This document shows, piece after piece, positions 1-64,000 of a stretch of 64,000 nt of DNA (within the stretch, counting starts at the first letter, position 1; every line of letters starts with the position of its first letter). The stretch lies in NCBI GenBank assembly GCA_003343625.1, contig QAKV01000005.1, forward strand, positions 1 through 64,000, read 5' to 3'. The notes beneath the pieces were generated by a model. It was not told where the DNA came from. It searched no databases and saw nothing but the letters and a program-made list of their open reading frames with translations. The stretch comes from Clostridiales bacterium (lineage in GTDB: Bacteria; Bacillota; Clostridia; Lachnospirales; Lachnospiraceae). The position numbers were made by a program, and so were the translations under genes.

Positions 1-799
1 TTTATTTGACCTTTCCAAATTATCACGCACTGCGTGATGAATTGAGTTGGACACATTATCGTTTGCTTATAAAAGTCGAAAATGAAAAAGCCCGACAATT
101 TTATCTGGAAGAATGTGTAAAGTCAGCCTGGAGCACAAGACAGCTGGAGCGTCAGATCAACAGCTTTTTCTATGAACGCCTGCTGTCCAGTCAGGATAAG
201 AAGGGGGTAGCAGCAGAAATCCAAAAACTGGAACCGTGCAAAAAGCCAGAAGATATTATCCGCGATCCTTACGTCCTGGAATTTTTGGGACTTGAGCAGA
301 ATGCCAGTTTCTATGAAAGTGAATTGGAACAGGCGCTTATTGATCATTTACAGAAATTCCTTTTGGAATTGGAGAGAGGTTTTTTCCTTTGTGGCCAGAC
401 AAAAGCGATTTATGTTTGATGGGGAGCATTTTTACATTGATTATTCCGAAAGCGGGATAATCTGGACCTCGTATTCTACAATTACATTCTGAAATATTTT
501 ATCTTGATTGACCTTAAAACTGGGAAATTGACGCATCAGGATCTAGGACAAATACAGATGTATGTAAACTATTATACGAGAGAGATGATGAATGAAGGAG
601 ATAATCTTCCCATTGGGATTGTTCTTTGCGCGGGTAAAAGCGAATCAGTAGTGCGTTATACGCTGCCAGAAGACAATCATCAGGTTTTACTTCCAAGTAT
701 AAGCTTTACCTGCCGTCAGAGGAAGAACTGCGCCAGGAACTGCAGCGGGAATATCTTGTGCTGGATGATGTTATGCAGAATGAAACAGGAGACAAGTAA
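1..799 (+). pseudogene. DUF1016 / YhcG-type PD-(D/E)XK nuclease, disrupted
   Basis: Translation in three successive frames gives one continuous DUF1016-type protein. The N-terminal helical part (ELSWTHYRLLIKVEN, then WSTRQLERQINS) is in one frame to about 375. A T-tract slip near 377-383 moves it to another frame (VARQKRFMFDGEHFYID). A 26-bp insertion near 441-466 breaks the nuclease core, after which LDLVFYNY and LIDLKTGKLTHQD continue. A third slip near 690 precedes the tail (SKYKLYLPSEEELRQ) ending at TAA 797-799. The family's C-terminal domain is a predicted PD-(D/E)XK nuclease; here the FYID aspartate and the IDLK segment are split by the insertion, so no active enzyme can be made. The 5' end lies outside the window. 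Family role is uncertain; members are often near restriction or defence genes. Confidence 0.8.
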
Positions 800-825
800 A
801 GCTAGGGGAAAGTAGCTCAGGACTC

Positions 826-990
826 TATAATTCGGATAAATGTAAAAAAATTACCTTTGCCAGTTTCCTATATTTCGGATATAAATGTAAAAAACAAAAT
901 GACAAATTGGGAAGCTATAATTCGTTTCTTAATGTAAAAAACAGTACTAAAACAGGGGTAATATGATTCCGATATAAATGTCAAAAAACA
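826..990 (+). repeat. Four degenerate direct repeats, period 45-47 bp
   Basis: Four copies of a motif of about 28 bp start near 826, 869, 916 and 962. The pattern is TATAATTCGGATATAAATGT followed by an A-run. Each copy contains an ATG at the same offset (840, 885, 932, 978); in the first three the next codon is TAA, in the fourth it is TCA and this ATG is the start of the following gene. The copies could be iteron-like protein binding sites, duplicated promoter/leader units (TATAAT is present in copies 1 and 3), or recombinase arm sites. There is no CRISPR-like regularity. Confidence 0.75.
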
Positions 991-1328
991 ATTATGATAC
1001 GCCGGAAGATTACTACCTCAAAGTCGAAGAACAGGAAGAACTCCTTGAGAGGATCAACCTTCTCAGGGAAGGCATGGACAGTGATAGGCTGCTGACCGAC
1101 AGGGAGAAGAAAACGCTGACTGCCTATTATGGGCTGGATGGCAATATGCCGAGAAAAATGTCCCTGATCGCAAAGGAGACAGGCACTTACCAAGCCAGGG
1201 TACGCAAGGATCTTTCATCTGCCTACAGCAAATTAAGGTGGGAGATCAGGAAAGGAGAATTGAAAAAATGTGGGTGTTTGCTGAACGAGGAAAAGAAAAT
1301 GGAAGAAGATTCCACCGATACAGAATGA
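978..1328 (+). CDS. Sigma-70 region 4-like DNA-binding protein
   Basis: A 116-residue protein. Residues about 39-91 look like sigma region 4: LTDREKKTLTAYYGLDG, then an IAKETGTYQARVRKDLSSAYSKLR helix-turn-helix segment that matches the family pattern of a YGL turn and a terminal A..KLR helix. The N-terminal 35 residues are acidic and probably helical. There is no region 2, so it is not a full sigma factor; it may be a regulator or phage/ICE-type sigma-like activator. The start ATG sits inside the fourth upstream repeat. Its stop overlaps the next gene as ATGA, indicating translational coupling. Exact target unknown. Confidence 0.65.
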   Translation: MSKNNYDTPEDYYLKVEEQEELLERINLLREGMDSDRLLTDREKKTLTAYYGLDGNMPRKMSLIAKETGTYQARVRKDLSSAYSKLRWEIRKGELKKCGCLLNEEKKMEEDSTDTE

Positions 1329-1929
1329 TCCAGGAGGATGTCAGCGGTTTCCTTTTGGATGTTCTGTCGGACGTACAGGAAAAAGGGTACGCTTATGGCC
1401 CCGTTAATGGATCGAAAATTTCTTCCAGGTGACCGGCGATGATGGCACGACGGATTACGTCGTATGCGCCTATGAGGCCCGGGAATTCGATATCGAACCC
1501 TTCATCATGTCTGAATTTTATCACCGCAACGGCAGCAACTATGTGGAAGTGCTCAAAGATTCCACGAGCGATACGGTTGTTACCTACATCTATACGGCAG
1601 GCGTCCCAGAGGCAAACGTAGAGATCTCAAGAGGAGTGGCCTCATTTCAGCAGGCAGTTCCCGATATCCCAGGAGATCTCAGGAAAGAAAAAGAGATCAT
1701 ATCCCTGTTCTACCATTACCGCGGCACCTTTTACATTGAGGTGCTGCGGGATATGGTACACGATGTTGTGGTCGTGTATGTATACCCATCAGATACCCCA
1801 GGAGGTAAGATGGAAGTTGGACGGATGAAGGCAGGGCCTGATTCTGGCAGCGATGACATGATTATTTCCGGGATGATGCTGGAGATCGAAGAAAAGATCG
1901 CAGAAGGAAGGAAAGTAAATGGAAGGTAA
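1325..1929 (+). pseudogene. Two-repeat protein of unknown function, interrupted by a probable frameshift
   Basis: The reading frame opens at ATG 1325, overlapping the upstream stop (ATGA), and runs MIQEDVSGFLLDVLSDVQEK to a stop at 1430-1432. A -1 shift near 1405-1408 restores a continuous protein (WIENFFQVTGDDGTTDYVV) ending at 1929. The distal part alone could also start at GTG 1429, but no good ribosome site precedes it. The protein contains an internal duplication: EFYHRNGSNYVEVLKDS with VTYIY (about 1510-1596) and LFYHYRGTFYIEVLRDM with VVYVY (about 1705-1785), each about 40 residues and beta-rich. I do not recognise the family. Either a recent lesion, a sequencing slip or an N-terminally short gene. 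Confidence 0.5.
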
Positions 1930-2098
1930 CTGGCGAGAATGGAAGATCGGCCGAAAGACAGTTTTCTCGGAAACTGGCCCAGAGGGATGCGTCCGTTTCG
2001 AGGGGATCATTACTGAGGTGCACGAAGATCACCTGATCTGTAAAGCCGACGGGATGCGTCTTTGGATCGACGAAGATACGGCTTATTTGTTCCATTGA
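1919..2098 (+). CDS. Small protein of unknown function (59 aa)
   Basis: ATG at 1919 overlaps the end of the previous gene by 11 bases and follows a purine-rich GGAAGGAAAG site, so it looks translationally coupled. The product is 59 residues with several Trp and acidic residues (WREWKIGRKTVFS, LWIDEDTAYLFH at the end). The pattern of short beta strands resembles small modification or anti-restriction type proteins only in size; no family is recognised. It is the last gene of the plus-strand cluster and is followed at 20 bases by a terminator. Confidence 0.6.
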   Translation: MEGNWREWKIGRKTVFSETGPEGCVRFEGIITEVHEDHLICKADGMRLWIDEDTAYLFH

Positions 2099-2117
2099 AG
2101 GAGAAAGATTGACAAGG

Positions 2118-2144
2118 AACCCCGCAGAAATGCGGGGTTTTTTC
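2118..2144 (+). terminator. Rho-independent terminator of the 978-2098 cluster
   Basis: Nine-base-pair stem AACCCCGCA / TGCGGGGTT with a GAAA tetraloop followed by a T-run (TTTTTTCTT). It ends the plus-strand cluster. Confidence 0.9.
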
Positions 2145-2176
2145 TTATCGTGCGCCTGGCGGCGCACGATAAGAAA
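2141..2176. repeat. Perfect 16-bp inverted repeat with 4-base loop
   Basis: Arms 2141-2156 and 2161-2176 are perfectly complementary around TGGC. It sits between the plus-strand terminator and the minus-strand terminator at a convergent junction and shares its outer bases with both. It could serve as an extra bidirectional stop, or as a protein-binding or recombination site. Confidence 0.8.
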
Positions 2177-2202
2177 GGCCCTCCGACAACTCGGAAGGCC
2201 TT
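2175..2202 (-). terminator. Terminator of the 3848-2224 minus-strand operon
   Basis: Read on the minus strand, AAGGCCTTCCGA pairs with TCGGAGGGCCTT (one mismatch, GTTG loop) and is followed by TTCTT. It lies 22 bases beyond the stop of the last gene of the minus operon. Confidence 0.75.
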
Positions 2203-2223
2203 GATTTCGGTCATCATCCAGAA

Positions 2224-2700
2224 TCAGAAGTGAATTTCCTCATCGATTTTGTATTCTTTCTTAATTTCTTCCAGTATCTGCATGAATGTTTGTCTGGATT
2301 CCTGGATCAGCTTTGACAGGTAATCTTTTCTCCAATCTTCCTTGCAATTTGCCCTTTCCCTTTTCCAGCGCAGGTTCTGTTCTGCAATCCCTTCGAGGGC
2401 ATCCTTGCGGTCAATATGCCCTGTATACAAGATCCTTACAAGTTCTGGGATGGCAGATGACGGTATATTGGATCCGTATGCAAACTGAAGCCTCCTGGCA
2501 ATTTCGGAACGGTTGAAGATTTCATCTCCTGTGAAGTGGCCTTCCCCATCGCCGATACCGCTCTCTGCAGCGATCACGTTGCAGATGTACATCCCATCAC
2601 ATTCTCCAGTAATGGTGAAACGTCTCATGATGCTGATGGCTGTTTCTTTGAGCCTGGAAGGGACGTCATATCCCTCAAACATTTTTTCGTAGTCGTTCAT
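2224..2700 (-). CDS. Hypothetical accessory protein (158 aa)
   Basis: ATG preceded by AGGAG at good spacing; starts 10 bases after the DUF4314 gene ends, so it is the last gene of a four-gene operon. The protein is mostly helical: RLKETAISIMRRFTITGE near the N terminus, a SEIARRLQFAYGSNIPSSAIPELVRILYTGHI segment that could form a helix-turn-helix, and a long charged C-terminal helix. I do not recognise a family. Cytoplasmic, no signal or membrane segment. Confidence 0.6.
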   Translation of the reverse strand: MNDYEKMFEGYDVPSRLKETAISIMRRFTITGECDGMYICNVIAAESGIGDGEGHFTGDEIFNRSEIARRLQFAYGSNIPSSAIPELVRILYTGHIDRKDALEGIAEQNLRWKRERANCKEDWRKDYLSKLIQESRQTFMQILEEIKKEYKIDEEIHF

Positions 2701-2710
2701 GACGATTCTC

Positions 2711-3241
2711 CTATATTTTTCTTACAATATCGACGCCATATACCACCTTTAGGGAGCTGCCATTGTCCCATAAAACGAGCAGGGAGCCGACATCATCCAC
2801 TCCGCGTACAGTCCCTTTTGTGCCGACAGGCGGTGCCTGTGCATCTTCCATCTGGATAAGCTCTATCCTCGTTCCGGTAGGATACTCCTCACGGATCTCA
2901 TTTACCTTTTCTGTTGTAGGGAACTGGATCGTCTTACTCCGGTAATATGCCCCATAAGGGCCTTCCACGCGTTCTGTCAGATCTTCCAGATCGAAAAATC
3001 CGATCGCCTCACATGCAGCAATCTCCATCACACATGTCAGGTTTTTTCTGAGTTCCTGGTTCATTGACGAGCCATTTGCCCCAAAGAGGATATCCAGGGC
3101 AGCCTCATCCGCCAGGGCCGGCGGGATCTCCGTCTTAATGACATAGCTGCATCTCTGGTCTGTGACGAGAGAGTCATCCTCATCGTGGTAAAAGCAAAGC
3201 TTGTAGTAATGAATATTGTTTTTCCTTACCCTTTTTTCCAT
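2711..3241 (-). CDS. DUF4314 domain protein
   Basis: Start chosen at the ATG of MEKRVRKNN because AAAGGAG lies 6 bases upstream; an in-frame ATG six codons earlier has no such site. 176 residues. The C-terminal part (about 117-174: YPTGTRIELIQMED, GTKGTVRGVDDVGSLLVLWDNGSSL) matches the DUF4314 pattern, a small beta-barrel-like domain frequent in Firmicutes integrative elements. The N-terminal part (residues 1-110) is not recognised. Function unknown. It is third in the minus-strand operon. Confidence 0.7.
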   Translation of the reverse strand: MEKRVRKNNIHYYKLCFYHDEDDSLVTDQRCSYVIKTEIPPALADEAALDILFGANGSSMNQELRKNLTCVMEIAACEAIGFFDLEDLTERVEGPYGAYYRSKTIQFPTTEKVNEIREEYPTGTRIELIQMEDAQAPPVGTKGTVRGVDDVGSLLVLWDNGSSLKVVYGVDIVRKI

Positions 3242-3286
3242 ATTTCTCCTTTGTGTCAACGGCTTCTGCGAAAAGGCTGCTGATAT

Positions 3287-3616
3287 TTAAAATATTTCCT
3301 GCTCGTTCCAGTTGCCTTTGGCGGCCTGGAATAAGTAGACCAGTTCCTCAACGGTGGGATATTCAACGGTGGGTTTTTGATCCGTCAGTTCATATCCGAC
3401 CAGTTCCCACCATGGCTGGTCAACCTCAGGGTCGTAACCCCAATCCCTTGTGTCGTCCAGACTGACCTGTGCTGGAATAAAGTATTCCCTGTCCTCCAGG
3501 CAGTTCAGGATTTCTTTATACTGCTCCTTGGTCATCTTCCCGGCCAGTACAGGGGAATGATACGTTTTGTAGTTACTAGAATCCCGATTTCGATAGATTA
3601 TCCTTGTATTTTCCAT
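3287..3616 (-). CDS. Hypothetical accessory protein (109 aa)
   Basis: ATG preceded by GGAGG eight bases upstream. A 109-residue acidic protein with a central MTKEQYKEILNCLEDREYFIPAQVSLD segment and a Trp-containing DWGYDPEVDQPWWELVGYEL stretch. No catalytic motif, signal peptide or membrane helix is visible and no family is recognised; similar small proteins occur in mobile elements of gut Firmicutes. Lies 45 bases before the DUF4314 gene in the same operon. Confidence 0.6.
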   Translation of the reverse strand: MENTRIIYRNRDSSNYKTYHSPVLAGKMTKEQYKEILNCLEDREYFIPAQVSLDDTRDWGYDPEVDQPWWELVGYELTDQKPTVEYPTVEELVYLFQAAKGNWNEQEIF

Positions 3617-3659
3617 TTCAGTTTCCTCCAGTTCTTTGTTCCCTTTCTGGAAAGTTTAG

Positions 3660-3848
3660 TCATGCGTGGCCGCAGAAAAAATCATCCTCTGTGAATTCGA
3701 TCCCCTCATAGTGGGAGAAGATCGTCTCATCCGGGATATCTTCAGCGTCTGCCAGATCGACGTAACTTGCTGTCCCGCCAGCTTTTTCACATAAAAAAGC
3801 CAGCTTCAGCTCGTTTAGTTGTTCTCTGTTCAAATCTCTTACAACCAT
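3660..3848 (-). CDS. Small hypothetical protein (62 aa)
   Basis: The start MVVRDLNREQLNELK is chosen because AAAGGAG precedes it at 6 bases; the longer open frame would put this ribosome site inside the gene. The product is short and acidic: an N-terminal helix, then DLADAEDIPDETIFSHYEG and FTEDDFFCGHA at the end. First gene of the four-gene minus operon. Function unknown. Confidence 0.6.
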   Translation of the reverse strand: MVVRDLNREQLNELKLAFLCEKAGGTASYVDLADAEDIPDETIFSHYEGIEFTEDDFFCGHA

Positions 3849-3863
3849 GATTTCTCCTTTCAT

Positions 3864-4092
3864 TTAAATGCCACCATTGATTACAGAGAGAATATGCGCG
3901 ATGGGAGAGGGGGATAAAAGGGCGGCTTAGCAAGGAGTCAGGCTTGATACGATATACGATATTTCGTCCTGCGATTTTTCTAAAACAAAAAAAAACGAAG
4001 CGTGTAAAATATTTTTTTGCTGGGACTAAAAATTTCATTTCAAATATTCTGCCAATAAAAATGTAATGGTTGGAATAAGGACGGAGGTAAAA
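3864..4092. promoter_or_regulatory. AT-rich divergent intergenic region
   Basis: No gene is supported in these 229 bases. The stretch separates the minus operon (start 3848) from the plus gene at 4093, so it should hold both promoters. A GATACGATATACGATATT run near 3948 has a repeated ACGATAT unit. A weak plus-strand candidate is TTGCTG at 4017-4022 with TCAAAT at 4040-4045. GGAGG at 4084-4088 is the ribosome site for 4093. Confidence 0.4.
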
Positions 4093-4419
4093 ATGATCAT
4101 CAAAAAGGAATTGGAAGGAAGATACAGGGAGTATGTGGTAGCCATCACAGCGGATGGGAAACTCAAATTGAGTGATAAAGGTATGCTGCTCAACCTCTTG
4201 GGGCTGCCGGATGATTTTTCCCTTGACACCAGGCTGCTCGCCGGATACGCGGTCGAAACGGCTGCAACGATCCAGCGGTGCATCGATCGGCTTGAAAGGA
4301 ATGGCTATATCAGGCTTTCCTTCCAAAGGGTTTTGGGAGAAGACGGCGGAAAGCCATATACGCGATGCGATGTCGAGATCGTATTCCCGGAAAAAGATGA
4401 CGTGGAGGAAAAAATCTGA
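4093..4419 (+). CDS. Winged-helix-like protein, replication-initiator type
   Basis: Start at MIIKKELEGRYRE, with GGAGG close upstream; the open frame extends nine codons further without a ribosome site. 108 residues. The segment LKLSDKGMLLNLLGLPDDFSL then TAATIQRCIDRLERNGYIRLSFQR resembles the winged-helix domain of DnaD-like or plasmid replication-organiser proteins (stage 1 helix, LPDDW-like turn, recognition helix, ERNGYI wing). The C-terminal beta hairpin ends in VEIVFPEKDD. Only the DNA-binding part is present, so it may be a regulator or a shortened Rep-like protein. Assignment is by pattern only. Confidence 0.5.
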   Translation: MIIKKELEGRYREYVVAITADGKLKLSDKGMLLNLLGLPDDFSLDTRLLAGYAVETAATIQRCIDRLERNGYIRLSFQRVLGEDGGKPYTRCDVEIVFPEKDDVEEKI

Positions 4420-4505
4420 GAACCCTGGGATGGGATGCAGGAGAAGGATCAGATTATAAAATTTTTGGGGTCAAAAAAAATGTTCAAAAAAATTTTATTC
4501 TCGCA

Positions 4506-4535
4506 TTGTCATTTTATTCCTTAAGCACATGTAAT
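4506..4535 (+). promoter_or_regulatory. Candidate promoter for the excisionase-like gene
   Basis: TTGTCA (4506-4511), an 18-base spacer and TGTAAT (4530-4535). About 100 bases of leader would precede the start codon at 4632. The surrounding 4420-4631 stretch is AT-rich with several A-runs and no gene. Confidence 0.45.
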
Positions 4536-4631
4536 GATCAGCGAAAAAAAATGGTCGGCATTCAATAAAATGTCATATTCTCTGTAGGAACCGTTGATTT
4601 GTACCCATTTGCCGGATTGCGAGGTGAATAT

Positions 4632-4811
4632 ATGGAATCCAGAGTTTACAGTGTTGCAGAAGTGAAGGACATTCTTGGTGTCAGCCGTTCTAAAGCATAT
4701 GAATTTATAAAGAACGCCTACAAGGATGAAGGGCCTTTCCGTGTAATCAAAGTCGGTGATAACTACAGGATCCCTAAAGCCAGCTTTGACCAGTGGCTGA
4801 ACGGAGCATAA
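4632..4811 (+). CDS. xis: Excisionase/AlpA-like helix-turn-helix protein
   Basis: Start ATG 4632 follows GAGGTG at 7 bases; the earlier in-frame GTG/TTG options lack a site. 59 residues with the MerR/HTH_17-type pattern: YSVAEVKDILGVSRSKAYEFI, a recognition helix, then FRVIKVGDNYRIPKASFDQWL, the usual wing and terminal helix of excisionase family proteins. Lying directly before the recombinases it is likely their recombination directionality factor or regulator. The symbol is functional inference, not homology to a named gene. Confidence 0.75.
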   Translation: MESRVYSVAEVKDILGVSRSKAYEFIKNAYKDEGPFRVIKVGDNYRIPKASFDQWLNGA

Positions 4812-4835
4812 CAAAACGTTACGAATCACTATGTT

Positions 4836-4864
4836 TTGACATCCATTAAAACCTATAGTACAAT
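4836..4864 (+). promoter_or_regulatory. Strong promoter for the recombinase pair
   Basis: TTGACA (4836-4841), 17-base spacer, TACAAT (4859-4864). Almost consensus sigma-A type, placed 25 bases after the HTH gene and 47 bases before the first recombinase start. Confidence 0.8.
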
Positions 4865-4910
4865 TTACACGACTATCATTCTTACTTGTTAACGCTTACG
4901 GAGGTTGATA

Positions 4911-6098
4911 ATGGAGAATGGAAGCGTTCGCTTTGTAAACAACAGTTGGATGTATGTAAAGCGTTCTGTCAATATGAATAACTTTACTATATCATATACG
5001 CAGGAAGGAGGTTTTACCACAAAAAAAGAGGCGGAAAAATACCAGGCATTAGATGATGCGCAATATGAAATTGATCTAAGGCGGATCAAAATCATTGCCA
5101 ATATGCAATACACTTTCAAAGAATATATTGAATATTGGGCAAAAAACATCTTTCTGTCGAACACTGACACCAGCACAAAGACCATCGGCATTTGGGGGAT
5201 CTACCATCTGATCCTCCCTAATATACGCCGTGATGTGCTCCTGAACTATGTATCCGTAGATTATGTCAACGAAATAATCGAAAACTGTATCCCCGTTTGT
5301 GATTCAGCTGGTGAAACAGCCCAGAAGTTTATGAAACGGATACTAAGGGATGCCTATGAGTATGGGTATTTTTCAAAAGATATCCGAAGTGAGATCGTAC
5401 CGGTAAAAAGAAAGTCTCCCAAGATCAAACTGTTAAACAAAAATGATCTGAAAAAGATCGTGCAGGAAGCCTCTAAGCATCCTGGTTATTACTTTGAAAT
5501 ACTGCTCGGTTTATTTGCAGGGCTGAGAACAGGCGAGATCAGGGGGCTCCGTTACGGAGACTTCGACGCAGAAAAGCAAACTGTCCGTATATCAAGGCAG
5601 TATACGACAAATTATAACCTGTCAGACAGTAACGATCATTTTGAATATACCTGTTATATGGAGGAAAAAAAGCCCAAAGGAAACAGTTATCGGGTTATAA
5701 AAATACCTGCATTTCTTTTCGATGAATTGGAAAAGAAAAAAGCATTTAATGAATCCATAATCAAGAACTGTGTATCCAGGGGCCAAGAAAAGATTGACAC
5801 GGAATATGTCTCACTTTCTGTGTATGGGACAAGGAAAACAAAAAATACCCTTCTTGCTTCCATCCACCGGGTATGCAAGTATGCCGGGGTCCAACAGATA
5901 TCATTCCATACCCTCCGTCATCAATTTGCTACGATGCTTCTTGAAAAAGGGGTCCCTTTAGAAGAGATCAGCAAACTCCTTGGACACAAATCCGTGCTCA
6001 CAACATTTAATGTATATTGTGGGATAATGGATGCAGACGAGGATACAAGAAAGGTCATAGACGTTATGATTCCGTATTCGGAGAGGTTACATGTATGA
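4911..6098 (+). CDS. int1: Tyrosine recombinase (first of a pair)
   Basis: Start ATG 4911 is preferred over the TTG at 4905 because GGAGG at 4900-4904 is six bases away. 395 residues. An N-terminal arm-type or core-binding region (about 1-170) precedes a catalytic domain with all expected residues: Arg206 in AGLRTGE, Lys256 in KKPKG, His333 and Arg336 in HTLR, His359 in LLGHK, nucleophile Tyr369 in FNVYCG. The enzyme should cut and rejoin att DNA through a 3'-phosphotyrosine. Its stop overlaps the next start as ATGA, so both recombinases are co-translated. Confidence 0.9.
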   Translation: MENGSVRFVNNSWMYVKRSVNMNNFTISYTQEGGFTTKKEAEKYQALDDAQYEIDLRRIKIIANMQYTFKEYIEYWAKNIFLSNTDTSTKTIGIWGIYHLILPNIRRDVLLNYVSVDYVNEIIENCIPVCDSAGETAQKFMKRILRDAYEYGYFSKDIRSEIVPVKRKSPKIKLLNKNDLKKIVQEASKHPGYYFEILLGLFAGLRTGEIRGLRYGDFDAEKQTVRISRQYTTNYNLSDSNDHFEYTCYMEEKKPKGNSYRVIKIPAFLFDELEKKKAFNESIIKNCVSRGQEKIDTEYVSLSVYGTRKTKNTLLASIHRVCKYAGVQQISFHTLRHQFATMLLEKGVPLEEISKLLGHKSVLTTFNVYCGIMDADEDTRKVIDVMIPYSERLHV

Positions 6099-7396
6099 AA
6101 ATGATAACCCCGGATATCAATCCAACGTTCTTTTACGGGCCGATCGTCAGTTATCGTTTTATGGGAGACGTTTCAAAAGACAAAGGCAGGTATCGGATCC
6201 GCTTTACTCTTTTTTTTAAATCTGGAGATAAATATACAACGCAGAAGAGTGGATATAAAACTGAGGCAGAAGCGCGGAGGGCAAAGGAAGTCCTGATCTC
6301 CGAACTTGAAAAAGGAGAATACATACCTTTTTCATACACGGTGAAGGAATTCTTTGACTATTGGCTGTATTATCATATGATCGAAGAAAAAGGTATCAGG
6401 TATAACTCCTTCCAGACATCCAGAAACATTCTGTACAACTATCTGCTGCCAGGCTTTGGAGCAGATACCAAGCTTGAGGCCCTGACTCACAGTATTATTG
6501 AGGATACGGTAAAGGGTATCCGTTACCCATCTGTAAAAGACCAGAGCATCAAATTGATCAGGCAGCTTTTTGCCTACGCACAGAGCAGCCGTTTCCTTTC
6601 GATCAATCCCAGTGTTTTGGCTTTAAGGAACCTTTCGAAAGATGTTCCCAAGCCAAAGAAACGTGAGGTTGAACTGTATACTGTAGCAGAGATCCGCAAC
6701 ATGCTCTTCACATGCAAACAGTGCTTTCCGGAGATGTACATGCCCTTACTCCTTGCCGTAACGACAGGTATCCGCATTTCTGAGACGATCGCCATAAAAT
6801 ATTCGGACATTGATTTCACGACATTGGCACTATATATATCCAGGCAGCTCGGACGCGATATCAGAGTTGAGGGTGACCATGGGATCACTACCCGTGAACT
6901 CGAAGTTAAAACAGACAACAGTATCCGCTGCATACCTCTGGCTAAATGGGTGGCTGATGAGATTGCTGTAAAACGCGCATGGTATGAGCACCAGAAGAAA
7001 TGGGTACCCTCGTTCAAGGATCTTGATTATATATGCTGCAAATGCGATGGCACACCTTATAACAGGAAAAGTTTTATTTCCCCCTTCCACGCGTTAACTA
7101 GGATGTGCGGATTAAAAGAAATACATTGGCATGATTTAAGGCATATGTACGCGAGCGTCTTAGAGCATAATGAGATCAATATGAAAGCAGTATCGGAATA
7201 TCTGGGACACTCATCTCCGGATTTTACAAAAGAAGTATATGTAACCCAAGCTGAGCCCATATATGATTGCACTATATTAACTGAAATATGGGAGTTTGTG
7301 AAACCCGTAAGCATGAAGGCAGAGCAGGATACGTTAGGTATCCCTTTTACAGAAGAAGACTATAAGGTGTTCTTTTGTGATAAAAAATCCAGATAA
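6095..7396 (+). CDS. int2: Tyrosine recombinase (second of a pair)
   Basis: Start ATG 6095 overlaps the stop of the first recombinase (ATGA) and has GGAGAGG 8 bases upstream; the open frame extends 26 codons into the first gene without a ribosome site. 433 residues. Residues about 30-75 (GRYRIRFTLF..., KSGYKTEAEARRAKE) look like the AP2-like arm-binding domain of Tn916-type integrases. Catalytic residues: Arg227 in TTGIR, Lys272, His346 and Arg349 in HDLR, His372 in YLGHS, Tyr382 in EVYV. Both members of the pair therefore look active, unlike pairs in which one copy has lost its nucleophile. Confidence 0.9.
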   Translation: MKMITPDINPTFFYGPIVSYRFMGDVSKDKGRYRIRFTLFFKSGDKYTTQKSGYKTEAEARRAKEVLISELEKGEYIPFSYTVKEFFDYWLYYHMIEEKGIRYNSFQTSRNILYNYLLPGFGADTKLEALTHSIIEDTVKGIRYPSVKDQSIKLIRQLFAYAQSSRFLSINPSVLALRNLSKDVPKPKKREVELYTVAEIRNMLFTCKQCFPEMYMPLLLAVTTGIRISETIAIKYSDIDFTTLALYISRQLGRDIRVEGDHGITTRELEVKTDNSIRCIPLAKWVADEIAVKRAWYEHQKKWVPSFKDLDYICCKCDGTPYNRKSFISPFHALTRMCGLKEIHWHDLRHMYASVLEHNEINMKAVSEYLGHSSPDFTKEVYVTQAEPIYDCTILTEIWEFVKPVSMKAEQDTLGIPFTEEDYKVFFCDKKSR

Positions 7397-7426
7397 TGTC
7401 ATTTTGTAGTAAAATTCAGGATTTTT
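7383..7426 (+). terminator. Weak hairpin after the recombinase pair
   Basis: AAAAATCC (7383-7390) pairs with GGATTTTT (7419-7426) across a 28-base AT-rich loop that can fold further. The A/T-rich stem makes it only a candidate terminator. The 7397-7578 gap has no gene and contains the boundary between island and core. Confidence 0.35.
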
Positions 7427-7522
7427 GATCTCTTGTCGCCATAGGCCTCAAATTCTTCGTAATATTGATAATTCATGTTTGCGGAAGATTCTTTAGTTTT
7501 TATTTTGTCGTTTGCAACTATA

Positions 7523-7552
7523 TTGTTTTACGAATGATTGTGTTTGTATAAA
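7523..7552 (+). promoter_or_regulatory. Candidate promoter for the radical SAM/RNase operon
   Basis: TTGTTT (7523-7528), 18-base spacer, TATAAA (7547-7552). The ribosome site AAGGTG lies at 7568-7573 and the start is ATG 7579. Confidence 0.5.
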
Positions 7553-7578
7553 TTGTACAATAAATCAAGGTGTAATGA

Positions 7579-9462
7579 ATGAGAAAACTAGCGTTAAGTG
7601 ATGAAATTTTGTTAAAAGTAGACAAACCCGCCCGCTACATCGGGGGCGAGGTCAATTCGGTGATGAAGGATCCCGAAAAGGTGGACATCCGCTTTGCCAT
7701 GTGCTTTCCGGATGTATACGAAATCGGTATGTCACATCTCGGCATTCAGATCCTGTACGACCTGTTCAACCGCTACGACGACGTATGGTGTGAACGGGTC
7801 TATTCGCCGTGGGTGGATTTGGATCGGATCATGCGGGAGAAAAACATTCCGCTGTTCGCCCTGGAATCCCAGGATCCCATACGGGAGTTCGACTTTCTGG
7901 GCATCACCCTGCAATATGAGATGTGCTATACCAACATTCTGCAAGTGCTGGATCTCTCCGGCATTCCGCTTTTGGCCAAAGACCGCACGGACAGGGATCC
8001 CATCGTGATCGGCGGAGGCCCATGCACCTACAACCCGGAGCCCATCGCGGCGTTTTTTGACCTGTTCTACATCGGAGAAGGGGAGACCGCTTACCGTCAG
8101 CTGATGGATCTCTATCTGGAGACGAAGGAAGCGGGAGCGGGCAGGGAGGCGTTTCTGCTCCGGGCCGCCCGGGAAGTGCCGGGGATTTACGTGCCTTCCC
8201 TCTATGAAGTGAAGTATTGTGCGGACGGAACCATCGCCTCTTTCTCGCCTGCGAAAGAAGGGGTGCCCTCTACGGTGTGCAAGGAAATCGTCATGGATCT
8301 GGACAGCGTGCCCTATCCCCAAAAGCCTGTGGTGCCCTATGTGAAAGCCACCCAGGACCGGGTGGTGCTGGAAATTCAGAGAGGCTGCATTCGAGGCTGC
8401 CGTTTCTGTCAGGCCGGGCAGATCTATCGTCCGGTGCGCGAAAAGAGCCTGGACACCCTGAAACGGTATGCCGTGGAGATGCTGAAAAATACCGGACATG
8501 AGGAAATTTCCCTAAGCTCTTTAAGCTCCAGCGATTATTCTCAGCTGGAGGCGCTGGTGGAATTTCTGATGCAGACCTGTCGGGAACAGAAGGTGAATAT
8601 TTCCCTTCCTTCGCTCAGAATCGACGCCTTTTCTCTGGACGTGATGGGAAAGGTGCAGGATGTGAAGAAAAGCAGCCTGACCTTCGCGCCGGAGGCGGGC
8701 AGCCAGCGGCTGCGCGACGTGATCAACAAAGGGCTGACCAGTGAGGATATCCTCCACGGGGCCGGGCTGGCCTTCGAGGGAGGCTGGAACCGGGTCAAGC
8801 TCTATTTCATGCTGGGGCTCCCCACGGAGACAGAGGAAGACATCCGGGGGATCGCCGAACTATCAAACGACATCGCGGCCCTGTACTATGAAAAGGTTCC
8901 AAAAGAAAAACGAACCGGGCCGGTTCAGATCGTGTCCAGCACATCCTTTTTCATTCCCAAACCTTTTACGCCTTTCCAATGGGCGAGGATGTGCACGAAA
9001 GAAGAATTTCTGGAAAAGGCGGCGCTGACCCGGCGCAGCGTGCGGGAACAGCTCAACCAGAAGCGGATCAAATACAACTGGCACGAGGCCGATGTGAGCG
9101 TTCTGGAGGGCGTTTTCGCCCGGGGAGACCGCCGGGTGGCGGATGCGATTTTAGCGGCCTATCAAAAAGGCTGCCTTTACGATGCCTGGGGCGAATATTT
9201 CAAAAACGATGTCTGGCTGGAAACTTTCGAACAATGCGGTTTGGACATCGGTTTTTACACCACGAGGGAACGGAAACAGAACGAGATCTTCCCGTGGGAT
9301 TTTCTGGACTGTGGGGTCAGCAAAAGCTTTTTATGGAGGGAGTGGGAGCGGGCGCAGAGAGCGGAAGTGACGCCCAACTGCAGGGCCCAGTGTCAGGGCT
9401 GCGGCGCGGCCCGCTTCGGAGGCGGCGTATGTTTTGAAGCCAGGGAGGAGCAGAAGAGATGA
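7579..9462 (+). CDS. TIGR03960-type B12-binding radical SAM protein
   Basis: 627 residues. The N-terminal part (about 30-180, FPDVYEIGMSHLGIQILYDLF, PIVIGGGPCTYNPEP) is the B12-binding-like domain; the radical SAM core follows with Cys270, Cys274, Cys277 in RGCIRGCRFC for the 4Fe-4S cluster. A Cys-rich tail (NCRAQCQGCGAARFGGG) closes the protein. In Firmicutes this family is paired with the TIGR03936 protein, here the next gene with an ATGA overlap. The exact reaction is not known to me; the genomic association with an RNase E/G and ribosomal genes suggests an RNA or ribosome-related modification, which is inference. Confidence 0.9.
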   Translation: MRKLALSDEILLKVDKPARYIGGEVNSVMKDPEKVDIRFAMCFPDVYEIGMSHLGIQILYDLFNRYDDVWCERVYSPWVDLDRIMREKNIPLFALESQDPIREFDFLGITLQYEMCYTNILQVLDLSGIPLLAKDRTDRDPIVIGGGPCTYNPEPIAAFFDLFYIGEGETAYRQLMDLYLETKEAGAGREAFLLRAAREVPGIYVPSLYEVKYCADGTIASFSPAKEGVPSTVCKEIVMDLDSVPYPQKPVVPYVKATQDRVVLEIQRGCIRGCRFCQAGQIYRPVREKSLDTLKRYAVEMLKNTGHEEISLSSLSSSDYSQLEALVEFLMQTCREQKVNISLPSLRIDAFSLDVMGKVQDVKKSSLTFAPEAGSQRLRDVINKGLTSEDILHGAGLAFEGGWNRVKLYFMLGLPTETEEDIRGIAELSNDIAALYYEKVPKEKRTGPVQIVSSTSFFIPKPFTPFQWARMCTKEEFLEKAALTRRSVREQLNQKRIKYNWHEADVSVLEGVFARGDRRVADAILAAYQKGCLYDAWGEYFKNDVWLETFEQCGLDIGFYTTRERKQNEIFPWDFLDCGVSKSFLWREWERAQRAEVTPNCRAQCQGCGAARFGGGVCFEAREEQKR

Positions 9463-10166
9463 GAGTGCGGGTGAAATTTGCCAAATACGGCGCGCTGCGG
9501 TTTATCGGGCATCTGGATGTGATGCGCTTTTTCCAGAAAGCGATCCGCAGGGCGCAGATCGATGTGGCCTATACCGGGGGCTACAGTCCCCATCAAATCA
9601 TGACGTTCGCCGCCCCTCTGGGGCTGGGAATGAGCAGTTTTGGAGAATATATGGACATCGAAATCCACTCCCATCAGGGAAAAGAGGATTTTTTGAGCAG
9701 GCTTCGGTCTGTCTGTCCGGAGGGCATCGAGATTCTGGACGCGAAAGCCCTCCCTCAAAATGCGGAGAACGCCATGGCCAGCGTAGCGGCCGCTTCCTGG
9801 GAAATCGGATTCGCTGATCCTCAAAAGAACTTCGAGGCCATGCGTGAAAGATTGCAGGAATTTCTGGCACAGGAGGAGATCATCGTCGCGAAGGAAGGCA
9901 AAAAGGGCCCCAGGCAGGTGAATATCCGTCCGGGGATCCGCGAATGCGGCATCCGTGACGGCAAATTGTGCGTGCTGGCGGACGCGGGCAGCAGCGGAAA
10001 TATCCGTCCCGATGAAGTGGCGGAGCAGTTGCTTCGCTTCTGCGGGGAAGACGTGCCCGGCCATCCGGGCGCTTTTTCCGTGGTCCGGAAAGAGACATGG
10101 ATGAATGCGGGAACGCAGGAATCGCCGGAATTTCAGTCCCTGGATGCGATGGGAGAGGATTTTTAA
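9459..10166 (+). CDS. TIGR03936 / DUF2344 family protein
   Basis: 235 residues, starting MRVRVKFAKYGALRFIGHLDVMRFFQKAIRRA, which is the signature of this family, with YTGGYSPHQIMTFAAPLGLG following. It overlaps the radical SAM gene by four bases (ATGA) and RNase E/G follows six bases after its stop. The family always accompanies the TIGR03960 radical SAM protein in clostridia and is probably its partner subunit; function unproven. Confidence 0.9.
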   Translation: MRVRVKFAKYGALRFIGHLDVMRFFQKAIRRAQIDVAYTGGYSPHQIMTFAAPLGLGMSSFGEYMDIEIHSHQGKEDFLSRLRSVCPEGIEILDAKALPQNAENAMASVAAASWEIGFADPQKNFEAMRERLQEFLAQEEIIVAKEGKKGPRQVNIRPGIRECGIRDGKLCVLADAGSSGNIRPDEVAEQLLRFCGEDVPGHPGAFSVVRKETWMNAGTQESPEFQSLDAMGEDF

Positions 10167-10172
10167 AAGCGT

Positions 10173-11429
10173 ATGAGTACGGTATATGTGATCACCAGAC
10201 CGGATTTTTCCGAAAAGGACGGAGCCGCCGCCCTGCTGAGCCGAAAATTGTGCGGTTTCTGGATAGAAGACGGAAAGCTGATGGAAATCAGGATCGACCG
10301 TTCTGGTCAATCGCTTCTCGGCAATATTTATGTTGGAAAAGTGAAAAATGTGGTTCGAAATATCGAAAGCGCCTTTGTGGAAATCGCGGGAGGACAGGTC
10401 TGCTTTCTCCCTTTTTCCGAAATCTCCTGTCCGGTTCTGACCAATCGCCAGTATGACGGAACTCTGAAGCCCGGAGATGAACTTCTGGTTCAGGTGAAGA
10501 AGGATGCTGCCAAAACGAAGGATCCTCTGTTGACTGCGAATCTTACTCTAAACGGAAGATACTTCGCCCTCACGATTTCCGGAAAAGGGGGCCTTCGCTG
10601 TTCCCATAATCTCTCCGAAGAGCGGCGCGCTTTTGTGAGGGAGGCGCTCGGGGGATTGAGGATTCCGGAATCGATGACGCTGGTGGCCCGCACGATTTCC
10701 GGAACGGTTTCGGATTCCGGGCGGCTGCTCAAAGATGCGCAATCCATTCTGGAGCGGGGGGAACAGTTGCTCCGTGCCGGGAAAACCCGAACTGTCTTTT
10801 CCCTCCTTTCCGGACAGCAGCCGGGATATCTGAAACGGCTGACGGATTTCAATACGTCCTTTCCCGATAAGATCGTCACAGACGATCCGGATGTCCATAC
10901 GATAGTTCAAAGCTGGATGCGGGAAGAGAGACCGAACGACGAGCCTTCGCTCGCCTTCTATGCGGATCGGAATCTGCCTTTATCCCGGCTGTATGCGCTC
11001 TCCGGTCAAATTCAGGAGGCGTTGGGAAAAAGAGTCTGGATGAAATCCGGCGGTTATTTGGTGATTGAACCTACGGAAGCGCTCACGGTCATCGACGTCA
11101 ATACCGGAAAGTACGATAAGAAAAAGCCCTGTCAGGAGACATTCCGGCTGACCAATTGGGAAGCGGCGGCAGAGGTGGCACGGCAGCTGAGGCTGCGCAA
11201 TCTGTCCGGCATCGTGGTCGTGGATTTCATCAATATGGCGGAACGGGAGGAACAGAAGAAACTGCTGGAGTTTCTCCGGCAGCTGAGCGAATCGGATCCG
11301 GTTCCCGTACAGGTTGTGGATATGACTCCTCTCGGGCTGGTGGAAATCACCCGGAAAAAAGAGGAGCCGCCCCTGGCAGAGCTCTTGCGGGCAGATCGGG
11401 CGAAACGGCAGGCGGATGAGGGAGTGTAA
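10173..11429 (+). CDS. rng: Ribonuclease E/G family protein without the zinc-link
   Basis: 418 residues. An S1 domain (NIYVGKVKNVVRNIESAFVEIAGGQVCFLP, residues 50-80) precedes the RNase E/G catalytic core with Asp308 in TVIDVNTGK and Asp351 in VVVDFINM, the two metal-binding aspartates. It then reads TPLGLVEITRKKEEPP and ends 18 residues later, so the CPxC zinc-link that normally follows TRKR is absent. Zinc-link cysteines hold the E. coli RNase E tetramer interface together; this copy may dimerise differently. It cleaves single-stranded RNA in rRNA/mRNA processing. Confidence 0.88.
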   Translation: MSTVYVITRPDFSEKDGAAALLSRKLCGFWIEDGKLMEIRIDRSGQSLLGNIYVGKVKNVVRNIESAFVEIAGGQVCFLPFSEISCPVLTNRQYDGTLKPGDELLVQVKKDAAKTKDPLLTANLTLNGRYFALTISGKGGLRCSHNLSEERRAFVREALGGLRIPESMTLVARTISGTVSDSGRLLKDAQSILERGEQLLRAGKTRTVFSLLSGQQPGYLKRLTDFNTSFPDKIVTDDPDVHTIVQSWMREERPNDEPSLAFYADRNLPLSRLYALSGQIQEALGKRVWMKSGGYLVIEPTEALTVIDVNTGKYDKKKPCQETFRLTNWEAAAEVARQLRLRNLSGIVVVDFINMAEREEQKKLLEFLRQLSESDPVPVQVVDMTPLGLVEITRKKEEPPLAELLRADRAKRQADEGV

Positions 11430-11443
11430 GAGGAGGAAAGAAA

Positions 11444-12049
11444 GTGAAGCTTCTTCGCATGGAAAAGGTTCGGGACGGAAAATACCTGAAAAACTATGAA
11501 CTGTTCTATGAAAACAGGGCGGGCCGCCCAAAAACCTTTGAACTGGTCAGCAGGAAGGAGTTGCGCGGTCCTCAGGATCTGGGAAGGGAGGTCAGCGGCG
11601 TTTCCATCGTGGCTTTCCGGAAAGATCGGATGCTTCTGCTGCGGGAATTTCGGATGAGCCTTAACAAGGAAATCTTCAACCTCTGTGCCGGGATGTTGGA
11701 AGAGGGGGAGACCATCGAGGGATGCATTCGCCGGGAACTCTATGAAGAAACCGGCCTGCAGGTGAGAAGGATCATAAGCCTACTGCCTCCGTCCTATTCG
11801 GCAGTAGGCTTTTCGGATACGAAAACTTATATCGCCTTCGTGGAAGCGGAGGGCGAGTTTACGGATCACACCTCGGAGAACGAGCAGATACGGGCGCGAT
11901 TTTACGGGCGCGATGAAATCCGGGAACTTCTGCGCGCTGCGGAATTCAGTTCCCGTTCCCAAATGGCAGCTTACTTTTTTGCGGCGGGCATGGAACCGGA
12001 TGCCCTGGCGAAAATTTCCTTTGTTGAGGAAGGGAGGAATCGAGAGTGA
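11444..12049 (+). CDS. NUDIX hydrolase, ADP-ribose pyrophosphatase-like
   Basis: GTG start with GAGGAGG upstream. 201 residues. The NUDIX box reads G-MLEEG-E-TIEGCIR-RELYEETGL, a full match to GX5EX7REUXEEXGU, placed about residues 85-107 as in ADP-ribose pyrophosphatases, and SYSAVGFSDTKTYIAFVE follows as in that subfamily. It likely hydrolyses ADP-ribose or a related nucleoside diphosphate sugar. The stop overlaps the start of the next gene (GTGA), so the two are translationally coupled. Confidence 0.85.
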   Translation: MKLLRMEKVRDGKYLKNYELFYENRAGRPKTFELVSRKELRGPQDLGREVSGVSIVAFRKDRMLLLREFRMSLNKEIFNLCAGMLEEGETIEGCIRRELYEETGLQVRRIISLLPPSYSAVGFSDTKTYIAFVEAEGEFTDHTSENEQIRARFYGRDEIRELLRAAEFSSRSQMAAYFFAAGMEPDALAKISFVEEGRNRE

Positions 12050-13740
12050 AGAGAAAGTGGTGGCACGGCCTTGTGGGATATCAGATTTATCCCAAAAGTT
12101 TCTATGACAGCAACGGAGACGGAATCGGTGATTTGCCAGGCATCCTGCAGAAACTGGACTATTTGAAGGGGCTCGGCGTGGATCTGCTCTGGCTGTCCCC
12201 GATGTATCCTTCCCCCATGGTGGACAACGGATACGATATCTCCGATTATTACGGCGTGGATCCGCGTTTTGGCACCCTGGAGGATCTTGATGAGCTGATC
12301 GCGGAGATGAAAAAAAGAGGAATGTATCTGATTCTGGATCTGGTGGTCAATCACTGTTCCGATCAGCACGAATGGTTTCAAAAGGCCATCCAGGATCCTT
12401 TTGGCCCATACGGAGGCTATTTTTATCTGAAGGAAGGCAGGAACGGTCAGCCTCCCAATAACTGGCGATCCCTGTTCGGGGGCAGCGCCTGGGAGAAGCT
12501 TCCCGGCCAGGAGAATCTCTACTATCTGCATTTTTTTGCGAAACAGCAGCCGGACTTGAATTGGGAGAACCCGGCTCTGAGGGAAGAAATTTATCGGATG
12601 ACCAACTGGTGGCTGGATCGGGGGATCGCCGGATTCAGGCTGGACGCCATCACAAATCTGAAAAAGGATCTGACCTGGGAAGATCTTCCGGTGGACGGCC
12701 CGGATGGAATGGGAAATATTTCCGAAAGCATCGCCCGCATGATCCGGCGGGACGGCGGTACCAAAAAAGGCATCGGCGTTTTTCTGTCGGAACTCAAAGA
12801 GCGCTGTTTCGTTCCTCACGATGCTTTCACGGTAGGGGAGACTTCCCACGTCAACGCCGGCATGCTGCCGGAGTTTATCGGAGAAGACGGCTATTTTTCC
12901 ACCATATTCGCTTTCGACGCCATCAACGGCACCATCCGGGGAATCTGCTACTGCGAAGACGACCGGTATATGGATCCGGATGTGTGGAAGCGGGATGTTT
13001 TCCGCAATCAGGCGGCGTTGAAGGACTTCGCTTTCGAGGCCAATGTGGTCGAAAACCACGACAGACCGAGAGCTGCGTCCCATTTTATCCCGGAAGAGGA
13101 GTATGGTTTTGCATCCGTGACGGCGCTGGCCAGCCTGCAGGTGCTCCAAAAAGGGTTACCGTTTCTGTATCAGGGACAGGAAATCGGCATGACTAACTGC
13201 CCTTTCGACCTGGAGGAGTACGACGATCTGAGCACGCTGGATAATTATCGATATTCTCTGGCATCAGGCCATTCGAAAGAGGAGGCGCTGGAAGGCTGCG
13301 CCCGTATGAGCCGGGACAACTCCCGGACTCCCATGCAGTGGTCGGCAGAAGAAAACGCGGGATTTACAGAAGGCGCTCCCTGGCTGAAGGTGAATCCGAA
13401 TTACCGGAAAATCAACGTGGCGAAGCAGGAAAAAGAATACGGCTCCATTCTGAATTTCTACAGGCGCCTGCTGAACTTTTACAAATCGGAAGAATATCAT
13501 GAAATCCTCACCTATGGCGCGTTCGAACCGATCTACGAGGATCAGGAAAAAATATTCGCTTTTAGCCGCACGCTCGGAGAGAAGTCGCTTACCGTCATCT
13601 GCAATTTCAGCGGCTCGGAACGCTTTCTCTCTCTGATAGAAGACTATTCAGAAGTGATTTTTGTCAATCTTCCACAGGTGACACGGATTGGAGACAATCT
13701 GATCCTGCATCCTTTTCAGCTGATTGTGACAGAGAAATAG
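12046..13740 (+). CDS. malL: GH13 alpha-glucosidase / oligo-1,6-glucosidase-like
   Basis: 564 residues with the GH13 subfamily hallmarks: the DSNGDGIGDLPG calcium-type loop at residues 21-32, VVNHCSDQHEW, nucleophile Asp200 in GFRLDAI, acid/base Glu265 in VGETSHV, and Asp339 in VENHDRPR. A C-terminal beta domain ends near SLTVICNFSGS. No signal peptide, so cytoplasmic; it should hydrolyse short alpha-glucosides. The residue after the nucleophile is Ala rather than the Val typical of alpha-1,6-specific enzymes, so linkage preference is open and the symbol is tentative. GTG start overlapping the NUDIX stop; no transporter or regulator nearby. Confidence 0.85.
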   Translation: MKRKWWHGLVGYQIYPKSFYDSNGDGIGDLPGILQKLDYLKGLGVDLLWLSPMYPSPMVDNGYDISDYYGVDPRFGTLEDLDELIAEMKKRGMYLILDLVVNHCSDQHEWFQKAIQDPFGPYGGYFYLKEGRNGQPPNNWRSLFGGSAWEKLPGQENLYYLHFFAKQQPDLNWENPALREEIYRMTNWWLDRGIAGFRLDAITNLKKDLTWEDLPVDGPDGMGNISESIARMIRRDGGTKKGIGVFLSELKERCFVPHDAFTVGETSHVNAGMLPEFIGEDGYFSTIFAFDAINGTIRGICYCEDDRYMDPDVWKRDVFRNQAALKDFAFEANVVENHDRPRAASHFIPEEEYGFASVTALASLQVLQKGLPFLYQGQEIGMTNCPFDLEEYDDLSTLDNYRYSLASGHSKEEALEGCARMSRDNSRTPMQWSAEENAGFTEGAPWLKVNPNYRKINVAKQEKEYGSILNFYRRLLNFYKSEEYHEILTYGAFEPIYEDQEKIFAFSRTLGEKSLTVICNFSGSERFLSLIEDYSEVIFVNLPQVTRIGDNLILHPFQLIVTEK

Positions 13741-13769
13741 TTGAAAATTGTATTTGAATTGTATATAAT
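13741..13769 (+). promoter_or_regulatory. Promoter for the cytidylate-kinase-like gene
   Basis: TTGAAA (13741-13746), 17-base spacer, TATAAT (13764-13769), beginning at the base after the stop of the GH13 gene. GGAAGGAG lies upstream of ATG 13800. Confidence 0.75.
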
Positions 13770-13799
13770 AACAGTATAAAAGAGGAAGGAGTTGAGGTT

Positions 13800-14426
13800 A
13801 TGAACACTATCATTACGATTGCACGTCAGTTCGGCTCCGGCGGCCATGAGATCGGAGAGAAGGTAGCCCAGCGTTTCGATATCAAATTCTATGATAAGGA
13901 ATTGCTGACGAGAGTGGCAAAAGAAAGCGGCTTCTGTGAAGAGATGATCGAGTGCCATGATGAACGCCCGACCAATTCCTTCCTGTACAACCTGGTTATG
14001 GACACCTATTCTTTTGGCTACAACGCCTCCTCCTTTATGGATATGCCCATCAGCCACAAGATCTTTTTGGCCCAGTTCGATACCATCAAGACGATCGCCC
14101 AGGAAGGCCCCTGCGTGATCGTCGGACGCTGCGCGGATTATGCGCTGCAGGATTTTAAAAACTGCGTTCATTTCTTCATTTTTGCGGATGCTGATACGAA
14201 AGCGAAGCGCCTGATGAAGAAATACGATGTGACGGATGAAAAAGCGCGGGATATGATGGTGAAGAAGGATAAGCAAAGGCAAAGCTATTACAACTATTAT
14301 TCCTCGAAGAAGTGGGGACGCGCGGACAGCTATGACTACTGTTTGAACAGTTCCGTTCTGGGTATCGACGGAACCGTGGAGCTCATCGCCCAGATCGTAG
14401 AAGATTTCGAAAAGCGTAAAAAGTGA
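13800..14426 (+). CDS. Cytidylate kinase-like family protein
   Basis: 208 residues with the Cytidylate_kin2 opening: TIITIARQFGSGGHEIGEKVAQRF (a P-loop variant, residues 4-25) and FYDKELL. GPCVIVGRCADYAL and a lid-like arginine/lysine stretch (DVTDEKARDMMVKKDKQRQSYYNYY) follow. The family is common in Clostridia in several copies; actual nucleotide substrate is not established. It has its own promoter and a terminator, so is monocistronic. Confidence 0.85.
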   Translation: MNTIITIARQFGSGGHEIGEKVAQRFDIKFYDKELLTRVAKESGFCEEMIECHDERPTNSFLYNLVMDTYSFGYNASSFMDMPISHKIFLAQFDTIKTIAQEGPCVIVGRCADYALQDFKNCVHFFIFADADTKAKRLMKKYDVTDEKARDMMVKKDKQRQSYYNYYSSKKWGRADSYDYCLNSSVLGIDGTVELIAQIVEDFEKRKK

Positions 14427-14464
14427 TTTCGGATCTTTTATCTCCTGAAAAGATTTTACCAGCA

Positions 14465-14501
14465 AAAACGGCCAGACCTTTTTACAGTCTGGCCGTTTTT
14501 T
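14465..14501. terminator. Bidirectional terminator
   Basis: AAACGGCCAGAC pairs with GTCTGGCCGTTT. T-runs follow on both strands (GTTTTTT on plus, GTTTTTGC on minus), so it can end the cytidylate-kinase-like gene and dtd transcripts. Confidence 0.85.
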
Positions 14502-14533
14502 ATATGATAGGAAATGAAATTTCCTATCGTATA
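14501..14533. repeat. Perfect-stem AT-rich inverted repeat
   Basis: Arms TATATGATAGGAAAT and ATTTCCTATCGTATA around GAA: 15 pairs with one G-T. It lacks a T-run at either side, so it is not a classical terminator. It lies in the 14427-14650 gap, where no gene is seen. Confidence 0.6.
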
Positions 14534-14650
14534 AAAAAAGACGCTCCGCTGAGGATGCGCACACTTTTTTTAGAGAGTCCGCTTTGAAAGCTGGGAGATG
14601 AGAAATTCAACTATGCGCAAAAGCTTAGTTTAACGAATAGTTATTGTATT

Positions 14651-15097
14651 TTACAGTTCTCCTGAGTCCAATACCACCGTAAACGGCCCGTCATTGGTCA
14701 GGGTCACTTTCATATCAGCCCCGAAGACTCCCGTGCATACGGTTTTCACCTGTTTCCTGCAGGAATCGATGATGTATTCATACAGGCTGTTCGCGTGATC
14801 CGGATCACCCGCCTGCAGAAACGACGGCCGGTTTCCCCTCCTGCAGTCCGCATACAGGGTGAACTGCGAAACCAAAAGTAACTGTCCTCCCACGTCCTTT
14901 AAGGCCAGATTGGTTTTTCCGTCCGCATCTTCAAAGATACGCAGTCCGATCAGTTTTCTGACCATCTTATCGGCCGTTTCCCGGGTATCTTCCTGACAGA
15001 CGCCGATCAGAACGAGAAATCCTTTTTCGATCTCGGAATAAACGCTGCCATCGATCGCTACCTGGGCATGGCTAACCCGCTGAACCACAAATTTCAT
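14651..15097 (-). CDS. dtd: D-aminoacyl-tRNA deacylase
   Basis: Start at [17 protein letters not shown]; the longer open frame upstream is unrelated to the family. 148 residues, normal length. Family motifs: [25 protein letters not shown] (SQFTL motif) and the C-terminal [12 protein letters not shown] (equivalent of the NxGPVT motif). It hydrolyses D-aminoacyl ester bonds on mischarged tRNA. Lone minus-strand gene between plus-strand neighbours. A GAGGAG site lies 11 bases upstream, rather far. Confidence 0.95.
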
Positions 15098-15312
15098 TTT
15101 ACAAAATGCTCCTCTTCTATCGTTAATGATTTCACAAATTTCGCATCCCGGATGTATGCGCGATAATGTCATTCTTAATTTATCATGGTTTTTTAGACAA
15201 AACAACTGCAAAAGGTTCGTATGCGATGAAAATGTCTGCAGAGGTTGAGTTGTTCTGCGCCTTATGATAACATAAATAAATCAGAAGGAACGCGTTTACA
15301 GAGGAGATTTGC

Positions 15313-16080
15313 ATGAAACTACAACAGGTTTTGAGTTATGTCCGCCGGGCGGTGGACGATTACCATATGATTCAGGAAGGGGATAAAATTGCGGTCGGCA
15401 TTTCCGGCGGAAAGGATTCCCTGGCTATGCTCTACGCGCTGCATGGACTGCAGCGTTTCTATCCGCAGCATTTCACCATCCATGCGGTTACTGTGGATCT
15501 GGGATTCGGCAATCTGGATTTGAGCAGGATCGAGGAAATCTGCCGGACGTTGGAGGTCCCTTATACGATCGTCCGGACACAGATCGCGGATATCGTTTTC
15601 AACCAGCGTAAGGAGAGCAACCCCTGCGCCCTGTGCGCCAAAATGAGAAAAGGGGCGCTCAACGACGCCATCAAAGCCGCCGGCTGCAACAAGGTGGCCT
15701 ATGCCCATCACCAGGACGACGTAGTGGAAACCATGCTGATGTCCCTGATCTTCGAAGGCCGTTTCCATACCTTTGCGCCGGTAACCTGGCTGGATCGGAT
15801 GGAGCTGACGGTGATCCGCCCTATGCTGTATATGAAGGAGGCGGATATCATCGGATTTATCCATAAAAATGACATTCCGGTGGTCAAAAGCCCCTGCCCT
15901 GCGGACGGACATACCAAACGGGAGTATACCAAACAGCTGCTGCGACAGCTGAACCTGGAGAATCCGGGCGTCAAGGAGCGGATGTTCACAGCCATACAGA
16001 CCGGAAACCTGAAGGGCTGGCCCGCCGTGGATCATCAGGGGAAGGGGATGCATAAGAAAGAAGGAAGTGAAAACGGATGA
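15313..16080 (+). CDS. ttcA: TtcA-type tRNA 2-thiocytidine synthetase
   Basis: 255 residues. PP-loop GISGGKDSLAML (residues 30-41) binds ATP; Cys-x-x-Cys in PCALCAKMRKGAL and a third Cys in KSPCPADGHT correspond to the three cysteines that hold the 4Fe-4S cluster in TtcA. AYAHHQDDVVETMLMSL is the family's HxxDD segment. TtcA thiolates C32 in some tRNAs; clostridial members may act on other sites. Followed with an ATGA overlap by a recombinase gene. Confidence 0.85.
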   Translation: MKLQQVLSYVRRAVDDYHMIQEGDKIAVGISGGKDSLAMLYALHGLQRFYPQHFTIHAVTVDLGFGNLDLSRIEEICRTLEVPYTIVRTQIADIVFNQRKESNPCALCAKMRKGALNDAIKAAGCNKVAYAHHQDDVVETMLMSLIFEGRFHTFAPVTWLDRMELTVIRPMLYMKEADIIGFIHKNDIPVVKSPCPADGHTKREYTKQLLRQLNLENPGVKERMFTAIQTGNLKGWPAVDHQGKGMHKKEGSENG

Positions 16081-17129
16081 AAAACAGCAGGAACTATCAC
16101 GATCAGGTCAATATCGAAAACGTGCAGAAGCTGAGATCCCTGCTGGAGCAGTTGCCGGCCTTTTGCAGGCAGTTCTTCAGAGGGATCGAGCCCACCACCG
16201 CTTCGCGTACCAGAATCGCTTATGCGTACGATCTCGGGGTTTTTTTTGCATTTTTACATACCCACAACAGCGTTTGCCGGAAGATGGAAATCACGGAGTT
16301 CCCGCTGTCTTTATTGGATCAGATCGGTCGGGAGGACATCGAAGAATATCTGGAATATCTCTCCTATTATACGAAGGATGGTGTGGAGTACACCAATGAC
16401 GAACGCGGAAAACGGCGCAAACTGGCTTCCCTGCGCACCTTTTACCGGTACTTTTTCACAAACGAGCTGATTCGCACGGATCCGGCGGCGCTGGTACCCA
16501 TGCCGAAGCTGCACGACAAGGAAATCGTCCGCCTGGATCCCAACGAAGTCGCTATCCTGCTGGATCAGGTGGAGGCGGGCACGAAAATGACCAAAAGCCA
16601 ACTGAAATTTCATGAAAAGACGAAAGTGCGGGATCTGGCGCTTTTGACGCTCCTTCTCGGAACAGGAATCCGGGTTTCAGAATGCGTGGGACTGGATTTG
16701 AACGATGTGGATTTCGATAATATGGCCATTCGGGTACGCCGCAAAGGCGGATACGAAGATGTGGTCTATTTCGGAAGGGAAGTGGAACAGGCGCTGCTCT
16801 CCTATCTGGAACAGCGAAAACATGCCGTCCCCGCTGAAGGCCATGAGGAGGCATTCTTCCTCTCCCTTCAGAATCGCCGCATGGCGGTGCGCAGCGTGGA
16901 AAATCTGGTAAAAAAATACGCTTCTCTGGTGACCACCACTAAAAAGATCACCCCCCACAAGCTCCGCAGCACTTACGGAACGACTCTGTATCAGGAGACC
17001 GGAGATATTTATCTGGTAGCGGATGTGCTGGGGCATAAAGACGTCAACACCACCCGGAAACACTACGCCGCCATGAAGGATGAAAACAAGCGGAAGGCGG
17101 CGAAGAGCGTACATTTAAGGGAGTCGTAA
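16077..17129 (+). CDS. XerC/XerD-like tyrosine recombinase
   Basis: 350 residues: a SAM-like N-terminal core-binding domain (about 40-140, ending KLASLRTFYRYFFTNELI) and a catalytic domain with Arg199 (GTGIRVSE), Lys223, His294 and Arg297 (HKLR), His320 (LGHKD) and Tyr330 (KHY). Size and context in core genes suggest a housekeeping recombinase, not the island's integrase. A short insert (AGTKMTKSQLKFHEKTK, about 168-183) precedes the catalytic arginine. Start overlaps ttcA stop by four bases. Confidence 0.85.
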   Translation: MKNSRNYHDQVNIENVQKLRSLLEQLPAFCRQFFRGIEPTTASRTRIAYAYDLGVFFAFLHTHNSVCRKMEITEFPLSLLDQIGREDIEEYLEYLSYYTKDGVEYTNDERGKRRKLASLRTFYRYFFTNELIRTDPAALVPMPKLHDKEIVRLDPNEVAILLDQVEAGTKMTKSQLKFHEKTKVRDLALLTLLLGTGIRVSECVGLDLNDVDFDNMAIRVRRKGGYEDVVYFGREVEQALLSYLEQRKHAVPAEGHEEAFFLSLQNRRMAVRSVENLVKKYASLVTTTKKITPHKLRSTYGTTLYQETGDIYLVADVLGHKDVNTTRKHYAAMKDENKRKAAKSVHLRES

Positions 17130-17131
17130 AA

Positions 17132-17214
17132 AAACTTCGAATAGCCGCTGCCCCGTTTTCGCGCTCCGGCCAGTCAAAACTGAACGCCGATGGGAAACGG
17201 GGCGGCGGCTATTC
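17132..17214 (-). terminator. Long-stem terminator of the histidine kinase transcript
   Basis: Arms 17139-17158 and 17195-17214 are complementary at 19 of 20 positions, 36-base loop. On the minus strand the stem is followed by GAAGTTTTTTT. No T-run on the plus strand, so it primarily serves the minus-strand genes. Confidence 0.7.
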
Positions 17215-17239
17215 CGGTTCAGGAGACGACTTTTTCGAC

Positions 17240-19750
17240 TCACCACTTCTTTTTTCTCATATTCCTCTCCGTACGCCACCGGCTCGGATGATAGAAGGGC
17301 CTTTCCGGTGTGGCGGCGTTTCCGGTTTGCTTCATTTCGGGAACCGGATGGGATCGGGATTCTTCCGGGGCACCGCTTTTTCCGTCACCTCTGTTCTCGG
17401 ATTCCGGCGGCCGATGGAATTTCTGAAAAGTCAGCGTGACCTTGAACAAATCCCCATCCACCGAAATGCGCAGCGTTCCGTGCTGCAGCTCCGTAAAGCT
17501 TCTGGCGATAGCCAATCCCAGCCCGCTGCCCTCGGTATTGCGGGAATCATCCCCGCGCACAAACCGCTCGGTCAGCTCTTCCGGCGCCACATGCAGCTCC
17601 ATTCGGGAAATATTCTTGATCTCGATGACAACGTTCTCCTTTTCTTCCTGCAGCACCACATAGACGCGAGTGGAAGGAAGCGCATATTTGATGATATTCG
17701 TGTACAGGTTTTCAAAAATGCGGAACGTCTTCTGCGGATCCAGCGTCAGAATTACTTTTTCTTCCGGAAGCGTGAACTTAAAGGTCAGATCCGCAGCCCC
17801 GATTCGATCCTCATATTCCAGATAACACTGCCTGAGCAGATTACACAGATCCACCTTATCGTAGTTCAGCGTGACATTGTTGGTGGTCGCCTTGCTGACC
17901 TCGAACAGATCCTCGATCAATACCTTCAGACGAACGGCCTTTTTATCCAGCGTATTCAGATATTCCTCCCGCTGCTGAGGCGTGACGCCCGGCTCTTTAA
18001 GCAGATTGATATAGGTGATAATGGCGGTCAGAGGCGTTTTCAGATCGTGGGAAACGTTGGTGATCAGCTCCGACTTCATCCGCTGGCTTTTGACCTCTTC
18101 ATCCACCGCTTTTTTGAAATCGGTCTGAATCTGGCGCAGCTCGTTTTTATAGCTTTCGAAGACCCCGAAATCCTCGGAAAGGGCGATATCCAGATCGCCT
18201 TTGGCGATGGCGCTGGTAGCCAGCAGAAGCCTGTGATATTTATTCTGAACGTCCTTCACATATTTCTTAAGCAGGAAATACAGGATCAGGGAGTAGATCA
18301 GCAAAGGGATGAATCCCCATACCCATAACAGGGAGATGATCCACAGAATGACGAAGTTTAAAATCACCAGTTTGGAAATGATGCGCCTCGCGTCCGTCCC
18401 GATATCGAAGTTCACCAGCTCCTGATAAAAGCTTTTCAGGTAGTTTACGACCCGATCCCAGTAACGGTATAAAAGGCTGCTCTCCTTAAAATAGGATTTC
18501 AGGTGCAGGGCGCGCGGAAGGATGCTTCCAAGAGTGAAGCCTACGCCGAAATACAGATAAAAAACAGCTCCCACCAGAACCAGGGCAATCCAGGAGAGAT
18601 GGAGTGGTTCCAGAATCTGTTCCGTAAAATTCGAAAGGAACCATCCTTTCTGCCAGGAACAGATCAGGGACAACAGATTTTCGACCATGGCGAATCCGAA
18701 AAACAGGAAGAGCAGATTGACTTCCAGAGGAAAACGGCATATTTTGAGCTCCTGATAGCAATAATCCTTCTGTCCATGGCGTCCCAGAATCCAGACGCAG
18801 CCGCTCCCCAGGGCGATAGAGAACAGGAAAAATCCGGTCAGAGCTTCGTAAATCCCCGCTCGATAATAGCTGTCCTCCCAGTTGGATTTATAGTTGGGAA
18901 AAATTCCGGCATAAAGATCCCCGTAGTCATTCTCATTTAAAAGAGCCTGATACTGATCCTGAGTGAGCGCATATACGATTTTCATATTCTCCGGACGGCC
19001 GACGGTGAAACGATACCGATAGCGCTGTTCGGTTTCCATATTGTAGAAAGAGGCGAAAGAGGTGTTGTCTTCATCATAATATTCCGTAAAGGACTGCTCT
19101 CTTCCCAGAGACTCCACCCGCTTTAAAAAGTCGCCGACCTTTCCCTCCACACTGACGCCGCAGTTCGCCACATTGCCAGCTCCGTCATAGCTGATATAAA
19201 CATAATATACATAGGGGTTTTCCTGGGGCGTTTCCCCGTTCGCGATCTCCTTTAATGCCGAAAGGCTGCTGTTGCCGATGGAAGTCCCGGTTTTTGTATC
19301 ATAGGCATAGTAATCCATAGTCTGGGTCAGCACGGAAGCGTAATTGCGGATCCCGGAGAGCTCGCTGAGGGAATTTTCCCGGTATTCACGGACCTGTTCT
19401 TCAAGCGCCTGGCTGCCCGGCACGGCATCTTCCGGAACATTCACCAGATATTCATCCTGAAAGGAATAATCGTCCTCGCCATAGGCGCCCAGATATTCCG
19501 TGGTCACATAAAGGTCGCCGTAAGACCATGTCTTCTGATCCGCTTTTTCCCGCAGATAACGATATTGGACATAATTGCTTTCATACAGGGTTCGAATGAA
19601 AGAACTTCCGGTCAGAGGGTTTTCGAATTCGCTGTCCGCCCGGCTTTCGAAGAAGGGAAAACAGGCCAGAAAAGCCGCAGTTATGGCCAAAATGAGGATG
19701 AGTGCGATCCCCGTACTCTTTGCCTTACTGTTTTTCCATTTTGTATCCAA
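17240..19750 (-). CDS. Membrane sensor histidine kinase
   Basis: 836 residues with TTG start, placed 26 bases inside the response regulator's end; AAGGTGG lies nine bases upstream and no ATG is near. One N-terminal membrane helix (about 14-33), an extracellular domain to about 300, then helices near 303-322, 343-363, 386-410 and a double span 460-495. HAMP-like linker, HisKA with His568 in NVSHDLKTPLTA, and an HATPase domain with SGLGLAIA. A Pro/Arg-rich tail of about 45 residues follows. Partner of the response regulator; the signal is unknown. Confidence 0.88.
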   Translation of the reverse strand: MDTKWKNSKAKSTGIALILILAITAAFLACFPFFESRADSEFENPLTGSSFIRTLYESNYVQYRYLREKADQKTWSYGDLYVTTEYLGAYGEDDYSFQDEYLVNVPEDAVPGSQALEEQVREYRENSLSELSGIRNYASVLTQTMDYYAYDTKTGTSIGNSSLSALKEIANGETPQENPYVYYVYISYDGAGNVANCGVSVEGKVGDFLKRVESLGREQSFTEYYDEDNTSFASFYNMETEQRYRYRFTVGRPENMKIVYALTQDQYQALLNENDYGDLYAGIFPNYKSNWEDSYYRAGIYEALTGFFLFSIALGSGCVWILGRHGQKDYCYQELKICRFPLEVNLLFLFFGFAMVENLLSLICSWQKGWFLSNFTEQILEPLHLSWIALVLVGAVFYLYFGVGFTLGSILPRALHLKSYFKESSLLYRYWDRVVNYLKSFYQELVNFDIGTDARRIISKLVILNFVILWIISLLWVWGFIPLLIYSLILYFLLKKYVKDVQNKYHRLLLATSAIAKGDLDIALSEDFGVFESYKNELRQIQTDFKKAVDEEVKSQRMKSELITNVSHDLKTPLTAIITYINLLKEPGVTPQQREEYLNTLDKKAVRLKVLIEDLFEVSKATTNNVTLNYDKVDLCNLLRQCYLEYEDRIGAADLTFKFTLPEEKVILTLDPQKTFRIFENLYTNIIKYALPSTRVYVVLQEEKENVVIEIKNISRMELHVAPEELTERFVRGDDSRNTEGSGLGLAIARSFTELQHGTLRISVDGDLFKVTLTFQKFHRPPESENRGDGKSGAPEESRSHPVPEMKQTGNAATPERPFYHPSRWRTERNMRKKKW

Positions 19751-20435
19751 CGCCCCACACCACCTTTAAATATTTCGGATTCTTCGGATCGATCTCTATC
19801 TTCTCCCGTATTTTCCGGATGTGAACCATAATGGTATCCGTATTGATCGCTTTCTCATTCCAGATCCGCTCATATATCTCGTCTGCAGAAAAGACGCGTC
19901 CCGGATTCTTCATCAGCAGCAGAAGGATCTTGAATTCAATCGGAGTCAGTTTCACCGGGGATCCGTCCACGAACACTTCCACGGTCTCTTCATTCAGCTC
20001 TATTCCGCCGATCACGTGATAAGTTTCCTTCGGGGGATCCGCCTTGGAAAGGGCTTCCCGGTAACGATTGTAACGGCGGAGCTGGGAATTGACCCGGGCC
20101 AAAAGCTCTAATGGGGTGAATGGCTTGGTGATATAATCGTCTGCGCCCATATTCAGCCCCATGATCTTGTCCACCTCTTCAGATTTTGCGGAGAGCATGA
20201 TCACCGGGAAATCGCACCCTTTCTCTCTCACTTTCATCATCATCGTAATGCCGTCCATCCGGGGCATCATGATGTCCACAATGGCCAGATCGATTTCGTT
20301 TTTCTCGATCTGCTCAAGTCCTTCTACACCGTCCTTCGCCTGAATAACCTGATATCCCTGGTTCTTCAGATAGATTTCCACGCCCTCCCGGATATCGGCA
20401 TCGTCCTCCACGATCAAAATTCGATTCTTTTCCAA
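19725..20435 (-). CDS. OmpR/PhoB-family response regulator
   Basis: Start chosen at TTG 20435 (MEKNRILIVEDDAD): AGGGAGG lies eight bases upstream and a TATAAT -10 element covers the ATG of the longer frame, so that ATG would be outside the transcript. 236 residues. Receiver domain with Asp11/Asp12, phosphoacceptor Asp54 (AIVDIMMP), Ser82 and Lys104 (TKPF). Winged-helix C-terminal domain with FKILLLLMKNPGRVFS and IRKIREKIEIDPKNPKYLKVVWGVGYKM. Operon with the kinase; target genes unknown. Confidence 0.92.
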   Translation of the reverse strand: MEKNRILIVEDDADIREGVEIYLKNQGYQVIQAKDGVEGLEQIEKNEIDLAIVDIMMPRMDGITMMMKVREKGCDFPVIMLSAKSEEVDKIMGLNMGADDYITKPFTPLELLARVNSQLRRYNRYREALSKADPPKETYHVIGGIELNEETVEVFVDGSPVKLTPIEFKILLLLMKNPGRVFSADEIYERIWNEKAINTDTIMVHIRKIREKIEIDPKNPKYLKVVWGVGYKMEKQ

Positions 20436-20472
20436 GTCCTTTTCCTCCCTGCTGCGTTTCATTTCTTCGGCC

Positions 20473-20502
20473 ATTATACCACGTCGGGCCGCAAAAAGGC
20501 AA
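20473..20502 (-). promoter_or_regulatory. Promoter of the two-component operon
   Basis: On the minus strand, TTGCCT (20497-20502), 18-base spacer, TATAAT (20473-20478). The predicted transcript begins near 20466, about 30 bases before the TTG start. Confidence 0.7.
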
Positions 20503-20550
20503 TCGCGCCACTGTCTTTAAGGTACCTGCAAAAGCTTTAAAACAAGAGCC

Positions 20551-20608
20551 AAAAAACCCAAAGAATTTCTAAAGAAATTGGGATATTTCTTTTGAAATCC
20601 TTTGGGTT
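20551..20608 (-). terminator. Terminator of the LysM gene
   Basis: On the minus strand AACCCAAAGGATTTC pairs with GAAATTCTTTGGGTT (one mismatch) and is followed by TTTTGG. It lies 56 bases after the LysM stop. Confidence 0.8.
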
Positions 20609-20663
20609 CCGGGCTTGCCGATATATTTTCAGCGAAGTCGATTCAGTGGGAAAGCGGACGAAT

Positions 20664-21023
20664 TCAGCGATAATCCACGCTGTAATAGGGAACGATCAGA
20701 TATTCTCCTGCACGGATCTCATCCTCCTGCAGATGGTTTGTCATGCGTACCTCTTCGATATAGTCCTCGATTGACTCGTAGTGCTGATCCGCATATTGCC
20801 GGGCAATGGAAGTAAGAGTATCGCCGGGATAGACCAGAATACTCGTGAAATATTTGTAGCTGACAGGAGATGCTTCTTCCTGGGCATCGGAAAGGAAGCC
20901 AAATCCGAGAGCTCCGAAAGCCCCTGAAAGGCAGATCGCCGTCAAAACCGCCGCAATTCTGAACCGAAGCTGTCTCCTCCTGCGACAATAACTATATGAA
21001 AATGTCCTTCCGCCCTTTCTCAT
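20664..21023 (-). CDS. yneA: LysM membrane protein, YneA-like SOS division inhibitor
   Basis: 119 residues: a basic N terminus (RRRRQLRFR), one membrane helix (about 22-43, IAAVLTAICLSGAFGALGFGFL), then an extracellular LysM domain (VYPGDTLTSIARQYADQHY ... EIRAGEYLIVPYY). Size, topology and position divergent from lexA match Bacillus YneA, which delays division during SOS. Sequence identity to YneA is not claimed; the symbol rests on topology and the SOS promoter. Its promoter contains a LexA-box-like site in the spacer and a perfect one downstream. Confidence 0.75.
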   Translation of the reverse strand: MRKGGRTFSYSYCRRRRQLRFRIAAVLTAICLSGAFGALGFGFLSDAQEEASPVSYKYFTSILVYPGDTLTSIARQYADQHYESIEDYIEEVRMTNHLQEDEIRAGEYLIVPYYSVDYR

Positions 21024-21071
21024 CTCAAAACCCCCGATCTCTCCCTATGAAGCGAAGCCAAACATATGTTG

Positions 21072-21085
21072 CGAACATTTGTTCC
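21072..21085. promoter_or_regulatory. LexA box (perfect half sites)
   Basis: GAAC-ATTT-GTTC at 21073-21084 matches the Gram-positive SOS box core. It lies about 12 bases downstream of the yneA-like -10 element, where a bound repressor would block transcription. Confidence 0.85.
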
Positions 21086-21095
21086 TTATACGTCG

Positions 21096-21124
21096 ATTAT
21101 AGCGAACATACTTTCGAATGTCAA
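21096..21124 (-). promoter_or_regulatory. Consensus promoter of the yneA-like gene
   Basis: On the minus strand TTGACA (21119-21124), exactly 17 bases, TATAAT (21096-21101): full consensus at both boxes. A LexA-like site fills the spacer, so this strong promoter should be silent until SOS induction. Confidence 0.88.
21103..21116. promoter_or_regulatory. LexA-box-like site, one mismatch
   Basis: GAAC-ATAC-TTTC at 21104-21115 differs by one base from the GAAC-N4-GTTC core. It lies between the -35 and -10 of the yneA-like promoter. Confidence 0.7.
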
Positions 21125-21142
21125 GTTCTTTTCCGCAAAAAT

Positions 21143-21156
21143 CGAACATTTCTTCG
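21143..21156. promoter_or_regulatory. LexA-box-like site near the lexA promoter
   Basis: GAAC-ATTT-CTTC at 21144-21155, one mismatch from the core, ending 11 bases before the lexA -35 element. It may provide lexA autoregulation. Confidence 0.6.
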
Positions 21157-21166
21157 GAATACATGT

Positions 21167-21195
21167 TTGCCATTTCCATTACGCTATGTTATAAT
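21167..21195 (+). promoter_or_regulatory. Promoter of lexA
   Basis: TTGCCA (21167-21172), 17-base spacer, TATAAT (21190-21195). Transcription would start near 21202, leaving a leader of about 130 bases that contains the structured element below. Confidence 0.8.
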
Positions 21196-21257
21196 GATAT
21201 ATATTTATAGATCGAATGGGAGCGGAAAAAGTTTCAGTCCTGCGCGGAAAGGGGTTA

Positions 21258-21335
21258 GTGTGAAAACGAGCCCGGCAGCTTATTTTTCACACGGATGGCA
21301 TGCTCCGTCGCTGACGCTCCGGAACGGAGGTTTTT
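21258..21335 (+). repeat. Structured leader repeat, copy A (lexA)
   Basis: Begins with a hairpin GTGTGAAAA (21258-21266) / TTTTCACAC (21284-21292), continues through GATGGCATGCTCCGTCGCTG and GACGCTCCGGAACGGAGG, ending directly at the lexA ATG. CTCCGT (21303-21308) can pair with ACGGAG (21324-21329), which would occlude the Shine-Dalgarno. The same modular element precedes aroB (29078-29186) and, shortened, miaA (45404-45471). Confidence 0.75.
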
Positions 21336-21956
21336 ATGGCGCAGAGAAAAATCACTGCCAAACAGCAGGAAATTCTTGACTATATTAAGAACGAAATACT
21401 GGAGAAAGGCTATCCTCCCGCAGTTCGGGAGATCTGCGAAGCGGTACATTTGAAGTCCACTTCTTCTGTTCATTCCCATCTGGAGACGCTGGAGAAGAAC
21501 GGTTTCATCCGCAGGGATCCCACCAAGCCCCGCGCAATCGAGATCTGCGATGAGAGCTTTCAGATGGTTCGTACGGAGATGACCAGCATTCCCGTCATCG
21601 GTAATGTGGCGGCCGGGCAGCCGATTCTGGCGGAGGAGAATATCGAGAGCTATTTTCCGATACCCGCAGAGATGATTCCTTCCGGCGACCCATGTTTCAT
21701 TTTGAAGGTTCGCGGGGAGTCCATGATCAATGCGGGGATTCTCGACGGGGATCGGGTCTTCGTACAGAGTCGTCAGGAAGCGAATAACGGTGAGATGGTA
21801 GTTGCCCTGATCGATGATTCTGCCACGGTCAAGAGATTTTACCGCGAGAACGGGCATATCCGCCTTCAGCCGGAGAACGACTCCATGGAGCCCATCATCG
21901 TAGACGACTGCCGGATTCTTGGAAAAGTGTTCGGCGTGATGCGGATTTACCGCTGA
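21336..21956 (+). CDS. lexA: LexA SOS repressor
   Basis: 206 residues. N-terminal winged helix (residues 1-70, [32 protein letters not shown]); cleavage site Ala93-Gly94 in NVAAGQP; catalytic Ser129 in RGESMINAG and Lys166 in ATVKRFY. It represses SOS genes and self-cleaves when RecA is activated. Only plus-strand gene between 17 and 64 kb. GGAGG sits six bases before ATG and is part of the leader repeat, so translation may be affected by that structure. Confidence 0.97.
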
Positions 21957-21973
21957 AGCCTGAAATCGTTTTT

Positions 21974-22043
21974 AAAAGAGGCGCTGCCGCAACAGATGAT
22001 TTCCGGGTGGGAAGCCCGTTCCTGTTGCGGCAGCGCCTCTTTT
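21974..22043. terminator. Bidirectional terminator lexA/rsfS
   Basis: Perfect 22-bp inverted repeat (21974-21995 and 22022-22043), 26-base loop, with A-run and T-run at the ends on both strands. It separates convergent lexA and rsfS. Confidence 0.9.
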
Positions 22044-22096
22044 GATATAGGTGGGAAAGTTCAAAGGAACTTTTCTTATCTATTCTATATTCTCGT

Positions 22097-22462
22097 CTAT
22101 TCTTCGGAAGCATCCAGATCGGACAGCCCGATCTTCTTCCCGTCCCGCCAGATTCGTTCCAGATCATAAAAAAGGCGGTTCTGGCGGTCAAATACATGAA
22201 CGATCACATCGCCGTAGTCCATCAGAATCCAGTTCGCCGTCTGATAGCCTTCCACGCTTTTCGGAGCAAAGCCAGCCTTGCCCAGCTTTTCTTCCACATT
22301 ATCGATCATCGCCTGAACCTGATTTTTATTGCTGCCGTTCGCGATCAGGAAATAGTCTGCGAGCACGGAAACTTCGCTGATATCGATGATACAGATATCT
22401 TCCGCCTTTTTCTCCTCCAGGGCGGCCACCGCTATTTTGGTCATTTCAGCTGCCTTCGTCAT
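22097..22462 (-). CDS. rsfS: Ribosome silencing factor RsfS
   Basis: 121 residues, full family length. Family features: EDICIIDISEVSVLADYFLIANGSNKNQVQAM, then GYQTANWILMDYGDVIVHVFDRQNRLFYDLERIW. It binds L14 on the 50S subunit and blocks subunit joining in starvation. The start overlaps the yqeK stop by four bases, in the usual nadD-yqeK-rsfS order. Confidence 0.96.
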   Translation of the reverse strand: MTKAAEMTKIAVAALEEKKAEDICIIDISEVSVLADYFLIANGSNKNQVQAMIDNVEEKLGKAGFAPKSVEGYQTANWILMDYGDVIVHVFDRQNRLFYDLERIWRDGKKIGLSDLDASEE

Positions 22463-23040
22463 AATTTCCCTCCGTTTCGATAGAAATCATAAGTTCTCTG
22501 TGTCATGTTGTCCACTTCCATTTTGCCGGCATGAAGATACTCCAGCGTATCGCGCAATGCGGTCAAAAACGCCTGATCCAGATCTTCGAATGCCAATTTT
22601 CGGATCAGCGCCAGGTTCGGAGCCTGTTTGCGGCCGGGTTCGATATAGTCGGCGATCCAGATGATCTTTTCCAGCAAAGACATTCCGGGACGCCCTGTGG
22701 TATGATTCAGGATGGCGTTAATCACGTCCTTATCCGTTACCCCATATTTTTTCATGGCCAGGAAACTCCCGACTTTTGCATGCAGCAGGTAGGGATTTTT
22801 TCGTTCTGCGTCGTTTATGGCGATATTATATTTTTCGCAGATGATCAGCCGCTTTTCATTGGTCAGGCACTTCGCGCAGTCGTGAAGCATTCCGGCAAGA
22901 ATAGCATTATTGATATCCTCCCCATACCGCATCGCCAGCGCGGCGGCCGTATAAGCTACGCCCAGGGTGTGTTCATACCGCTTCGGATCCAGGGCCTTTT
23001 CCATCGCTTTTCGAATTTTTCTGATATCCGGTTCTTTCAT
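22459..23040 (-). CDS. yqeK: YqeK, symmetrical Ap4A hydrolase (HD domain)
   Basis: 193 residues. HD-domain metal ligands: H in YEHTLGVAYTA and HD in LAGMLHDCAKCL, then HAKVGSFLA and NAILNHTTGRPGMS. The family hydrolyses diadenosine tetraphosphate to two ADP. Between nadD and rsfS in the conserved cluster. Confidence 0.94.
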   Translation of the reverse strand: MKEPDIRKIRKAMEKALDPKRYEHTLGVAYTAAALAMRYGEDINNAILAGMLHDCAKCLTNEKRLIICEKYNIAINDAERKNPYLLHAKVGSFLAMKKYGVTDKDVINAILNHTTGRPGMSLLEKIIWIADYIEPGRKQAPNLALIRKLAFEDLDQAFLTALRDTLEYLHAGKMEVDNMTQRTYDFYRNGGKL

Positions 23041-23071
23041 GCCAGAAGCTCCTTTCCGCGATAATTCAGGA

Positions 23072-23680
23072 TTATTTTTGCCGGTAATATCCGTTCTGCT
23101 CCAGAAACAGCCGGACGGATTCCGGCACCAGATAGCGAATCGATTTCCCCTTCTGACATCTTTCCCGGATGTCGGTAGCGGAAATTTCCAGATGGAGGGA
23201 AGGAAGCAGGTATACGCGGGTATGATATTTTTGCATCAGATGCTCTGCCTGGCACAAAAGCTGCGCATCCTGCTGTCCATCCCGAACCGCCGCCAGCGTG
23301 ATGCTTCCGGAAAAAATCCGCTCGGGTTCCTTCCACGTTTCCATATGAAACAGGGTGTCCGCGCCGACGATATGATACAGCTGCGCGCCCGGAAACCGGC
23401 GTCCCAGTTCCTCGATGGTATCGCAGGTATAGGAATTCCCCGTCCGCATCACCTCCAGATCGGAAACCTGAAAGAAAGGATTATCCGCGGCCGCCCTCCT
23501 CACCATCTCCAGGCGAACCGCGCCGGGAAGGATTTCCTTTGGATCCTTCATATAGGAACAGCCGCTGGGAATCAGGATAACCTCATCCAGCTCCCATTCC
23601 TGTCGGGCTGTCTCCGCCAAGAGCAAATGACCGTTGTGGATGGGATTAAACGTTCCCCCCAGCACTCCGATTCTCTTCAT
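23072..23680 (-). CDS. nadD: Nicotinate-nucleotide adenylyltransferase
   Basis: 202 residues. Nucleotidyltransferase signature GGTFNPIHNGHLLLAE near the N terminus and the ISATDIRER motif near the C terminus (ISxTxxR). It makes deamido-NAD from nicotinate mononucleotide and ATP. Lies 29 bases downstream of yhbY. Confidence 0.96.
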   Translation of the reverse strand: MKRIGVLGGTFNPIHNGHLLLAETARQEWELDEVILIPSGCSYMKDPKEILPGAVRLEMVRRAAADNPFFQVSDLEVMRTGNSYTCDTIEELGRRFPGAQLYHIVGADTLFHMETWKEPERIFSGSITLAAVRDGQQDAQLLCQAEHLMQKYHTRVYLLPSLHLEISATDIRERCQKGKSIRYLVPESVRLFLEQNGYYRQK

Positions 23681-23709
23681 CCTGACCTCCGTTGCTCAGA
23701 AGCATCCGC

Positions 23710-24009
23710 CTACTGGGGAAGCTCTATTTTTTTATGATCTTTGTTTTCCTTATATAAGACGAACTTCTTTCCGATCACCTGCACCACCGTGGAGTGGGTG
23801 CGTTCCGCAACCATCTGGGCGATCTGTCGCGGATCGTCAAAACAGTTTTTGAGCACGGAAATCTTGATGAGTTCCCGTGTATTAAAAGCCTCCGCAATAG
23901 CCGCGGTCCCTTCCGGGGTCAGGCTGGATTTCCCGATCTGAAAAATGGGTTCCAGACTGCTGGCCAGCTTCATCAGATAAGCCCTCTGCTTGCTCGTCAA
24001 TGCGTTCAT
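23710..24009 (-). CDS. yhbY: YhbY/CRM-domain RNA-binding protein
   Basis: Start at MNALTSKQRAYLMKLASSL because GAGGAG lies seven bases upstream; the longer frame would overlap obgE. 99 residues. Single CRM domain with the IGKSSLT and ALNTREL-like (EAFNTRELIKISVLKN) motifs. It binds pre-50S ribosomal particles. Placed between obgE and nadD as in other Firmicutes. Confidence 0.94.
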   Translation of the reverse strand: MNALTSKQRAYLMKLASSLEPIFQIGKSSLTPEGTAAIAEAFNTRELIKISVLKNCFDDPRQIAQMVAERTHSTVVQVIGKKFVLYKENKDHKKIELPQ

Positions 24010-24020
24010 TCCTGATCTCC

Positions 24021-25310
24021 TCACTTGTAATAATCAAAGGAAAGGCCGTACATGCGAACCGTATCCCCCTCTTCGATGCCGAGTTGTTCCAGTTGCTCCA
24101 GGATTCCGGATTCCTTCAGGAAATTCTGGAAAAAGGCAAATCCCTTTTCGGATTCCAGATTGGTATAACCCAGCATCTTCTCGATGCGCGGGCCTTCGAT
24201 GACATATTCGTCTTCCAGCTCATCGTAGGTGACGGTGAAAGGCTCGTCCGAAACGGCGAGCGCCATTTCTGGGAAGTATTCCTGCTCGAATACGGTGGGG
24301 CCTTCCGTCATCCCATCCAGCAAGGAACGCACGTAATAGAGCAGTTCCCGCATCCCCTGCCCGCTCACTGCGGAAATCGGGAAGACCCGAATTCCTTTTG
24401 ATTCGAATTCGGCCCGAATCCTCTCCAGCGGGGAATCCTCCGCATCGAATATGGCGTCCATTTTATTGGCCGCGATGACCTGGGGCTTTCGGGCCAAAGT
24501 ATGGCTGTAGTTTTCCAGCTCGCGATTGATGGCGTAAATATCCTCTACCGGATCCCGCCCTTCCGTGCCGGCGGCATCCACCACGTGAATGAGCACCTTC
24601 GTTCGTTCCACGTGGCGCAAAAACTCGTGCCCTAAGCCCACGCCCTCGGAAGCGCCCTCGATGAGACCGGGGATATCCGCGATGACAAACCCCTTCGCAT
24701 CGTCCAGATCCACCACTCCCAGATGGGGATTCAGGGTGGTGAAATGGTAGTTGGCAATTTTGGGTCTTGCGTTCGTCACCCGGGACAAAAAGGTGGACTT
24801 TCCCACGTTCGGGAAGCCTACCAGGCCCACGTCCGCGATGACCTTCAGCTCCAGCAAAAGCTCCAGCTCTTTGGCGGGTTGCCCGGGCTGAGCGTATTTG
24901 GGCGCCTGCATGGTGCTGGTGGCATAATGTTGGTTACCGTTTCCGCCCCGGCCTCCGGTCAGCAGCACGATCCTTTTGTTATCGCCGGACATATCCGCGA
25001 TCACTTTGCCGGTATGGAATTCCCGGATTACTGTCCCTTCAGGTACCTTGATAACGATATCCTGTCCGTCTTTGCCGCGGCAGTTCTTTTTGCCGCCTTC
25101 CTGACCGTCGCCGGCCTTATATTTTCCCGTATGGCGGAAATCCGTCAGGGTGTTGAGCCCTTCGTCCACGACGAAGATCACGTCTCCGCCCCGGCCGCCG
25201 TCCCCACCGTCAGGGCCGCCTGCCGGTACGAATTTCTCCCGTCGAAAGGATACGTGGCCATCTCCGCCTTTTCCGCTTCTGACATAGATTTTCGCTCTGT
25301 CCGCAAACAT
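24021..25310 (-). CDS. obgE: GTPase Obg
   Basis: 429 residues with three domains: glycine-rich Obg fold (1-158, GGDGHVSFRREKFVPAGGPDGGDGG), GTPase (GFPNVGKSTFLS P-loop, DIPGLIEGASEG switch, NKMD), and the OCT C-terminal domain. Involved in 50S assembly and stress control. Separated from rpmA by a terminator, so probably has its own promoter although the two are commonly co-transcribed. Confidence 0.97.
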   Translation of the reverse strand: MFADRAKIYVRSGKGGDGHVSFRREKFVPAGGPDGGDGGRGGDVIFVVDEGLNTLTDFRHTGKYKAGDGQEGGKKNCRGKDGQDIVIKVPEGTVIREFHTGKVIADMSGDNKRIVLLTGGRGGNGNQHYATSTMQAPKYAQPGQPAKELELLLELKVIADVGLVGFPNVGKSTFLSRVTNARPKIANYHFTTLNPHLGVVDLDDAKGFVIADIPGLIEGASEGVGLGHEFLRHVERTKVLIHVVDAAGTEGRDPVEDIYAINRELENYSHTLARKPQVIAANKMDAIFDAEDSPLERIRAEFESKGIRVFPISAVSGQGMRELLYYVRSLLDGMTEGPTVFEQEYFPEMALAVSDEPFTVTYDELEDEYVIEGPRIEKMLGYTNLESEKGFAFFQNFLKESGILEQLEQLGIEEGDTVRMYGLSFDYYK

Positions 25311-25431
25311 CGATTTCTTTCCTCTCCTATCCGATCATACGGATATGACTGTTGCTGTCGATCGCTGCCGGCCTTTTGATGCGGCAGGAAAAATAATAGT
25401 TCCAGCAATATTTTCGCGTTTCCTGTCGTAT

Positions 25432-25464
25432 CAAAAAGCCCCAGACATTTCTGTTTGGGGCCTT
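25432..25464 (-). terminator. Terminator after rpmA
   Basis: On the minus strand GGCCCCA pairs with TGGGGCT and is followed by TTTTGA. It ends the rplU-prp-rpmA operon before obgE. Confidence 0.85.
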
Positions 25465-25467
25465 TCT

Positions 25468-25752
25468 TCACTGTTCTACCGGATATACGGAAGCCTGTTT
25501 TTTATCTCTTCCTTTTCTTTCGAATCTCAGCACGCCGTCAACCTTTGCAAATAATGTATCGTCTCCGCCGATGCCGACATTGATGCCGGGATGAATTCTC
25601 GTTCCGCGCTGTCTGTAAAGGATGTTGCCTGCCTTCACGAACTGCCCGTCCGCTCTCTTGGCGCCGAGTCTCTTGGATTCGGAATCTCTGCCGTTCTTCG
25701 TAGAGCCGACACCCTTTTTATGAGCAAAAAACTGAAGGTTCAGTTGAAGCAT
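25468..25752 (-). CDS. rpmA: 50S ribosomal protein L27
   Basis: 94 residues. The N terminus [18 protein letters not shown] has the Firmicutes extension ending LNLQFF, which the Prp protease cuts before AHKKG; the adjacent prp gene supplies the enzyme. Rest of the protein is canonical ([40 protein letters not shown]). Confidence 0.98.
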
Positions 25753-25755
25753 TTG

Positions 25756-26082
25756 TTACACCTCCTCGATTTTCAGTCTCAGGTACTTCTTCCCGTACTG
25801 CTGGCCTATGCTCTGCAGGCCGAGCACCATGGTATCCATGAGAAGGATAGCCTTTTCCCCGATTGGAAAGGGAAACTTCACATCGATGATACCGCCCTCC
25901 TCCTGAGATGATACTTCCATCTCCTCCGCAGCGAAAATCTCCATCGCATTGATCGTGTTGATCACCAAGATGGATACCGCTGCGCAGACAATATCGGATC
26001 CGCTCTGCGCATATCCTGCATGGCCGCTGCACGTAAAGCCACTGTACCTGCCATTCGTCTTTTTGATTACGATCTTCGTCAT
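25756..26082 (-). CDS. prp: Ribosomal-processing cysteine protease Prp
   Basis: 108 residues. Catalytic His in CSGHAGYAQSGSD and Cys in DIVCAAVSIL. It removes the L27 N-terminal extension, required for ribosome assembly. It lies between rplU and rpmA, three bases from rpmA, the conserved Firmicutes arrangement. Confidence 0.96.
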   Translation of the reverse strand: MTKIVIKKTNGRYSGFTCSGHAGYAQSGSDIVCAAVSILVINTINAMEIFAAEEMEVSSQEEGGIIDVKFPFPIGEKAILLMDTMVLGLQSIGQQYGKKYLRLKIEEV

Positions 26083-26101
26083 AAAACGGTCAGCTGAAAA
26101 C

Positions 26102-26407
26102 TCAGCCGTTGATCTTCTCGATCTTCACCTGCGTGTAAGCCTGTCTATGACCATTTTTCTTGTGGTAACCGGTCTTTCTCTTATACTTGTAAACGATTAC
26201 CTTCTTGCCTTTGCCTTCGCCCACAACCGTAGCAGTTACAGTTGCGTTCGCCACGTCGGCGCCGACTTTCAGGCCGTTGTCGCTTACCGCGATTACCTGA
26301 TCAAAAGTAACAGTTTCACCGGTCGCTGCGGAAAGTTTTTCCACTTTCAGGACATCGCCCTCAGCGACTTTGTACTGTTTGCCACCAGTAGCAATAATTG
26401 CGTACAT
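26102..26407 (-). CDS. rplU: 50S ribosomal protein L21
   Basis: Start at [18 protein letters not shown] because AGGAGGTG lies upstream; a frame extension adds only MSW. 101 residues, ending [25 protein letters not shown] as in the family. First gene of rplU-prp-rpmA. Confidence 0.98.
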
Positions 26408-26489
26408 CCAGGACACCTCCTATCAAAGCGTTAATATAAATTAACGTTACTCGCTAACTTCGGTGACGCCGTATGGGCGTACTTCTACC
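26408..26489 (-). promoter_or_regulatory. rplU 5' leader, probable L21 autoregulatory element
   Basis: The 5' untranslated region can fold into a stem with GGT/ACC outside and ACGCC/GGCGT inside (26462-26489), and a hairpin CGTTAAT/ATTAACG (26429-26446) just before the ribosome site. Firmicutes rplU genes usually carry an L21 leader; I have not matched the consensus, so family membership is inference. Confidence 0.5.
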
Positions 26490-26511
26490 TCGTTATGCGG
26501 CATACTCATAA

Positions 26512-26540
26512 AGCTTAGCATCGAAGCAGAGATTTGTCAA
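26512..26540 (-). promoter_or_regulatory. Promoter of the rplU operon
   Basis: On the minus strand TTGACA (26535-26540), 17-base spacer, extended -10 TGC-TAAGCT (26512-26517). The rluD stop lies 8 bases upstream of the -35. Confidence 0.6.
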
Positions 26541-26547
26541 GGAAAAT

Positions 26548-27459
26548 TTACAGAATCCGAAGAAGATGTTCGAAATAATCCGGCAGAGGGGCACAGGTTT
26601 CGATGTACTCCCCTGTTGTGGGCTGGACGAAGCCCAGAATCATGGCGTGCAGGGTCTGCCCCTCCAGAGAAGGAAAGGGACATTTTTTCGGCCCGTAGAC
26701 CGCATCCCCCAAAAGAGGGTGTCCCAGAGAAGCCATATGAACCCGAATCTGATGGGTTCGTCCGGTCTCGAGCCGGCATTCTATATAAGTATAGCCGGTA
26801 AAACGCTGCAGGATCCGGTAATGAGTCACGGCTTCTTTTCCGTTTTTCCGGTTGATCGCCATCTTCTTGCGGTCTCCAGGATCCCGGCCGATAGGAGCGT
26901 CTATCGTGCCCTCCTCTTCCTGCAGATTGCCGCAGACGATAGCCCGGTAACGCCGGACGATGGAATGATCCTTCAGCTGCTGAGCGATGGAGCGATGAGA
27001 CGCATCGTTTTTGCAGACCAGAACCGATCCCGTGGTGTCCTTATCGATCCGATGGACGATGCCGGGGCGCAGGACGCCGTTAATGCCGGAAAGCTGCCCT
27101 TTACAGTGAAAGAGGACGGCATTGACCAGAGTATGGCTGTAATGACCGGCTGCGGGATGCACCACCATGCCTTTTGGCTTGTTGACCACCAGCAGGTCGT
27201 CGTCTTCATAGAGAATGTCCAGCGGAATCTCTTCGGGAAGGATTTCCGGCTCCACCGCTTCCGGCAGGAAGAAGGCTACTTCATCATCCGCGCTCACGCG
27301 AAAATTTTGGCGCACCGTCTTCCCGTTAACCTCCACACACCCTTCCCGGATCATTTTCTGAATATAGGAACGGGACAGGGAATCCATCAGCGAAGCGATG
27401 CATTTATCGATCCGTTCTTCTTCCTGTTCGGAAGAAATCTGAAAGCGAAACAGGCTCAT
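26548..27459 (-). CDS. rluD: RluD-type 23S rRNA pseudouridine synthase
   Basis: 303 residues. N-terminal S4 domain (ERIDKCIASLMDSLSRSYIQKMIREGCVEVNGK), then the catalytic domain with Asp in VHRIDKDTTGSVLVCK (HRLDxxTSG motif, here HRIDKDTTG) and LVVNKPKGMVVHPAAGHYSHTLVNAL-like segment. It isomerises uridines in helix 69 of 23S rRNA. Overlaps lspA by four bases (ATGA). Confidence 0.93.
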   Translation of the reverse strand: MSLFRFQISSEQEEERIDKCIASLMDSLSRSYIQKMIREGCVEVNGKTVRQNFRVSADDEVAFFLPEAVEPEILPEEIPLDILYEDDDLLVVNKPKGMVVHPAAGHYSHTLVNAVLFHCKGQLSGINGVLRPGIVHRIDKDTTGSVLVCKNDASHRSIAQQLKDHSIVRRYRAIVCGNLQEEEGTIDAPIGRDPGDRKKMAINRKNGKEAVTHYRILQRFTGYTYIECRLETGRTHQIRVHMASLGHPLLGDAVYGPKKCPFPSLEGQTLHAMILGFVQPTTGEYIETCAPLPDYFEHLLRIL

Positions 27460-27977
27460 TTCGTCCCTCTCTTTTTACGGCTCAGAAAAGCGAAATCCTC
27501 TTCCTGATAATGGCCGAAGAAAACCAGGACCAACGCGATGACGCACACGCAGGTGATTAACATATCCGCCACGTTGAAAATCGGGAAGTCGATGAGCCGG
27601 ATGTAGATGAAATCGATGACGTAGTCGAGCCTTAACCGGTCGATGAAGTTCCCGAGTGCTCCGGCCATCAGAAGCCCTCCGGTCACGTGCCAGACACGAT
27701 ATTTCTTTTCGGAAGGCATCCGGGTGAGAACATAAAAACAAAGGGCCAGAATCAAACAGGTCATAACCACGAAGAAAATTTTCTGGTTCTGCAGCATGCC
27801 GAACGCAGCGCCCCTGTTTTCCAGATAGCGCAGTTCCAGCACGCCGGGGATCAGAGGGATCGCGGGTTGATCTTTCAGATAGGTCACGGCCAGATATTTG
27901 GTGAATTGATCCAAGAAGACACCGAGCAGGGCGATGCACAGATCCGCCCAGAACAGTTTTTCGATTTTATGCTTCAT
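27456..27977 (-). CDS. lspA: Lipoprotein signal peptidase
   Basis: 173 residues, four membrane helices. Catalytic aspartates in GALGNFIDRLRLDYVIDFI and FPIFNVADMLI, plus ENRGAAFGMLQ. It cleaves lipoprotein signal peptides after lipid attachment. Followed by rluD, a typical pair; begins three bases after aroB ends. Confidence 0.96.
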   Translation of the reverse strand: MKHKIEKLFWADLCIALLGVFLDQFTKYLAVTYLKDQPAIPLIPGVLELRYLENRGAAFGMLQNQKIFFVVMTCLILALCFYVLTRMPSEKKYRVWHVTGGLLMAGALGNFIDRLRLDYVIDFIYIRLIDFPIFNVADMLITCVCVIALVLVFFGHYQEEDFAFLSRKKRGTK

Positions 27978-27979
27978 CT

Positions 27980-29077
27980 TCAGCCCTCTTCTTTGAAGTT
28001 CAGTTCTTCCACGGCGGAGGAGATTTCTCCGTCGGTTACCTTCTCGTCCAGCGCCGCCTGACCGATTCCGTCCAGCAGGACGAAACGGATATGCCCGCCG
28101 TCCATCTTCTTATCGGACTTCGTCAGCGCTACGATTCTGTCCACATCCAGATCGTCCGCGGAGATGGGCAGCTGGAATGGGACGAACATATCGCGGATCT
28201 CATAATACTCTTCCATTTCGATTCTTCCTTTTTTCCAGGAAATATATGCGGCGGCCACGCAACCCAGGGCCACGCATTCCCCGTGCAGGAGAGAAAAGCC
28301 GCTGTTCTTTTCGATGGCGTGGCCGATGGTGTGGCCGAAGTTCAGAAGGGCCCGCTCCCCCCTTTCTTCCGGATCTTTCTCCACAATCTCCCGCTTGATC
28401 TCGCAGCTGCGCCATATCATGCGCTTTAAGGTTTCGGGATCCCGGGCGCAGATTTCATACATGTTTTTGATCAGCCATTCGTAATAGCGGCTGTCCCGGA
28501 TCAAGCCGTGCTTCATCACTTCCGCGAATCCGTTGTAAAATTGTCTGGGCTCCAGCGTCTGAAGCGTATCGGGGTTAATATAGACCAGGGAAGGCATATG
28601 AAAGGCGCCGACCATATTCTTGTACGCATCGAAGTCCACCCCCGTCTTCCCGCCGATGCTGGAATCCACCTGGGCCAACAGGGTGGTGGGGATCTGGATG
28701 AAATCGATGCCCCTCAAATAGGTGGCGGCGGCGAACCCGGTCAGATCCCCCACCACGCCTCCGCCCAGGGCGATCAGCACATCCTTGCGGTCGAAGCGAT
28801 GCCCGATCAGAAACGCATACAGCTTCTGTACGGTATCGAGCGTCTTATGTTCTTCCCCGGCAGGAAAGGAAAAGACTTCACAGGCTGAAAAGACGCCCTC
28901 CAGCGCGCCCTTTACCTGAGGGACATAGAGAGGGCCCGCCCCGCTATCCGTCACGATACAGGCCTTTCTCCCGCGCTTATCCTCTCCGATCTCTGAAGGG
29001 AGACTATTGAAATCGTTGGAAAAGACGATGTCATAGCAAGGCTTCTCCTGATAGGAAACGGTCATTCTGTCCACCAT
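27980..29077 (-). CDS. aroB: 3-dehydroquinate synthase
   Basis: Start at MVDRMTVSYQEKPCYD; GGAGG lies five bases upstream at the end of the leader repeat. 365 residues. NAD-binding and active-site motifs: VTDSGAGPLY, ALGGGVVGDLTGFAAATYLRGIDFIQIPTTLLAQVDSSIGGKTGVD, LNFGHTIGHAIE. It performs step 2 of the shikimate pathway. No other aro gene is nearby. Confidence 0.96.
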   Translation of the reverse strand: MVDRMTVSYQEKPCYDIVFSNDFNSLPSEIGEDKRGRKACIVTDSGAGPLYVPQVKGALEGVFSACEVFSFPAGEEHKTLDTVQKLYAFLIGHRFDRKDVLIALGGGVVGDLTGFAAATYLRGIDFIQIPTTLLAQVDSSIGGKTGVDFDAYKNMVGAFHMPSLVYINPDTLQTLEPRQFYNGFAEVMKHGLIRDSRYYEWLIKNMYEICARDPETLKRMIWRSCEIKREIVEKDPEERGERALLNFGHTIGHAIEKNSGFSLLHGECVALGCVAAAYISWKKGRIEMEEYYEIRDMFVPFQLPISADDLDVDRIVALTKSDKKMDGGHIRFVLLDGIGQAALDEKVTDGEISSAVEELNFKEEG

Positions 29078-29186
29078 AAAAACCTCCATTCCGGAGCGTC
29101 AGCGACGGGGCGTGCCATCATAGCTATTTGTGACGCTCCGGCACAAATAACCGTGTGAAAAAAGCTATCAGGCTTCTTTTTCACAC
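29078..29186 (-). repeat. Structured leader repeat, copy B (aroB)
   Basis: On the minus strand: hairpin GTGTGAAAA/TTTTCACAC (29178-29186 with 29153-29161), second hairpin TATTTGTG/CACAAATA (29142-29149 with 29125-29132) whose loop holds CCGGAGCGT, then GATGGCACGCCCCGTCGCTG and GACGCTCCGGAATGGAGG to the ATG. The loop sequence CCGGAGCGTC (29132-29141) is perfectly complementary to GACGCTCCGG (29091-29100) next to the Shine-Dalgarno, so two folds exclude each other. Confidence 0.75.
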
Positions 29187-29207
29187 TACTTCCTTATCCG
29201 GGCCACG

Positions 29208-29260
29208 AAAAGGGGCCGCCGCACAGGCCATTTCCGGCCGCCGCGCGACAGTCCCCTTTT
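29208..29260 (-). terminator. Terminator of the sepF operon
   Basis: GC-rich inverted repeat with outer arms AAAAGGGG and CCCCTTTT and a complex GC-rich middle, 20 bases after the sepF stop on the minus strand. Confidence 0.65.
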
Positions 29261-29280
29261 ATCCCGAATTTCTCTATTGT

Positions 29281-29787
29281 TCAGATCTCCTTCACATCCA
29301 GCGAACCGCTTAAAATCTCCTGAAAATCCCCGGAAATATCCACGCTGGCAGGGGTAATGATAAAAATGAAATGCGAAATCTTCTGCAGCCTTCCGGAAAT
29401 GGCGTAGCAGGAACCGGATGCAAAATCGAGAATCCTCTGGGCGATATCCAGATCCAGCCCCTCCATATTCAGGACTACGGTTCGATTGGCCAGAAGCGTG
29501 TCCGTGATCTCGCGCTCATCTTCGATGCTGGTGGGTTTGATCACGCATACCTCCATGCCGCCCAGGCCGGTTCTCCGCTGGGACTGACGCATCGGAGTCA
29601 CTTTGGAAACAGCCTTTTTAGGGCGTTCCTCATCCTCATAGGAGTCCGCTTTTGAAATATTTTTCACCTTGGATTTTTTCTCTGCCGGAGCCGGTTCGTC
29701 GTCATCGTAATAATCATCGTCATAGTATCCGTCATCCTCTTCATCGTTCAGCTTCATGTAATTCAAAAACTTGTCCATAACTCCCAT
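29281..29787 (-). CDS. sepF: Cell division protein SepF
   Basis: Start MGVMDKFLNYMKLND is chosen because the long upstream frame is antisense-like and AAGGAG precedes this start. 168 residues: N-terminal amphipathic membrane-binding helix (MDKFLNYM), acidic Asp/Tyr-rich linker, and the SepF core (EVCVIKPTSIEDEREITDTLLANRTVVLNMEGLDLDIAQRILDFASG). It anchors FtsZ to the membrane. Follows yggS as in the ylm cluster. Confidence 0.95.
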   Translation of the reverse strand: MGVMDKFLNYMKLNDEEDDGYYDDDYYDDDEPAPAEKKSKVKNISKADSYEDEERPKKAVSKVTPMRQSQRRTGLGGMEVCVIKPTSIEDEREITDTLLANRTVVLNMEGLDLDIAQRILDFASGSCYAISGRLQKISHFIFIITPASVDISGDFQEILSGSLDVKEI

Positions 29788-29803
29788 ATTATGAAACTCT
29801 CCT

Positions 29804-30529
29804 TTATTCAGAATCAGCCGGACCGTCCGTAACTGCACTGCCCAGACTTCGCAGGCCGAAAATCCCGGTGCCCACTCTGACGTATGTGGCGCCCTCCTCC
29901 ACGGCGACCTCATAATCATTGGTCATTCCCATGGACAAAACGCTCATAGATACATTATCGACGTTTTTACGTGTTATGTCAACAGATAATTGTTTCAACA
30001 GACTGAAATATTTTCTGTTTTCCTCCGGATTTTCGGTGTATGGGGCAATCGTCATCAATCCTTTGATATGAACGGCGGGCAGTTCCGAAACCGCAGTCAC
30101 CAGGGAAAGGACTTCCTCTGGCGACACTCCGAACTTACTCTCTTCTCCGGCCGCATTCACCTCGATGAGGACATCCGTCTCCACTCCCTTTTTAACGGAT
30201 TCCCTGCTGATTTCCTCCGCCAGGCGCAGGGAATCCACGCTATGGATCAGCGCTGCGTTTCCGATCAGGTATTTGACCTTATTGCGCTGGAGATGCCCGA
30301 TCATATGCCATCGGATATCGGAGGGCAGCTGCGCCTTTTTTTCCATCAGTTCCTGAACCTTGTTCTCTCCAAAATCCCGGATGCCGGCCCGGTATGCTTC
30401 CAGAATCATGGAAACAGGCTTCGTTTTGCTGACCGCGATCAGGCTGGCCGCCCGGGAAGGCCGACCTGATCTGCGCAGGCTGTCCGAGATCCTTTCCTCC
30501 ACTTCGATCAAATTTTCCGCGATAGTCAT
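29804..30529 (-). CDS. yggS: YggS/PLPBP-family PLP-homeostasis protein
   Basis: 241 residues. PLP lysine in SLIAVSKTKPVSMI, FGENKVQELMEKK, WHMIGHLQRNKVKYL, and the phosphate-binding end SVLSMGMTNDYEVAVEEGATYVRVGTGIFG are family signatures. It is a single-domain alanine-racemase fold protein that keeps PLP levels balanced. Lies directly before sepF, as ylmE does in Bacillus. Confidence 0.94.
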   Translation of the reverse strand: MTIAENLIEVEERISDSLRRSGRPSRAASLIAVSKTKPVSMILEAYRAGIRDFGENKVQELMEKKAQLPSDIRWHMIGHLQRNKVKYLIGNAALIHSVDSLRLAEEISRESVKKGVETDVLIEVNAAGEESKFGVSPEEVLSLVTAVSELPAVHIKGLMTIAPYTENPEENRKYFSLLKQLSVDITRKNVDNVSMSVLSMGMTNDYEVAVEEGATYVRVGTGIFGLRSLGSAVTDGPADSE

Positions 30530-30559
30530 ATTTTTCCCGTCCTCTTCTCTTCGATGTTC

Positions 30560-31960
30560 TCAATAGACGATTTCATCGTCTTTCTGAATCGCTTCCGCGT
30601 CCAGAACGATATGGTCGTAAGCGCTTAAGCCATAGGTGGTATTGGGCTGGACGATGGCGTATTCCTCGTTTTCATCGAGAATGCTCACGATCTTGAAATC
30701 CGCGTAACCTTTATTGATATTATAGACGCCGATCAGGCTGTCCGTTTTGGAAACGGTGAAGGTTTCCGTCGAATCCGGCATAACCAGGTGGTCTCCGGCC
30801 CGGAGCATGGTATCGTCCACATAATATTCCTCTTCCGTTTCCTGATAGAGCTGGGTGGGTACGAACTCCGTGGTCAGAGTGCCGTCCTCCCCGGCCGTCT
30901 CCCGCAGAACGCCGTTCTCGCCGGAATTGCCGCCTTTGGTCACGTATTCTTTCGGAATCAGGAAAAATTCTTTTTCCACAATGGCGGAAAGGGGCACTTT
31001 CAGCCCATCTTCCGAATCGGTAATCAGTTCGATATCAACGAAGCGGTCGGTGACAAAGGTAATCATGGAATTATTGAACTCCAGCTGTGCGAATACCCCT
31101 TCATCCCCTTTATCCAGAATAGTCACTTCCCCGTTTGACTCATATTGATTTTTCAAAAAACGGACTTTGACATACTCTTCCTCTTCCAGGCGGGCAGCGG
31201 TAGCCCGATCGACCTGAATGACCAGAGACCAGTTCTCGCTGGTGGAGAGCTTGTAGAGCGGATCCTGGCTGGACACCAGCTCGTTGCTGATCAGCTGCGT
31301 TTTTTCATAAGCATCCTGATCGAAATCCGCTTCCGTGATATCCTCCGGCTGCCTGTCCTCATAGCCGTCCACCGCATAGGCGATGATGCCTGACTGGGGA
31401 GCGCTGCAGAGGTTGACCGGCTGGCTGGATCCGCTGTTTAAGCTGCTCATATTCTCCAGCACATTGATATTGGCCAATTTCAGCACGGTTCCCTCCAGAT
31501 CGTATTTAAAATCGTAAACGGATTCGAAGTCGGAGCTGGAAAAGCGGGAACAATAGGAGACGATATCGGATTGAAGCTGCCGGAGATCCGTTTCGGAGAG
31601 GGCGCTGTTGTCCGCATTTTGCTCGTCCAGAATCTCCTTGAGCTGACCGCTTTCATCCACCGTACAGACCAGCTGCCCGCTCCCCACCCGTTCGCCCTCA
31701 CGGGCGTAATAGTTGATATAGCCGGAGTAGTCGCTGGTGACCACCGTTTCGTTTCGGAGCGCGATTCCCGTATACACGTTGTCTTCGGAAAGGGTTCCTA
31801 CCTGAACCGTATAGGAACGGATATGCTTGGAATTGAAAAAATACATACAGACGCAGATCGTAATATACAGAAAGATCACGCCGAAGATGATGACGCCCAG
31901 ATTGATATTCAGAGGTCTGCGATATTGTCTGATATTGCCGGAATTATGCTCTCTCTCCAA
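30560..31960 (-). CDS. HlyD-like membrane protein of the division locus
   Basis: Start set at TTG 31960 (MEREHNSGNIRQYRRPLNINLG), eight to nine bases after GAGGAG; the ATG at 32002 lies inside the loop of the terminator of the preceding gene. 466 residues: one N-terminal membrane helix (VIIFGVIFLYITICVCMYFF), then an extracytoplasmic HlyD/AcrA-type region (SGYINYYAREGERVGSGQLVCTVDESG, a biotinyl-lipoyl-like hairpin) and a long beta-rich tail. No efflux ATPase or permease is adjacent. Similar proteins flank sepF in Lachnospiraceae; role unknown, possibly envelope-related. Confidence 0.7.
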   Translation of the reverse strand: MEREHNSGNIRQYRRPLNINLGVIIFGVIFLYITICVCMYFFNSKHIRSYTVQVGTLSEDNVYTGIALRNETVVTSDYSGYINYYAREGERVGSGQLVCTVDESGQLKEILDEQNADNSALSETDLRQLQSDIVSYCSRFSSSDFESVYDFKYDLEGTVLKLANINVLENMSSLNSGSSQPVNLCSAPQSGIIAYAVDGYEDRQPEDITEADFDQDAYEKTQLISNELVSSQDPLYKLSTSENWSLVIQVDRATAARLEEEEYVKVRFLKNQYESNGEVTILDKGDEGVFAQLEFNNSMITFVTDRFVDIELITDSEDGLKVPLSAIVEKEFFLIPKEYVTKGGNSGENGVLRETAGEDGTLTTEFVPTQLYQETEEEYYVDDTMLRAGDHLVMPDSTETFTVSKTDSLIGVYNINKGYADFKIVSILDENEEYAIVQPNTTYGLSAYDHIVLDAEAIQKDDEIVY

Positions 31961-31981
31961 TGATTTGCGCTCCTCGTCTGA

Positions 31982-32014
31982 AAAAGAAGCCCCGGTTTGC
32001 ATTCCGCCGGGGCT
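31982..32014 (-). terminator. Terminator between P-loop gene and HlyD-like gene
   Basis: On the minus strand AAGCCCCGG pairs with CCGGGGCTT with an 11-base loop, followed by CTTTTTC. The downstream HlyD-like gene begins 21 bases later, so read-through or attenuation may control it. Confidence 0.8.
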
Positions 32015-32065
32015 TTGTCATATGGCACTCTCGTGCCGGGTGTTCCGATTCGATTTAACCGATTC

Positions 32066-32485
32066 TCAAAGAGATACAATGATTTTGGATTTCAGGCTGT
32101 CCGCCAGATCGTCTTCATTGCGGGAAACGCTGAGTACGAAGTCCACGCCGTATGTCTCGCTCATCGCCTCCAGGCGCTCGATGACGGGCGTGATATCCTG
32201 CCCTTCCAGGCAGGCAATTTTTAAGAAGCTGTCAAAATACATCTGTTCCAGATCGTGATCCTGAGAGATAATCCCGCTGACAAAACCCAGGAAGCCGTCG
32301 CTGCTGTCCACCGCGTAATCCAGCACGTTAATCAGCCGAACCTTATTGTTCAGTTCGAACATGTGCTTGGAGCTCTTGTCCAGATAGACGACGCTCCCCT
32401 TCACATTTTTGACTTCCGTATTCACTTTATCCAATAAGTATTTAGTTTTGCCCTTCCCCTTCTCGCCAACGATTAATTGAACCAT
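32066..32485 (-). CDS. Small P-loop protein of unknown role
   Basis: Start MVQLIVGEKGKGKTKYLLDKV, with AGGAGGG six bases upstream. 139 residues. GEKGKGKTK is a Walker A loop at residues 7-15; VKGSVVYLDKSSKHMFEL and GVDFVLSVSRNEDDLADSL follow. Too short for a complete AAA ATPase; similar proteins are conserved in Clostridia (sometimes mislabelled PilT). Next to a HlyD-like protein, yggS and sepF; it may take part in cell envelope or division, by context only. Confidence 0.65.
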   Translation of the reverse strand: MVQLIVGEKGKGKTKYLLDKVNTEVKNVKGSVVYLDKSSKHMFELNNKVRLINVLDYAVDSSDGFLGFVSGIISQDHDLEQMYFDSFLKIACLEGQDITPVIERLEAMSETYGVDFVLSVSRNEDDLADSLKSKIIVSL

Positions 32486-32541
32486 TGATATCCCTCCTAA
32501 AGTAAATTCGTTATCATGCTCGCGCATCATAAGATATGTCT

Positions 32542-32570
32542 ATTATAGTTGATATCACCTAAAAAAACAA
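32542..32570 (-). promoter_or_regulatory. Promoter of the P-loop/HlyD/yggS/sepF cluster
   Basis: On the minus strand TTGTTT (32565-32570), 17-base spacer, TATAAT (32542-32547). A leader of about 50 bases precedes the start at 32485. The T-run in the same stretch follows the dacA stop. Confidence 0.7.
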
Positions 32571-32586
32571 CCACCATTTTGGCACT

Positions 32587-33567
32587 TTAGCCTATTTCAT
32601 CCAACAGATCGGTCATTTCCGTATAGAGAATTCCCCTCTCTTTGGAGCGCAGAATCACACCGATATAAGGGTTTCCGGCCGTATCTTTCGCCAGCAGGAT
32701 CAGGCAGTTTCCAGCCGCGTTAGTGGTGCCGGTTTTCCCGCCCACCACGCTGACCTGCTCCGGCGGCTTGTAGTTGCCGGTCAGATACTGATTGGAAGTC
32801 TGAAAGGAAAGCTGCTTTTCGTTGCCGTCTTTATCGTAGTAAACTGTCTCATAGCTGGTCATCCGGATGATCTCATCCACCAGATCGTATTGAATCGCTT
32901 CGTTGAAAATCAAATACATGTCATAGGCCGTCACATAGTGATCGTCCGCCGTCAGCCCGTGGGGATTGACGAAATGACTGTTGGTCGCCCCGATCGCCCG
33001 GGCCTCTTCATTCATCATCTCCGCGAACTGCTCCACGCTGCCGCCGATGTGCTCCGCGATGGCTACAGCCGCATCGTTAGCCGATTTCATCAAAAGTGCG
33101 TGAAGCGCCTGGTTTAAAGTGAGCCGGTCGCCTTCCTTTAAGCCGCACAGCACAGCGCCGCTCTCGGTGATGTTGACGTTGGACGTGGCGGTGATCACGT
33201 CGTCCGGATTGCCGTATTTCAAAGCCACTACAGCCGTCATCAGTTTGGTCAGGCTCGCCGGCGCCAGCCGCTCATGGATATTTTTCGCATATAGAACCGA
33301 GCGATTGTTTAAGTCGAACAGGCCGGCGGATGTGGCATCCGCCATATCCACGATGGCGTCGTCCACATTGATATCCCCGTCTACGACACACAGCCCGGAG
33401 GCAAAAGCGTTCGCGATCTGAGAGCCGTCCTGGGTCACGACCCGAAATCCGGACACTTCTGAATCCGGGTCATAAGCCATGGCGACGGGCTTTTCCCCGC
33501 AGCCGACGGTGTTAAAAGCGATCAGAGCGGCCAGACAGACCGCCCCACATTTACTTATACATTTCAC
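32587..33567 (-). CDS. dacA: D-alanyl-D-alanine carboxypeptidase (PBP5-type)
   Basis: GTG start, overlapping the mgsA end by 17 bases. 326 residues with a signal sequence ending FNTVGC, which may be a lipobox, so possibly a lipoprotein. Catalytic SxxK in APASLTKLM, SxN in KSANDA, KTG in [13 protein letters not shown]. It trims the terminal D-Ala of peptidoglycan stem peptides. The PBP5 C-terminal beta domain is missing (protein ends soon after the KTG domain), so it is a short form. Confidence 0.9.
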
Positions 33568-33946
33568 GCCACTCTAAATCTCCTCTGTCCAGGGACTTGA
33601 TCAGCAGTTCCGCCGTCGCCAGGTTGGTCGCCAGCGGAATGTTGTGCATGTCGCAGAGCCGCACCACGTTGTTGACGTCGGGTTCATGTGTTTTGGGCGT
33701 CAGCGGATCGCGCAGAAAAATGACCAGATCGATCTGGTTGTGCTCGATCTGGGCGCCGATCTGTTGCTCTCCTCCCAGATGGCCGGCCAGATATTTATGA
33801 ATGTTCAGATTCGTCACTTCTTCGATCAGCCTTCCCGTAGTCCCGGTGGCGTAGAGCGTGTTCTTCGACAGAATGCCCCGATAGGCTATGCAGAAATTCT
33901 GCATCAGTTTTTTCTTTGCATCGTGCGCAATCAATGCGATGTTCAT
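33551..33946 (-). CDS. mgsA: Methylglyoxal synthase
   Basis: 131 residues. Phosphate-binding and catalytic motifs: [52 protein letters not shown]. It converts dihydroxyacetone phosphate to methylglyoxal. Located after rodA in the shape operon, an arrangement also seen in other Clostridia. Confidence 0.96.
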
Positions 33947-33959
33947 AATACCCTCTCTC

Positions 33960-35075
33960 CTATAGGTTATACAGATTCTTTCTCTGCAGCCTGACGTTCA
34001 AAACCAGACCGATTCCGATGTAAAGGCTCACCAGAGAAGTAAGGCCGTAGCTGACGAACGGCAGCGGAAGCCCCGTGTTAGGCATCAGCATCGTCGCCAC
34101 AGCGATGTTCATAAATCCTTGGAACGCGATCAGGGAACCGATTCCCGCAGCGATCACGGTGCCGGCCGTATCCTTGGCCGATCTGGCTGCCGAAACGCAG
34201 CGCATCGCGATCAAAATCAATAACAGGATGACCGTCGCAGACCCCACAAACCCCAATTCTTCACCCACGACGGCAAAAATGAAATCAGTCTGCGGTTCCG
34301 GAAGAAAATTTCCGTTTTTCACGGAAGCGATCACGTTGTTGTTCAGCCCTTTCCCCCAAAGCTGTCCGGAACCGATCGCGATCACCGAATTGAGCTGCTG
34401 ATACGCTTCCGAATCCGCATATGCAGCGGGATTGAAAAACGCCATAATTCTGTTCCGCTGATAATCGTTGATCAGCGTCTGCCCCTCCTGCATCACAATG
34501 GATAAAAAGATGAGAGCCGAAGGGACGATGATCGCCAGCACGCCGCCGATGATCTTCCAGCTCAAACCGCCTACGAACAGAATCGCGCAAAACAAAAGCG
34601 CGGTGAGAATCGTCATGGAGAGATTTGGCTGTTCATAAATGAGAACCAGCGGCGGAATCACGAGTATAATTGCACAAAACAGAATGCGGAAAGTATTCAG
34701 CTTCTCCCTATATTTCATAATAAACTGTGCATAGAATAAAATCAACAAGATTTTTGTGGTTTCGGAAGGCTGGAATCGAAACAGGCCGATATCCAGCCAT
34801 CTGGTGGCCCCGTTCACCTCTTCGCCGAACAGGGCTACCAGCACCAGTGAACCGATGATGAACAAATACCAGATCCACTGAAATCGGAGCAGAAAGGAGT
34901 AATCCATGAACGCGACCACCATCATAGCCGCGAGCCCCAAAAACATTCCGAAAATCTGAGTGCCTTGTACGCTCTCCTTGGCGCTTCCGATCACCAGGAT
35001 CCCGATGATGTTGAGCGAGATGACCAGAAGAACCAGGATGAAATCAAAATTTTTCAGTTTGTATCTTTTGAACAT
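33960..35075 (-). CDS. rodA: RodA/FtsW-family peptidoglycan polymerase
   Basis: Start [22 protein letters not shown] with CAGGAGC upstream; the longer frame overlaps minE. 371 residues with about ten membrane helices. SEDS motifs: [70 protein letters not shown] glycosyltransferase that works with PBP2 during elongation. The PBP2, MreBCD and Min genes are immediately upstream. Confidence 0.95.
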
Positions 35076-35094
35076 AAATGCTCCTGTCGTTTTC

Positions 35095-35367
35095 TCAGCT
35101 GATTTTGTGCAGATCCAGAATCGGGACATTGGCATAAAGGGAAGGATTTTTGTTCCCTCTGCCTTTGATCGCCGATTTGCTGATCTGAATTTCCATGTTT
35201 TTTGCATCGATCAGCATGTAACGGGAAATCACTCTGGCGATATCCTTCTTAATCAGCTCCAGCACTTCGGGGGAACAGTTCACCCGATCCGAAATCAGAA
35301 GGATTTTCAGGCGGTCTTTCGCCACTTCGCGGGACGTCCTGCGTCTGAAAAATCTCGGCAACCTCAT
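35095..35367 (-). CDS. minE: Cell division topological specificity factor MinE
   Basis: 90 residues: N-terminal membrane-targeting and MinD-binding segment (EVAKDRLKILLISDRVNCSPEVL) and C-terminal dimerisation domain. It stimulates MinD ATPase. Overlaps minD by four bases (ATGA). MinE with MinCD implies oscillation rather than DivIVA-type positioning. Confidence 0.94.
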   Translation of the reverse strand: MRLPRFFRRRTSREVAKDRLKILLISDRVNCSPEVLELIKKDIARVISRYMLIDAKNMEIQISKSAIKGRGNKNPSLYANVPILDLHKIS

Positions 35368-36170
35368 ACTCTTCCCTCCTGACTCCTGTGAAAGATACCG
35401 GACACCTTCGTCCAGAAGGAAATGGAACGGTCAGGATTGAAATAAGGAACTTCCTGCCCCAGAATCCTCATGCACAGGTTATAATATGCCCTTCCCGCCA
35501 TGGTATGATTGCCCACCAGAGGTTCTCCCTGGTTAGTGGCGATCACCACGTTTTCGTCATCAGGGATCACCCCGATGAGAGGAACGGAAAGAATATCCAC
35601 CACGTCGTCCACGGTCATCATATCGCCGCGCTTTACCATATCGAACCTCATCCGGTTGATCACCAGATCGATCCGGCCCATGGCGCTGGCCTCCAGCAGT
35701 CCGATGATGCGATCCGCATCCCGGATCGCCGAGACTTCCGGCGTCGTCACCACCAGCGCCCGGTTCGCCCCGGCGATGGCGTTTTTAAAGCCCTGCTCGA
35801 TCCCGGCAGGACAGTCCAGGAGAACGTAATCGAACTGCTCCTTCAGCTGTTCGATGAGCTTGCGCATCTGGCTTTCGTTGACGGCCGTCTTATCGCGGGT
35901 CTGTGCCGAAGGCAGTAAATACAGGCCGGGATAGCGCTTGTCCCGGATCAATGCCTGCTTGACCCGGCAATTCCCCTCTACGACGTCCACCAGGTTATAG
36001 ACGATCCTGTTTTCCAGCCCCATGACCACATCCAGATTGCGCAGGCCGATGTCCGTATCGATCAAAACGACTTTCTTTCCGGACGCCGCAAGGCCGGTTC
36101 CCACGTTTGCGGTCGTAGTCGTCTTGCCCACGCCGCCTTTTCCTGAGGTAACGACAATTACATCATTCAT
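35364..36170 (-). CDS. minD: Septum-site determining ATPase MinD
   Basis: 268 residues. Deviant Walker A VTSGKGGVGKTTT, switch DIGLRNLD, DCPAGIEQGF. The C-terminal amphipathic membrane helix is present near SISFWTKVSGIFHR. With MinC and MinE it restricts the Z ring to mid-cell. Confidence 0.96.
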   Translation of the reverse strand: MNDVIVVTSGKGGVGKTTTTANVGTGLAASGKKVVLIDTDIGLRNLDVVMGLENRIVYNLVDVVEGNCRVKQALIRDKRYPGLYLLPSAQTRDKTAVNESQMRKLIEQLKEQFDYVLLDCPAGIEQGFKNAIAGANRALVVTTPEVSAIRDADRIIGLLEASAMGRIDLVINRMRFDMVKRGDMMTVDDVVDILSVPLIGVIPDDENVVIATNQGEPLVGNHTMAGRAYYNLCMRILGQEVPYFNPDRSISFWTKVSGIFHRSQEGRV

Positions 36171-36216
36171 GCCAAAAGCCCTCCGATTATGAAATCTTTC
36201 TCCTCCGGCTGACTGT

Positions 36217-36897
36217 CTATGAAAACAGTTCGGCCGGAAGTTCTTTCGTGATGGCCTGCATTTGTATTTCGCCGTTTCTGACGAAGGCGATCCGGGAATC
36301 CCCGACTATCCTCCGACATTTTCCTCTGCCTTTTTCCTTTGTTTTATAATTGAAATCTCCGATTTTTAATTTTTGCGGAGCCATTTCAAGCGCTGCGATG
36401 AAGTGGGCGCCGCAGCCGTTTCCGCCGGCGTAGGCGCTGCCCATAAGCTTTCCTAAAACGATGATATCTTTCGTGGAGATGACGCTGCATCCCGGTTCCA
36501 CATCGCCGAGAATGACGATGCTCCCATCCGTTTCCAGAATCTGTCCTCCCTGCAGTGTTCCCCGGTAAAATTTTTCGGTACCCTTTCGCTGCCTGATCAG
36601 CTCTTCGTATTCCCTTCGCATCTGTCTGAAGGCTTCCCTTTGCGCCTCGTCTTTTCCGGCCACGCAGAGAATCTTAATCCGGCTGTTCGCGCCGATGGCG
36701 TCCGCCAGAAGGCTTTCTTCCCGGGCATCCAGTTTCCTGCCTTCAAAGCAGATCACTGCCTTCATATCGCCGAAAAAGCGGGAGGATTCCCGGAATTTTT
36801 CAGCGACAGCACGCAAAAGAGATCCGAATTCCATCTGATCGTCCAACCAGACGGCGATACCGTCCGGATAACTCTTTAAAATGACGGGATTCTTCAC
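36217..36897 (-). CDS. minC: Septum formation inhibitor MinC
   Basis: Start GTG 36897 (MKNPVILKSYPDG) with AGGAGGGAG upstream. 226 residues: N-terminal FtsZ-inhibiting domain and the C-terminal beta-helix domain (RGTLQGGQILETDGSIVILGDVEPG, DIIVLGKLMGSAYAGGNG). Transcribed with minD and minE after PBP2. Confidence 0.92.
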   Translation of the reverse strand: MKNPVILKSYPDGIAVWLDDQMEFGSLLRAVAEKFRESSRFFGDMKAVICFEGRKLDAREESLLADAIGANSRIKILCVAGKDEAQREAFRQMRREYEELIRQRKGTEKFYRGTLQGGQILETDGSIVILGDVEPGCSVISTKDIIVLGKLMGSAYAGGNGCGAHFIAALEMAPQKLKIGDFNYKTKEKGRGKCRRIVGDSRIAFVRNGEIQMQAITKELPAELFS

Positions 36898-36917
36898 GGA
36901 TCTCCCTCCTTCCTGCA

Positions 36918-39815
36918 TCAGTCCCCTCCTCCGCTGATCGCGTCCGGCGCCAGAGCAGTATTGGACTCCGTCAGCGTTCCTTCCTCGTCCAAACCATAGT
37001 ACCAGGTCAGAACCTGTTTTGATATCTGAGAAGCATAGTCCGAAGAATATCCGTTGCCGATCCGGATCGCCAGCGCGATCTCAGGGGTATCATAGGGCGC
37101 ATACCCCACGAACAGTCCATGGTTGGGGCGGCTCTTATCTTCTTCCGCCGTTCCGGTCTTGCCGGCCACCTCTACGGGGAAATCCCGGTAATAGGTTTTC
37201 GCCTCCACCACGCCCCGCATTCCTTCGTGCAGAACGTTCCAGTACGCTTCGGGGAGTTCGATGGTGTTTCTCACCTCTGCCTCGTAATCCTTTAACAAAT
37301 TTCCGGTGCGATCCGTTACCTTGTCCAGAAGAGTCAGATTATAGCAGGTACCGCTGTTGGCAACTGCAGTCACATAGCGGGCCAGTCCCACCGTGGTAAA
37401 GTTGTGATTGCCCTGTCCGATGGCAGAAACGATGGGATTCATATCGGAGAGCTGAGGTTCGGATTCCTCTATCTCCACTCCCGATTTCTCTGTCAGTCCG
37501 AACATGTCTGCGTATTCGATCAGGGTTTCATTTCCCTTCTCCGTGCTGAACGTATCTCCGTCCATGGACATCTGATAGCCCATCTCATAGAAAAACAGAT
37601 TGCAGGAGTTTGTGATGGCTTCGGTGATATTCAGATTCCCGTGTCCGCTGGTCTTCCAGCAGCGGGGTTGATAATCCGCAAATCGGGTGAAAATTCCCGT
37701 GCAGTTCACTTCCGTGGTCAGAGTGGAGAAATTTTCCATCAGGGCCGCAGCGGCGGACACCATTTTGAAGGTGGAACCGGGCGCCGTCTTCATCTGCGTG
37801 GCGTAATTCCACATCGGTTTGGAGCGATCCTCGCCGCTGGAAACCCGGGCGTAGTATTCCGAATCGATACCGTTAGCCAGCCTGTTGTTGTCATAGCTGG
37901 GATAGCTGACCAGAGCTTTTACGTCTCCCGTATTGACATCGGTGATGACGCAGGAAGCGGAATAGGGATCCAGAGCCAGCTGGGCCGGCGTGATTTCCAG
38001 ATTGCGGATCAGATCCACCATGAAGGAAAATGCGGATACTTTCCCGCTCTTCAACGCGGAAATCCGTTCTTCGCTGGGATTGATCACATTCTGTTCGATC
38101 AGCAACATACATACCTGCTGGCCGGAAATCCGGCTCTGCTCGATCATATAGCGGTAAATCTGCTTATCAAAAGCGATGCAATCCAGCTCGTCGAGAACAT
38201 AGTGGATGACCTGCTGGTATACTTCCTCGGAATCGGAGTATTTTCCCTCGATGGAGAGTTTCGTCACATCGATCCAGTTCCGGGAAATAGCGTACTGCAG
38301 ATATTCGCGAATGCTGATGACCTCATCCCTGGTCCAGCTCAGATAGGTTTCATCCTCCGTATCCACGCCGGTCAAAACGCCGTTTCCTGCAAGCAGCGTG
38401 TTGACGATGTAGCTCTCGTAGACCTGATACTCTTCCGGAAGTTGATCATAAGGGGTGGTTCCGCTTTCCAACTCCTGACGGATCCTGGAAAATACCTCCT
38501 CCTGTTTTGTCAGGAACTCCTGATAAACTTCATGCTGCACTTCGTTTTCACGGGCCTCGGCGAGAGCCGGGATGTCGATCACGTTATTTTCGAAGAGCGC
38601 GCTGTATACGTCGTCGATGGGGATCTTCAGGTTCGCGCTGCTCACATTTTCGGAGTCATAGTTTTTGATGTTAACGATTTTATCGACCAGGATGCCGGCC
38701 ACGAACTTTTCCAGAATATTATAGACCGCAGCCTGAAGATCCGCGTCGATGGTCAGATAGACGTCGTTTCCCGCAGCCGGATCCACGTGGTCGATCACTT
38801 CGATTTCCCGGCCCATCCGATCCACGAAAACCGTCTCATATCCCTTCGTTCCCTGAAGATATTCCTCCATCACCTTTTCGATACCGGATTTGCCCACGAT
38901 GTCGTTGAGCTCATATTCTTTCGCATCGGGAGCCTGCTGAACGCCGTCCATCCCCTCTTCGCTGTTTAATGCCTCCAGCTCTTCCGTGGAGATCTTTCCG
39001 GTATAGCCGATGATATGGGAATAATAGGGGCCGTCCGTATACTTGCGAATGGTGTCGTCCGCGATCTCGATGCCGTCCAGATCTTCCAGATTTTCCTGAA
39101 TCTTGGCCACGGATTCCTCCGAAACGTCCGTGGCGATGGTCACCGGAATGTATTTCTGATAGCTGGTGATGCTCATGGTATAGCGGATGGCGACCAGATC
39201 GAGGAGCTCCTGTTTCGTATAGCCGAGCCCTACCTGAAAGCTGTCGGCATCGTCCGGATCGGTTCTGTTTCCCACTCCGAAACGGTCGCTGGAAGCCAGG
39301 TCCTGAATGACCTGATCCGGAGTGGCGTTCTTTTCCCGTTCCTTGAGTTTATCCACAGTGGTATACCCATAGACGTCCGCCAGAAAACGCAGCAGCCTGG
39401 TTCCGCTGACATCGAAGGCAAAATCCCCGTTTTCATCGAGATAAATATGGAAATCATAGCTGACATCGTCCCCGTTTTCCCAGAGGATTTCAAGCACCTG
39501 TTTGAGCGTGCCGTTCAGCTGGGCGTTCTTCTGGCTGCCGCTCTCATACACGTCTTCGATGGTGACGGAATGCGATAGTTCATTGTAAGCCAGCATATTG
39601 CCGTTGCAATCGTAGATATTGCCCCTGGTGCTGGCGATAGAACGTTCCTTTTTGATCTTGAGCTCCAGCTCCGTCTGCTTGTCCGCTCCTTCGATGATCT
39701 GCAGCTGGAAGATACGATTGATCAGAACGAAGCCGAGGGCAACGAAGAGCACATAGAGAAGAAAGGTGCGGGAACTGATGAAATTTTTAAAGAAATATTT
39801 AATCCTTTTGAGCAA
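36918..39815 (-). CDS. mrdA: Penicillin-binding protein 2 with a large insert
   Basis: 965 residues, much longer than the usual 600-700. One N-terminal membrane helix (about 17-37), pedestal domain, then the transpeptidase: Ser681 in APGSTFK, SCN at 737-739, and AGKTGTAEE near the C terminus. An insert of about 230 residues (381-608) lies between the first transpeptidase helix (TIDADLQAAVYNILEKF) and the strand DPYSASCVITDVNTGDVKALV. The insert is acidic and helical. It cross-links lateral wall peptidoglycan with RodA. Confidence 0.93.
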   Translation of the reverse strand: MLKRIKYFFKNFISSRTFLLYVLFVALGFVLINRIFQLQIIEGADKQTELELKIKKERSIASTRGNIYDCNGNMLAYNELSHSVTIEDVYESGSQKNAQLNGTLKQVLEILWENGDDVSYDFHIYLDENGDFAFDVSGTRLLRFLADVYGYTTVDKLKEREKNATPDQVIQDLASSDRFGVGNRTDPDDADSFQVGLGYTKQELLDLVAIRYTMSITSYQKYIPVTIATDVSEESVAKIQENLEDLDGIEIADDTIRKYTDGPYYSHIIGYTGKISTEELEALNSEEGMDGVQQAPDAKEYELNDIVGKSGIEKVMEEYLQGTKGYETVFVDRMGREIEVIDHVDPAAGNDVYLTIDADLQAAVYNILEKFVAGILVDKIVNIKNYDSENVSSANLKIPIDDVYSALFENNVIDIPALAEARENEVQHEVYQEFLTKQEEVFSRIRQELESGTTPYDQLPEEYQVYESYIVNTLLAGNGVLTGVDTEDETYLSWTRDEVISIREYLQYAISRNWIDVTKLSIEGKYSDSEEVYQQVIHYVLDELDCIAFDKQIYRYMIEQSRISGQQVCMLLIEQNVINPSEERISALKSGKVSAFSFMVDLIRNLEITPAQLALDPYSASCVITDVNTGDVKALVSYPSYDNNRLANGIDSEYYARVSSGEDRSKPMWNYATQMKTAPGSTFKMVSAAAALMENFSTLTTEVNCTGIFTRFADYQPRCWKTSGHGNLNITEAITNSCNLFFYEMGYQMSMDGDTFSTEKGNETLIEYADMFGLTEKSGVEIEESEPQLSDMNPIVSAIGQGNHNFTTVGLARYVTAVANSGTCYNLTLLDKVTDRTGNLLKDYEAEVRNTIELPEAYWNVLHEGMRGVVEAKTYYRDFPVEVAGKTGTAEEDKSRPNHGLFVGYAPYDTPEIALAIRIGNGYSSDYASQISKQVLTWYYGLDEEGTLTESNTALAPDAISGGGD

Positions 39816-40359
39816 TTTGATCCTGACTCCTTCTCTCCGACCGCTCCAGCCGACGGTTGATCAGCAAAAGCAGCGGATAGAACACAAATGCGACGACGAT
39901 TGTATAAACCGCTTCCGGGATGATGATATGTAACAGATAGTATTGAATATCCAGTCTGGCGCGGAAGAGGAACATCACGCCGTAACAGACGACGTTGAAG
40001 GCCAGATCCGAAACGGAAATCATCAGAAGCGGGAGCTTTAAGTCCTCCGGATAAAACAGCCGGTTGCATTTCCCGTTGCCGTATCCGATGAGGAGATATA
40101 AAAGCGCGTAAAATCCCAGCATATCGCCGGTATTCCCCGCGCCTCCTCCGTTTGCCGAAAACAGATCCGCCAGCAGCCCGCATGCAAACCCTGTCCACAT
40201 TCCCGCTTTTTCCCCGTTCATGAAACCGGAAGCGGCTGTCAGAAGGATCAGCATGTTCGGAACGATTCCCCCGAACGAAAACCAAGGGCAGACGCTGGTC
40301 TGCAGCAGAAAGCATATAAAAACCAGGAGGGCTGTTATGATGGATTTCTTCATGGGCAC
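39799..40359 (-). CDS. mreD: Rod shape-determining protein MreD
   Basis: 186 residues, about five membrane helices (SIITALLVFICFLLQTS, NMLILLTAASGFMNG, GMWTGFACGLLADLFSA and others). Position between mreC and PBP2 and the LLADLF pattern identify it. End overlaps the PBP2 start by 17 bases. Part of the elongasome. Confidence 0.9.
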   Translation of the reverse strand: MPMKKSIITALLVFICFLLQTSVCPWFSFGGIVPNMLILLTAASGFMNGEKAGMWTGFACGLLADLFSANGGGAGNTGDMLGFYALLYLLIGYGNGKCNRLFYPEDLKLPLLMISVSDLAFNVVCYGVMFLFRARLDIQYYLLHIIIPEAVYTIVVAFVFYPLLLLINRRLERSERRSQDQIAQKD

Positions 40360-40363
40360 TTCC

Positions 40364-41239
40364 CTACTCTTCCTCTGTCTGCTGTTTTAAATCCATGACC
40401 ACCAGCACTTCTTCCAGATGGGAGAAGTCCACCGCAGGGGTGATATAGCCGGACTTGGTCAGATTGTTGGGGGAGGTGTTAATGGAGCTGATGTAACCGA
40501 TCAGGAGCCCGGGAAGGTATTTGTCGCTGATGCTGCTCGTGACCACCTTGTCCCCCACCGTAACCTCTCCTTCCGCATCCGACAGCTGCTCAAACCGGAT
40601 GGTTCCGTCCGACATGACGGACTGCAGATCTCCGGATACGATCATATTCATGGAAGTGGCCAGCACCGTAGCGCTGACATTCTGGGTATCGGAAATAATG
40701 GCCGATACTTTGGAATAGTTGGGCCCCGTGGAAACCACTCTCCCCACCAGCCCGCTGCCGGCCATCACGTTGCAGTCCACCTGCACCCCGTCGTTTTCCC
40801 CTTTATCTATGGTGAAAGAATAAAACCAGTTATCCGCTTCGCTGGCGATGACCCGTGCGCCGATCTTTTCATATTCGGCGTATTCCTGATCCAGTTCGTA
40901 GAGATTGCGCAGGCTGTTGAGTTCGTACTGATCCTGCTGGAGCCTGTTATTCTCGATGGTCAGCGCGTCCACCTGTTCCTGCAGCGCCTGGTTTTGGGCC
41001 AGCACATCCCTGATCTGGGCCAGTTCCTCCGAACGATCCGACAGATATCCTCCGACTTCAGCGATCCCCCTCTGAAAGGGAACCACCACGTATCCCGCGA
41101 TGGCTTTCAGGGGGCCCTCGAAAAGGGAGGTTCGAAAGGTGAAAATCATCAGCGCCACGCAGACGCCGGAGAGGATCAGAAGCAAATATTTGCTGGATAT
41201 GGTAAATTTCTTTTTGCGTTTTCTGATTACAGGACTCAT
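40364..41239 (-). CDS. mreC: Rod shape-determining protein MreC
   Basis: 291 residues: one N-terminal membrane helix (LLLILSGVCVALMIFTF), a coiled coil (LAQNQALQEQVDALTIENNRLQQDQYEL, residues about 75-110) and the beta-barrel domain (VMAGSGLVGRVVSTGPNYSKVSAIIS). Overlaps mreB by four bases. Confidence 0.94.
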   Translation of the reverse strand: MSPVIRKRKKKFTISSKYLLLILSGVCVALMIFTFRTSLFEGPLKAIAGYVVVPFQRGIAEVGGYLSDRSEELAQIRDVLAQNQALQEQVDALTIENNRLQQDQYELNSLRNLYELDQEYAEYEKIGARVIASEADNWFYSFTIDKGENDGVQVDCNVMAGSGLVGRVVSTGPNYSKVSAIISDTQNVSATVLATSMNMIVSGDLQSVMSDGTIRFEQLSDAEGEVTVGDKVVTSSISDKYLPGLLIGYISSINTSPNNLTKSGYITPAVDFSHLEEVLVVMDLKQQTEEE

Positions 41240-42249
41240 TTACTCATTCCTTCAATCGCATAGGCCACCGATTTGTAGGCGTCTTCCTTCAGGACTCTCG
41301 ACAGGCCCAGCACCACGCTCTCAACCGGCCTTTCCGCCCGGTTGACCTTCAGGCCGGTAGCCTGCTGAACCAGCTCGGAAAAATGGCTGACCTGAGAAGC
41401 GCCTCCGGTCAGATAAATCCCGTGCCGGAAGATATCCGCGCCCAGTTCCGGAGGCGTGCGCTCCAGAATGACCTTGATGCTGTCGATGATGGTATTGAAG
41501 TGCTCTTCTAAACAACGGCTGATGAGATCTGTGGGGATTTCCCGCTCCACAGGAAGGCCCACCACGATATCCCGGCCGTAGACCACGGCGCCTTTTCCTT
41601 CCTTCTCCAGACTGCCCAGAGATTTTTTGATGGTCTCAGCAGTTTTCTGACCGATGAGCAGGTTGAATTCCTTGCGCACCGCCTGACGGATGGCCTCGTC
41701 GAACTTCAGCCCTCCGGTTTTGATCAGACGGCTCAGGACGATGCCGCCCAGCGACAGGATGGAAACTTCTGTGGTATCGTAGCCGATATCCACCACCAGA
41801 ACGCCCTGGGAGTTCTTGACGTCGATATCCATGCCGAGGCCGTCCGCAACCGCTTTTTCCACCACCATGATCTTTTTGGCCTTGACGCCCGCTTCCTTGA
41901 TCAGGTCATAAAACGCGCGCTTCTCCACTTCTGTGATATCCGTGGGGACAGCGATATAGAAATCAGAAGGTTTCGGGTTACCCTTGGAGATATCCGTGAT
42001 GAAGAATTTCACCAGTCGCTCCATATTGTTGATGTCGGCGATGACGCCGTTTGAGAGGGGGTGGCTGATCTGAATATTGGCCGGAGCCTTCTCATACATC
42101 TCATAAGCCGAATTTCCGTAAGCGAAGATGTTCTTCTTATTTTCGATGGCGATCATATTTTTTTCAATCGTGACGGTGTCGTCCGCCAGACTGTAAATTT
42201 TGATATTGCTCGTTCCTAAATCGATTCCGAATGCACTGTTTTGCACCAT
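41236..42249 (-). CDS. mreB: Actin-like protein MreB
   Basis: 337 residues. Phosphate 1 motif FGIDLGTSNIKIY, phosphate 2 VLVVDIGYDTTEVSILS, adenosine motif IYLTGGASQVSHF. Forms membrane-bound filaments directing wall synthesis. Somewhat divergent from the core MreB (NIKIY in place of NTLVY), so it may be an Mbl/MreBH-like paralogue. Confidence 0.92.
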   Translation of the reverse strand: MVQNSAFGIDLGTSNIKIYSLADDTVTIEKNMIAIENKKNIFAYGNSAYEMYEKAPANIQISHPLSNGVIADINNMERLVKFFITDISKGNPKPSDFYIAVPTDITEVEKRAFYDLIKEAGVKAKKIMVVEKAVADGLGMDIDVKNSQGVLVVDIGYDTTEVSILSLGGIVLSRLIKTGGLKFDEAIRQAVRKEFNLLIGQKTAETIKKSLGSLEKEGKGAVVYGRDIVVGLPVEREIPTDLISRCLEEHFNTIIDSIKVILERTPPELGADIFRHGIYLTGGASQVSHFSELVQQATGLKVNRAERPVESVVLGLSRVLKEDAYKSVAYAIEGMSK

Positions 42250-42265
42250 TGCCTTTCTCCTTCCT

Positions 42266-42982
42266 TCATAAAAGGCCCGCTTCCCGAAAGCTGAAGTAAT
42301 TCGTCCCGCCGACGATAATATGATCCAGCAGCGTCAGCTGCATCAGATTTCCCAGCCCTGCCAGCCTTTCCGTAATTTCGGCATCTTCCCTGCTGGGACT
42401 CACATCCTGGCTCGGATGGTTGTGCAGCAGAATGAAGTGAACCGCCTGGTATTTCAACGCCTGTAAAAACACTTCCCTCGGCGACACCGGCGCCGAATTG
42501 ACCGTGCCGATGGAGAGCACTCTTTCGTGGATCAGACGTCCTTTTGCGTCCAGCAAAAGCAGGATCACACGTTCCACACCGCCGCCATCTCCTTCGAACA
42601 GGGGGCGACAGTAGGCGGCCGCGCTGGCCGGATCTGGGAAAGCGGGCATCTGCGTCCGACAGCTTAAGGAAAGCCTGCGGGCCAGCTCCGCCACGCAGCA
42701 GAGGCGCACCGCCTTCACTTCTCCGATCCCGCGGATTCTTTTGAGCTGGGCCGGGGAAAGCGAAGGGAGGCCCGCCAGCCCGTTTTTTGCGCCCCTGGGA
42801 AGAGCCAGCACCTGTTCCGCCAACGCCAGGGCCGGACAATCCAGATGGGCCTTGGGAGCGTCCGGCCCCGGCACGGGGCCCGTCCTCAGCAAAATCGCCA
42901 GAAGTTCCGCATCCGTTAATGATTCTGCCCCCTTTTGCAGGAATTTTTCATAGGGCAGATCATCGCTTCGCTTTTTTCCCAT
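42266..42982 (-). CDS. radC: RadC-family JAB/MPN protein
   Basis: 238 residues: N-terminal helix-hairpin-helix (LSPAQLKRIRGIGEVKAVRL) and a JAB metalloprotease-like domain with HFILLHNHPSQDVSPSREDAEIT (HxH-x7-S-x2-D). Name is historic; the biochemical role is unclear. First gene of the radC-mreBCD operon, the common Firmicutes arrangement. GGAGG upstream of ATG. Confidence 0.93.
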   Translation of the reverse strand: MGKKRSDDLPYEKFLQKGAESLTDAELLAILLRTGPVPGPDAPKAHLDCPALALAEQVLALPRGAKNGLAGLPSLSPAQLKRIRGIGEVKAVRLCCVAELARRLSLSCRTQMPAFPDPASAAAYCRPLFEGDGGGVERVILLLLDAKGRLIHERVLSIGTVNSAPVSPREVFLQALKYQAVHFILLHNHPSQDVSPSREDAEITERLAGLGNLMQLTLLDHIIVGGTNYFSFREAGLL

Positions 42983-43127
42983 AATTCCTCCGTTTCCCTC
43001 TCCGGACGGAATATGGCAGGCATTTCTCCATAAATTTTATGTTCCTGAAACTTCTATCATCTTAACATACTTCCTTTTTTCTGTATAGGAACAAAAGGGA
43101 AAATTTTTCGCCCCCTTCGACACCGAT

Positions 43128-44447
43128 CTACAGCAGGGCCATCGGAACGGCAGAAATCACCCCTTTTTCCAGACAGCGCTGGAGGGACTTCAGGATTCCG
43201 AATTTGGCGTGCTGCCAGGTGAGTCCTCCCTGGAAGTAAGCCGCATAGGGAGGTTTTAAGGGGCCATCCGCAGACAGCTCGCTGGAAGATCCCGACACGA
43301 AAGCGCCCGCCGCCATGATCACCTGGCTGTCGTATCCGGGCATATCCCAGGGCTGTGGCGTCACGAAACCGTCCACGGGAGCGGCGTACTGAATCCCTTC
43401 GCAGAATGCGATAAGGCCCTCTGGCGTCCCGAATTCCACCGCCTGAATGATGTCATAGCGTTCCGATTTTCCGTCCGGTACAACGCGAAAGCCGAGCTGT
43501 TCGTAAAGATTGGCTGCGAAGATCGCGCCTTTTAAGGCGGAGGCGGTCACGGCAGGGGCCAAAAACAGTCCCTGATAAAAGGCGGGCAAGGCGTTTAACG
43601 AAGCGCCCACTTCCCGTCCGAGCCCCGGAGAAGTCAGCCGGCAGGCCGCGTTTTCCACGCATTCTTCCGTTCCCACGATATAACCGCCGATGGGAGCCAG
43701 GCCGCCTCCCGGGTTTTTGATCAGGGAACCCACGCACATGTCTGCTCCAACCTGGGTGGGCTCGATGGTCTGCGTGAATTCGCCGTAACAGTTGTCCACC
43801 ATACAGATTAAATCCGGCCTGATACCCTTGAGAAAGGCGATCAGCTCGCCGATGCGTTCCACCGACAGGGTGGGGCGGGTCTGGTATCCTTTGGAACGCT
43901 GGATCGTCACCAGCTTCGTCTTCTCGTTTACCGCAGCGCGGATACCTTCCCAGTCGAAGCTTCCGTCCTCCTTTAAATCCACCTGACGATAACTGATCCC
44001 ATACTCCTTCAGCGATCCTCGTGACTCCCGGATTCCGATGACCTCTTCCAGCGTATCGTAAGGCTTTCCCACAGGGGAAAGGAGTTCGTCGCCAGGCCGC
44101 AGATTGCTCATCAGCGCCAGGGCCAGCGCATGAGTCCCACAGGTGATCTGGGGACGGACTAAGGCAGCCTGGGTATGAAACAGCTTCGCGTAGACGGACT
44201 CCAGTGTATCCCGTCCCAGATCGTTATAGCCGTACCCTGTGGTGCCGAGCAGACAGGCCTCGCTCACGCGGCAGTCCTGCATGGCTTTCACCACCTTGAG
44301 CTGGTTGTATTCCGCCATTCGGTCGATGGCGTCAAAGCGCCCCTTAAGCCTCTCCAGCGTCCGTTCTCCGTACCGATATACATCCCGGGAGATTCCCATG
44401 GACGCGTAGACGGCTTCCATTTCCCCTCCCACAGGTTCTTTCGTCAT
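43128..44447 (-). CDS. Methionine gamma-lyase-like PLP enzyme (YnbB family)
   Basis: 439 residues. Aminotransferase fold type I; GYGYNDLGRDTLE, TCGTHALALAL, MVDNCYGEFTQTIEPTQVGAD and PLP lysine in GSLIKNPGGG fit the 'methionine gamma-lyase family / aluminium resistance' group that follows miaA in Firmicutes. Substrate not established. Start overlaps the miaA stop by four bases. Confidence 0.88.
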   Translation of the reverse strand: MTKEPVGGEMEAVYASMGISRDVYRYGERTLERLKGRFDAIDRMAEYNQLKVVKAMQDCRVSEACLLGTTGYGYNDLGRDTLESVYAKLFHTQAALVRPQITCGTHALALALMSNLRPGDELLSPVGKPYDTLEEVIGIRESRGSLKEYGISYRQVDLKEDGSFDWEGIRAAVNEKTKLVTIQRSKGYQTRPTLSVERIGELIAFLKGIRPDLICMVDNCYGEFTQTIEPTQVGADMCVGSLIKNPGGGLAPIGGYIVGTEECVENAACRLTSPGLGREVGASLNALPAFYQGLFLAPAVTASALKGAIFAANLYEQLGFRVVPDGKSERYDIIQAVEFGTPEGLIAFCEGIQYAAPVDGFVTPQPWDMPGYDSQVIMAAGAFVSGSSSELSADGPLKPPYAAYFQGGLTWQHAKFGILKSLQRCLEKGVISAVPMALL

Positions 44448-45403
44448 CCTCTTATTTCCTCCGCCTGTTTTATTAAAAATCGTAATATGTTATTTTCGTC
44501 CAAAAAGTCCCTTCTGTCAACCCAAATCACACTTTTTTCACGTTTAAACCAGGTCAGCTGGCGTTTGGCGAAGTGCCGCGTGTCCCTCTTGATCCGATAA
44601 ACCGCTTCTTCCAAGCTGTATTCCCCGTCCAGATAAGCGAGGATTTCCTTATATCCGAGCCCCTGCATGGAAACCATCCCCTTTTGGAGCCCTTTCTCCT
44701 TCAGAGCCTGAACCTCCTTTACCAATCCCCGTTCCATCATTTCATCCACCCTTCGGTCGATGCGCCCGTAGATAGCATCGCGGTCATCCGTCAACACCAG
44801 ATATCGAAAATTCCAGACCGGTTTCTTTTGGCGCTGTTCCTGGTTGTGATCAGATATTTTTTCTCCTGTCTGAGCATGAAATTCCAGCGCGCGGATGACC
44901 CGCTTGACGTTATTGGGGTGGATACAGGCTGCGGCCTCAGGATCGGCTTCCCGCAGCATGGAATGAAGCTTTTCCGGCCCTTCCTGCGCGGCCAGCCGCT
45001 CCAGCCGGCCGCGAAAATCCCCATCCTCCCGGGTTTGGGTAAAATCGATTCCATAGAGCACCGACTGGATGTAAAAGCCCGTTCCTCCTACCAGAATAGG
45101 CAACCCGCCCCTTTTGTGAATGGATGCGATAGCCTCCAGGGCCAGCTTCTGAAAGAGTACCACATTGAAGTCCTCTTTCGGATCGAGCACGTCGATGAGA
45201 TGATGGGGAACGCCGTCCATCTCATCCTTTGTCACTTTTGCGGAGCCGATGTCCATTCCCCGGTAAACCTGCATAGAGTCTGCGGATACGATTTCTCCGC
45301 CCACCGCTTTCGCCAGGCGGACGGAGAGCGAGGTCTTTCCCACGGCCGTAGGTCCCGTGAGAATCAGCAGAGGAGGTTTTTTTATCCGTTCAACAAAATC
45401 CAT
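44444..45403 (-). CDS. miaA: tRNA dimethylallyltransferase
   Basis: Start at MDFVERIKKPPLLILTG because GGAG precedes it and the ATG four codons upstream falls inside the ribosome site. 319 residues. P-loop TGPTAVGKTSLS, then SADSMQVYRGMDIGSAK, HLIDVLDPKEDF and RQLTWFKRE. It isopentenylates A37 of tRNA, the substrate of MiaB encoded at 50.6 kb. Preceded by a shortened copy of the leader repeat. Confidence 0.95.
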   Translation of the reverse strand: MDFVERIKKPPLLILTGPTAVGKTSLSVRLAKAVGGEIVSADSMQVYRGMDIGSAKVTKDEMDGVPHHLIDVLDPKEDFNVVLFQKLALEAIASIHKRGGLPILVGGTGFYIQSVLYGIDFTQTREDGDFRGRLERLAAQEGPEKLHSMLREADPEAAACIHPNNVKRVIRALEFHAQTGEKISDHNQEQRQKKPVWNFRYLVLTDDRDAIYGRIDRRVDEMMERGLVKEVQALKEKGLQKGMVSMQGLGYKEILAYLDGEYSLEEAVYRIKRDTRHFAKRQLTWFKREKSVIWVDRRDFLDENNILRFLIKQAEEIRG

Positions 45404-45471
45404 GTTTTTCTCCATTCCGAAGCGTCACAAATCCGGATTGGAAAATGCGTTATCGAACGAATTTTCCAATC
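45404..45471 (-). repeat. Structured leader repeat, shortened copy C (miaA)
   Basis: On the minus strand: perfect 11-bp hairpin GATTGGAAAAT/ATTTTCCAATC (45461-45471 with 45436-45446), with inner CGTT/AACG, then CGGATTTGTG directly joined to ACGCTTCGGAATGGAGAAAA and the ATG. Compared with copy B it lacks the middle part, as if deleted, while the stem has been replaced by a different but analogous one. Confidence 0.6.
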
Positions 45472-45519
45472 TTTTCCTTTTTTCGCCGTCTGCCCGGCGT
45501 CCCGGCCTTTGTTTTGGGA

Positions 45520-47397
45520 TCAGACGATTCTCTTGAATTTCCGTTCCAGTTCCTGTCTGGTCATAGTGATCATAGTCGGCCTGCCATGCGGACAGTGATA
45601 GGGGTTTTCCAGAGTCAGAAGCTGGTCGAGCAGCTCTTGCATCTCCCGCCTGTCCATCCGGTGATTGCCTTTCACCGCAGCCTTACAGGCCATGGTTGCG
45701 ATCCGCTCAGAAATGGCTTCCGGGGTGCCGGGGCGCTGATCGCCGGACAGATCGCTCAGGATTTCCTGGAAGAGATCCCCTTCGAAATTGCCGTACAGAT
45801 CGCAGGGCACCGCACGCAGAGCATAGGAAGTTCCGCCAAAGGGCTCGATCTCAAACCCTATCCTGGCGAGATAGTCGCGATAGCGCACATAAGCGTCCGC
45901 TTCCGAACCGGACAGTGTCACGATCACCGGAGGCATCAGATTCTGGCTTTCCACCGTATTTTCCCGGAGGCGTCTCAGGAATGCCTCGTATTTGACCTTT
46001 TCGTGTGCCGCATGTTGATCGATCAGAATCATTTTGTCCTGATAGACCGCGATCCAATAAGTATCGAACACCTGGCCGATGAGCTCGTACTGCGTCACTG
46101 CCCCGGGGGACAGGATCTTTTCGTCAAACAGGTTCAGCTGCCGGCCTTTGGACAGATCTTCTTCCTGTCTGGCATAGTCCAGCTTTCCCTCCCGCACCGC
46201 GGCCTCGAGGCGACTGGTTTCAAAGGGCTGGATCGGCGTCTTCTTTTCAGGGCTGTGCCGTACGCCTGTGGGCAGCTGACCTGAAACCATTTTTTGGGCC
46301 AGGATCCGGGCTTCCCGGCTCTTTTCCTCCGGCCCGGGTTCCTTTGATCCCTCCTTCGAGACTTTCCCGGAGGGCTGCTCGTCCGACAGGGAAACGTCCG
46401 GAATCATCTCCCTCTCATGGAGGGCCCGCTTTACGTTTCGATCCAGAAATTCCAGCACCCGCGGGTTGTCAGAAAATCGCACTTCCATTTTCGAAGGATG
46501 GACGTTTACATCCACCTGCGCCGTATCGACGGTCACATGCAAAAATGCCATTGGGAACTTATGCTGCATCAGATAGGCCTGATAACCGTTTTCCAGCCCT
46601 TTAGACAAAAGCTGGCTTTTGATGTACCTCCGGTTCACGAAAAAGAATTCGAAATTGCGATTGGGCCGCACCAGAAGAGGAGTTCCCAGAAAGCCTTCCG
46701 CCGAAAGCCCCTCTTCTTCCGCCCGGAAAGGGAACACTTCCTTCGCGATCTGGCGTCCGTAGATCCGGAAGATCACTTCTTTTAAATCCCCGCTGCCGGA
46801 AGTGGCAAACCGGGTCTGATGGTTGATCTGAAACTGGAAGGAAATATCCGGACGGGAAAGGGCCATATGCTCCATCAGATCCGCGATATAGCCCCCTTCC
46901 GTGGCGGGTGTCTTCAGAAACTTCTTTCTCGCAGGGACATTGAAAAACAGATCCCGGACGATAACGGTGGTGCCTTCCGGGGCTCCCACCTCGGAAAATT
47001 CCCGTTCGCGGTCTCCCTCGATGCAGTAACGCACCCCGGTCAGCGCCTCCTTCGTTTTGGTAATGATCTCCACCAAAGAGACTGCTGCGATGCTGGAAAG
47101 AGCTTCCCCCCGAAAGCCGAGGCTATGGATTCTCAGGAGATCCTCCACTCCCCTGATCTTGCTGGTTGCATGGCGGAAAAACGCCTTTTTTACCTGATCC
47201 TTATCGATCCCGGATCCGTTATCCGTCACCCGGATGAACGTGGTTCCGCCGTCACGGATTTCCACCGTGACGGCGGTGGCGCCTGCGTCGCAGGCATTTT
47301 CCACCAGCTCCTTCACTACGCTGGCGGGCCGTTCCACCACCTCGCCTGCGGCGATCTGGTCGATGGTTTTGCTGTCGAGCACTGTGATTTCTGCCAT
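45520..47397 (-). CDS. mutL: DNA mismatch repair endonuclease MutL
   Basis: 625 residues. GHKL ATPase N terminus (ELVENACDAGATAV, DNGSGIDKD, GFRGEALSSIAAVS) and C-terminal endonuclease domain with DQHAAHEKVKYE, ACKAAVKGNHRM and CPHGRPT. The DQHA-x2-E-x4-E motif shows it is the nicking type typical of bacteria without MutH. Begins three bases after mutS ends. Confidence 0.96.
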   Translation of the reverse strand: MAEITVLDSKTIDQIAAGEVVERPASVVKELVENACDAGATAVTVEIRDGGTTFIRVTDNGSGIDKDQVKKAFFRHATSKIRGVEDLLRIHSLGFRGEALSSIAAVSLVEIITKTKEALTGVRYCIEGDREREFSEVGAPEGTTVIVRDLFFNVPARKKFLKTPATEGGYIADLMEHMALSRPDISFQFQINHQTRFATSGSGDLKEVIFRIYGRQIAKEVFPFRAEEEGLSAEGFLGTPLLVRPNRNFEFFFVNRRYIKSQLLSKGLENGYQAYLMQHKFPMAFLHVTVDTAQVDVNVHPSKMEVRFSDNPRVLEFLDRNVKRALHEREMIPDVSLSDEQPSGKVSKEGSKEPGPEEKSREARILAQKMVSGQLPTGVRHSPEKKTPIQPFETSRLEAAVREGKLDYARQEEDLSKGRQLNLFDEKILSPGAVTQYELIGQVFDTYWIAVYQDKMILIDQHAAHEKVKYEAFLRRLRENTVESQNLMPPVIVTLSGSEADAYVRYRDYLARIGFEIEPFGGTSYALRAVPCDLYGNFEGDLFQEILSDLSGDQRPGTPEAISERIATMACKAAVKGNHRMDRREMQELLDQLLTLENPYHCPHGRPTMITMTRQELERKFKRIV

Positions 47398-47400
47398 AGA

Positions 47401-50052
47401 TTAGTTCCCCCACCGGTTTTTCAGTTTATTCTGCAGACGGTACAGGGTGTTCAGGGCGTCCAGAGGAGTCATTGTGGTGATGTCCGCGTTTTTTAACTCC
47501 TCCAGCACGTCCTCATCCTTCACCGTGTCGAAAAAGGAGATCTGCTCCAGATCCACTTCGTCGTAGTGCTTCTGCTTTTTGCTTTTTCCTTCTGTCTCCA
47601 CGGAAATGCTCTGTACTTTCTCCGTGATGTCGTTGTCGGAGAGCTGACTGACAATCTCCTTTGCGCGATCGATGACCATATCCGGTACGCCTGCCAGACG
47701 GGCCACCTGAATGCCGTAGCTCTTATCCGCTCCGCCCCTGATGATTTTGCGCAGAAAGACGATATCGTCCCCCTTTTCCTTCACCGCGATGCAGTAGTTG
47801 TTCACGTTTCCGATCTTGCCTTCCAGCTCCGTCAGCTCATGATAATGGGTGGCGAACAGCGTTTTGGCCCCCAGAAGCTTTTTGTTGCTGATGTGTTCGA
47901 TGACGGCCCAGGCGATGGCCAGGCCGTCGAAAGTGGAAGTGCCCCGGCCGATTTCATCCAGTACCAGCAAACTTTTCGAGGTGGCGTTTCGCAGGATGTT
48001 GGCCACTTCGTTCATCTCCACCATGAAAGTGGACTGGCCGCTGGCCAGATCGTCCGATGCGCCCACCCGGGTGAAAATCCGATCCACTATGCCGATGTTT
48101 GCCGATTTGGCCGGAACGAAGCTGCCGATCTGGGCCAACAGCACGATCAGCGCGGCCTGCCGCATATAAGTGGATTTCCCGGCCATATTGGGACCGGTGA
48201 TCACCGCGATACAGTGTTTCTGGTTGTCCAGATAGGTATCGTTGGCGATAAACATGTCGTGCTCGATCATCTGTTCCACCACCGGATGGCGGCCGTCCTT
48301 GATGTCGATCACTCCCTTTTCGTTTAATTTCGGACGGACATAATGGTTTCGCTCCGCCACAAGCGAAAGGGAGGCGGAGACGTCCAGTCGGGCGATGGCC
48401 TTGGCTGTACGCTGGATCCGTTCCACCTGAGCGGCGATGGCATCCCTGACCTGACAGAACTTCTCGTATTCCAGGGCCGTCAGCTTATCCTCCGCGTTTA
48501 AGATCATATCTTCCAGTTCTTTTAAGCGCGGCGTGGTATAACGCTCCGCGTTCACCAGCGTCTGCTTGCGCACGTAATCCGACGGAACCAGATTTTTGTA
48601 GGAGTTTGTCACCTCCAGATAGTAGCCGAATACTTTGTTGTATTTGACTTTCAGGTTTTTGATTCCGGTGCGCTCCCGTTCCTGTTCTTCCAGCTGGGCC
48701 AGCCAGGTCTTGCCTTCAGTTTTGGCATGTCGGAGCTGATCGATGGTCTCATCGAATCCCTCCCGGATCATGCCCCCCTCCCGGACGGAGACGGGCGGCT
48801 CTTCCGTGATGGCCCGGCGGATGAGATCATACAGATCCCCCAGATCGTCCAGATCCGTTTCGATCTCCACCAGCCGCCGGGAAGAAAAGCCTCTCAATAC
48901 GGTCTTGATGTGGGGCAGCATTTCCATGGAATTGGCGAAAGCCAAAAGATCCCTGGGATTGGCGGTCCGATAGCTGACCTTTCCCAAAAGGCGCTCCAGA
49001 TCGTAGACCGGGTTCAGATATTCCCTCAGCTCTTCGCGGGACATGGGGTCTTTGCAAAGCTCTTCCACCGCATCCAGCCGCTTTTCCATTTCTTTGCGGT
49101 CGATCAGAGGCTGCTCTAAATCGCTTCGCAGCATCCGTCCTCCCATAGCGGTCTTCGTCTTGTCCAAAACCCAGAGAAGAGAGCCCCTCTTCTGCTTTTC
49201 CCGCAGCGTCTCCGTCAATTCCAGATTCCGTCTCGTGGCAGAATCGAGAAGCATATACTTTCCAGTCAGATAAGGCTGCAAATGGGTGAAATGATCCAGC
49301 GAGGTCTTCTGGGTATCGTAGAGATACTGCAGGAGTCCGCCCGCGGCGATGAGGCCGCTGGAAAAGGATTCCACCCCCAGGCCGATCAGGGAAGAAACCC
49401 TGAAATGCCGCATCAGGCACTTTCGGCACAGATCCTCATCGAAATAGTGAGGTTCCAGGGAATAGACCGCGATACCGAGGCGGGATTTTAAGTCTTCCAG
49501 GTCCGCGCCGCTCATCAGAAATGCATCGTTGCAAATCAGCTCCGAAGGCTGGTATTTGTTGATCTCGTCCAACAGCCTGCGCAGGTCCTCCACCTCGGTC
49601 ACATAATAATCCCCGGTAGTCACGTCCGCCACGGAAACCCCGGTTTTGCCCGCGAAATGCGCTACGCACATCAGGTAGTTGTTCTTCGTTTCGTCCAGAG
49701 ACTGGACGATCGAATTGGTCCCGGGCGTGACGATACGAACCACATCCCGCTTCACCAGCCCCTTGGCCAGCTTCGGATCCTCCAGCTGCTCGCAGATGGC
49801 TACCTTGTATCCTTTGGAGACCAGCTTGCTCAGATAACCTTCTACCGCATGATAAGGGACTCCGCACATGGGAGCCCGCTCTTCCTGTCCACAGTTTTTT
49901 CCGGTGAGGGTGATCTCCAGCTCCCGCGACGCGGTCAGCGCATCTTCAAAAAACATCTCGTAAAAATCACCCAGGCGATAAAAAAGAATGCAGTCCGGAT
50001 ACTGTTTTTTTGTCTCCATATACTGCTGCATCATGGGCGTCAGTTCTGCCAT
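47401..50052 (-). CDS. mutS: DNA mismatch recognition protein MutS
   Basis: 883 residues. Mismatch-binding FYE in YRLGDFYEMFFEDA near residue 30, Walker A GPNMAGKSTYMRQ, VLDEIGRGTSTFDGLA and the ATHYHELTELE segment. Normal length. Operon with mutL downstream; candidate promoter with a palindrome at 50125-50153. Confidence 0.97.
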   Translation of the reverse strand: MAELTPMMQQYMETKKQYPDCILFYRLGDFYEMFFEDALTASRELEITLTGKNCGQEERAPMCGVPYHAVEGYLSKLVSKGYKVAICEQLEDPKLAKGLVKRDVVRIVTPGTNSIVQSLDETKNNYLMCVAHFAGKTGVSVADVTTGDYYVTEVEDLRRLLDEINKYQPSELICNDAFLMSGADLEDLKSRLGIAVYSLEPHYFDEDLCRKCLMRHFRVSSLIGLGVESFSSGLIAAGGLLQYLYDTQKTSLDHFTHLQPYLTGKYMLLDSATRRNLELTETLREKQKRGSLLWVLDKTKTAMGGRMLRSDLEQPLIDRKEMEKRLDAVEELCKDPMSREELREYLNPVYDLERLLGKVSYRTANPRDLLAFANSMEMLPHIKTVLRGFSSRRLVEIETDLDDLGDLYDLIRRAITEEPPVSVREGGMIREGFDETIDQLRHAKTEGKTWLAQLEEQERERTGIKNLKVKYNKVFGYYLEVTNSYKNLVPSDYVRKQTLVNAERYTTPRLKELEDMILNAEDKLTALEYEKFCQVRDAIAAQVERIQRTAKAIARLDVSASLSLVAERNHYVRPKLNEKGVIDIKDGRHPVVEQMIEHDMFIANDTYLDNQKHCIAVITGPNMAGKSTYMRQAALIVLLAQIGSFVPAKSANIGIVDRIFTRVGASDDLASGQSTFMVEMNEVANILRNATSKSLLVLDEIGRGTSTFDGLAIAWAVIEHISNKKLLGAKTLFATHYHELTELEGKIGNVNNYCIAVKEKGDDIVFLRKIIRGGADKSYGIQVARLAGVPDMVIDRAKEIVSQLSDNDITEKVQSISVETEGKSKKQKHYDEVDLEQISFFDTVKDEDVLEELKNADITTMTPLDALNTLYRLQNKLKNRWGN

Positions 50053-50089
50053 CTGTCGTTCTCCTTCGTCTTCATCTCAAAACGCAATC

Positions 50090-50121
50090 GGCGGATATGC
50101 TGCAAAATGAGCACATCCGCC
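50090..50121. repeat. Inverted repeat upstream of mutS
   Basis: GGCGGATATGC and GCACATCCGCC pair over 11 positions (one G-U in the minus-strand RNA) around TGCAAAATGA. It lies at or just after the predicted mutS transcription start and may shape the leader or act as an operator. Confidence 0.55.
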
Positions 50122-50124
50122 AAC

Positions 50125-50153
50125 ACTATACCACAAAATATTGTGGCTGTAAA
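50125..50153 (-). promoter_or_regulatory. mutS promoter with palindromic spacer
   Basis: On the minus strand TTTACA (50148-50153), 17-base spacer, TATAGT (50125-50130). The spacer contains CCACAA-AATA-TTGTGG (50131-50146), a perfect dyad that could be an operator. Confidence 0.65.
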
Positions 50154-50164
50154 TTCTCGATCCC

Positions 50165-50542
50165 CTATTTCTTCCAGAGGCCATGCAGGTTGCAGAACTC
50201 ATAAACCGCTTCCACAGCGTCCCCTTCGCTGAGCATAAACTCGGCTTTCGGTTCATCCCCGGGCTTCAAATCCTTCCGGTAAATGCAGCCGTTCTTCGTC
50301 TCCAAAGCGATGAACTGGATATAATGCTCTTCCAACATGGGGTGCACGGTGCTGCCGACCACCACGCTGACCTTCAAACCGTCTGCCGTCACCTCGGGAA
50401 CGTGTTTTTCCAGTGCGCCGTCAGTCGTATTGGGAGTGAGCTCCAGCATCTTCTCCCCACAGCACATCACCGGAACTCCTTTGTCCACCACTTTCTCCAC
50501 TACGTTTCTGCAGTGCGTGCAGAGCAGATATTTCACAGACAT
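50165..50542 (-). CDS. dfx: Desulfoferrodoxin / superoxide reductase
   Basis: 125 residues. N-terminal desulforedoxin-type iron site Cys8, Cys11, Cys27, Cys28 (LCTHC, VMCCGEKM). Catalytic Fe(His4)Cys centre: KHVPEV with the adjacent Glu, STVHPML, HYIQFI and the terminal CNLHGLWKK. It reduces superoxide to peroxide without oxygen release, common in anaerobes. Good AAAGGAGGT site. Confidence 0.95.
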   Translation of the reverse strand: MSVKYLLCTHCRNVVEKVVDKGVPVMCCGEKMLELTPNTTDGALEKHVPEVTADGLKVSVVVGSTVHPMLEEHYIQFIALETKNGCIYRKDLKPGDEPKAEFMLSEGDAVEAVYEFCNLHGLWKK

Positions 50543-50634
50543 GATCGTACCTCCTTTGTTTGAAAAAGAGAAATGTTTTCTATTTCTATCCTGATTCTAT
50601 CACATCCGGCAGAATTTGGAAAGGAGAAAACCCT

Positions 50635-52095
50635 TCATTCGGCCCTGCGCCCGGTATAGTAAAATCCGTGACATTCTTCCAGCCGTACGTCTACGATGGT
50701 TCCCACCAGGGAAGGATCCCCGGGGAAGTGGACGATGGTGTTGTTGGAAAGGCGCCCTGTGAGCAAAGAGGAGTCCTGCTCGTTGACCTCTTCCACCAGG
50801 GCTGGCAGCGTCTGACCCTTAAGCCGCGCCACCTGTTCCCTGGCGGTCTCCTGTACGGTTTTCAATACACGGTCGAACCCTTCCTTTACGGTTTCCCCGT
50901 CCACCTGATTTTCCATGGCCGCAGCAGGAGTCCCGGTACGGGGAGAATAGATGAAGGTGAAAGCGTTATCGAAGCCGACCCTGCGGATCACTTCCACGGT
51001 ATCGTCCACATCCTCTTTTGTTTCCCCGGGAAAGCCCACGATGATGTCCGTGGTCAGGGAGATGTCCGGGATTTCCCGTTTGATCTTTTCCGCCAAAGCC
51101 ACGTACTGCTCTTTCGTATATCTGCGGTTCATGGCCTTTAAGATCCGGGTGGAACCGGATTGTAAGGGCAGATGCAGATGGCGGCATATCTTTTCGGAAT
51201 CTTTCATCACCTCGATCAGCTCATCGGACAGATCTTTTGGATGGGAGGTCATAAATCGAATCCGCTCGATGCCGTCGATTCGCTCCACCTCCTTTAACAG
51301 CTGAGCGAAGCTCATGGGAGCATCCAGGTTTTTTCCGTAGGAATTGACGTTTTGCCCCAAAAGCATGACTTCCACCACGCCGTCGGCAGCCAGCTTTCGG
51401 ATCTCGTCCAGAATTTCTTCCGGCCGGCGGCTCCTCTCCCGCCCCCTCACATAGGGGACGATGCAGTAGCTGCAGAAATTGTTGCAGCCGAACATGATGT
51501 TGATACCGGATTTGAAAGGATATTTGCGTTCCACGGGAAGATCTTCCACGATCTGATCCGTCCCTTCCCAAATATCCACGACCATCCCATCGTCGGTAAA
51601 CATCCGGCATAAGAGTTCGGGAAAGCGGAACAAATTATGGGTTCCGAAAATCAGATCCACGAAACGATAGCTTTTTTGAATTTTTTCGATGACCGACGAT
51701 TCCTGCATCATGCAGCCGCACAGAGCGATGCGCTTTTTCGGATTTTTCTTTTTCATGCTGTTCAAAAAGCCCAGCCGGCCATATACTCGCTGGTTGGCGT
51801 TATCCCGAACCGTACAGGTATTATAAAGGACGAAATCCGCTTCTTCGTCCTCCGTCAGAGAAAATCCCGCGCTCTCCAGAATGCCGCATAGCTTTTCGGA
51901 ATCCCTGGCGTTCATCTGGCAGCCGAAGGTAGTCACACAGGCTGTCAGCTGCCTGCCCTGCTCTTTTTGAAGGCGTCCGACCAGTTCTCTGGCTTTTTTG
52001 ATGAAGTAGTATTGCCGCTCGGGTTCCCGGGCGGGGGCGGGTAAATTCAAATCGATCCCTTCCAGGATCCGTTCCATTTCCGTGTTATTGATCAT
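50635..52095 (-). CDS. miaB: tRNA methylthiotransferase MiaB
   Basis: 486 residues. UPF0004 domain with cysteines in TTFGCQMNARDSEK, NTCTVRDNA, ALCGCMMQ; radical SAM CNNFCSYCIVPYVRGRERSR; TRAM domain at the C terminus. It adds methylthio to i6A37 produced by MiaA. pepT follows upstream by seven bases. Confidence 0.96.
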   Translation of the reverse strand: MINNTEMERILEGIDLNLPAPAREPERQYYFIKKARELVGRLQKEQGRQLTACVTTFGCQMNARDSEKLCGILESAGFSLTEDEEADFVLYNTCTVRDNANQRVYGRLGFLNSMKKKNPKKRIALCGCMMQESSVIEKIQKSYRFVDLIFGTHNLFRFPELLCRMFTDDGMVVDIWEGTDQIVEDLPVERKYPFKSGINIMFGCNNFCSYCIVPYVRGRERSRRPEEILDEIRKLAADGVVEVMLLGQNVNSYGKNLDAPMSFAQLLKEVERIDGIERIRFMTSHPKDLSDELIEVMKDSEKICRHLHLPLQSGSTRILKAMNRRYTKEQYVALAEKIKREIPDISLTTDIIVGFPGETKEDVDDTVEVIRRVGFDNAFTFIYSPRTGTPAAAMENQVDGETVKEGFDRVLKTVQETAREQVARLKGQTLPALVEEVNEQDSSLLTGRLSNNTIVHFPGDPSLVGTIVDVRLEECHGFYYTGRRAE

Positions 52096-52102
52096 TTCAT
52101 CC

Positions 52103-53350
52103 TCATCCGGCGTATATGCCTACTATATTTTTCAAAATTTCCACGCAGGCCTCCATGGACTCTGCGCAGGCGTATTCGAAGCGCCCATGGAAGTTCATCC
52201 CTCCCGTACACAGATTCGGGCAGGGCAGGCCCATGAAGGACAGGCGCGCGCCGTCCGTTCCGCCCCGGATGGGGGAAATTTTCGGCGTCACACCGGCCAT
52301 TTTCATTGCGGAAACGGCGCTCTCGATGAGATGAACGTTTTCGGGCACGATCTTTTCTTTCATATTATAATAGCTGTCCTCGATCTGCGCGCGAAAAATC
52401 GGCTTTCCGTATTTATCGTTCAGGAACTCTGCGCATTTTTGAAACAACGCCTTTTTCTGCTCGAATTTTTCCCGATCGTGATCCCGGATGATATAGTCCA
52501 CCGCCACCTGTTCCACAGATCCGGAGATGCTGTCCGGATGATAAAACCCTTCATATCCTTCCGTCGCTTCAGGGCACTCATGCGCCGGCAGCAGGCACTG
52601 AAATTCCTGGGCCAGCAGAATGGCATTCAACATCTTATTCTTTGCGCTGCCGGGATGGACGCTATAACCGCTCACCGTCAGACGGGCGGAAGCCGCGTTG
52701 AAGTTCTCATATTCCAGTTCTCCCAAAGCTCCTCCGTCCACGGTATAGGCGAAGTCAGCCCCAAATCCTGCCACGTCGAAGCGATCCACGCCCTGGCCCA
52801 CTTCCTCATCCGGCGTAAAGCCGATGTGGATTTCTCCGTGCTTTACCTCCGGATGGGTCAGGAAATATTCAGCCATGGCCATGATTTCTGCCACGCCCGC
52901 CTTATCGTCGGCGCCCAACAGCGTAGTGCCGTCCGTGACGATCAGATGTTTCCCCACATAATCCGAAAGTTCCGGGTTTTCCTCCGCCCGCAGCACGATC
53001 TCCTTTTCCCGATTCAGCACGATATCCCCCCCTTCGTAGTACACGATCCTGGGAGAAACGTTTTTGCCGCTGACCGCAGGGGATGTGTCCATATGGGAGA
53101 TGAAGCCGAGTGCGGGCGCCGTTTTCCCCTCCGGCAGATTGGAGGGGATGGACGCATACACAAAGCAGTGTTCTTCGTCGTAACGCACATCGGAAACGCC
53201 CATTCCCGTCAGTTCTTTCGCCAGCAGGGAGGCCAGATCCTTCTGCTTTTCCGTACTCGGGAAGCGATCCTGGCCGTCCATGGACTGGGTGTCAATCTTC
53301 ACATATCTCAAAAATTTTTCGATCACATTAGATGCGTTGTACTCGTTCAT
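52103..53350 (-). CDS. pepT: Peptidase T (tripeptidase)
   Basis: 415 residues, M20B metallopeptidase. Metal ligands in [13 protein letters not shown] and [31 protein letters not shown], and the terminal [21 protein letters not shown]. Removes N-terminal residues from tripeptides in the cytoplasm. Confidence 0.96.
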
Positions 53351-53368
53351 GCGTTCCTCCTCCCGAAC

Positions 53369-54616
53369 TCAAGTGCGGATCTGGCCGTTTCCGTAGATCT
53401 GATATCGATAAGTGGTCAACTCTTTGAGGCCCATGGGCCCTCTGGCATGCAGCTTCTGGGTGCTGATGCCGATTTCCGCACCGAAGCCGAACTCGAAGCC
53501 GTCGGTGAACCGGGTGGAAGCATTTACGTAGACGCAGGCGGAATCCACGCCGTTTAAAAAGGCCTCCGCATGGCCCCCGTTTTCTGTGATGATGGCTTCG
53601 GAATGCCCGGTGCTGTAGCGATTGATATGATCGATAGCCTCCTGAACGCCGGACACCGTTTTCACGGAGAGAATGTAATCCAGGTATTCCGTCCCAAAAT
53701 CCTCTTCCGTCGCGGTCGAAGCGCCCGGCAGAATCCTCCTGGCGGGTTCATCCGCCCGGATTTCCACCTGCTTCTTTTTCAGCGCATCGGAGAGCATGGG
53801 CAAAAATTTTTCCGCTATTTTTTCATGCACTACCAGCGACTCGCAGGCGTTGCAAACGCTGATTCGCTGGGTTTTTGCATTTCGAACGATATTGACTGCC
53901 ATGGTCAAATCCGCATCTTCATCCACATATACATGGCAGTTGCCCGTACCGGTTTCGATGACAGGAACAGTGCTGTTCTCCACCACCGCCCGGATCAACC
54001 CTGCCCCTCCTCTGGGAATGAGCACATCCACGCAGCGATTGAAACGCATCAGGGCGTTGGTTACAGCCCGGTCGCTGCTCCTGATCAGCTGGATGGCGTC
54101 CGGAGTCACGCCGGCCTCTTTCAGCGCTTCCCTTATTGCGGCTTCGATGGCCTCATTGGAATGCAGCGCCTCTTTTCCGCCCTTCAGCAACGCGGCGTTT
54201 CCCGCTTTGAAGCACAGGCCAAATGCGTCTGCCGTCACGTTGGGCCGGGATTCGTAAATGATGCCGATGACGCCCAAAGGCACCCGGCGTTTGCGGATGA
54301 CAAGGCCGTTTGGCCGGGTGAAGGTATCCAGAATTTCTCCCACAGGATCAGGCAGATCCGCGATTTGAGAAAGCCCTTCGGCCATGGATTCGATTCGGCT
54401 TTCGTTTAAGGCCAGGCGATCCAGCATCCCGGCAGGCATGCCGTTTTCTCTTCCCGTTTCCAGATCCGTCCGATTGGCCGCCAGGATATCGTCCTGCCGT
54501 TTCCGAAGCATTTCGGCCGCCAAACGGAGCGCCTCATTTTTGCCCTCACCGGATAAGCCCGCCAGAGCGTATTTGGCCTTTACGGCCCGTTCTCCCATCC
54601 GTTCCAGTTCCGTCAT
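53369..54616 (-). CDS. proA: Gamma-glutamyl phosphate reductase
   Basis: 415 residues. Catalytic Cys in SVCNACESLVVH; NAD(P)-binding VPLGVIGIIYESRPNVTADA. Second step of proline synthesis. The partner proB is about 0.9 kb away on the same strand with two unrelated genes in between. Confidence 0.96.
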   Translation of the reverse strand: MTELERMGERAVKAKYALAGLSGEGKNEALRLAAEMLRKRQDDILAANRTDLETGRENGMPAGMLDRLALNESRIESMAEGLSQIADLPDPVGEILDTFTRPNGLVIRKRRVPLGVIGIIYESRPNVTADAFGLCFKAGNAALLKGGKEALHSNEAIEAAIREALKEAGVTPDAIQLIRSSDRAVTNALMRFNRCVDVLIPRGGAGLIRAVVENSTVPVIETGTGNCHVYVDEDADLTMAVNIVRNAKTQRISVCNACESLVVHEKIAEKFLPMLSDALKKKQVEIRADEPARRILPGASTATEEDFGTEYLDYILSVKTVSGVQEAIDHINRYSTGHSEAIITENGGHAEAFLNGVDSACVYVNASTRFTDGFEFGFGAEIGISTQKLHARGPMGLKELTTYRYQIYGNGQIRT

Positions 54617-54678
54617 CTTCCTCCGTTCCTCCTTTTTTTAATATGTGCTATTTCATATTCGGAAAACCGTTTTTCACT

Positions 54679-55248
54679 TCAGGAAAACAGCACCCGATCC
54701 ATGGGGATGTCGTGCGGCTGCGGGCGGATCTTCTCCGCCAGTTGACATGCGAAGCAGATGCCCACGGTAAACGGCCGCCCGGCGCTCTCCGACAGCCCGG
54801 ACAGAAACCGGTCATAATAGCCGCCTCCGTATCCGATTCGATGACCCATTCGGTCAAAAACCGTACCGGGCACGATGATCAGCGTGTCCGGCGATTCCCG
54901 GTAGACCTGACTTTTCCCGTCCGGCTCCGGAATATTTCGAAAGCCCTCCGCGAGATCTTCTGGCGAATCGATCCGGAAAAAACGCATCCGGTTTCCTTCC
55001 ACTTTGGGACAGAAAACCTGCTTTTGAAGCGAAAGGCTCTGAACGATCACCTCCCGGGTGGAAACTTCGGAGCCAAAGGAGGCATAACAGAGAATTGACC
55101 TGGCCTTCCGGTATTCCGGCAGATCCACAAGCTGTATCAGGATACGGCCGCTCTTTTCCTTTCGCTGCTCGAAAGTGAGCGCGCTGCGCTGCGCTAGCTT
55201 CTCCCTGCGCAAAAGGCCATGTTCGCTTTCAGTGGGTGCGCTGCCCAT
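54679..55248 (-). CDS. 5-formyltetrahydrofolate cyclo-ligase
   Basis: Start at MGSAPTESEHGLLRREKLAQR, which places a CTGGGGG site upstream. 189 residues. The motif DTLIIVPGTVFDRMGHRIGYGGGYYDRFL is the family signature (GRRLGRGGGYYD variant). It converts 5-formyl-THF to methenyl-THF. Overlaps the small DUF896 gene by 20 bases. Confidence 0.93.
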   Translation of the reverse strand: MGSAPTESEHGLLRREKLAQRSALTFEQRKEKSGRILIQLVDLPEYRKARSILCYASFGSEVSTREVIVQSLSLQKQVFCPKVEGNRMRFFRIDSPEDLAEGFRNIPEPDGKSQVYRESPDTLIIVPGTVFDRMGHRIGYGGGYYDRFLSGLSESAGRPFTVGICFACQLAEKIRPQPHDIPMDRVLFS

Positions 55249-55456
55249 ATTTTTCCCCCAGGTTTTCCACGGAGCCGTCCTCATTTTGAATGTCGATCTG
55301 GTCCAGCTGACTTCTCAGATTCGCCCGCACCGAGGCGATGTATTCTTTCCGAAGCTGCTCCTGTTCCCTTTTTTCTTTCTCCGTCAGCCCGGACAACGTT
55401 TTGGACTTGTGGTACAGTTCGTTGATCCGCCTGATTTTTTCTTCCATGGAAGCCAT
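55229..55456 (-). CDS. ynzC: DUF896 / YnzC family protein
   Basis: 75 residues: two helices with KIRRINELYHKSKTLSGLTEKEKREQEQLRKEYI, the family signature (INELA+K.K...LT.EE..EQ..LR.eYI). In Bacillus ynzC lies in the SOS-related yneA operon; here it lies in the proB/proA region. Role unknown. Confidence 0.92.
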   Translation of the reverse strand: MASMEEKIRRINELYHKSKTLSGLTEKEKREQEQLRKEYIASVRANLRSQLDQIDIQNEDGSVENLGEKYGQRTH

Positions 55457-55477
55457 CCTGTTTTGTTCCTCCTGTTC

Positions 55478-56344
55478 TCATTCGCCATCGTGCAGGCGTT
55501 TTAAAAATTCCGGCAGACAAAACGATTCGTCCGGCCGAGAGACGAACAGCGTGCCGAGATTCCTGCCGTCCATCAGCCTGTGGATGATGCGGATGTCCGA
55601 ACTGTTGGCGATAATCATGTCCGCGCCGCAGCTGGTGGCGATTTTGGCCGCCGTCAGTTTGGTGGACATGCCGCCCGTCCCCACTTTGCTCCCGGTGGTG
55701 GACTTTCCCATCCGCAAAAAGGAATCGTCCAGCCGCTCCACCAGTTCCACAAAGGACGCGTTCGGATTGGCTCGCGGATCGTCCGTATAGAGCCCGTCGA
55801 TATCCGAGAGCAGGATGAGCAGATCCGCCCCGATCATGGAAGCCACTACGGCGGACAGGGTATCGTTGTCCCCGAATTCGATTTCGTGGGTGGCCACCGT
55901 ATCGTTCTCGTTGACGATGGGGATGACGCCCAGAGAAAACAGCTCTTTAAAGGTGTTTTGGGCGTTGACGCGGTTGATCGCATCTTCCACGGTGAAACGG
56001 GTCATCAGAATCTGGGCCGCCACCTGATTGTACTCGGAAAAGATTTTCTGATAGGTCATCATCAGCCGCGCCTGGCCGATTGCGGCGCAGGCCTGCTTCA
56101 CGGCGATGGGATTTTCTTCCAGAGCGTTTGGATCCAGACGAACCGCCTTTTTTCCGGCCGCGATAGCGCCGGAAGTCACCAGCACGACGTCCCGCCCCTG
56201 ATTGCGCAGGTTGCACAGTTCCCGCACCAACACGTCCATGCGGATGTAATCCAGCTCCCCGGTGGCCGCATGCTGAAGGGAAGAGGATCCGATTTTGACC
56301 ACAATTCTCTTTTTGTCTCTGATCGCCTGTCTGTAATCTTTCAT
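55478..56344 (-). CDS. proB: Glutamate 5-kinase
   Basis: Start MKDYRQAIRDKKRIVVKIGSSSL after GAGGTG; the longer frame lacks family residues. 288 residues, so only the amino acid kinase domain is present and the C-terminal PUA domain of longer forms is absent. VTSGAIAAGKKAVRL and VNENDTVATHEIEFGDNDTLSA are family motifs. First step of proline synthesis. Confidence 0.95.
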   Translation of the reverse strand: MKDYRQAIRDKKRIVVKIGSSSLQHAATGELDYIRMDVLVRELCNLRNQGRDVVLVTSGAIAAGKKAVRLDPNALEENPIAVKQACAAIGQARLMMTYQKIFSEYNQVAAQILMTRFTVEDAINRVNAQNTFKELFSLGVIPIVNENDTVATHEIEFGDNDTLSAVVASMIGADLLILLSDIDGLYTDDPRANPNASFVELVERLDDSFLRMGKSTTGSKVGTGGMSTKLTAAKIATSCGADMIIANSSDIRIIHRLMDGRNLGTLFVSRPDESFCLPEFLKRLHDGE

Positions 56345-56351
56345 ATTCACC

Positions 56352-57956
56352 TCATGAAAATGGGGCATACCGCGCAGCGATAGCCTCCGCCACCCGCATT
56401 CCGTCCATGGCCGCGGACATGATCCCTCCCGCATATCCGGCCCCTTCCCCGCAGGGATAAAGCCCTCTGATGTTGGATTGAAGCGTCTCATCCCGCAGGA
56501 TGCGAACCGGAGAGGAAGTCCTGCTCTCCACCCCGCTGACGCAGGCATTTCGATCGTCGAATCCGGGAAGGATTTTCCCGAACTGATGCATTCCCTCTTC
56601 GAACGCGATCCTCACCGGATCTGGGAGGATAGACGCTACATCCGAAAACTGCCACTTTCCCCGGATGCAGGGCGAAAAAACGTCCGGAATCCGTCCCGCT
56701 GTTGCGCGTTTGGAAAACGCCCCATAGCGCTGCACCGGCACCGTTCCGCTTCCCGCCCGAAAGGCCCGCTCCTCCAGCCTGCGCTGAAATTCCACTCCCG
56801 CCAATGGCCCGTCCTGTCCGAAATCCTCCGGCGTCACGGAAACGATGATGGCGCTGTTGGCATTTTTGCCATCCCGTCCGCTGTAGCTCATCCCATTGAC
56901 AGCCAGCCGTCCGGGCTCGCTGCTGGCGTCGACCACATAGCCTCCGGGACACATACAGAAGGAATAAACTCCTCTGCCGTCCTGCGCCCGGGCCGTTATC
57001 TTATAGGGGGCCGGCGGCAGGGATTCCGGCCGCGGAGTCATACCGTATTGCAGGAAATCGATCATTTCCTGAGGATGCTCCACCCTCAGGCCCACGGCGA
57101 AGGATTTCGCCTCCATGGCGACGCCGGCCCGTTGAAGCCACAAAAACGTATCCCGGGCGCTGTGGCCGATGGCCAGCACAACATTTTGTGTCCGCAGATG
57201 GCCGCCGTCCGAAAGGCATACCCCCTGTATCCTGTCCTCTTCGATCAAAAGGCCGTCCGCCCGCACGCCGAAACGCACCTGGCCGCCCCAATCTTCGATC
57301 TGCTGACGAATCCGGCGGATCACTCCGGTGAGCACGTCCGTACCGATATGGGGTTTGGCTTCATAGAGGATTTCCGGCTGGGCCCCATGCTCTGTGAAGA
57401 TGGAAAGGGCCTGACGGCTGCGGCCCTCTGGATCTTTTATCAGAGTGTTGAGTTTCCCGTCGGAAAAGGTTCCGGCGCCTCCTTCCCCGAAGGAAACATT
57501 GGATTCCGGATTCAGCTCGCCGCCGGACCAAAAGGTTTTCACATCCTGCGTCCGTTCCTCCACCCGCTTTCCTCGCTCCAGCAGGATGGGACGATAGCCG
57601 TGCTGTGCCAGCAGGTAACCGCAGAACAGTCCTGCCGGTCCGGTTCCGATGATCACCGGACGATCCTGCAGGGGCGTTTGTCCCGGATCCGGAAAACGAT
57701 ATCGCTTTTTCGTTTCGATGCTGACCCTCGGGTTCTTGCAACGGGCCACGCATTTTTTTTCATCCAGTTGCTGCAAAGTCAGATCCACCACATAGGACAG
57801 CCGGATTTCCGGCTTTTTTCTGGCGTCGATAGACTGTTTGACGATTTCCAGCGACCGGATTTGCTCTTTGCGTATTTTCAATAAATGGGCGGCGCGCCGG
57901 ACCAAATCCTCCCGGGAATGGCCCGGCGTCAGCGTCAGCTGCTGAATCCGTATCAT
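56352..57956 (-). CDS. FAD-dependent oxidoreductase (COG2509 type)
   Basis: Start MIRIQQLTLTPGHSREDL, directly following the previous gene's stop at 57961. 534 residues. Unusual N-terminal ~90-residue domain (RAAHLLKIRKEQIRSLEIVKQSIDARKKPEI) and then FAD-binding GTGPAGLFCGYLLAQHGY. CGEGAGYAGGIMSAAMDGMRVAEAIA at the end matches the family. Cytoplasmic flavoprotein of unknown substrate, conserved in Firmicutes. Confidence 0.85.
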   Translation of the reverse strand: MIRIQQLTLTPGHSREDLVRRAAHLLKIRKEQIRSLEIVKQSIDARKKPEIRLSYVVDLTLQQLDEKKCVARCKNPRVSIETKKRYRFPDPGQTPLQDRPVIIGTGPAGLFCGYLLAQHGYRPILLERGKRVEERTQDVKTFWSGGELNPESNVSFGEGGAGTFSDGKLNTLIKDPEGRSRQALSIFTEHGAQPEILYEAKPHIGTDVLTGVIRRIRQQIEDWGGQVRFGVRADGLLIEEDRIQGVCLSDGGHLRTQNVVLAIGHSARDTFLWLQRAGVAMEAKSFAVGLRVEHPQEMIDFLQYGMTPRPESLPPAPYKITARAQDGRGVYSFCMCPGGYVVDASSEPGRLAVNGMSYSGRDGKNANSAIIVSVTPEDFGQDGPLAGVEFQRRLEERAFRAGSGTVPVQRYGAFSKRATAGRIPDVFSPCIRGKWQFSDVASILPDPVRIAFEEGMHQFGKILPGFDDRNACVSGVESRTSSPVRILRDETLQSNIRGLYPCGEGAGYAGGIMSAAMDGMRVAEAIAARYAPFS

Positions 57957-57960
57957 TCTT

Positions 57961-59217
57961 TCATTCCTCTTTTTCATTCTTTTGGGCTGCGGATACACCG
58001 GCGATAAATCCGCTGGTCCAGGCCCATTGGAGGTTATACCCACCGCAGCGGCCGTCCACATCCAGCATTTCCCCGCAAAGAAACAGGCCCGGAATCCGCC
58101 TGGCCTCCAGGTTTTCCGTTACTTCGTCAAAGGACACCCCGCCCATGCAGACCTGCGCGTTTTCCGCCGGATTGGTGGCGATCACTTCCGTCTCGAAATG
58201 GCGCAGCGAGTCCAGAAAGGCGAACACCTTCTTTTTCGTCCGACGGTTCACCCGTTCCCCGTCCTTCAGACCGCATTCTGCCAGCAATAGCTGCGCTATC
58301 TTTTTATGTACCAGCCCGTTTCCCATCTGTAAGGCGGTTCTGCCCTCGCACAGCCGATATTGTTCCAGGCAGAAAACAGCCCAGTCCTTCTCAGGTATTT
58401 CAGGCAGAAAATCGATGCATGCCCGGACCCTTCTGCCTTCCCGAAGGGCCTGCGACGCGTACCGGCTGAGCTGGAATACCGGAATTCCTGAAATTCCGTA
58501 ATCCGTCAGCTGCAGCTCCCCATCCTCCGCAGCCACGGCCTCTTCTGCCAACCCTTCGATGTGCAAAACCACCCGGGCCATGCATCGCACGCCCGCCAGC
58601 CGCTTATACCGGCTTTCTTCCCTGCACCGCAGCTGAACCAGAGCAGGCAGCATTTCATAACAGGACAACCCCAGATCGTGAGCCAGTTTTTCACTTCCTG
58701 CCCCTTCCTGATGCCTGTTTCCGGCCGGGCTGCCGCAGGCGAGGATCAGGCGATCGAAGGAAAAAGCTCCCCGGGGAGTCTCCACCAGAAATCCCTTCTG
58801 TCCGCCTGCAGGCGGACGGATCCCGGAAACCGGACAATCGCAGACGGTTCTGATTCCGAGAGAATCCACTTCCTCCTGCAGCGCATCCAGCACTGCGGAA
58901 GCCTGTCCGCAACGGGGATACAGATATCCGTTTCTGTCCGTTATCAGCATTCCTCTGTCCCGGAAAAACAAAACGGTATCCTCCACACAAAACCTGGAGA
59001 AATACCGATGGAGCAAGTCGGTATGGTGTCCCCTGTAGTCCCGGCCGATCTGAAAATCCCGATTGGAAAGATTGCACTTTCCGTTGCCGGTAGCCAGTAT
59101 TTTTTTCCCGATCCGATCCCTGCTCTCCAAAACCGTCACGTTCTCACCCTGCTGTGCCGCGCAGATCGCGGCCATCAGGCCGGAAGCTCCTCCGCCGACG
59201 ACGCCCGTCTTTCCCAT
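57961..59217 (-). CDS. HI0933/BaiN-type flavoprotein
   Basis: 418 residues. Dinucleotide-binding VGGGASGLMAAICAAQQGENVTVLE, then KKILATGNGKCNLSN and the terminal GLFLCGEMLDVDGRCGGYNLQWAWTSG, characteristic of the NAD(P)/FAD 'aminoacetone oxidase' family (COG2081). Members include the bile-acid reductase BaiN; substrate here unknown. Coupled to the next flavoprotein by four bases. Confidence 0.88.
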   Translation of the reverse strand: MGKTGVVGGGASGLMAAICAAQQGENVTVLESRDRIGKKILATGNGKCNLSNRDFQIGRDYRGHHTDLLHRYFSRFCVEDTVLFFRDRGMLITDRNGYLYPRCGQASAVLDALQEEVDSLGIRTVCDCPVSGIRPPAGGQKGFLVETPRGAFSFDRLILACGSPAGNRHQEGAGSEKLAHDLGLSCYEMLPALVQLRCREESRYKRLAGVRCMARVVLHIEGLAEEAVAAEDGELQLTDYGISGIPVFQLSRYASQALREGRRVRACIDFLPEIPEKDWAVFCLEQYRLCEGRTALQMGNGLVHKKIAQLLLAECGLKDGERVNRRTKKKVFAFLDSLRHFETEVIATNPAENAQVCMGGVSFDEVTENLEARRIPGLFLCGEMLDVDGRCGGYNLQWAWTSGFIAGVSAAQKNEKEE

Positions 59218-59274
59218 ACTCCGCCTCGCTTTTTCTCCCTTTTCGATGGGGCTAAAGTTGTAACTATCATACTA

Positions 59275-59889
59275 CTAACCCGAATAAGACACAAGAAATT
59301 TTTCCAATTCTTTCTCCCCTTCCACAGTCATGCCCCGGACGAGCATGGCGCGCAGCGCCGGAGGCAGATCTCTGGCATCCAGATCCGTGCGCAGATAGAC
59401 GGTCCCCTCTTCCCCTTCCCTGACGATCACCCGGTTTTCCTCCAGGGAAAGGTAGAAGGATTCGCTTTCCTCTCTTCGTCTGTAAGTTTTTTCGATGACG
59501 ATCTTTTCGGCAGAAAAGGAAATCACCTGTATGGAGACGAGGCCTTCACAGCGCTCCCGCAAGAGCGGGGAGGCCATTTCGTCCTTCACGCAGAGCAGGA
59601 GCCCTTCCCGATCCAGACCGATATACTTCGCCGGCACTGTTTCCCCGCTTTCCTCTTCCGTATGATCCGACAGATTCCGTTTCCGCAGAATCAGCCGGGT
59701 ATTGGCCGTAATTCGTTCGGATGCAGACGATACCGCTTCCGCCTCAGCTTCCTGCTCAGGGGCCCGCCTGGAAACGGGCGTTTCCCTTCCCGGATAAAAC
59801 GCGGCTTCGAACTGAATATGGCCTAAAAACCCGCCTGCCAGAAGCAGGCAGGAATAAAGAAAAAAGCCGATTCTTTTTAAATGGCGCAT
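59275..59889 (-). CDS. Exported protein with BofC-like C terminus
   Basis: 204 residues: short cytoplasmic N terminus, one membrane or signal helix (IGFFLYSCLLLAGGFLGHIQF), a low-complexity Glu/Ala stretch, then a beta region ending GTVYLRTDLDARDLPPALRAM and EKELEKFLVSYSG. The last 50 residues resemble the BofC C-terminal domain found in exported proteins of spore-forming Clostridia. Location next to the flippase is consistent with an envelope or spore role. Weak assignment. Confidence 0.55.
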   Translation of the reverse strand: MRHLKRIGFFLYSCLLLAGGFLGHIQFEAAFYPGRETPVSRRAPEQEAEAEAVSSASERITANTRLILRKRNLSDHTEEESGETVPAKYIGLDREGLLLCVKDEMASPLLRERCEGLVSIQVISFSAEKIVIEKTYRRREESESFYLSLEENRVIVREGEEGTVYLRTDLDARDLPPALRAMLVRGMTVEGEKELEKFLVSYSG

Positions 59890-59946
59890 ATGCTCACCTC
59901 TTAAAAAGTATCAGCTCATTTCTCCGATCTTATGCGGGCCAAATGC

Positions 59947-61608
59947 CTACATCAACCTGACAAGCTTTGCCAGCGCCAGGAAAAATCCTCCCGCAGGAAA
60001 CGATCTCAGCTCCCTTTGCCTCACCCCCTTCAGGGCAATGATGCAGACGAAATAAAAGAGCAGTCCGGCCAGAACGCTGATCCCGACAGCGACAGGACTG
60101 GAAGCCGCCCTCAGTACAAGAAAAGCGAAAAAAGAGCAGACAGCGGCCATGATTCCCCCGCTGAGGCAGGGCGCGAGTAAAATCCGAATCCAGTTCAGCC
60201 GAAGGCGCAGATTCTTTTGCACCATCGCGGCAAGAACCGCGCAGAGCAGGACGGACAGGAGCAGATGGGCATAGACCACCGCCAAAACGCTGCCGTTCAT
60301 CAGGACGAGCATTCCGTACAACGCAACGAGATGAATCGATATCGCAGCGAGAACCCCTCCGGTCAAAAGTCCGGGTTTGTCCGCGCTCAGGAGGATGCTG
60401 CCCAGCATAGCGGCCAGGCCGTAAAACAGGATGCAGGCGCTGCCTGCCTGCAGGAGCGCAGCCCCGGCGGTCACATCTCCTTCCCGGAAGAATGCCGAGA
60501 GCAGGGGACGAGCCAAAACCGCTGCGATAACGGTGAAAGGGGCGGCGAAAACTGCGGCGCAACGCAGGGCGATCATACATTTATCCCTGCTTTTTTTGAG
60601 GTTGCGCCGCACAAAACCGATCTTCAGCTCCGGCGCCATCCGGGCCGCAAACGCCACCGCGCCGATAAGAGGAATCAGGAGCAGCGCCCTGGCCCTCCCG
60701 GTATAAATCGCCCAGTCAGACAGCAAATCCGCCTGAGTCCGTTGAGAGCTTTCCGGCGATACGCGGAAAAACAGGAGACACTGTCCCAGCATCCCCGCCA
60801 CCAGAAGCGTCGTGACTGTTAAAACAGGCAGGAGTTTTTTTATCAATCCGGCCAGAAGCTGCCCTCGCTTTTCCATTCTCTCTTCTTCCCACTGCAGGGA
60901 GGAGAGGCCCGGCCGCATTCGCCACCAGGCAATAAGGGCGATCAGGCAGGCCGCTACAGCCGCCAGACCGATAGAGAGGCCGCCTCCCAGGGCGCCATAG
61001 GCGGGGCCGTATTGATCGTTCTGAAGAAGGGCTCCCACTTTTTGCCCATACTCCGACATCCTGCCCGCGATCGCAGCCCCCGTTGCTGCCACGCAGAGGA
61101 AGAAAACGATTTTCACCGCAAAAAGGGCCCGCGTGCCGCCGAAACCGTCGATTCCGCCGACCAGAACCAGAAGGGAAAAGAGAAACGGCAACGCCGGCGC
61201 AAAACCCCTGAGCACAAAAGCTGCATCAGACGTTTGCAAAACGCTCCCCATCAGGAACCCGGAGCAAGCGAACAGGACCAATCCCAGAACCAGCCCCCCT
61301 GCTGCGCCGGCCAAAAGCGAGGTGGAAACCACCCTCCTGGCGCTGCCCACGCTACCTCGTTCGAGCCGCAGAGCGATCATGGAAGAGACCGCGCCGGACA
61401 AACCGATCCCCGCCGGAAGCAGAAAGAGACAAAACCATTCCAGTGCGATTGCATAGTAGGCGCTGGCCGGCTCAGGGCAGGCGTTGGTCAGTCCCACCCA
61501 CCAGAAACAGGCCCAGAGAGCCGCAGCCGCTGCCAGGGCACGGCAGGCTCCTTCCGGTATCTCCACGAATGTTCTTTTTTTTATCTTCCGTTTTCTTCTT
61601 GCCGCCAT
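59947..61608 (-). CDS. MOP-family flippase (SpoVB/MurJ-like)
   Basis: 553 residues with about 13-14 hydrophobic helices. Two-bundle pattern with Gly/Ser/Pro-rich loops and the KPGLLTGGVLAAISIHLVALYG segment fits the MOP superfamily (SpoVB/Wzx/MurJ). MurJ, SpoVB or Wzx cannot be told apart by eye; SpoVB-like is favoured because this is a spore former and there are no glycan genes nearby. Placed after ybeY. Confidence 0.75.
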   Translation of the reverse strand: MAARRKRKIKKRTFVEIPEGACRALAAAAALWACFWWVGLTNACPEPASAYYAIALEWFCLFLLPAGIGLSGAVSSMIALRLERGSVGSARRVVSTSLLAGAAGGLVLGLVLFACSGFLMGSVLQTSDAAFVLRGFAPALPFLFSLLVLVGGIDGFGGTRALFAVKIVFFLCVAATGAAIAGRMSEYGQKVGALLQNDQYGPAYGALGGGLSIGLAAVAACLIALIAWWRMRPGLSSLQWEEERMEKRGQLLAGLIKKLLPVLTVTTLLVAGMLGQCLLFFRVSPESSQRTQADLLSDWAIYTGRARALLLIPLIGAVAFAARMAPELKIGFVRRNLKKSRDKCMIALRCAAVFAAPFTVIAAVLARPLLSAFFREGDVTAGAALLQAGSACILFYGLAAMLGSILLSADKPGLLTGGVLAAISIHLVALYGMLVLMNGSVLAVVYAHLLLSVLLCAVLAAMVQKNLRLRLNWIRILLAPCLSGGIMAAVCSFFAFLVLRAASSPVAVGISVLAGLLFYFVCIIALKGVRQRELRSFPAGGFFLALAKLVRLM

Positions 61609-61623
61609 AAATCCCTCTGATGA

Positions 61624-62136
61624 TCATACATCCGGACAGTCGCGGGTAAGTCCCAGACTGTCCAGCAGATCCCCCTGTTTTTTTTCCATCACAGCCGCTT
61701 CTTCTTCGGTCATATGGTCGTAGCCGCACAGATGCAACATGCTGTGGGCCACCAAAAAAGCGCATTCCCGCTTTCGGGAATGCCCGTATTCCTGCGCCTG
61801 ACTTTCGATCCGATCCGCGCACAGGATGATATCGCCCAGGATCAGCTCTCCGCTGTCAGGCTGGAAATAGTCCGCTTCACAACCTTCTACGGCAGAAAAA
61901 TCCGCTTCCCGATGGAAAGGGACGTTTGGAAAGCTCAACACGTCTGTTTCCCTGTCGATCCCGCGATATTCCCGGTTATAGCGCCGGATGGTTTCCCCGT
62001 CCGTGATGAGCACGTTCACTTCCGCCTCGTAAGGGCAGCCCTCCGCATCCAGTGCGGCCTGCACCACACGCTGTATCAACGCCGCCTCATCGAAAGGGAA
62101 CTCTGCGCCGGATTCATTTTCCACATTGCATGTCAT
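61624..62136 (-). CDS. ybeY: Endoribonuclease YbeY
   Basis: 170 residues. Zinc-binding HSMLHLCGYDHMT (HxxxHxxGxDH) and TDVLSFPN. It matures 16S rRNA 3' ends and takes part in ribosome quality control. Overlaps phoH by four bases, the standard pair. Confidence 0.96.
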   Translation of the reverse strand: MTCNVENESGAEFPFDEAALIQRVVQAALDAEGCPYEAEVNVLITDGETIRRYNREYRGIDRETDVLSFPNVPFHREADFSAVEGCEADYFQPDSGELILGDIILCADRIESQAQEYGHSRKRECAFLVAHSMLHLCGYDHMTEEEAAVMEKKQGDLLDSLGLTRDCPDV

Positions 62137-63164
62137 ATGCGCTGCCCCCTTCTTCGCCTCTTCTGCGACCCGTTTTCCCGTTCCAGCCGTCTGGCTTGTC
62201 CGCGGGCCTCTCTTGCCTCGTATGTTTCGTATGCCTTAACAATTTTTTGCACCAGCGGATGGCGCACCACATCTTTGCTGGTGAGGTTGCAGAACGCGAT
62301 ATCCTCGATACCGGCCAATACCTTCGCAGCCACGTCCAGACCCGAAATACTTCCGGGCGACAAATCTTTCTGGGAGGCATCGCCCGTCACAACCACTTTC
62401 GAACCGAACCCTATTCGGGTCAGAAACATCTTCATCTGAGCCGGTGTGGTGTTCTGCGCTTCATCCAGAATAATATAGGCGTTGTCCAGCGTCCGCCCGC
62501 GCATATAGGCCAGCGGCGCGACTTCAATCAACCCTTTTTCCATATTTTTCTGAAAGCTGTCCGCCCCCATGATCTGGTAAAGGGCGTCGTAGAGAGGGCG
62601 CAGATAGGGATCCACCTTGCTCTGCAGATCGCCGGGAAGGAATCCCAGCTTCTCCCCCGCCTCGATGGCCGGGCGGGTGAGGATGATCCGTTCTACTTCG
62701 TCATTTTTAAAAGCGGTGATCGCCATGGCCATGGCCAGATAGGTTTTCCCCGTGCCGGCAGGTCCCAGACCGAACACGATCATATTGTCCCGAATCGCAT
62801 CCACATATTGCTTCTGCCCCAGGGTTTTGGGCTTCACGGGTTTCCCGCTCACCGTATGGCAGATCAGATCGTCATCGATCACCAGCAGCGCATCGTCGTT
62901 TTTTTCCATCGTCATCGCTATCGCATAATCCACATTCTGTTCCTGAATCTGGTTTCCTCTCTTCGAAATTTCCAAAAGCTGCGCCAGGACGGAAACGGCC
63001 ATATTGACCCGCTCCTCTTCTCCCCTGACTTTCACCGCGCCGTCCCGATCCACTATCGTGACCGAAAAGGCCCGCTCCAGCTTCCTGACATACCGGTCGA
63101 ACTGCCCGAACACATTGGCGATGTGGGCAGCGTCCATTTCCAGTTCCTTTTCCTCAAATGCCAT
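62133..63164 (-). CDS. phoH: PhoH-like ATPase
   Basis: 343 residues. Walker A GPAGTGKTYLAMAMA, Walker B AYIILDEAQNTTPAQMKMFLTRIGFGSK. N-terminal KH-like region. Predicted RNA helicase/nucleotide-binding partner of YbeY. The start overlaps yqfD by 11 bases. Confidence 0.95.
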   Translation of the reverse strand: MAFEEKELEMDAAHIANVFGQFDRYVRKLERAFSVTIVDRDGAVKVRGEEERVNMAVSVLAQLLEISKRGNQIQEQNVDYAIAMTMEKNDDALLVIDDDLICHTVSGKPVKPKTLGQKQYVDAIRDNMIVFGLGPAGTGKTYLAMAMAITAFKNDEVERIILTRPAIEAGEKLGFLPGDLQSKVDPYLRPLYDALYQIMGADSFQKNMEKGLIEVAPLAYMRGRTLDNAYIILDEAQNTTPAQMKMFLTRIGFGSKVVVTGDASQKDLSPGSISGLDVAAKVLAGIEDIAFCNLTSKDVVRHPLVQKIVKAYETYEAREARGQARRLERENGSQKRRRRGQRI

Positions 63165-64000
63165 TCCTTTCGCTCCCGGTCTGTTCTTCGGACGACTCCT
63201 CTCCCCCGGGCAGATCGACGGGCCTTAAAACCACAGCCGCCTCGAGCGACGTCAGCTCTCCCTGAAGGGTGAGGGTATCCGCTTTTCTTATTATTTTAAC
63301 ATCTTTTTGTATAATTTGTACCCCCTTTTCTTCCAAACCCCCAATATTTTTTTCCAGTCGCGCCAAGAGCAGCTGCGCTGCCGTCTCCTCGTCATACATG
63401 GCGTCCACGGGCAGATATTCCCGACACAGGATGGTTCCTGTCCAGAAGGGCAGGTCGATCTGGCCGAACAGACAGGCCCTCTTTTCTTCCGTCACTTCGT
63501 CGTAGCGCAGGAAACCGCAATCCGCAAGGGGAAAGGAATATCGTCGGTTTCCGATGGTAAAAAAGCGATATCGTTTTTCCCTCCCTGTATAATTTTTGTA
63601 TTGATAACTGAGCGGCTGTGCGAGCGAGACGGGCCTCAGACAGGTAAGCACCACGTCGCCGTCCGCCACCACGCCGTCCCATTCCCGCACGGTGCCGTCG
63701 TCGTTGTTCACGGGAATCAGCCCGCTGATGAGGACATCCCCCTTTTTTACTTCGTCCCCGGCTTTCACCTTTGGGATCCCCGATCTGGTCAGGATCTGCG
63801 CCACCACGCCGTCTTTCGCAGCCGTCAGATCAGCGCCCGCCGCATAGCGCTTTTCATCCATGGCATACTCCTCCTGGCTCGGCAGTTCGTTCTCCCGAAT
63901 CCTCACGGTGAGTTTCGTGCCTTCCAGTGTAGCAGAAGTCCAGGTCACGAGGGGGAAAGCTTCCCGAAGGGCTTCCTCCAGCCCCTGCAAATTGAGGCCT
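63154..64000 (-). CDS. yqfD: Sporulation protein YqfD, 5'-truncated by window edge
   Basis: The frame is open to the window edge; about 282 residues are visible. The visible sequence (LEEALREAFPLVTWTSATLEGTKLTVRIRENE; KDGVVAQILTRSGIPKVKAGDEVKKGDVLISGLI) matches the YqfD family, a SpoIIAG-like extracytoplasmic domain. The missing N-terminal part should hold a membrane anchor. In Bacillus it is made under sigma-E. Its presence before phoH-ybeY supports a spore former. Confidence 0.9.
   Translation of the reverse strand, partial: GLNLQGLEEALREAFPLVTWTSATLEGTKLTVRIRENELPSQEEYAMDEKRYAAGADLTAAKDGVVAQILTRSGIPKVKAGDEVKKGDVLISGLIPVNNDDGTVREWDGVVADGDVVLTCLRPVSLAQPLSYQYKNYTGREKRYRFFTIGNRRYSFPLADCGFLRYDEVTEEKRACLFGQIDLPFWTGTILCREYLPVDAMYDEETAAQLLLARLEKNIGGLEEKGVQIIQKDVKIIRKADTLTLQGELTSLEAAVVLRPVDLPGGEESSEEQTGSERNGI

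Follow-up and report, generated by a model that had tools for sequence, protein, structure and literature searches.

Leader elements ahead of lexA, aroB and miaA are probably copies of a small mobile element of Lachnospiraceae that inserts between the Shine-Dalgarno sequence and the start codon

Introduction

Three unrelated genes of a Lachnospiraceae genome, lexA, aroB and miaA, are preceded by similar structured leaders within the 64,000-nt stretch of DNA analyzed here (hereafter the window), which raises the question of how one RNA fold comes to stand ahead of all three. The original prediction, made from the sequence of the window, offered two answers: a family of dispersed mobile leader elements or a shared post-transcriptional switch.

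Results

Each of the three leaders contains one copy of the element, and each copy ends on a Shine-Dalgarno sequence (SD) directly 5' of the start codon, as the original prediction had proposed. The sequence blocks that it described ahead of lexA, aroB and miaA are all present where it placed them and exceed what is expected by chance in shuffled sequence: GACGCTYCGGAAYGGAGG, with up to 3 mismatches allowed, has 3 matches in the window (0.32 expected), GATGGCAYGCYCCGTCGCTG has 2 (0.03 expected) and the GTGTGAAAA/TTTTCACAC hairpin has 2 (0.00 expected). The three copies were also recovered with a covariance model trained on 29 related elements from outside the window (E values: aroB = 4e-30; miaA = 9e-10; lexA = 7e-8). 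Of its four weaker matches in the window, two fall on the aroB and miaA copies in antisense (E = 0.0015 and 0.009), and the other two have E values greater than 1.

A full copy of the element is about 130 nt long and consists of hairpin HP1, hairpin HP2, TGATGGCA, hairpin HP3, CCCCGTCGC and a segment that we call M4. The lexA and miaA copies are reduced to HP1 plus the end, and the aroB copy is near-full, without HP3. On the plus strand, the lexA copy comprises HP1 (21258-21292), a remnant of the middle block, GATGGCATGCTCCGTCGCTG, without HP2 or HP3 (21294-21313; sequence and shuffle test), an M4 segment ACGCTCCGG (21314-21322; motif search) and, at its 3' end, the SD GGAGG (21326-21330), which lies 5 nt 5' of the ATG (21336) of lexA (21336-21956; TIGR00498). 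On the minus strand, the aroB copy comprises HP1 (29153-29186), HP2 with the stem GGTTATTTGTG/CACAAATAGCT (29122-29152; sequence and covariance model), the same M4 segment (29091-29099) and a 3'-terminal GGAGG (29083-29087) before the ATG at 29077-29075. The miaA copy, also on the minus strand, comprises HP1 (45436-45471), an M4 segment ACGCTTCGG (45417-45425) and a 3'-terminal GGAG (45410-45413) before the ATG at 45403-45401. HP1 was assigned by sequence and covariance model in all three copies, with the shuffle test in addition for lexA and aroB, and M4 of the aroB and miaA copies was assigned by sequence and motif search. The original prediction had missed the hairpin inserted in the aroB copy, whose HP2 loop, CCGGAGCGT (29133-29141, minus strand; sequence and family counts), is the exact complement of the M4 segment before the SD.

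An SD-like sequence, likewise missed in the original prediction, is found upstream of all three copies: AAGGGG at 21249-21254 (plus strand) for lexA, and AAGGA at 29191-29195 and at 45475-45479 (both minus strand) for aroB and miaA, respectively. Judged by sequence, AAGGGG is probably the older SD of lexA, and in a relative (G002) where the element is absent, lexA is preceded by GGAAAGGAG. The end of the element, GGAATGGAG (29089-29077 and 45415-45403, minus strand), contains an in-frame ATG 12 nt upstream of the one that follows the SD. Because of this ATG, mechanical ORF calls start both aroB (27980-29089 as called, minus strand, with the ATG behind the SD at 29077; TIGR01357) and miaA (44444-45415 as called, minus strand; TIGR00174) too early, a warning that the start of a gene behind a copy of the element can be misassigned.

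Three other features of the window were observed. A perfect 22-bp inverted repeat, probably a terminator, directly follows lexA (21974-22043); a gene for a YneA-like cell division suppressor is divergent from lexA (20664-21023, minus strand; 53.2 bits, below the cut-off of 60); and a 29-nt AT-rich repeat occurs in four copies, spaced 43-47 nt, at 825-989.

A covariance-model search of relatives, suggested in the original prediction, matched 15 of 295 genomes of the order and 1 of 398 genomes of the phylum, the latter being the query genome. When the family was sampled evenly, 29 of 397 genomes contained the HP2 21-mer with at most one mismatch, in up to 41 copies each, and within the genus 9 of 13 genomes had copies and 4 had none; the reversed control gave 0 in both samples. 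Exact copies of the 16-nt end were found 1-37 times in each of 16 genomes, which had been picked because one locus in each held the motif, and the reversed pattern was found 0 times. When a genome collection was scanned for the 18-mer GACGCTCCGGAAYGGAGG, 52 loci were obtained, many of them named Lachnospiraceae or Eisenbergiella; of 53 loci with the 18-mer, 12 (Arthrobacter, Sphingomonas, a viral contig and others) were judged by name or surroundings to be chance hits and excluded from the counts. A phage origin was rejected, as a single viral contig contained the 18-mer and the other modules were absent from it. In one genome (G017), matches to the Rfam family TD-2, described below, lie at the extreme ends of contigs C4, C5, C9, C30, C31 and C87, which suggests that short-read assemblies break on the element and that copy numbers may therefore be underestimates.

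To avoid selection on the SD, we analyzed the position of the element in copies sampled by HP2 rather than by SD or start codon. Of 68 such sites, 64 had the M4 end and 4 were either cut by a contig end or without M4. A start codon was present 7-17 nt after GGAA in 63 of the 64 M4-bearing sites (60 ATG, 3 GTG), with 46 at one offset, and 58 of the 64 had an open frame of at least 60 aa or one that ran to the end of the sequence (5 were short and 1 was without a start). With stricter de-duplication, 65 copies remained, of which 3 were contig-cut and 62 had M4; a start codon followed in 61 of the 62. The downstream proteins are unrelated, including by sequence reading isoleucyl-tRNA synthetase, purine nucleoside phosphorylase, RecR, OMP decarboxylase, TruA and response regulators, and a regulon is therefore unlikely. 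At one locus (L213:753-854), a ZTP riboswitch (62.1 bits) is located roughly 100 nt 5' of a copy, which lies between the riboswitch and the start codon.

We compared the regions upstream of orthologous genes across relatives. For lexA, the M4 end was present in 0 of 14 relatives (the best 84% identical). For aroB, 1 of 16 matches, a distant AroB at 36% (L110, in G001), had an M4-like end, GCGCTTCGGAAGGGAG, 5' of the start codon with the rest of the element missing, and for miaA, 1 of 16 matches (L117, in G003) had a full copy of its own. We then looked in 14 genomes for nine further genes, each selected for having a full copy in one genome, and read 60 upstream regions (one, L314, gave no alignment). 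Full copies were present in 1 of 13 regions for ilvH, 1 of 9 for yebC, 1 of 8 for coaX, 1 of 7 for araB, 1 of 6 for murF, 1 of 3 for proC, 1 of 2 for nadB, and 3 of 6 for both trpA and cdd, and the M4 end only was present at three more sites (coaX in G008, araB in G017 and nadB in G005). As the trpA and cdd copies are each common to three genomes, some copies have been inherited. At trpA, the empty site GGGGATTTGTatg (G020) can be set against the filled site GGGGATCTGC...GGAGATTTGTatg (G008). The proC site is filled in one and empty in the other of two genomes that are about 88% identical, the closest pair compared for empty sites and not strain level; no clean duplication is seen there, the right flank being GGAGATTGAG vs GGAGAGCTGTGAT in the native site. 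Copies are also nested, with three (L198, L205 and L352) located directly behind the SD of other copies.

The flanks of individual copies resemble each other. We compared the 41 nt located 75-34 nt before the HP2 loop with the SD-spacer to the right of M4, scoring shared words within and between copies. The mean longest shared word was 5.15 for a copy's own flanks vs 4.55 for permuted flanks (n = 109; 0 of 20,000 permutations), and words of 8 or more were shared in 13 of 109 copies vs 1.9 expected. An excess was also observed when flanks were permuted within genomes (5.34 vs 4.76; n = 73; 0 of 20,000) and when 21 nested-looking copies were removed (4.90 vs 4.49; n = 88; 0 of 20,000), and unusual SDs are repeated in the flanks too (GAGGCATA in L369; CGGAGAATA in L323). 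With the register fixed at 8 nt, the signal for duplication was weak (z = 2.7, n = 74), and at an earlier anchor, for which the element start was off by 2 nt in many copies, it was not significant (1208 of 20,000); from the analysis at that anchor, we rely on the HP2-to-M4 distances by frame, given below, alone. On this sequence evidence, the flank repeats likely represent a target duplication of variable length that includes the SD. The high copy numbers within genomes, the empty sites at orthologues, the nesting of copies and the repeats in the flanks make the family look mobile as well as dispersed, in agreement with the first answer of the original prediction.

The fold of the element is conserved. 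In 29 full elements, the four helices (HP1, HP2, HP3 and the pairing of the HP2 loop with M4) are paired in 94.8% of 1323 cells, compared to 34-46% in slid controls; both sides have changed in 27 of the 46 pairs, with 193 two-sided cells vs 60 in shuffles, and 0 of 500 shuffles reached any of five fold measures (the copies are related, so p-values for covariation are inflated). The 9-nt HP2 loop is complementary to M4, the segment before the SD, across the family. This pairing also covaries: at loop position 4 and M4 position 6, 110 rows contained 77 G-C, 21 A-U, 12 G-U and 0 A-C combinations, with one spurious row ('window-', loop CTGGAGCGG) counted within G-C. Both kinds of pairing are found inside one genome (G005, G017, G020 and G084), which argues for pairing in cis. 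Six of 61 HP2-sampled copies (L325, L329, L335, L340, L345 and L359) are eroded, their middle blocks having 4-6 matches vs a random mean of 5.1-5.2, and these six still pair loop and M4 at 8-9 of 9 positions, a count slightly favored by our acceptance of M4 with up to 3 of 12 mismatches. The original prediction would have been undermined by repeats that lacked covariation and were located chiefly within genes or at a distance from start codons; the copies covary and stand at start codons.

Within HP1 and HP3, there were 165 two-sided vs 12 one-sided changed cells, and G-U intermediates are therefore rare, which hints at a hairpin that acts at the DNA level or at one arm being copied from the other. 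Of 8 copies fetched from G084, 4 pass the HP1 test; their bodies are 94-100% identical, yet the outer arms of HP1 have 18 differing positions over the 6 pairs, and each of the 18 is changed on both arms. In L323, L369, L370 and L372 of this genome, the outer HP1 arms change jointly, as if arm were copied from arm. Three of 12 pairs that are out of register (L349/L350, L380/L382 and L380/L383) were left out of the HP1-arm comparison.

The retention of the loop/M4 pairing in eroded copies, and its covariation, would be expected of a translational riboregulator, in which a signal (a ligand, temperature or a ribosome on an upstream frame) moves M4 between the HP2 loop, leaving the SD open, and the SD, closing it, and in which copies spread as this control is useful. 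Pairing of M4 with the SD is possible in 97.2% of 145 cells, and ACGCTCCGGAAYGGAG is able to fold onto its own SD, a third feature missed in the original prediction. RNAalifold, a program unable to draw pseudoknots, retains loop/M4, HP1 and part of HP3 in its consensus of the same alignment, and pairs the 5' arm of HP2 with AAYGGA, covering the SD, instead of with the 3' arm of HP2. Folded singly, the aroB copy has its SD half open, the lexA copy has it closed whether or not M4 is held away, and the miaA copy opens three of its four SD bases, but only if M4 is held away. The loop/M4 duplex has a calculated energy of -16.9 kcal/mol vs -5.0, -3.8 or -0.9 kcal/mol for M4 on the SD. In these models, the job of the pairing is likely to keep the CUCC of M4 off the SD, and a regulated switch through it is possible. 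However, covariation was looked for and not found in the SD hairpin pairs, HP2 is absent from two of the three window copies, a copy is absent from most orthologues read, and the genes behind the copies are unrelated rather than the restricted, functionally related set expected downstream of a riboswitch. We consider a riboregulator unlikely as the explanation of the family. What survives of the shared post-transcriptional switch in the original prediction is an RNA pairing in cis that could control access to the SD; the common regulon that it implied is not borne out by unrelated genes and copies mostly unconserved at orthologues.

In the lexA copy, a short upstream frame runs from a GTG at 21260 to 21379 (plus strand) and overlaps the start of lexA. 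As this frame begins at SD spacing, in this and many other copies, its translation could be coupled to that of the gene in a leader-peptide system. In a search that admits similar lengths only, the peptide of one related element had 37 matches among predicted short proteins, one of them named ('hypothetical protein'). However, several copies are without a start codon at this position or have an immediate stop, and the distance from HP2 to M4 is distributed over the three frames as 35/40/35 (n = 110). A conserved leader peptide was rejected, as the frame is not conserved in the family, and we regard a leader-peptide system as very improbable.

Mobility of a hairpin-rich unit in a fixed orientation, with GGAG beside a possible CTCC guide, recalls single-strand transposition of the REP/RAYT or IS200/IS605 type, an analogy drawn from these sequence features. 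However, the flank repeats suggest target duplication, and IS200/IS605-type elements are not known to make one. Of the 16 carriers tested, 5 had a Y1 transposase (PF01797; one match marginal), as did 3 of 4 non-carriers. We therefore rejected this enzyme, absent from 11 of 16 carriers and not tracking the element, as the mobilizing enzyme, with its loss after mobilization being possible; no mobilizing enzyme was found by this search of 16 carriers and 4 non-carriers. We give a unit of this type the lowest probability of the accounts considered.

Discussion

Taken as a whole explanation, the leaders of lexA, aroB and miaA are probably copies of a small mobile element of Lachnospiraceae that is non-autonomous and whose insertions lie between the SD and the start codon of a gene, in the sense direction. 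We propose that the target, including the SD, would be duplicated at insertion so that the gene keeps a working SD, and that the 9-bp pairing of the HP2 loop with M4 would hold the CUCC of M4 away from the duplicated SD, making the insertion tolerable and leaving a possible point of control in cis. The effect on the gene is probably near neutral by way of this second SD and the loop/M4 clamp, with the second ribosome site at the far end probably keeping the gene expressed.

A more specific version, which we put forward tentatively and consider doubtful as a whole, is that base pairing by the element's own 3' end (ACGCUCCGG, a mimic of the anti-SD) selects the SD sites, that the element duplicates the SD and at each move rewrites the two arms of HP1 together, that TD-2 is a relative modeled from the other strand, and that the element represents a new class of mobile element. 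If the mobile-element account is true, landing between SD and start codon and yet leaving genes an SD would amount to a survival strategy of its own, and the family would provide gut bacteria with portable ribosome-binding sites and cis RNA folds from a natural source. The targeting of SD sites would become testable, with possible meaning for the Rfam family TD-2.

The Rfam comparison that the original prediction called for came out differently in the window and in other genomes. At the gathering threshold, the whole window had no match, and at E up to 10 the lexA copy had one miRNA match, which we judged to be chance. In contrast, Rfam RF03162 (TD-2, type sRNA) had 64 matches with E up to 0.01 in 12 of 20 genomes, comprising 11 of 16 carriers and 1 of 4 non-carriers (marginal), and in 0 of 14 control genomes; the gathering threshold of 48.7 was reached by 2 of the 64, one in each of 2 of the 20 genomes and none in the window. 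At 5 of 5 loci examined (L207 and L400-L403), the TD-2 match was antisense to an element that model R1 detects, and in G240 a weak same-strand match (E = 0.005) lies, by coordinates, over HP1 and the flank of a copy. The TD-2-matched loci that we looked at form a subfamily with other HP2 loops; L400, L401, L403 and L207:1333-1441 contain loop variants (CCGTTTCGG, CCGAAGC) and ends such as GTGCTTCGGCATGGAG, and TD-2 matches them from the other strand. TD-2, which we take to originate from Treponema denticola, is like the element in its three hairpins and their similar spacing, and unlike it in strand at the five loci examined, with the weak G240 match as an exception. TD-2 may be a relative for which the reverse strand was modeled; the copies in the window give no score with it. 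A term search of Weinberg 2010 (PMC2864571) returned neither TD-1 nor TD-2.

At the level of titles and abstract openings, a literature search returned no description of such an element, and 'Shine-Dalgarno' and 'start codon' have 0 occurrences in the text of two reviews (PMC2229807, PMC10969869). As described in these reviews, Rickettsia palindromic elements are palindromic mobile units of 105-146 bp that have spread through unrelated genes, where they are tolerated, and that form in-frame fusions within reading frames. On that description, both families would be tolerated mobile palindromic units in or near unrelated genes, and they differ in that the Rickettsia elements lie in frame inside reading frames and the element here precedes a start codon in 63 of 64 sites.

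Bacterial MITEs (ERIC, RUP and others) and the pneumococcal BOX element are, like the element described here, small, multicopy and hairpin-forming, with the present family reaching about 130 nt and up to 41 copies. BOX is also modular. For target-site duplication, another feature of MITEs, the signals here are mixed: repeats in a copy's own flanks are in strong excess, but the signal is weak in a fixed register and absent at proC. Unlike MITEs, the element shows no terminal inverted repeats, its ends GTGTGAAAA and CTCCGGAAT not being inverted repeats as read from the alignment, and, unlike both MITEs and BOX, it occupies a fixed position between SD and start codon.
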